Translations under genes and position numbers: made by a program
Notes under the pieces: generated by a model
Told to the model about the DNA's origin: nothing
Seen by the model: only the letters and a program-made list of their open reading frames with translations
Database searches by the model: none
Assembly (NCBI GenBank): GCA_018897155.1
Contig: JAHILE010000053.1
Location: 1-18,814 of the forward strand
Direction: 5' to 3'
Length of the DNA: 18,814 bases
From: Nanoarchaeota archaeon
GTDB taxonomy: Archaea; EX4484-52; LFW-46
Shown here: positions 1-18,814 of the stretch, piece after piece
Layout: each line of letters opens with the position of its first letter
Numbering within the stretch: the first letter of the stretch is position 1

Positions 1-110
1 ATATAGTGCCCGGCGATGAAGCAGCATTTTCTGTTAAGGCTTCGGTACCAAAAGGAACGCCTGCAGGAGATGCTGTAACAGGAACTCTGACAATAATCGC
101 AACCTACTAA
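1..110 (+). CDS. 3' end of a probable secreted or structural beta-sandwich protein (partial)
   Basis: This is an open frame entering from the left edge (codons in phase with base 3) and ending at TAA 108-110. It encodes about 35 residues, including the stretch VPKGTPAGDAVTGTLTIIA. A 'P-x-G-T-P-A-G' turn followed by alternating small and hydrophobic residues is typical of the last strands of an Ig-like or beta-sandwich domain in secreted or virion proteins; that is an inference from sequence style, not a family match. No stop occurs in frame from the left edge. The start and most of the protein lie outside the window, so the function cannot be named. It runs on the plus strand, unlike most of the window. 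Confidence 0.6.
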   Translation, partial: IVPGDEAAFSVKASVPKGTPAGDAVTGTLTIIATY

Positions 111-188
111 ATAATGACTGAACGGCCGGTCCTCCCAAAGAAATAGGCTAAAAAGTAGCGTTCGCGTTGGTATAGGTTATATTTGAAC

Positions 189-220
189 GTGCGGGTTTAT
201 ATATTCGTGTAAACCCGCGC
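189..220 (+). promoter_or_regulatory. Hairpin with a TATA-like box in its loop
   Basis: Arms 189-199 and 210-220 pair over 11 positions (core GCGGGTTTA / TAAACCCGC, plus one G-T pair). The loop and inner stem carry TTTATATAT at 196-204. In an archaeon this could be a promoter flanked by a symmetric operator for the mini gene at 298, or a terminator for the gene ending at 110. The rest of the 111-297 spacer shows only a 14-codon ORF (257-301) whose stop overlaps the ATG at 298, possibly a leader peptide. Confidence 0.45.
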
Positions 221-297
221 TTCTCCCTCCCAATAAGAAGAAGTTACCTTTATTCTATGAGATTCTCTGTATTGTTGTCGATTTTCAAGGTCTTTCT

Positions 298-456
298 ATG
301 AAACTCTTTCAAAGTACATACTTTCTCGCCATCATCATGCTCGGTTTAGGCACAGGCGCGTATTTCAACAACCACATAGACCTTGCAGTTGCCTTTCTTC
401 TCGCCGGACTAATCAATGTGGCGGCAAATCTGCGCTTGAAGAAGCGTTCTACCTAA
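298..456 (+). CDS. Small two-helix membrane protein (52 aa)
   Basis: The ATG at 298-300 follows AAGGT about 9 bases upstream and reads 52 codons to TAA. The product has two hydrophobic segments, roughly residues 8-24 (YFLAIIMLGLGTGAYF) and 30-43 (LAVAFLLAGLINVA). They are joined by a short polar turn (NNHID), and a basic tail (LRLKKRST) follows. By the positive-inside rule the tail should be cytoplasmic. It lies in the same direction as the partial gene at the left edge and may belong to the same gene set. A 14-codon ORF (257-301) overlaps the start as ATGA, so translational coupling is possible. I recognise no family. Small hairpin membrane proteins of this kind are frequent in archaeal viruses and plasmids, but that is context only. 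Confidence 0.5.
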   Translation: MKLFQSTYFLAIIMLGLGTGAYFNNHIDLAVAFLLAGLINVAANLRLKKRST

Positions 457-597
457 ACCCTGCAAAGTAACTTAACGTCCCATCAGTTCTAAATACAACC
501 GCCTGTATTGGTGATGTGTCCAAAGGCATACGCGGCTTATTCATCGCGCTCCGCAGCTGTCTTTTGTTCTGAATCACGTCTTTCAGTAGCTTCATAG
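457..597. other. Spacer with no supported gene
   Basis: Stops break all plus-strand frames of useful length. A minus-strand frame here (537-719) overlaps the better-supported plus-strand fragment that starts at 598 and is treated as its shadow. I see no clear promoter or hairpin. Confidence 0.4.
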
Positions 598-945
598 AAA
601 TCACTGCGTATTAATTGGCTTTCAGAGCGTATAAAGGTTGCAAAGGTTGCCCAAGACATCACCGACGAACTCGAAGCCCAGCGTCTTGAACGCATACTTA
701 ATTTGCATTTGCAGTGCAAAGAACCAGAAATGATTGGTGAAGTTGTTGGATTGAAAAAAAGCGCGGTTTATGGAAAAATTGACAAAATTAATGAAATTTT
801 ACAAGATTTTACAAAGAATCCGAACTCGGAATTTAAAGAAAAATATCCTAATTTATATCAAAAATGGCAAAAAATTCCAAACTTCACCCCTCTGCTCTAC
901 AACATCTGGAATGTGAACCGGAATAAATGCGCACCGAATCCATAA
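598..945 (+). pseudogene. Fragment of a ParB-like/HTH-methyltransferase protein (C-terminal HTH and linker)
   Basis: The frame is open from just after TAG 595-597 to the stop ending at 945; a TTG at 703 is the first usable start. The peptide contains a helix-turn-helix region (EAQRLERILNLHL, then EMIGEVVGLKKSAVYGKID) followed by FTPLLYNIWNVNRN. From general knowledge of ParB-related phage and plasmid proteins, this HTH and the 'F.P.LYNIW' linker normally sit immediately before an N6/N4 DNA methyltransferase domain. Here the frame instead runs into the next repeated fragment, ends with CAPNP, and has no methyltransferase domain. No good ribosome binding site is visible. I infer a truncated relic; the family assignment rests on remembered sequence style and should be searched. 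Confidence 0.5.
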
Positions 946-1178
946 CCCAAGAAGCCATCGGCAAAAGGATAGGGTGGGAACGTGGTCAAGTAGCCAAATA
1001 TTCTATGATATTAGATAAGATTGTTCCAGAAAATTTAGAAATGGCGAAGAAGTATCAAACAGGTCGTGGAACTAAAGATGTTCCAAATGGTACAATCGAC
1101 TTCACAGAGGGCGGGCTTAGGGAATTGATAGGGTTGAACGTTATGCCCCCATGGATGTTTTTGATTGGCTTGATATAA
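927..1178 (+). pseudogene. ParB-like middle HTH fragment, copy 1 of a tandem duplication
   Basis: The ATG at 927 opens an 83-codon frame beginning MRTESITQEAIGKRIGW, the first helix and turn of a ParB/KorB-type HTH. It continues ERGQVAKYSMILDKIVPENL, then IDFTEGGLRELIGL, and ends in a short unrelated hydrophobic tail. The domain is only the central module of the larger ParB-like proteins; the nuclease-like N-terminal part is absent. It overlaps the end of the preceding fragment (598-945) in another frame. Its flanking segments are identical in DNA to those of copy 2, 260 bases downstream. It could still be translated as a tiny DNA-binding protein, but no ribosome binding site favours that. 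Confidence 0.45.
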
Positions 1179-1426
1179 TTAAAAAAATGCGCACCGAATC
1201 CATAACCCAAGAAGCCATCGGCAAAAGGATAGGGTGGTCGCGGGAGAAAGTCAAGAACTATAACACACTTATCGAACAAATTGGTACAGAGAATTTAGAT
1301 TTAGCAAAGAAGCACCAATTGGGTCGTGTACCATCAATTGGTACAATTGTACCAATCGACTTCACAGAGGGCGGGCTTAGGGAATTGATAGGGTTGAACG
1401 TTACCAACGTTACCAAACATATATAG
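1151..1426 (+). pseudogene. ParB-like middle HTH fragment, copy 2 of a tandem duplication
   Basis: A 91-codon frame starts MDVFDWLDIIKK and then repeats MRTESITQEAIGKRIGW exactly as in copy 1. The recognition-helix side differs: SREKVKNYNTLIEQIGTENL and a GTIVP segment replace the copy 1 sequence. The shared IDFTEGGLRELIGLNV then returns. The preceding FDWL..I segment looks like the residues that normally precede this module in ParB-like proteins, so copy 2 seems the more complete version. It ends at TAG 1424-1426, right after a tandem AACGTTACC repeat (1397-1405, 1406-1414). I see no convincing ribosome binding site. I infer a relic or a reservoir cassette rather than a full gene. Confidence 0.45.
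1337..1356. repeat. Perfect 20-bp palindrome
   Basis: The sequence ATTGGTACAATTGTACCAAT equals its own reverse complement. It lies in the divergent core of duplication copy 2. A half-site (ATTGGTACA) also occurs about 55 bases upstream, which suits a dimeric DNA-binding protein. Confidence 0.7.
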
Positions 1427-1602
1427 CGGAGTATATAGTTCTGTGGTGTAGTGTAAAGCGCGGTATCCTCGCCTTGCGGCTTGAAGACGTGCTGAAGGCT
1501 AAGGCGAAAGAACGACAAGGAACAAGAACAGACATTCGGACAACATTGTCTGAATGTTTCACACAAACAACCACCCGCGCCGAACTTGCGAAAGTAGTGT
1601 AA
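1381..1602 (+). pseudogene. ParB-like N-proximal helical fragment, out of order
   Basis: This frame is open from 1381 to the TAA ending at 1602. Its informative part is RLEDVLKAKAKERQGTRTDI followed by TTTRAELAKVV. In full-length ParB-like proteins a basic 'K..AKERQ..RTDI...TR.ELAK..GVS' stretch comes before the middle HTH; here it lies after the two HTH copies and stops at the point where the GVS turn would follow. The piece is bracketed by two GTAGTGTAA strings (within 1447-1456 and at 1594-1602). No start codon with a ribosome binding site is evident. It is therefore annotated as a displaced gene fragment. The family link is an inference from sequence style. Confidence 0.4.
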
Positions 1603-1682
1603 TTAAGTTCTCTATATAGCCCTTTGTTGCCGTCAGGGGTGTACTAAAGCATCGATTCAGGGCATTATAATAAACCTTAAAT

Positions 1683-1756
1683 CCCTATCAATAGACATAT
1701 TTTAGTTAATAGAAAATACCTATTTTCTATTATATTGAATAGGGGCTAAAAAAAAA
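1683..1756 (-). terminator. Nested inverted repeat and T-tract downstream of the left integrase
   Basis: The spacer 1603-1770 holds an inner hairpin with 11-base arms (1707-1717 / 1722-1732, loop ACCT) inside an outer pair (1683-1693 / 1733-1744) that matches apart from one bulged base. Read on the minus strand, the integrase stop is followed by a nine-T run (1748-1756) and then this structure, as expected for a terminator. The same structure could be a recombination site. The rest of the spacer shows nothing else. Confidence 0.6.
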
Positions 1757-1770
1757 GAATTAAAAACTGC

Positions 1771-2640
1771 TTACCAAATCTCGCCCTCTTTCTTTAGAAT
1801 TTTATCATGCTCTATTTCTGCGGGCGCGGTGTAGATTAAGGTTGTCGAACTTGATGCGTGATTCGCCAGCCTTTGACATAAACCGATGTTCTTTGTCTGT
1901 TCGTAGAACTGAATAATGCGCGTGGTTCTAATCCAGTGGAATGAAATGCCAAAGTCCGGCGACATAAGCTTTGCTTTGCGGGACTTATTCTTTAATTCAG
2001 TCCAGTACCGATAGTAAGCCTTAGACTGCGATTCGCCTTTGTTAATGAATACGCGCCCGTCTGCTATATTGTGGGTATCGATATACTCTTTAAGCAATAG
2101 GGCGGTGCTATCGTGAAGGTATCGCTTGATGTGCTTATCCCCTTTCTCTCTAAGCCAAAGGTATGTTCCCGCATCATCTGTTTTGATGTTCGGTGTGTCA
2201 ATAGAAAGAACACCACCGATACGGCAGGTTGTATCCCACAGACAACGAAGGATTAGATGTAGTTCGGGCGAAACACAGTTCATAAACGTCCTGAATGCCT
2301 TGAAAGATGAGATTTCGCGCTCATACTGTCTGGACTGCATCTTAATCTTCTTGTAGTCTGTCTTAAGCTCCTCATTCCAAGTTACACTACAGCCCAAGAA
2401 CTTAATGTACGACTTAAGGGCATACTTTCGCATGTAGTTTCTGCCGGATTCCACTAAGAACTTGCGGATAGAATTGATGTTTATGTCTGAGTTACTGACC
2501 TTATGTAGCTTCTTTATCTGAAGAACATATTTATCGCGTGAGAGGTCATTAAGCGTTGTGTTTTCTTTGAGCCATTTATCAAAGGCTTTCAGGTCTGCTT
2601 TGACATTCGCGGGGATTTCTTCTTTCTCTTTCTTTCTCAT
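1771..2640 (-). CDS. Tyrosine recombinase/integrase (XerA-like), 289 aa
   Basis: This is a site-specific tyrosine recombinase. Residues 1-105 form a SAM-like core-binding domain (KAFDKWLKEN...LSRDKYVLQIKKL). Residues about 106-289 form the catalytic domain. The full catalytic set is visible: R140 in TTCRIGGVLSI, K166 in REKGDK, H235 and R238 in SFHWIRTT, H261 in ANHASSSTT, and nucleophile Y270 in LIYTAP. The length suits XerA/phage-type enzymes. The ATG at 2640 overlaps the stop of the zinc-finger gene (ATGA), with GAGGCGAATC upstream. It is the last gene of a leftward operon and is followed by a T-rich terminator. It likely integrates, excises or resolves the element. It is distinct from the right-end integrase (17320-18597) in active-site type and in lacking a zinc ribbon. 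Confidence 0.9.
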   Translation of the reverse strand: MRKKEKEEIPANVKADLKAFDKWLKENTTLNDLSRDKYVLQIKKLHKVSNSDININSIRKFLVESGRNYMRKYALKSYIKFLGCSVTWNEELKTDYKKIKMQSRQYEREISSFKAFRTFMNCVSPELHLILRCLWDTTCRIGGVLSIDTPNIKTDDAGTYLWLREKGDKHIKRYLHDSTALLLKEYIDTHNIADGRVFINKGESQSKAYYRYWTELKNKSRKAKLMSPDFGISFHWIRTTRIIQFYEQTKNIGLCQRLANHASSSTTLIYTAPAEIEHDKILKKEGEIW

Positions 2641-2774
2641 ACTGATTCGCCTCGCCTTCTATGCACACCCTTATGCGAACTCCAAGACTGCGGGCCAAGA
2701 TACCATCGGTCACATCGCGCGCAGTAATGTTTCTTTGAGTGATAGTTGCCGCGCTGCGAGAGCTTTCCGAACAT
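2637..2774 (-). CDS. C2H2 zinc-finger mini protein (45 aa)
   Basis: The ATG at 2774 follows AAGGTGATTTGCC, a near-perfect archaeal ribosome binding site, which decides the start. The 45-residue product contains HYCARCDRWYLGPQSWSSHK followed by GVH: C19-x2-C22-x12-H-x3-H, a canonical C2H2 finger. The ends are basic (RRRGESV). C2H2 single-finger proteins are known from archaeal viruses and plasmids as DNA-binding regulators. The gene starts just 12 bases after the stop of the giant surface protein, and its stop overlaps the integrase ATG (ATGA), so it is translationally coupled to the integrase. An integration-linked regulator or recombination directionality role is possible, but that is inference. 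Confidence 0.75.
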   Translation of the reverse strand: MFGKLSQRGNYHSKKHYCARCDRWYLGPQSWSSHKGVHRRRGESV

Positions 2775-2786
2775 GGCAAATCACCT

Positions 2787-5700
2787 TTAAGCACCTTTTG
2801 CAACAACGATAGCAACAATAATCATAAGCACTAAGTAAACGAAATTAACCGAACTATCGCTTGCAACCGCGGGAGCGTTCGGGCTGATTAAAACAAGCAG
2901 CACCAGCACCAAAAGAAAGATGAAAAGAAATACAAATAACATAATAAGAGAATCCATTGAATCTTTTGGCTTGCCATATTTGACAACTACGATTAATGCA
3001 ACAAGAAAGGCTACTGCAAGTATCGGAACATATATTTGATGCCCACCTATTGTCTTGGGCGCAACCCATCCAAACGCCGGAGCTTTGCCGCTTTTGAAGA
3101 CGTAACTAAGAGCCTCAGTGATGTTATCAGAAAAAACAAACTCCTTTCGCGAAACTTCAACAGGCATTTCGTATGTTGTTCTTCCATCCGATATTGTGAA
3201 TGTGGTATTGGCAATCTCGCTTTTGTTAAGGATTGGGTCTGCAACAAGGCGAATATAGCTAATTCCGCTATCTATTCCGCCTTTTCCTTTAAAAATGGTT
3301 GTAAAATTCTGCATTTTAGAGCCGCCCATGTCGAATTTTAGCCACTTCACATTTGATGTAAATGTCATAACCAAATCATCATCAGCAGTGTTTCTTATTC
3401 TGAACTCGTATGTGTAAGCTGAGCTAAAATAACCGCTTAAGACTATTTTTCTTAATTCGGTATCTGTTTGCGATTCAAAAAGAACGAACTTTGCGGCACA
3501 GTCAACAGGGCATGTTTCGTTGTTCTCATTGATTTCGCATATTTTGTTGCCGCACATGGTTTGTGGGTTTGAACTACCTCCACCACCGCTTGCAGGTGGC
3601 GTAACTGGTATCGCGGTAGCTGTGTAATTCTGAGTTCCGTTCATCGAGCCTAAGTTGGATGAGCCATCAGAAGCGAAGAAACGGAACGAGTAATTGCCTT
3701 CGGTTGCAGGCGTATAAGATTTTACAAAGTAGCTCTCTGAGCCTGATTTATTCCCTGATAAGGTCATAGTGTAATTCGTTGCCGTCGCGTCGGGCTCTGT
3801 GATTTCAACAGAAACAAGCTGTACGCTGTTTAATTCTGTGACGTTTATCCCAACTGTGAAAGCGGTTGTTATCTGTCCAGTTGTTGCAGATATTGTTTGA
3901 TTGTGAACGTCAGGCGCAGTTGTATCCCCGATAGTAATTTCTGAAGAATTAGCCCACGTCGAGTTGTCCGTGCCGTCATTTGCTTTTACGCCGCATATGA
4001 CGTTATCGCCTAACGTGAGGTTGCCAGCGCTTAAATTTTGCGTTGTTGTTTCGTTAAGTATGCCGTTGATGTACCATTGAAACCTTTGCCCCGTTTCTAC
4101 ATCTTTATCAACGTCGTAATAAGTATATGTGCAATTCAAATTGTCAGTAATTTGAGCTGGCGATGGGGAGATTGCGGCGGTTACGACTGGCGCGGTGTTG
4201 TTCACAATAAAGCTTTGGATTGTTGTTTGATTCATATTTCCGTAAGTGTCATTCGCGTAAAAAAGATATGACACAGAATTAGTTTTGTTTGCTATATTTT
4301 GCACCGAAACATTCGACCAATTGCCTGAAAAATCATAAGTTGTGTTCACCCAAGTTCCGCTCATGTTGGTGCTGAAAATATACTGCGAAAGTCCGCTAAA
4401 TAAATCATTCCAAAGTGCGCTTATGCTTATTGTGTCGTTCTTTCTGATTTCTGAAGAATTGATAGAAAAATTTGAATAAGACGGCGCAATAGTGTCTATT
4501 GTAAAAGCAACGCTTGTTGAGTTGCTCGCTCCCAAAGAATTATTAACAAAAAATAAGACTGTATGCGCCCCTTGTGTCATTGTTGTATTTTTATAATTCC
4601 AGTTTCCGCTTGAGTTCGTCATTGAAACGTTTGCCGCGCCGTCTAAAGAAAACAACGCCGTTTCTACAATTTGGTTTAAAGTGATGTTAAACCAAGTTGT
4701 AGAAACGGCGTATGAAGCGTTTGCAGGAGATTGAATCGTTAGAGGCAAGTCTGGCGTTGTGTCGTTAAAATATGTTGAACCCGCAAAAAAAATTGCTGTT
4801 GAATTATATATCGTGCTAAACCATATTTTTATTCGTCCTCCCGAGCCAGAAGCGGAGCCAGAACCGCCTGATAAATTTAATTTGGCGGACAGATTTAAAA
4901 CATCGACATCGAGAAGAATTGTTCCGCCTGCCGCGCCGCCTCCGCTCCCGCCTGAGCCTCCTAAAGTTTCTGCGCCATAAACTCCGCCAGTTCCGCCTGC
5001 TCCGCCGCTTCCGCCTTTTGCGTTTATTTGCCCTTGCAGATTTGCTAACGGCGCTTTAAGGAATATTGCGCCTCCGCCGCGTCCTCCCGCGGTTCCGCTC
5101 GTTCCCCAATAATTATTTCCCGAGTCGGGCGCTACGTTTCCGCCTGAGCCGCCTGCTCCGCCGCCGCTTCCCAAAAAATATGTGTAGCCAAACGATGTTC
5201 CGTATTCGCTGCCGCCTGCTCCTCCTGCGCCTCCGTTGCTGTTGAAGCTTGTGCTTGTTCCTGCAGTGCCTGCGCTTCCGCTTCCTGCCGCGTTTGCGTG
5301 ACCTGCCGCGCCGCCTCCGCCGCCTCCGCCAAAAGCGCAAAGGTAATTCCCGCAAAAAACGGATGAGCTTCCGTTTGCGCCGCCGCTTGTTCCAGCGCCG
5401 CCGCCTCCGAAATTGCTTGCATAAACATTTACTGATGTTCCTCCCGAATATCCTTTTTCGTTTGCGTTAATAATAGAGGTTGCGTCTATCGTTATGTTGA
5501 TAGTTGCAGTTATATTTATGTATCCTGTTCCCGCGGTTGCGTTTAATGCCGCCACGTTGATTATCGCTCCGTTTTTCAGCTCCACATAGTCGTAAGTATA
5601 ATTTCCGAACATTTCTACTGATGTTCCGACAATAGTTAATTCAGGATCGATAAAAATCGGGAATCGGGCTGTTTCAAGCCACGTCTTATTGATTTTAAGC

Positions 5701-7895
5701 GTTATTTTCTTGTCCGAATACGCCAATTTTTTAAGCGGATATTCTGTTCCGTTGCTGTCCCAAATGATAAGGTCTTTGACTTTAAATGAGCCGAACGTTA
5801 ATGTTTCGTTATCGATTGTTCCGTTGCCGATATACTCGAAATTTTCTGTAAACTCCGCGTCTTTTGTCTTAAATTTCGGGTCGTAAAGCATAATCATTTT
5901 TGTTATTCCCTCTTTGCTGATAGCGTATTCTACTGTTATATTGTCTTTGTCGCTGCGATATGTTATTTTGTTGCCAGAAATTTTGGGAATGGTGTCGGGC
6001 GTTATCGAAATAGAAAATATCGCAAGCTCATCGCTGTAATTGATAGCGATATGCGTTTGATTTGCTTTTACTTTGAAAATGTTGTCTTCAATTTCAAACA
6101 GCGTATTCTGCTTTGCAGATTCTTTAAAAGAAAGGTTATACTGCTTTTGCATCCACGCTCCGTTTTCTTTCTCGTTAAAAACAGAGCCGTCTAAAATTAA
6201 TTTTGATTGCCCCTGCCCGTTTACATAAACAGTTTCTAAAGCGGATGTTCTATTGCTGTCTATAACCCACGTTTCAGCATGCGAAAGCGAACAGAAAGAC
6301 GGAAGCAGAATAAAGGCTAAAAGCATAGCAAGCACCGCTCTTTTGCGCGGCTTGAACAAGATGCACGTGGTTATCGCGCTATATATTAAAAGCACTGCAA
6401 ACAGCGCATAATATCGCCATGGTATGATATTTGTGAATTTATCAACATAAACCGTCTGGTTTCTCTCCTGAATTTCGATAACGGGCGCGGATGTTATGTT
6501 CCTGATTTCAATAACATTGTTTATAGTGTAATTGCACATGCTTTTGTTCGCGGTCTGATTTGTTGTTGCGTTAGCGTAGACGTAAGATATGCCGCCTCCC
6601 CAGCTGCCGCTGTTGCTTGAAGAAGATGAAGAAGAACTGCTTTGCTCTTCAGACGATGGCGCGGGAGCGGCAATTGCGCCAAAATCGTCTTTGTCGCTGA
6701 GCGTGTAAGTAGAGAGATGCGTCAGAACCGCAAAAACATAACCTTCTTTTTCATTTACGCTCGAAGGTATGTTCTCCCACGCAAGCGATGTTTCATTGTA
6801 GTATTTAATAGAAAGTTTGGAAGGCAGTATCCCTAAAAGAGTTACAAGAGTTTTATTGTAATAAATTCTAACTTCTACAGTATTGTTCTCATTCACGACC
6901 AAAGAAGACGTTAACTCAAAATATACGGTTATGTTATTGAGCAATAAAAGAGGCGGGAGCTGATACGCGCTTACATCTATTTTAACTCCATTTGATTCTA
7001 AAATAGGCGCAGAGTTGTCTTCAAAACTATTGTTATAAGACGCGTAAGTATAAAGAATATCGCTAATTTCATTATATGTAATGCAGTTATTGTTCGAATT
7101 GAATAAATCTAAGCGTCCTGCTACTTTATTATTCTTTATCCTGTTTTTATTGCTTTCTGCTAAAGACATGCCCGAATTCATTTTTATTCCGTTTTTTTCG
7201 CGCGCTTTTACAGTATTGTTTTCAAAATAATTGTCTTCTGCGCCGCTTCTGATATAAAAAGAAGTTATAGAGTTTGTGACAGTGTTGTTCTTTGCGCCGA
7301 TTAGTGAAATGCCTTTTAAAGTGGAATTATCGAAGGGCGTAAAGACATTATCTATATAGTTATTTTCAGACACTATATAAACGCCGTTGCATGTTTCTTT
7401 GGTAATGATATTGAATATATTTGCGCTATTGCCTTGCAGATAAAGAACAGCATCTGCAAAATAGCCGCGCGAGCTTTGTAGTGTAAGATTAGAAAGAGAG
7501 ACATTATCTGCATAAATTGAAACGACATCGCCGCGAAGCGTAATATTCAGCGTCAAATTAGAAATATTGTAGCCGTTAAAATCGTCTACATCGCTCTGAA
7601 TTATTAAAACACTGCATCCGCTCCAATAATCGTGAATAGGCGATAGTGTTTCATAGATAGAGTAATCCCCATCTATGATAACGCCCGTTGAACTTTCTCC
7701 GATTAGGGATATTGATTTGTTAATATTAAGACGCTCATAATATGTTCCGTTTGAAATAAAAATAATGTCTCCGCTTGTTGAATTGTCAATCGCTGCTTGA
7801 ATTGTTGTGTAATCAGACGCGTTTAAAGTCGCGGCTTGCGCGCAAGCGCAATTAACGAAAAGCAAAGCGAACATCACGCAGAAAAACAGTTTCAT
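2787..7895 (-). CDS. Giant NosD-like/Ig-repeat cell-surface protein, apparent two-protein fusion (1702 aa)
   Basis: The ATG at 7895 follows GGAGGCGCAATA. Residues 1-21 form a signal peptide. Residues 27-300 form a NosD/pectate-lyase-like parallel beta-helix (TTIQAAID...GTYYERLNINKSISLIG, then NN-rich turns). About 315-400 is a beta domain, followed by a nine-serine linker. A helix near 492-514 is then followed by KPRKRAVLAMLLAFILLPSF and CSLSHA, which reads as a second signal peptide. Downstream come a beta domain (540-800), a Gly-rich region (about 815-1020), about four Ig-like domains (1040-1440), and a Cys motif CGNKICEINENNETCPVDC near 1447-1466. Three C-terminal hydrophobic segments lie near 1618-1638, 1647-1668 and 1682-1702. 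N-x-S/T sites are abundant, suiting an N-glycosylated exported protein. It is probably a surface adhesin or receptor-binding protein. It is co-operonic with the genes at 7895-8071 and 2637-2774. Confidence 0.75.
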   Translation of the reverse strand: MKLFFCVMFALLFVNCACAQAATLNASDYTTIQAAIDNSTSGDIIFISNGTYYERLNINKSISLIGESSTGVIIDGDYSIYETLSPIHDYWSGCSVLIIQSDVDDFNGYNISNLTLNITLRGDVVSIYADNVSLSNLTLQSSRGYFADAVLYLQGNSANIFNIITKETCNGVYIVSENNYIDNVFTPFDNSTLKGISLIGAKNNTVTNSITSFYIRSGAEDNYFENNTVKAREKNGIKMNSGMSLAESNKNRIKNNKVAGRLDLFNSNNNCITYNEISDILYTYASYNNSFEDNSAPILESNGVKIDVSAYQLPPLLLLNNITVYFELTSSLVVNENNTVEVRIYYNKTLVTLLGILPSKLSIKYYNETSLAWENIPSSVNEKEGYVFAVLTHLSTYTLSDKDDFGAIAAPAPSSEEQSSSSSSSSSNSGSWGGGISYVYANATTNQTANKSMCNYTINNVIEIRNITSAPVIEIQERNQTVYVDKFTNIIPWRYYALFAVLLIYSAITTCILFKPRKRAVLAMLLAFILLPSFCSLSHAETWVIDSNRTSALETVYVNGQGQSKLILDGSVFNEKENGAWMQKQYNLSFKESAKQNTLFEIEDNIFKVKANQTHIAINYSDELAIFSISITPDTIPKISGNKITYRSDKDNITVEYAISKEGITKMIMLYDPKFKTKDAEFTENFEYIGNGTIDNETLTFGSFKVKDLIIWDSNGTEYPLKKLAYSDKKITLKINKTWLETARFPIFIDPELTIVGTSVEMFGNYTYDYVELKNGAIINVAALNATAGTGYINITATINITIDATSIINANEKGYSGGTSVNVYASNFGGGGAGTSGGANGSSSVFCGNYLCAFGGGGGGGAAGHANAAGSGSAGTAGTSTSFNSNGGAGGAGGSEYGTSFGYTYFLGSGGGAGGSGGNVAPDSGNNYWGTSGTAGGRGGGAIFLKAPLANLQGQINAKGGSGGAGGTGGVYGAETLGGSGGSGGGAAGGTILLDVDVLNLSAKLNLSGGSGSASGSGGRIKIWFSTIYNSTAIFFAGSTYFNDTTPDLPLTIQSPANASYAVSTTWFNITLNQIVETALFSLDGAANVSMTNSSGNWNYKNTTMTQGAHTVLFFVNNSLGASNSTSVAFTIDTIAPSYSNFSINSSEIRKNDTISISALWNDLFSGLSQYIFSTNMSGTWVNTTYDFSGNWSNVSVQNIANKTNSVSYLFYANDTYGNMNQTTIQSFIVNNTAPVVTAAISPSPAQITDNLNCTYTYYDVDKDVETGQRFQWYINGILNETTTQNLSAGNLTLGDNVICGVKANDGTDNSTWANSSEITIGDTTAPDVHNQTISATTGQITTAFTVGINVTELNSVQLVSVEITEPDATATNYTMTLSGNKSGSESYFVKSYTPATEGNYSFRFFASDGSSNLGSMNGTQNYTATAIPVTPPASGGGGSSNPQTMCGNKICEINENNETCPVDCAAKFVLFESQTDTELRKIVLSGYFSSAYTYEFRIRNTADDDLVMTFTSNVKWLKFDMGGSKMQNFTTIFKGKGGIDSGISYIRLVADPILNKSEIANTTFTISDGRTTYEMPVEVSRKEFVFSDNITEALSYVFKSGKAPAFGWVAPKTIGGHQIYVPILAVAFLVALIVVVKYGKPKDSMDSLIMLFVFLFIFLLVLVLLVLISPNAPAVASDSSVNFVYLVLMIIVAIVVAKGA
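4655..4711. repeat. 25-bp-armed inverted repeat inside the surface-protein gene
   Basis: Arms 4655-4679 and 4687-4711 are reverse complements except for one position (C/T, a G-U pair in one strand's RNA), with the seven-base loop AGTGATG. It lies at the junction between the Gly-rich region and the first Ig-like domain, where the arms encode AVSTTWFN and NQIVETA. Confidence 0.85.
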
Positions 7896-8071
7896 TATTG
7901 CGCCTCCTTTTCTAATTCTTTAAGCCGCTTTTCCGCTTCGCGCCGCTTTTTAAACGATATCCACCACAGCCCCGCGAAAAAAAGCGTAAGAAAGTAGAAA
8001 ATAACGAATAGCGAAGGGCTTGCGCATTGCGAGCCGACAAGATTTTCCATTATTTTTTCGGTTATATTCAT
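7895..8071 (-). CDS. Small single-pass membrane protein with a coiled-coil tail (58 aa)
   Basis: I chose the ATG at 8071 because GTGATAAAG lies directly upstream; an 18-residue extension is open but begins with terminator-like sequence. Residues 1-18 are polar, about 20-38 form one transmembrane helix (LFVIFYFLTLFFAGLWWISF), and 40-58 are a charged heptad-like helix (KKRREAEKRLKELEKEAQ). By the positive-inside rule the tail should be cytoplasmic. Its stop overlaps the ATG of the giant surface protein by one base, so the two are coupled and it may be an assembly partner or anchor for that protein. A hairpin with a T-run sits just before its start. I recognise no family. Confidence 0.6.
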   Translation of the reverse strand: MNITEKIMENLVGSQCASPSLFVIFYFLTLFFAGLWWISFKKRREAEKRLKELEKEAQ

Positions 8072-8084
8072 CTTTATCACAATT

Positions 8085-8120
8085 AAAAAAGGCGGGGGCT
8101 GTTTTTTTTCGGTCAGCCCC
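8085..8120 (-). terminator. Hairpin plus T-run in the leader of the surface-protein operon
   Basis: On the minus strand GGGGCTG (8120-8114) pairs with CAGCCCC (8101-8095), followed by CGCC and six Ts (8090-8085). It ends about 14 bases before the ATG at 8071. It could terminate the upstream operon or attenuate the 8071-1771 operon. Confidence 0.55.
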
Positions 8121-8261
8121 GACAACCGCGCAAAAGGGACGAAGAACCCTTTGCGAATTGGCTTAATTAAGTCAAACGCGCTATGCGAATCGAATAAGCG
8201 CGCTGTGACTATAATCGGGTTTTTGACCAGAACCCCGTCAAACTGTCGGCTGAATAAATGA
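8121..8261. other. Intergenic spacer with two further inverted repeats
   Basis: There is no gene. CGCAAAAGGG / CCCTTTGCG (about 8129-8154, one bulge) can fold. So can CGGGTT / AACCCCG (about 8216-8238), placed after the stop of the 8262 gene and followed on the minus strand by ATTATAG, a weak TATA-like candidate for the surface-protein operon. Confidence 0.4.
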
Positions 8262-8501
8262 CTATGTATTTTTACCGTTCAACTGCCCGCTCCAAAGCAA
8301 TTTACTCTCGGCGGTCAGCAATCTATATTTTCCGCTGGGCGCATTTTGAAACGTGGATAATACGCTCTCCATAACTTCTTTTATCGCCTGTGAGCTTCGC
8401 GGCATGGAATAAGGATAGCTAAAAGATACTCGGAATACTGGCGTACCCTGAAAATATCTGGCTACAAATCCTCGTCGTTTTTCTAAAAAATATTGCGGCA
8501 T
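8262..8501 (-). CDS. Hypothetical small protein (79 aa)
   Basis: The ATG at 8501 is preferred because GGAG lies nine bases upstream. Starts at 8519 or 8516 in the same frame would overlap the previous gene more. The product begins MPQYFLEKRRGFVARYFQGT, and has a central KEVMESVLSTFQNAPSGKYRL and a C-terminal LLTAESKLLWSGQLNG. The pattern suggests a mixed alpha/beta basic protein whose last third may form a beta hairpin. It is the last gene of the leftward middle operon and is followed by inverted repeats. I recognise no family. Confidence 0.55.
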   Translation of the reverse strand: MPQYFLEKRRGFVARYFQGTPVFRVSFSYPYSMPRSSQAIKEVMESVLSTFQNAPSGKYRLLTAESKLLWSGQLNGKNT

Positions 8502-8505
8502 AATC

Positions 8506-8670
8506 TCATTCTCCATCATCTTCTATCTGCGGTTTGCCTTTCTGCTTTGGGTTGAGTTTCTTCTTCACAGCGTTCATAACTTGAATATCAGTAAAGACTT
8601 TCTCGTGCCATGCAGTGCAAGCACGAAGGACAAAATCTTTTTCTTCATCGGTTAAATCGATTGTTGACAT
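8506..8670 (-). CDS. Hypothetical small acidic-ended protein (54 aa)
   Basis: The ATG at 8670 follows GGTAATCACT, a weakened form of the GGTGATT ribosome site. The product (MSTIDLTDEEKDFVLRACTA..., ending KPQIEDDGE) looks like two amphipathic helices (residues 6-20 and 22-38), a Lys/Pro-rich linker and an acidic end. It lies between the 8676 and 8262 genes in the same direction, six bases after the former, and overlaps the in-frame alternative starts of the latter. No family is recognised. It may be a small DNA- or protein-binding accessory. Confidence 0.55.
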   Translation of the reverse strand: MSTIDLTDEEKDFVLRACTAWHEKVFTDIQVMNAVKKKLNPKQKGKPQIEDDGE

Positions 8671-8675
8671 AGTGA

Positions 8676-8960
8676 TTACCTTTGTGTTTGAACAGGTTGT
8701 GTTTGCGACTTTGGTAACCCGTTTGAAATTATAATGTGCTTTTCACCATCTGCGTCTTGCACAATTCTCATTCTGAATTTGCGCTGCTTGTAGTCTTTCT
8801 CATTACAAACATTGAACAAAAAGTTCTTCGGAAAATGCAAATAATCCGTATATCGCCCCTTCTTGTCTTTCTTCATACGGAACATATTCACCCATACAGG
8901 GTTTGTCTTTAGATTTGCATCGCCTTTGATGATGTCGTAATTAATCGCGTATTGTGTCAA
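8676..8960 (-). CDS. Probable AbrB-like DNA-binding protein with a Gln/Thr tail (94 aa)
   Basis: The start is TTG at 8960, supported by a perfect GGTGATT seven bases ahead; it overlaps the upstream stop as TTGA. Residues about 35-80 read GRYTDYLHFPKNFLFNV...KFRMRIVQDADGEKHIIIS. This resembles a SpoVT/AbrB swapped-hairpin fold, where a 'hhhP+.hh' strand-turn is followed by 'd.dG..hII'. That assignment is inference from pattern. The C-terminus is low complexity (SQTQPVQTQR), echoing the tail of the 9236-9622 product. AbrB-like proteins are common transcription regulators in archaeal mobile elements. It is likely co-expressed with the 8957-9226 gene. Confidence 0.6.
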   Translation of the reverse strand: MTQYAINYDIIKGDANLKTNPVWVNMFRMKKDKKGRYTDYLHFPKNFLFNVCNEKDYKQRKFRMRIVQDADGEKHIIISNGLPKSQTQPVQTQR

Positions 8961-9226
8961 GCAAAATCACCATAACGATATTTTTCACGTATTGGAAAAC
9001 CGCGATACCCTGTGCTTGTTCCTTGAAGTTTGAATCGGTCTGCGGGTACTCTATGTTCCCAGACAAATTTCTCAAGTAGTTTAAGGCAATATTTTCGGTC
9101 ATAATATCCATAACGCCCTTTGAAAAGGCAAGTCCAACTAGGATACTTATCAAACTCAAACCTTACTCTTCCCTGATATTTCTTTGCGCGGCACATCCAA
9201 GCATAAAAAAATATCGTAACAACCAT
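8957..9226 (-). CDS. Hypothetical basic, aromatic-rich protein (89 aa)
   Basis: The ATG at 9226 follows GAGGTGCTAAA, a strong ribosome site lying directly after the stop of the 9236 gene. The product is rich in Tyr, Phe, Arg and Lys (KYQGRVRFEFDKYPSWTC, CLKLLEKFVWEHRVPADRF, then GYRGFPIREKYRYGDFA). It has three Cys but no paired zinc motif. The first ten residues are hydrophobic; Met11 is an alternative start. An overlapping frame (8941-9159) was judged a shadow because it lacks a ribosome site. The layout of a helix (residues 44-55) among short strands suggests a compact nucleic-acid- or protein-binding fold. No family is recognised. Confidence 0.6.
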   Translation of the reverse strand: MVVTIFFYAWMCRAKKYQGRVRFEFDKYPSWTCLFKGRYGYYDRKYCLKLLEKFVWEHRVPADRFKLQGTSTGYRGFPIREKYRYGDFA

Positions 9227-9235
9227 TTTAGCACC

Positions 9236-9622
9236 TCAGACCTGAGTTGTTGCCTGCGGTTGTTCTGACTGCTGCATAGGTTGTGTTTGTTCTGCCTTTA
9301 CTTCTGGTTGGGTTTGAGGGGACTCCTTGACATCTTCTTTAACCTCTTGCTTTTGCGGCTCAACAACCGAATCAATAATTATGATTTTTTCCTTTCGGGC
9401 TTTATCCCAAACGAAAGAGGCTCTTAATCGGCGGTCACCCCCTTGACCGAGTACGGAAGTAAACCAGATTTCAGGCAAACTTACTGAGTGTCCGTATCTG
9501 GGTGTCCCGTTTTTTAAGCAGCCCTTTCTCTTTTTTGTGACCTCTCTTAGCAGCGGATTTCGCCGAAGCTCTAGCGAACTCTGCAAAATATACGATAACT
9601 TTTGGATTTCTGGTCTTGACAT
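9236..9622 (-). CDS. Probable AbrB-like protein with a disordered Gln/Pro/Glu-rich tail (128 aa)
   Basis: The ATG at 9622 follows AGTGATATTTT. Residues 1-35 are basic and helical (EIQKLSYILQSSLELRRNPL). Residues about 42-87 read RYGHSVSLPEIWFTSVLGQG, then GDRRLRASFVWDKARKEKIIIIDSVV. This has the shape of an AbrB/SpoVT hairpin: 'vsLPe.w...Lg..gd..l......k..iiI'. Residues 88-128 are low complexity (EPQKQEVKEDVKE, QTQPEVKAEQTQPMQQ), presumably disordered. The gene heads the 9622-8262 operon, and its upstream spacer carries repeated GGGTGTCC-type motifs, two more of which fall inside the gene (near 9486 and 9500). It may therefore bind its own control region, which is inference. Confidence 0.6.
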   Translation of the reverse strand: MSRPEIQKLSYILQSSLELRRNPLLREVTKKRKGCLKNGTPRYGHSVSLPEIWFTSVLGQGGDRRLRASFVWDKARKEKIIIIDSVVEPQKQEVKEDVKESPQTQPEVKAEQTQPMQQSEQPQATTQV

Positions 9623-9638
9623 AAAATATCACTTCGAG

Positions 9639-9943
9639 GGGTGTCCTAATTTGCTTTAATTAAATGTTTTGAGGGTGTATCTTTCATCAACCATATATGT
9701 ATGTAAAATACGAGGGTAACCGAAATTAAAACACATTGTCTGATTTTATCTCTGCCCGTAAATTCTTGGAAAAATGGTACTTTTATGAAAAATATTTTTC
9801 CACCACTACTACTACTTATTATTTTGGGTAACCGCGTAAATTAGTTATTTAATTAATTATTTCGGGGTATCCGTCGCTGATGTTTTTAGGGTGTCCGAGT
9901 TGTAGTGTAAGTTCTGATTATTTCTTAGACGGTGGGGTGTCCT
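9639..9943. repeat. Cluster of GGGTGTCC/GGGTAACCG/GGGTATCCG motifs in an AT-rich spacer
   Basis: Seven related sites start at 9639, 9673 (degenerate), 9714, 9826, 9865, 9889 and 9935; the first six lie in the gene-free stretch 9623-9917. The consensus is GGGTRWCCG in one orientation. Between them are AT-rich runs with TTAATTAA-type words and an ACT microsatellite (about 9803-9815). The spacing is irregular (24-112 bases). This suits an operator array or a secondary origin. Confidence 0.65.
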
Positions 9944-10178
9944 CCTTTCTCCATTGAATTATAATATTTTCGTTGCCGTCGGGTCTGGCTTCAAGCTTGT
10001 ATTCACCTTCAAGTATGTCAATGATTCGGGGTTCGAAATCAAAGTTTGACTGAAGGTATTTCGCGAGTTTAGGGATTTTTCCGGTTGTCAAAAACTCAGT
10101 GCGATATTTCTTTTCTATCCAAAATATCCCTTCACATTTTTCAGTTTTGACCGCTTTGATTTCTTTTTTCTTTGCCAT
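9918..10178 (-). CDS. Hypothetical basic protein (86 aa)
   Basis: I chose the ATG at 10178 because AAGTGATTTTT precedes it; the longer open frame (to 10235) would overlap the upstream gene. The product starts MAKKKEIKAVKTEKCEGIFW and contains a basic helix (TGKIPKLAKYLQSNF). It ends with two beta-like segments, GEYKLEARPDGNENIIIQW, before a charged tail. The last part resembles the strand-turn-strand ends of the neighbouring AbrB-like products, but no 'LP' motif is visible, so I make no family call. The dispersed 11-mer TGTAGTGTAAG lies both just before its ribosome site (10190-10200) and just after its stop (9901-9911). Confidence 0.6.
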   Translation of the reverse strand: MAKKKEIKAVKTEKCEGIFWIEKKYRTEFLTTGKIPKLAKYLQSNFDFEPRIIDILEGEYKLEARPDGNENIIIQWRKEDTPPSKK

Positions 10179-10200
10179 AAAAATCACTTTGTAGTGTAAG

Positions 10201-10593
10201 TTACTTTGAGGCGGCGAACCAAAACTTTCTTTCAATGTAAACGGTTTCGTTCTTGAAGCCGACTTTTTTCGTGCGCTTAAGCCTGATGACTTTTGGCTGA
10301 ATCAGCCCAAGAGCCTCAAGGTCTGAAACGCACTTTTTGATTGATTGCGTTCCGACTTTTAGCTTTACTCTTAAGTGGTGTTCAGGGCATGGAGTATCTC
10401 TAATCATTGCTAAAATTGCTTCTTGAATCTCCTGCGAAGTGCGCTTATTGCGCAGTCCCTGATAGCCCTTTCTGTGGTACATAAGCGTGATTTGATTATT
10501 TCGCGGCAAAACATCCGCGCAATCTACATTATTTGTGATTTGTCCTAACGATTGTCGCATCAATATTGGCGTAGGAAAAGAATCGTTAGGCAT
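10201..10593 (-). CDS. Winged-helix DNA-binding protein (130 aa)
   Basis: The open frame extends to 10635, but a TATAAAA box (10624-10618) sits about 28 bases before the ATG at 10593. A leaderless start there (MPNDSFPTPILMRQSLGQI) is therefore preferred; the 10635 ATG has no ribosome site. The C-terminal two-thirds is a winged helix: RTSQEIQEAILAMIRDTPCP (helix 1), HHLRVKLKVGTQSIKKCVSD (helices 2-3) and LEALGLIQPKVIRLKRTKKV (wing). The family is typical of archaeal transcription regulators and replication initiators. It is the first gene leftward of the iteron/palindrome block, so it is a good candidate for the protein that binds those repeats. That is inference from position. Confidence 0.7.
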   Translation of the reverse strand: MPNDSFPTPILMRQSLGQITNNVDCADVLPRNNQITLMYHRKGYQGLRNKRTSQEIQEAILAMIRDTPCPEHHLRVKLKVGTQSIKKCVSDLEALGLIQPKVIRLKRTKKVGFKNETVYIERKFWFAASK

Positions 10594-10617
10594 AAAGGTA
10601 GATAATGCGAGAATCCC

Positions 10618-10624
10618 TTTTATA
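10618..10624 (-). promoter_or_regulatory. TATA box for the winged-helix gene
   Basis: On the minus strand the sequence reads CATATAAAAGGG. Its centre is about 28 bases from the ATG at 10593, the spacing expected for a leaderless archaeal transcript. Confidence 0.55.
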
Positions 10625-10655
10625 TGACACCCCATTAAGAGGTTAAAAGAAAATG

Positions 10656-10897
10656 TTGTTATAATTATCGTTATTATAACAAGAACGGCACAGTATCAAC
10701 CTTTGACAATGTTGTCAAAGCCTATAACTGTAACGATTTTATGAAGAAATAGTAGTAAATCCGAAATCGGATTTAGCGGTTAAAAACCCATAAACGTAAC
10801 GCTTTTTTAGCTTTTTATGCAAAATAATAAATTTATTATTTGTAGTATTAAACCCATTATCGTAACGTTTTTTGATTTTAAACCTTTATTTGTAACA
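10656..10897. other. Candidate replication origin or structured control region: four iterons and several palindromes
   Basis: The gap 10636-10902 has no gene. Iterons with consensus AACCYATAANY-GTAACG-NTTTTT have GTAACG (or GTAACA in the last) at 10730, 10796, 10862 and 10892, so the spacings are 66, 66 and 30. Palindromes occupy 10701-10720 (9-base arms, TG centre), 10756-10775 (TAAATCCGA-AA-TCGGATTTA) and 10822-10841 (AAATAATAAATTTATTATTT, perfect). A fourth inverted repeat has arms at 10656-10665 and 10673-10682. The second and third palindromes are each centred 35.5 bases after an iteron core. The block lies beside the primase/ATPase module and is AT-rich, as known plasmid origins are. 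Confidence 0.65.
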
Positions 10898-10902
10898 TTT
10901 TT

Positions 10903-11355
10903 TTAGATTAAACGTGAATCACAGATAGCCCAATTCGGATTCATATCAATATCTTCAACATTTTTTAGTCTCTTACTACATTCCACTTCATATTTTTCAT
11001 ATCTTTTTTTTTCACTGAGTTTTTTGCGATAGTATTTTTGTCGACAAGCATTTGAACAAAACGTCGTATCATTTCTTTTTGATTTAAAATCTTTATAACA
11101 AGAATAACAACGAACATCTCTATTTTTTTCGCGTTGCATTGCTCTTTTAATTATAAAAACATCATTTCTACAACGATAACTACAATACTTCGCGGTTGAA
11201 TTTTTTGTGTAAAAAAAAGAATTACAGTTAACACATAATAATTTAAGTATGTTCGATTGACACTCACAGAATATATCTGAGTCATAATCATTTTTTAGTG
11301 TTTTTTGTTTTTCAATACCTACTAAATCAATACACTTAAAATATTCGCGTTTCAT
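10903..11355 (-). CDS. Double zinc-finger protein (150 aa)
   Basis: The ATG at 11355 overlaps the previous stop (ATGA). Two similar Cys clusters are visible. One is near residues 41-62: CVNC followed by KYCSYRC, i.e. C-x2-C-x14-C-x3-C. The other is near 78-100: CYSC followed by FCSNACRQKYYRKK. Each is a treble-clef or zinc-ribbon-like finger of the type found in small phage and archaeal proteins ('..C..C...F......FCS..CR..'). CECQ and LLC just upstream add further Cys. The C-terminal part is basic and helical. It is probably nucleic-acid-binding and is the last gene of the replication operon, directly before the iteron block. Codon usage looks more AT-rich than in the surface gene. No precise family is claimed. 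Confidence 0.7.
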   Translation of the reverse strand: MKREYFKCIDLVGIEKQKTLKNDYDSDIFCECQSNILKLLCVNCNSFFYTKNSTAKYCSYRCRNDVFIIKRAMQREKNRDVRCYSCYKDFKSKRNDTTFCSNACRQKYYRKKLSEKKRYEKYEVECSKRLKNVEDIDMNPNWAICDSRLI

Positions 11356-11618
11356 AGTAGTACCTCTTTAACAAAATCGGATTTAATCACCCACTGACCC
11401 ACAAATATTATTTTTTTCTTTTCATAAAGAAAAATCGCATCATCACTTTCTGGCGCGGAAAGAATTATTTTTTGCTCTTTATTTAGTTCTAATAATATAT
11501 TATCTAATTCTTGTGCTGTTATGTTTGGTATTGTCTTTATGAATTTAAACCAAAGTGTAGTGTAAGAAGTTATATTAAAATCACGTATCGTATTCCAAAC
11601 TAAAGTTTTTTTATCCAT
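11352..11618 (-). CDS. Small winged-helix-like protein (88 aa)
   Basis: I chose the ATG at 11618, which lies inside the end of the ATPase gene and follows GAGGTGTCGCTA. The frame is open ten codons further upstream, but nothing supports a start there. The product (MDKKTLVWNTIRDFNITSYT...) has a helix at 20-33, an 'ITAQELDNILLELNKEQKII' helix-turn-helix-strand segment near 33-52, and a two-strand wing (IFLYEKKKIIFVGQWVI). The pattern suits a winged helix. It carries one copy of the dispersed 11-mer (11556-11566), encoding SYTTL. It is co-translated with the ATPase and the zinc-finger gene. The function is not recognised; it may be a replication accessory. Confidence 0.6.
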   Translation of the reverse strand: MDKKTLVWNTIRDFNITSYTTLWFKFIKTIPNITAQELDNILLELNKEQKIILSAPESDDAIFLYEKKKIIFVGQWVIKSDFVKEVLL

Positions 11619-13878
11619 TAGCGACACCTCGCAAACTTTCAACCAATTCCGTCATATCACGAATATTATAATTATTCTGTTCGCGTTCTGGTATCGAAGA
11701 AAGAATATCAACTGCGATTTTATAATCTGTTTGCGCACCATCAAAACTTAAGCGGTCTAAAATCTGCGCTTTGATTTGTTCTGAAATGGCAGGTTTGGCA
11801 GGTTTGGCAGGTATTTCACTACTCCTATTAGTAATAATATTATTTACATTTTCCGTTAGGGTTGGACTTTGACTGCCAACACTGCCAACACTGCCAACTT
11901 TTCCAACAAAAGTATCATCAAAAACATTTTTTTGTGTTTTTTCTTCTTCATTCTTACAAAAAAGAAATTTTTGGCGACTACCTCGTTGTTCAACATTGTC
12001 AATTAAAAGCAAAATGTCTGATAAACGGCGACGAACAAATTTAAGTAATTTTTTTCCAAATTTACTTTTACCTGATAGCTCCTTAAAATCAAAATTTTCA
12101 AACAATTCATTTTTTATGACAATATCTATTATTTCATCTTTAGTGAGCCAACCTTTATTTTTTTCATTTTTTTTGGCAAAGCATAATTCAAAAAGTTTTT
12201 TCATATCTGCCGTTTCACTATCACCAGCAATTTTTAATGTTTCTGTTGAAGATTTGCAAGGACTATCATATCCCGCAGCTTCCATAATACCGCCGCAGAT
12301 TTCAGCCCATTCAGGGAATGATGCAAACGGAACGCTACCAGCTTTACTATCGTTTTCAATCCAATTTCTGATTAAAGCATAAAGCGCAGATAGAATCAGT
12401 CCTCTTTTTTCCGCAACCCAACCGTGTAAGTTCGGATTTGAAAATTTACGCGCGTTTGCGTCCTCCATTTCTAAGAAAAGATTGATAAAACGGCATCTAT
12501 TAGCTAAGTCTGGTGTAAAACCAATACCTACATTACCCGATAATGAATATTCCATCTCGTTATCATATTCAACATTCTCGTTTTTTCCAAGAAGTCTATC
12601 ACATATTTTTTTAGCTGTGATTTGCATTTCAAAAACAGCATTATTGATATATCCCTTATTGTTTGCGAAATGCAACCGCTTACGATTGCTTAAAGCAGCC
12701 GATGTCATTTTTTTACGGAATTCCTCATTATTATTCGTTTTTGCGTTATCACTTGTAGATATAGGCGGCTCTTCAAGCGCAAAACCTTCATAAACAATAC
12801 CCGTTATACCTGCCAAATAGTCTTTTCCGGCGCGTTCTCTATTCGCAATATAGAAAAATACGGGTGTTCTTGTGTTAAAATCAGAATATAAACCGCGTAA
12901 AAACGGCGTTAATAATGCACTAATAGCATTTATTTTATCTTGGTCAGTTTCAAAACAAAACTCTTGTAGTGTAAGTTTAATAATTTCTTTAGCTTCGTCA
13001 AGCGTCATATCCGGATTTTCAATAATTGGCGCATCAAGCGGCATCCAAGAATTAAAGCGCGCGTCATAACCACTTTTAGGGAATGTTAGTTTTTCTTTGT
13101 AAATGATAGGCATTTGAACAGTGAAAATTCGGTTTATAATTGGTAATCCTGACTGCATTATTTCAGAACATAATAATGTATTCGCCAAATCCGAATTCAT
13201 ACTTTTCTCTTTTTCTTCAAAATTACCATTTTTTAGTTTAACATACGTAAAGGGAACAAAATATTTTTCAGCCAAAGTGATAAATCTACTTGGTCGTAAA
13301 TTTACAAATCCTGTAAAACTTTCTTCAGAGTCTTTATTTAATTTTATTTTTCTAATTTCAACAATTTCGCGTATGTCTGACTTGAAAAATAATATATTTT
13401 TAAATTTCAAAACTCCAATAACATCATTAGCAAAGTCACTTATCAGTCTACCATTTCGTGGTAATTCAATCAGTTGTTTACATTCGGATTGCGTTTTTTT
13501 TCCTTCAACGAACCATTCAGGCTCAAGAAGCTTTACAATGTCAATATAATGGTCGTTTTCACCAGATTTATGATGGTCTTTAAAACCACCTACACCAGTT
13601 TCCATATTTTCTATAAGATTTACAGAACCCGTAGTATGTTCGGGACAAAGTGGATTGAATTTTAAAGCAATAATCCGTATCTTTTTTTCAGTATCAATTT
13701 TATCTTTTGTGACGTCTTCATGCACTCTTTGAAGCTTGTCAGGATGCCACGCAATCAATTCAGTTGGTGTTGGGAGATTATCTTTACTTCTTTGGGGTTT
13801 TGACACGACTGGAGCTTGCGCCGTTGGTGGCGCAAACTTATTCATCATTTCTTCGGTTAAAATTTCACAATCACTCAT
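11611..13878 (-). CDS. D5/SF3-like replicative ATPase-helicase (755 aa)
   Basis: The start at 13878 follows GGTGATTCTAA and overlaps the primase stop (ATGA). Residues 75-110 look like a degenerate CHC-type zinc element (CPEH...GGFKDHH). Residues about 335-475 form the ATPase core. Its Walker A-like motif is IANRERAGKDYLA (345-356). The Walker B position reads RLHFANN (401-407) where family members usually have an acidic residue. A sensor-like SGNVGIGF (447-454) and an arginine-finger-like DLANRCRF (457-464) follow. The C-terminus (560-645) resembles a winged helix, then comes a VGS/PAK repeat linker (659-696) and a last helical domain. Helicases of this class work with the adjacent primase in plasmid and viral replication. 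The altered Walker B may mean a different catalytic residue or weakened ATPase activity. Confidence 0.8.
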   Translation of the reverse strand: MSDCEILTEEMMNKFAPPTAQAPVVSKPQRSKDNLPTPTELIAWHPDKLQRVHEDVTKDKIDTEKKIRIIALKFNPLCPEHTTGSVNLIENMETGVGGFKDHHKSGENDHYIDIVKLLEPEWFVEGKKTQSECKQLIELPRNGRLISDFANDVIGVLKFKNILFFKSDIREIVEIRKIKLNKDSEESFTGFVNLRPSRFITLAEKYFVPFTYVKLKNGNFEEKEKSMNSDLANTLLCSEIMQSGLPIINRIFTVQMPIIYKEKLTFPKSGYDARFNSWMPLDAPIIENPDMTLDEAKEIIKLTLQEFCFETDQDKINAISALLTPFLRGLYSDFNTRTPVFFYIANRERAGKDYLAGITGIVYEGFALEEPPISTSDNAKTNNNEEFRKKMTSAALSNRKRLHFANNKGYINNAVFEMQITAKKICDRLLGKNENVEYDNEMEYSLSGNVGIGFTPDLANRCRFINLFLEMEDANARKFSNPNLHGWVAEKRGLILSALYALIRNWIENDSKAGSVPFASFPEWAEICGGIMEAAGYDSPCKSSTETLKIAGDSETADMKKLFELCFAKKNEKNKGWLTKDEIIDIVIKNELFENFDFKELSGKSKFGKKLLKFVRRRLSDILLLIDNVEQRGSRQKFLFCKNEEEKTQKNVFDDTFVGKVGSVGSVGSQSPTLTENVNNIITNRSSEIPAKPAKPAISEQIKAQILDRLSFDGAQTDYKIAVDILSSIPEREQNNYNIRDMTELVESLRGVANG
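11787..11896. repeat. Two 9-base triplet repeats in inverted orientation
   Basis: TGGCAG occurs at 11787, 11796 and 11805 (unit GGCAGGTTT). Its reverse complement CTGCCA occurs at 11873, 11882 and 11891 (unit CTGCCAACA). They encode the PAKPAKPA and VGSVGSVGS linker of the ATPase. Nine-base units keep the frame, so copy number can vary without breaking the gene. Confidence 0.75.
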
Positions 13879-14561
13879 TTAGAATCACCCTTTAATGCTT
13901 CAGGAACGCTCAGAATCTTAGAAATCCTGTGCGGTCTTGCAGGGATTGAATCGCCCTTGCACGCCCACGTTCCGTAAAGCTTCCATATTCGGTTTGCATC
14001 GGCGAACATATCCAGTTTTAGCCCTTTAGTGTTATCGAATTTGTCTTTTATTATTTTCTGGATTCCCGCGATTTTCGTTTCGGCTTGCGGCGTGTTCGGC
14101 ATATTAATTCTAATCAGGACATGCGCGCCGTTTCCGCTATCTGCAACGATACCTTCAGGCATTCCCATTGCTTTCAAACCATCGCGTATTTCGTATGCTT
14201 TCTTAATCGCAAGCTCGTGTTCTTCGTTGCTGCTTGAAATACCAGTCGGGCGGTCTGCGTCTATGTCAATCGGTATCCACCTTCTTTTCAGGATATGCTC
14301 TTTTGAGGTCGTTAGCTTAGCTCCTGTCTGAACGCGATTATATGCACGCGCAAGAAGTGCAGGTATGCAAGGGTTAAGTGTGACATAAACGCCTTCAGCT
14401 ATTTTTTCATATTTTGCCGCGCATTTCGCAAGCTTGTCGAAGTCATCAAAAAAACCCGAATCGATTTTGCCATATCCTCCTTTAGTTATTACGCGAAGTT
14501 CAACAACATCGCCAGCCTCAAACAAAACGTCTAATACTTTTCGTATTTCTTTTTCTGTCAT
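13875..14561 (-). CDS. Archaeo-eukaryotic primase/PrimPol-type protein (228 aa)
   Basis: This is an AEP-superfamily primase, synthesising RNA or DNA primers for element replication. I chose the ATG at 14561 because GGTGATTCT precedes it exactly. An upstream run of Mets in frame (to 14633) overlaps the acidic mini gene and has no better site. Motif I is WIPIDIDADRP (D99, D101, metal ligands). Motif II is DSGNGAHVLI (S142, H147). Motif III is LDMFADANRIWKLYGT (D188, R191, K194). The N-terminal 60 residues carry an EIRKVLDVLFEAGDVVELR module, often seen before plasmid/phage AEP cores. The size is that of a stand-alone core. The stop overlaps the ATPase start (ATGA), giving the classic primase-helicase pair of archaeal plasmids and viruses. 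Confidence 0.85.
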   Translation of the reverse strand: MTEKEIRKVLDVLFEAGDVVELRVITKGGYGKIDSGFFDDFDKLAKCAAKYEKIAEGVYVTLNPCIPALLARAYNRVQTGAKLTTSKEHILKRRWIPIDIDADRPTGISSSNEEHELAIKKAYEIRDGLKAMGMPEGIVADSGNGAHVLIRINMPNTPQAETKIAGIQKIIKDKFDNTKGLKLDMFADANRIWKLYGTWACKGDSIPARPHRISKILSVPEALKGDSK

Positions 14562-14595
14562 AGAATCACCATAAAAATCATAACGCGGCGCTGTA

Positions 14596-14751
14596 TTAAT
14601 TATCATCATTCTCTCTAAATTCGGCATCATCATCGCTGCGTTCTTCCCATTCTATAAATGTGGTTCCGTCTTCGTTTTCATATACATCAAAATCAGCGCA
14701 TTTCGCGCCAGCATCCGTCTTTATTGCAATAACTTCATTTTTTCTATCCAT
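14596..14751 (-). CDS. Acidic mini protein (51 aa)
   Basis: The ATG at 14751 follows GGTGAATTTT. The product begins basic (MDRKNEVIAIKTDAGAKCAD) and becomes strongly acidic (FIEWEERSDDDAEFRENDDN). The first half may form two strands (VIAIKT, FDVYENEDGTTFIEWEE), the second a disordered acidic tail. Small acidic proteins in mobile elements can mimic DNA or regulate the next protein; no family is recognised. It sits 13 bases after the 14765 gene and 34 bases before the chosen primase start. Confidence 0.55.
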   Translation of the reverse strand: MDRKNEVIAIKTDAGAKCADFDVYENEDGTTFIEWEERSDDDAEFRENDDN

Positions 14752-14764
14752 AAAATTCACCAAA

Positions 14765-14926
14765 TCATAAATTTTTTCTCACTATAAATCTTCTGAACGG
14801 CGACATATCGGCAGACCACCAAACCGTCTTACCAGCGTGCAATCCGCACGCACAAACCATTATTTCAGTCTTGCCAGCTTCGACTAAACAGCCACAAGCA
14901 AGCGTTTTAAGCGGGTCATCCATCAT
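14765..14926 (-). CDS. Mini protein with paired CxC motifs (53 aa)
   Basis: This frame begins ATGATG at 14926, four bases beyond the preceding stop. The product has two CxC pairs (ACGCLVEAGKTEIMVCACGL: C11, C13, C25, C27), which can bind one zinc as a short ribbon or knuckle. A basic C-terminus follows (PFRRFIVRKNL). The second Met is equally possible as start. The preceding gene's end, GATGGGTGGTTAAA, contains GGTGG-like sequence that can act as its ribosome site. It is a probable nucleic-acid-binding accessory of the replication operon; no family is recognised. Confidence 0.55.
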   Translation of the reverse strand: MMDDPLKTLACGCLVEAGKTEIMVCACGLHAGKTVWWSADMSPFRRFIVRKNL

Positions 14927-14927
14927 T

Positions 14928-15101
14928 TTAACCACCCATCGAACTAAAAATATTGCTTTTTTTAATTTCGTTTAACTTCCGAAGAGCTTCCATTTGCACG
15001 TGAAATTCGTGTCTTTTTTGGCTTGCTTTGACTGCGTATGTTTCGGCTAATTTTGAATAACGAACGAGTTCAGTCAAGGTTCGGTTTGTATTCACATTCA
15101 T
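14928..15101 (-). CDS. Helical mini protein (57 aa)
   Basis: The ATG at 15101 overlaps the stop of the 15098 gene (ATGA-type coupling). The product (MNVNTNRTLTELVRYSKLAE..., then QKRHEFHVQMEALRKLNEIK) is almost entirely predicted helix with heptad-like hydrophobic spacing, ending SSMGG. A helical hairpin or coiled-coil dimer is likely. There is no recognised family. Its place in a row of overlapping small genes upstream of the primase suggests an early regulatory or replication accessory role. Confidence 0.5.
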   Translation of the reverse strand: MNVNTNRTLTELVRYSKLAETYAVKASQKRHEFHVQMEALRKLNEIKKSNIFSSMGG

Positions 15102-15277
15102 TTGGTATAACGCCGTTTTGAGGCAAAAGTTATCGTTTTTTTGTATTTTTTTGTAGTATTTTCGGGCATAGTAATCACCGTTTTAGTATCATTTAATGGC
15201 TCTTCTGTTGCGGTTTCTTCGCTTAGGTCTGCTTCCGCCTCCATAATTAACATCGCTTGATTTTCGATTATGCTCAT
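15098..15277 (-). CDS. Acidic-then-basic mini protein (59 aa)
   Basis: The ATG at 15277 overlaps the upstream stop (ATGA). The N-terminal 30 residues are acidic (IMEAEADLSEETATEEPLND). The C-terminal 25 are Lys/Arg/Thr-rich (TTKKYKKTITFASKRRYTK). It is likely disordered, perhaps with an RNA/DNA-binding tail. I recognise no family. It is kept as a gene because of the precise overlaps with both neighbours and consistent frame usage. Confidence 0.5.
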   Translation of the reverse strand: MSIIENQAMLIMEAEADLSEETATEEPLNDTKTVITMPENTTKKYKKTITFASKRRYTK

Positions 15278-15600
15278 AAAGATGCCTCTTTGTTTTTTGC
15301 TCTGAGAATTGTGATATTCTGCGAATTGTATTCAAGAAAACCGCGTTGTTTCAAAAGTTTTAGAACTATTTTGTATTCATTACCAAAGAAAAAAGAGCCG
15401 CATATGCCACGAAATTCGCGGATGCTTATTTTTGTTTTTACAATATTATTTTCTGCTTTCAAACGTTTGTCAATAAAATTAAGAATGCGCTCTTCTATTT
15501 TGACAACACGCCTTTCCACAAATCCCGATAACTCAGCATTTGAGATAGGGGGTGTTATATATAAAGTCTCTAAATCATTAATCTTATTATCAGATAACAT
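15274..15600 (-). CDS. Winged-helix-like small protein (108 aa)
   Basis: The ATG at 15600 follows AGGAG about 12 bases upstream. Residues 30-50 form a charged helix (VVKIEERILNFIDKRLKAEN). Residues 56-102 read KISIREFRGICGSFFFGNEY, then KIVLKLLKQRGFLEYNSQNITILR. This fits a winged helix, in which 'EYKIVLKLLKQRGFLEY' is the recognition-helix side and 'NITILR' the wing. It is probably a DNA-binding regulator. Upstream lies a symmetric repeat (15621-15645). The gene's stop overlaps the next ATG (ATGA). A long opposite-strand open frame over this gene is a shadow. Confidence 0.65.
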   Translation of the reverse strand: MLSDNKINDLETLYITPPISNAELSGFVERRVVKIEERILNFIDKRLKAENNIVKTKISIREFRGICGSFFFGNEYKIVLKLLKQRGFLEYNSQNITILRAKNKEASL

Positions 15601-15620
15601 TTTGAAACAACTCCTGCCTT

Positions 15621-15645
15621 TAAGCGCGCTTCATACCCGCGCTTA
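15621..15645. repeat. Inverted repeat TAAGCGCG / CGCGCTTA
   Basis: Perfect 8-base arms (15621-15628, 15638-15645) are separated by nine bases, 21 bases upstream of the 15600 start. The site is GC-rich within an AT-rich area. It could be an operator for one of the operon's DNA-binding proteins or a leader hairpin. Confidence 0.5.
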
Positions 15646-15658
15646 TCGGCGCATATTT

Positions 15659-15751
15659 TCAATCAATTATAACCAAACCAAGTTCTCGCGCCTCGTTGAA
15701 TTTCTCTCGCGCCATCGCTTTTATGAATTCGATTCGCTCTTTAGTCAGCAT
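15659..15751 (-). CDS. Tiny helical protein overlapping the RHH-like gene (30 aa)
   Basis: The ATG at 15751 overlaps the end of the 15745-15891 gene by seven bases. The 30-residue product (MLTKERIEFIKAMAREKFNE...) is one amphipathic helix followed by LVIID. It could be a partner peptide of the ribbon-helix-helix-like protein, or the unneeded tail of a once longer toxin-like protein. Support is limited to the overlap and the helical character. Confidence 0.35.
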   Translation of the reverse strand: MLTKERIEFIKAMAREKFNEARELGLVIID

Positions 15752-15891
15752 TTTGTATCGCCTGTTTGTGATTTTTCTATCAATCGGTTAACTATTCCAT
15801 CATAAGATTCCATTTTCTTACCAACATTGCGCAAACGCTGACGCGTTTCTTTTTTTATAGGAATTGTTGTTATATCTGTCATTTGAATCAT
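15745..15891 (-). CDS. Ribbon-helix-helix/antitoxin-like protein (48 aa)
   Basis: The product reads MIQMTDITTIPIKKETRQRL, then RNVGKKMESYDGIVNRLIEK. A short N-terminal strand (ITTIPIKKETR) is followed by two helices (RQRLRNVGKKM, SYDGIVNRLIEK). This closely follows the pattern of archaeal VapB/RHH-like proteins, where 'I.v...tk..L...k...ESYD.vI.rLi' is usual. It would be a dimeric DNA-binding repressor. Starts at 15891 or 15882 (Met4) are possible. It is the first gene of the replication operon and faces the divergent regulator at 16004. No PIN toxin is adjacent, so a control role is more likely than toxin-antitoxin. Confidence 0.65.
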   Translation of the reverse strand: MIQMTDITTIPIKKETRQRLRNVGKKMESYDGIVNRLIEKSQTGDTKC

Positions 15892-16003
15892 CTTATTGTA
15901 TATTTAGTTATTATAATCTACTTATTGTAGTTTATAGTGCTTTAGAAAAGCTTATAAAGACAAGAAACAATAATATACATTAAAACTGTATTGGTAGATT
16001 AAA
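15892..16003. promoter_or_regulatory. Divergent promoter region between the replication operon and the regulator
   Basis: For the minus-strand operon, TTATAATA lies about 20-25 bases before the start. For the plus-strand gene, CTTATAAAG (about 15951-15959) precedes GGTAGATT and the ATG at 16004. Candidate operators are a direct repeat CTTATTGTA (15892-15900 and 15921-15929) and a far inverted pair TAATCTAC (15914-15921) / GTAGATTA (15994-16001). Confidence 0.6.
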
Positions 16004-16816
16004 ATGACGAAAGATGCACTAAGAAAGATAAAGAATACTCAAGGGAAAAAAATATATTTGTTGTTGTTATTCGAATCATTGTCTTGCAAACAAATATCTC
16101 GGGCTTTGGGAAGTAACCGTGATGTGTCGGTTTATCTAAATAGTTTTGAAAGGGCGGGTTTTATAGAATATGATGTTGACAGAACCCTTAATCATTTTGA
16201 AATATTTGTTAATGACCATAAAGGCGAAGCAAAGAAACGTTTTGAAAGAAAGTTTAAAGCAGAACGTGAGTTAGCTAAGACGTTAAAAGTAGGGGAGCGA
16301 CTTAGTGTGAAGGAACATTTTTTTAAGGCAACATTGAAACCCTTTTTTATTATGCTTGATGAACGAAGCAAATCACAATTAGGTGAAACTGAACGTGCGC
16401 GAAAGATACAATTAAAACGAGGTGATAAAGAAGGTTTTCTTGAAGCAAAAAAACAGCCATTTCATATACTTTCAGAAAAAGAAAAGGAAGTGCTTACATT
16501 ATTTTGGAAAGAGCATGAAAAGATTAGTTTGCCCTTTTTATTAAAGATAGTTATTTTACCAAGAGACGATTCTTTCACAATATTTGCTTTTCTTCACAAA
16601 TATTTTTCTAAATTATTTGAAAAAAAGAGGAAGGAAGGATATGAATTCAATGAAGAAGAACAAAGTGTTGCATATCTCATATATTTTACTAAAATTGATA
16701 TTATTGACATAGTTGTAGACAACCTCGTATTACAAAAATTAGAAGATGGGTTTAGGAAGATTCCAATTTATGACGGTCATGTTGTGGTTTCTAATGTCTT
16801 TTTGAGTGATGAGTGA
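16004..16816 (+). CDS. Winged-helix regulator, divergent from the replication operon (270 aa)
   Basis: The ATG at 16004 follows GGTAGATTAAA. Residues 1-60 form a winged helix: ALRKIKNTQGKKIYLLLLFE (helix 1), SCKQISRALGSNRDVSVYLN (helices 2-3) and FERAGFIEYDVDRTLNHFEI (wing). A long charged helix at 70-100 (GEAKKRFERKFKAERELAKT) could be a coiled coil. Residues 160-270 are mixed helical with LSEKEKEVLTLFWKEHEKI. I recognise no full-length family. As the only sizeable plus-strand gene inside the element, opposite the replication operon, it is probably its repressor or copy-number/lysogeny-type switch. That is inference from arrangement. The gene is AT-rich. It ends 29 bases before the convergent end of the 16846 gene. 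Confidence 0.7.
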   Translation: MTKDALRKIKNTQGKKIYLLLLFESLSCKQISRALGSNRDVSVYLNSFERAGFIEYDVDRTLNHFEIFVNDHKGEAKKRFERKFKAERELAKTLKVGERLSVKEHFFKATLKPFFIMLDERSKSQLGETERARKIQLKRGDKEGFLEAKKQPFHILSEKEKEVLTLFWKEHEKISLPFLLKIVILPRDDSFTIFAFLHKYFSKLFEKKRKEGYEFNEEEQSVAYLIYFTKIDIIDIVVDNLVLQKLEDGFRKIPIYDGHVVVSNVFLSDE

Positions 16817-16845
16817 TTTAATAATCTTTGACGTGCCTTAAGACT

Positions 16846-17118
16846 TTATTTAATTACGTGGCTTAATTTCTCTATCTCTAACGTTATCTGTTTAAGTTGT
16901 TTTTCATGGTCATAAATAACCCACGTTATAGCAAAAATCCCAATGACAATAAATCGCATCGCAGATAGTAGGTCTCCCTGCTCCATAAAAAATATCATAA
17001 CGCCAATAACTATGGCAAGAACGCCTGCAAACTTAACATTTAGGTATGAAAGGGTTTTTTGGTACTCATTATCTAATTTATTTTTAGAGATTTGAAACTT
17101 TCTTTCCGTTTCTTCCAT
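16846..17118 (-). CDS. Two-helix membrane protein with coiled-coil flanks (90 aa)
   Basis: The ATG at 17118 follows AGTGAGTAAG; a GTG at 17127 in frame is the alternative. The product begins with a charged helix (METERKFQISKNKLDNEYQK). Two hydrophobic segments follow (FAGVLAIVIGVMIFFMEQ and MRFIVIGIFAITWVIYDH), and it ends with another charged helix (EKQLKQITLEIEKLSHVI). The flanking helices should be on the same cytoplasmic side. The layout resembles small holin-like, exclusion or membrane-anchored accessory proteins, but no family is recognised. It is translated after the 17120-17323 gene in the integrase operon. Confidence 0.6.
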   Translation of the reverse strand: MEETERKFQISKNKLDNEYQKTLSYLNVKFAGVLAIVIGVMIFFMEQGDLLSAMRFIVIGIFAITWVIYDHEKQLKQITLEIEKLSHVIK

Positions 17119-17119
17119 C

Positions 17120-17323
17120 TTACTCACTTGTTAAGATAATCATTCCAAAAATAACTACAATCAAAGAAATCGTTGATAGGTTTTCATTCTTACCCAAGGA
17201 GGATGTATAAGCTACAGCACCCCCACACAAACAAAACAGTCCCCATTGCTTCTTAGTTAAGCCCAAAAATGTAGGTGGCATACATAATTCTTTGTCCGTT
17301 TTCGTATATATACGTTCTTTCAT
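17120..17323 (-). CDS. Two-helix membrane protein (67 aa)
   Basis: The ATG at 17323 overlaps the integrase stop (ATGA) and follows GGTGGTGAAGGC, a strong ribosome site. After a basic, polar N-terminus (MKERIYTKTDKELCMPPTFL) come two hydrophobic segments (WGLFCLCGGAVAYTSSLG and STISLIVVIFGMIILTSE) joined by a short GKNEN turn. It ends right after the second segment. Tight coupling to the integrase, and to the next membrane gene, suggests the three are made together. Such pairs may anchor, exclude or signal, but the function is not recognised. Confidence 0.6.
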   Translation of the reverse strand: MKERIYTKTDKELCMPPTFLGLTKKQWGLFCLCGGAVAYTSSLGKNENLSTISLIVVIFGMIILTSE

Positions 17324-18597
17324 GCCTTCACCACCATCTCCTTCCTCAATTCCCGCAGCAATTCCGCCTTCAATTCCGCGATTTCAGCGTTGAAAACCGC
17401 CTTTTCTTCGGCGTTAAACGCGTTAAAGCTGAATTTGCCGCTTGCTTCGTTTATCGTTTTGATTGTCGGGTCTGCAATCATTCCGCATTTTTCGCACATT
17501 AACTGATGCGGCGATAAATCCGTTCCGCATTTGCATTTCTTAGCAACAAATACGCTTTTCTTACGTTCTTGTACAGGCATTTCTACACCTGCTGCATCGC
17601 AATATGCGCTTTCTGTGTCGGAGTCGTCCATGTGAAGATATGTAGATTCAAGAACATTGCTTCCTTTCGCATGCCGAAGAACCATTTTAATTTTTGAAGT
17701 TTGCATACCTTTTTCAATTAAGTCCTCTGCTCTTGAATGCCTAAGCCTGTAAAGTGGAATTGCTCGACCCAGAACCTTCTTGCTTAATCCATGTATCATC
17801 TTGCGCCATGTCGAATCACGCCAATACTTAGGCTTTCCGTCTTTCAGAAGGTAAAATAACGGACTATTTGGGCTTCTAAAAGCATGGTTATTGAGCCAGC
17901 TTGTCAATAATGGCGCGGATGTTATGCAGTAGATATACCCCTGCCCTGTCTTTCCATCAACTTCTATCTTATAGCCTCTTTCGGTTCGGGTTATATCTTT
18001 AATATCCACCCCCCGAAGTTCTGATGGTCTTGCCGCGCTTTCAAACAGAATAGAAATAATTGTTTTGTATTGTAGTGTAGACGCAGAAGCCACAAGTTGA
18101 TTAACCTGTTCTTCGGTCACTAAGTCCTCCTTTCGCAGCTTGTTTTTGACATTCTTTTTGACCAGATGGCACGCTCTTGGGCTTTGCCCTTTGCATGTCA
18201 CGCCATCCAAGAACTTAAACAACATCTTCAAAACGCCGGTAAAGTCATTTAATGAGTTCTCTTTGTATCGTTTCGGCTGTATGTCTTTCCCAATGTTAAT
18301 TTCTTTATTAATTTCAGCCTGATTGATAACCCTCTGCCTTAACAGCGTCATAACAGCATCGCAGTCGTCTTTTGTAAAGTCTTCAAAATCCTTGCCGTAT
18401 GTTTCGGCGAGAATCTTGCAGTTGATTATGTACTTTCTGACGCGCATTATAGAAAGCCCTTTAGCTATCAGGTATTGCTCCAGCCTTACAATCACAGCCT
18501 TGTTTCTTTCGCTGATATTCGCGTTCTTCAAGCCGTTTTCGGCGCGCTTCAAATGCCTCGACACTTCAAATAACTCTTCTTTTTTCTGTTCATCCAT
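17320..18597 (-). CDS. Tyrosine recombinase/integrase with a zinc ribbon (425 aa), R..YxxR..Y type
   Basis: I chose the ATG at 18597: GTGATT precedes it, and TATAAAA lies about 25 bases upstream. A GTG at 18633 in frame is less likely. Residues 30-155 form the core-binding domain and 160-325 the catalytic domain. R190 is in SAARPSELRG, K216 in DGKTGQG, Y283 and R286 in PLYRLRHSRA, H309 in LRHAKGSN, and nucleophile Y320 in ESTYLHMD. The usual HxxR is YxxR, as described for pNOB8-type archaeal integrases. Residues 355-371 form a zinc ribbon (CKCG...CEKCG), followed by a C-terminal coiled coil (EAEL-type, 397-420). It heads an operon with two membrane genes. It is probably the enzyme that inserts the element; the left recombinase may serve dimer resolution or excision. 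Confidence 0.88.
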   Translation of the reverse strand: MDEQKKEELFEVSRHLKRAENGLKNANISERNKAVIVRLEQYLIAKGLSIMRVRKYIINCKILAETYGKDFEDFTKDDCDAVMTLLRQRVINQAEINKEINIGKDIQPKRYKENSLNDFTGVLKMLFKFLDGVTCKGQSPRACHLVKKNVKNKLRKEDLVTEEQVNQLVASASTLQYKTIISILFESAARPSELRGVDIKDITRTERGYKIEVDGKTGQGYIYCITSAPLLTSWLNNHAFRSPNSPLFYLLKDGKPKYWRDSTWRKMIHGLSKKVLGRAIPLYRLRHSRAEDLIEKGMQTSKIKMVLRHAKGSNVLESTYLHMDDSDTESAYCDAAGVEMPVQERKKSVFVAKKCKCGTDLSPHQLMCEKCGMIADPTIKTINEASGKFSFNAFNAEEKAVFNAEIAELKAELLRELRKEMVVKA

Positions 18598-18611
18598 AGC
18601 AATCACATCGC

Positions 18612-18628
18612 ATATATCCCTTTTATAC
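18612..18628. promoter_or_regulatory. Shared bidirectional TATA region
   Basis: On the minus strand GGTATAAAAGGG precedes the integrase ATG by about 25 bases. On the plus strand the same bases read CTTTTATACC, about 25 bases before the ATG at 18650. Both genes would thus give near-leaderless transcripts from one core. Confidence 0.5.
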
Positions 18629-18649
18629 CACACCTATGCGAACGCTACT

Positions 18650-18793
18650 ATGCAGTCTATTTCCCAAAGAGGCCGGCTCTTCGCCCTCCCAATACGGCGG
18701 TTTACTGCAATCTCTGTCTTGTTATCGGTTTTTATCGGCTTGATAACCTATGAAATAATTAATCTCTTCTTTGTAGATGGATGCGTAGTGTGA
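18650..18793 (+). CDS. Single-pass membrane mini protein (47 aa)
   Basis: The ATG at 18650 lies about 25 bases after a TATA-like TTTATA, fitting leaderless translation; no ribosome site is needed or seen. The product has a basic N-terminus (MQSISQRGRLFALPIRRFTA) and one hydrophobic helix (ISVLLSVFIGLITYEIINLFFV), ending DGCVV. N-in/C-out topology is predicted. It is divergent from the integrase. The longer open frame continuing leftward is a shadow of the integrase. A hairpin follows or overlaps its last codons. No family is recognised. Confidence 0.45.
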   Translation: MQSISQRGRLFALPIRRFTAISVLLSVFIGLITYEIINLFFVDGCVV

Positions 18794-18801
18794 TACGCAT
18801 C
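18780..18801 (+). terminator. Hairpin at the end of the mini membrane gene
   Basis: Perfect 8-base arms GATGCGTA / TACGCATC flank GTGTGA, followed by ATTCTTTGATAAT. It overlaps the stop codon of the 18650 gene and fits a terminator. Confidence 0.5.
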
Positions 18802-18814
18802 ATTCTTTGATAAT

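Follow-up and report, generated by a model that had tools for sequence, protein, structure and literature searches.

In the mini-F plasmid, oriS contains four iterons, and dimers of RepE bind inverted repeats situated between the promoter and repE itself (PMC13028717). A second point of reference is provided by the PrimPol-PV1 supergroup and its relatives, which are integrative elements that carry an AEP primase and a P-loop helicase (PMC5862659). The locus described here lies in a stretch of 18,814 nucleotides (hereafter the window), contig C53 in an archaeal draft genome of 1.43 Mb. Its closest functional parallel is the oriS/repE region of mini-F, as four direct iterons lie in AT-rich DNA upstream of a gene for a putative DNA-binding protein, and inverted copies of the iteron core occur at the promoter and start of that gene (PMC13028717). 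With the PrimPol-PV1 elements the window shares a putative primase that adjoins a P-loop ATPase and winged-helix proteins, all within an integrated element that also has a tyrosine recombinase (PMC5862659). There are clear departures from both. Unlike mini-F, the locus belongs to an archaeal host, its element is equipped with its own primase and helicase, palindromes stand between the iterons, and the putative DNA-binding protein is a 130-residue product that has one winged-helix domain at most and shows no recognisable homology to Rep proteins; and in contrast to the PrimPol-PV1 elements, primase and helicase are encoded by separate genes. To our knowledge, DnaA boxes are not to be expected in archaea. 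The AT-rich region, the repeated sites and the adjoining replication genes also recall archaeal origins of the Orc1/Cdc6 type, however the element has no gene that we could recognise as Orc1/Cdc6, and the iteron is not recognisable as an ORB element (origin recognition box). The layout as a whole, in an AT-rich region of 360 bases, resembles that known from bacterial iteron plasmids.

The window is in essence a single integrated element, complete and about 18.5 kb long, with an integrase at one end and att direct repeats at both:

133-141, plus strand: attL core TCCCAAAGA, direct repeat, left end of the element
18662-18670, plus strand: attR core TCCCAAAGA, direct repeat, right end of the element
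17320-18633, minus strand: tyrosine recombinase (integrase) at the right end, Phage_integrase match with E 4e-14

Joining the ends yields a nearly symmetric attP with nested inverted GCGAACGCTACT / AGTAGCGTTCGC and CTATTT / AAATAG arms. At either end the contig shares its outermost 141 bases, without a mismatch, with the ends of two other contigs, C56 and C28; the left contig break coincides with the end of the att core, and the right break falls 12 bases past the core start. The coexistence of unoccupied att sites in the population is only suggested by these breaks, as it fits the left one and leaves the right one unexplained. We regard the host as an archaeon because another contig of the same genome, C32, bears ribosomal protein and RNA polymerase genes of archaeal type; it may belong to a DPANN lineage, for instance Iainarchaeota. 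Elsewhere in the window, a direct duplication of 222 bases (922-1143 and 1182-1403, 77% identity) covers two small ORFs that have a helix-turn-helix-like stretch in common, and a surface-protein-like gene (2787-7895, 1702 aa), parts of which resemble further proteins encoded by the host genome (36-42% similarity), contains a 57-base inverted repeat at 4655-4711 that is 88% complementary.

On the right-hand side of the array lies a series of genes that includes the predicted replication functions:

10903-11355, minus strand: small cysteine-rich protein adjoining the array, weak matches to phage families of unknown function
11352-11642, minus strand: 96-aa protein, helix-helix-helix-hairpin in a low-confidence model
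11611-13878, minus strand: P-loop helicase-like replication protein, matches to phage families (E 1e-31 and 1e-10) and to DNA polymerase/primase (3e-8)
13875-14633, minus strand: putative primase, probably of AEP type, 93% identical to that of a sibling element in the same genome

The primase and helicase genes share one gene run. The helicase-like protein matched plasmids and phages in tblastn searches, and the putative primase gave one weak PHROG match. Fold searches with small proteins were set aside where the structure models (two of them) were too poor. The GC content is 34% in the helicase body and 28% in the array, and 43% in the primase and winged-helix genes. Cumulative GC skew, which the first-pass annotation had put forward as a check on an origin at this site, gave no clean origin signal, and the placement of nearly all genes on one strand is a confounder of the measure.

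The same annotation had reported GTAACG cores at 10730, 10796 and 10862 and GTAACA at 10892, and all four are present. They belong to iterons with the consensus CCNATNANNGTAACGNTTTT, which occurs exactly at 10721, 10787 and 10853:

10721-10740, plus strand: iteron 1, CCTATAACTGTAACGATTTT, exact match to the consensus
10787-10806, plus strand: iteron 2, CCCATAAACGTAACGCTTTT, exact match to the consensus
10853-10872, plus strand: iteron 3, CCCATTATCGTAACGTTTTT, exact match to the consensus
10883-10902, plus strand: iteron 4 (degenerate), CCTTTATTTGTAACATTTTT, three mismatches to the consensus

The 66-base phase that had been claimed for the array is true of three of the four iterons and breaks down at the last, which follows iteron 3 after 30 bases. 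Even where it holds, this phase differs from that of the mini-F iterons, which is about 20 bases. The array is nonetheless of the kind seen in iteron-type origins, with at least three direct repeats of about 20 bases in one AT-rich region, and it is by this layout that it might be placed among them. Six matches to CCNATNANNGTAACGNTTTT with at most three mismatches were counted in the window, a number reached in none of 200 shuffles; the three exact matches and one match with three mismatches all fall within 10721-10902, and the rest of the window scores nowhere near. No further exact copy of the iteron was found in about 980 kb of the same genome. Three 20-mers that are pairwise at least 75% identical at such a spacing occur at seven places, the array being one, in the 999 kb that were scanned (about 980 kb of the host genome, or some 69% of it, and 20 kb of a congener). 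Plasmid centromeres, too, are direct-repeat arrays adjoining a small DNA-binding gene, and the iterons could on this model be coated by the small DNA-binding protein for the purpose of segregation. We consider such a partition role very unlikely, as a ParA, ParM or TubZ-like partner was not recognised among the window proteins searched, a set that took in only some of the small ORFs.

The gene to the left of the array encodes the candidate iteron-binding protein, and the iteron core recurs at its start:

10201-10593, minus strand: putative DNA-binding protein of the winged-helix type and candidate binder of the iterons, start codon ATG at 10593 or 10560, ORF opening at 10635
10617-10624, minus strand: TATAAAAG, candidate archaeal TATA box, centred some 27 bases ahead of ATG 10593 of the winged-helix gene
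10581-10590, minus strand: candidate operator arm 1, CCTAACGATT, equal to the iteron core, directly after ATG 10593
10544-10553, plus strand: candidate operator arm 2, CCTAACGATT, inverted with respect to arm 1 and separated from it by 27 bases

Matches of the protein to GntR and Sta1 are weak (E 0.09 and 0.08), its structure model is of low confidence (pLDDT 40), and no match to a Rep family stood above the cut-off in family searches. Its only homologue is in the sibling element (C32:12749-12982; 36% over 50 aa), a winged-helix match in another genome (25%) having been rejected as what looks like an unrelated chromosomal regulator. The candidate TATA box would be suitably placed for a leaderless start at ATG 10593, or for a short leader before ATG 10560. 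The inverted 10-base pair, which is absent from the first-pass annotation, covers the first codons of the gene just past this box. Occurrence of TAACGHTT on both strands at the gene start arose in 7 of 20000 shuffles (~0.0004) and, when the first 20 codons were resampled synonymously, in 48 of 50000 trials (~0.001), both tests being made post hoc, and the window has just one other locus of inverted 10-mers with a similar loop. Taken in its shorter form, TAACGHT, the core is present in six copies within 382 bases (10530-10911), and none of 5000 shuffles had more than four; two of the six, the inverted pair, lie outside the interval first annotated, and another sits at the centre of the first palindrome described below (TAACGAT on the minus strand, 10673-10667).

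An array that precedes a TATA box and the start of a gene is also what would be expected if the region served transcriptional control only, with the iterons and the inverted pair as operators of the winged-helix protein and the palindromes as operators of other dimeric regulators. The winged-helix gene and later genes would then be controlled, in the manner of a lysogeny-type or excision switch. This is the main rival to the reading of the region as an origin, and we judge it possible but on balance improbable. The sibling element, which retains repeated sites at the gene start in the absence of an iteron array, speaks for it, as does the resemblance of perfect 20-base palindromes with unrelated sequences to the sites of different dimeric regulators. 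The iterons, however, lie some 97-278 bases upstream of the TATA box, which is far for an archaeal repressor site, and the 979 kb of host genome that were searched hold no further copy of any of the palindromes.

Four palindromes are interspersed with the iterons or lie near them, and all are exact where the first-pass annotation had located them, including the two inverted repeats that it listed separately (10656-10682 and 10701-10720):

10656-10682, no strand: palindrome P1, arms of 10 bases and a loop of 7
10701-10720, no strand: palindrome P2, CTTTGACAATGTTGTCAAAG, 9/2/9, abutting iteron 1
10756-10775, no strand: palindrome P3, TAAATCCGAAATCGGATTTA, 9/2/9, 11 bases before iteron 2
10822-10841, no strand: palindrome P4, AAATAATAAATTTATTATTT, 10/0/10, 11 bases before iteron 3

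P2 is weakly extended by outer ACAGT / ACTGT arms. The array and palindromes are well above chance. The four, with arms of 9-10 bases, span 186 bases, and the array region holds four of the ten palindromes in the whole window that have an arm of at least 8 and a loop of at most 9; at least four palindromes with an arm of at least 9 were obtained in 2 of 5000 dinucleotide shuffles of 10636-10902, and 100 shuffles of the whole window gave a maximum of two palindromes per 190-base stretch. It could be argued that the iterons are functional and the palindromes mostly a by-product of the AT-rich intergenic DNA of this genome, given that seven further clusters, of three or four palindromes each, are found in 306 kb of it, and given that the spacers of two units are without homology. 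We find this unlikely in view of the shuffles just cited, and a number of the clusters on the chromosome belong to another, terminator-like type (TTTTCAG...CTGAAAA). As terminators the array palindromes themselves were rejected, with a single weak terminator-like site on the minus strand of P3. Among the palindromic sequences seen elsewhere in the genome are an intergenic cluster of ATCGATTAATCGATTA repeats in contig C6 (G000:C6, L056:12408-12524) and four different palindromes within 183 intergenic bases of C32 (G000:C32:18841-19023, L008:5801-5983), two of which share TTTTCAG...CTGAAAA, a type with a terminator-like appearance that is met again in further stretches of intergenic DNA.

It had further been proposed that the palindromes occupy the same offset in each unit and that their fold is kept while their sequence changes. 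The shared offset is real for P3 and P4, and, roughly estimated, chance alone would give two 20-mers a common offset about 1 time in 27, but it does not extend to P2, which lies 11 bases closer to its iteron. Conservation of the fold is not supported by the spacers: the 44 bases between iterons are identical at 15 of 44 positions in units 1 and 2 (13.7 +/- 2.8 by chance), and since there is no homology beyond chance the two units offer no common hairpin ancestor in which compensating changes could have arisen. P2, moreover, breaks the phase. Searches of viral contigs and of 34 genomes of the phylum brought up no other locus that carries the array, and thus no homologues in which covariation could be judged. 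That the palindromes are kept for shape rather than sequence, as a cruciform or hairpin recognised or extruded at initiation, is in our estimation highly improbable; if it were true, origin firing would read the iteron by its sequence and, besides, a fold irrespective of sequence. Similarly doubtful, and to the same degree, is a structured RNA (a leader, antisense or other non-coding RNA) in which the palindromes form the hairpins. In its favour, each of the two strands gives a better fold than its shuffled versions (z -3.6 and -5.6). However, strong folding on either strand is to be expected because exact DNA palindromes produce such scores by themselves; the hairpins are AT-rich and differ in sequence, and an Rfam search of the region returned no family match.

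Comparison with related elements is largely confined to the sibling, which is integrated in the same genome at about 6.8-14 kb of C32 (G000:C32, L007, L008). The first-pass annotation had looked to related elements for conservation of the array, and this is not what the sibling displays: despite the 93% identical primase and a winged-helix gene of its own, it has no iteron array. It does contain an 11-mer, AAACGCCAAAC, in direct orientation at 12718-12728 and 12767-12777, that is, at distances of 31 bases upstream and 18 bases downstream of the winged-helix ATG, and about 30 bases after a TATA-like ATAAATAA. In both elements a repeated site, of different sequence in each, thus flanks the winged-helix start, a pattern consistent with autoregulation by proteins that differ in specificity. 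The sibling helicase gene has only its first 120 codons in common with that of the window, DNA similarity ending at 13523, and this difference points to a domain-level exchange between two elements of one genome. Exchange of the helicase together with the array region would fit their common low GC content and the end of similarity inside the helicase gene; counter to a joint exchange, the winged-helix gene (43% GC) does not have the AT-rich composition. Within the same phylum, the helicase and primase were found only in the window and the sibling. Viral contigs contained neither relatives of the helicase, primase, winged-helix and cysteine-rich proteins nor the iteron as an exact DNA pattern, and the array DNA gave only short AT-rich chance matches across 34 genomes of the phylum. 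A distant primase relative from Chloroflexi (42%) was discarded as a comparison, being a primase-helicase fusion without iterons.

We therefore return to the region 10544-10902 as an iteron-type origin and copy-control locus with an autoregulated winged-helix protein, a reading based on sequence to which we give somewhat under an even chance. An origin or incompatibility locus was among the possibilities first raised, and it remains the likeliest reading in view of the nearby primase and helicase, the AT-rich DNA and the inverted cores; the lack of a match to a known Rep family and of an array in the sibling weigh against it. In such a scheme the winged-helix protein (10201-10593) would bind the TAACG core. 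On the direct iterons (10721-10902) and the AT-rich DNA, it may allow the helicase and primase to be loaded upon excision of the element, with replication starting at the array, and on the inverted pair over its own promoter and start, it would repress its own synthesis. The interspersed palindromes might act as extra dimer sites or as aids to strand opening.

We know of no experimentally mapped replication origin in the elements of such DPANN-like archaea. If the above reading is right, the region would offer an origin that is compact, open to testing and accompanied by a candidate initiator, and a layout of iterons and an autoregulated DNA-binding gene, as in bacterial plasmids, would also serve an archaeal element that encodes a primase and a helicase of its own. 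The exchange of helicase between the two elements would, furthermore, suggest that origin and helicase move as a unit.
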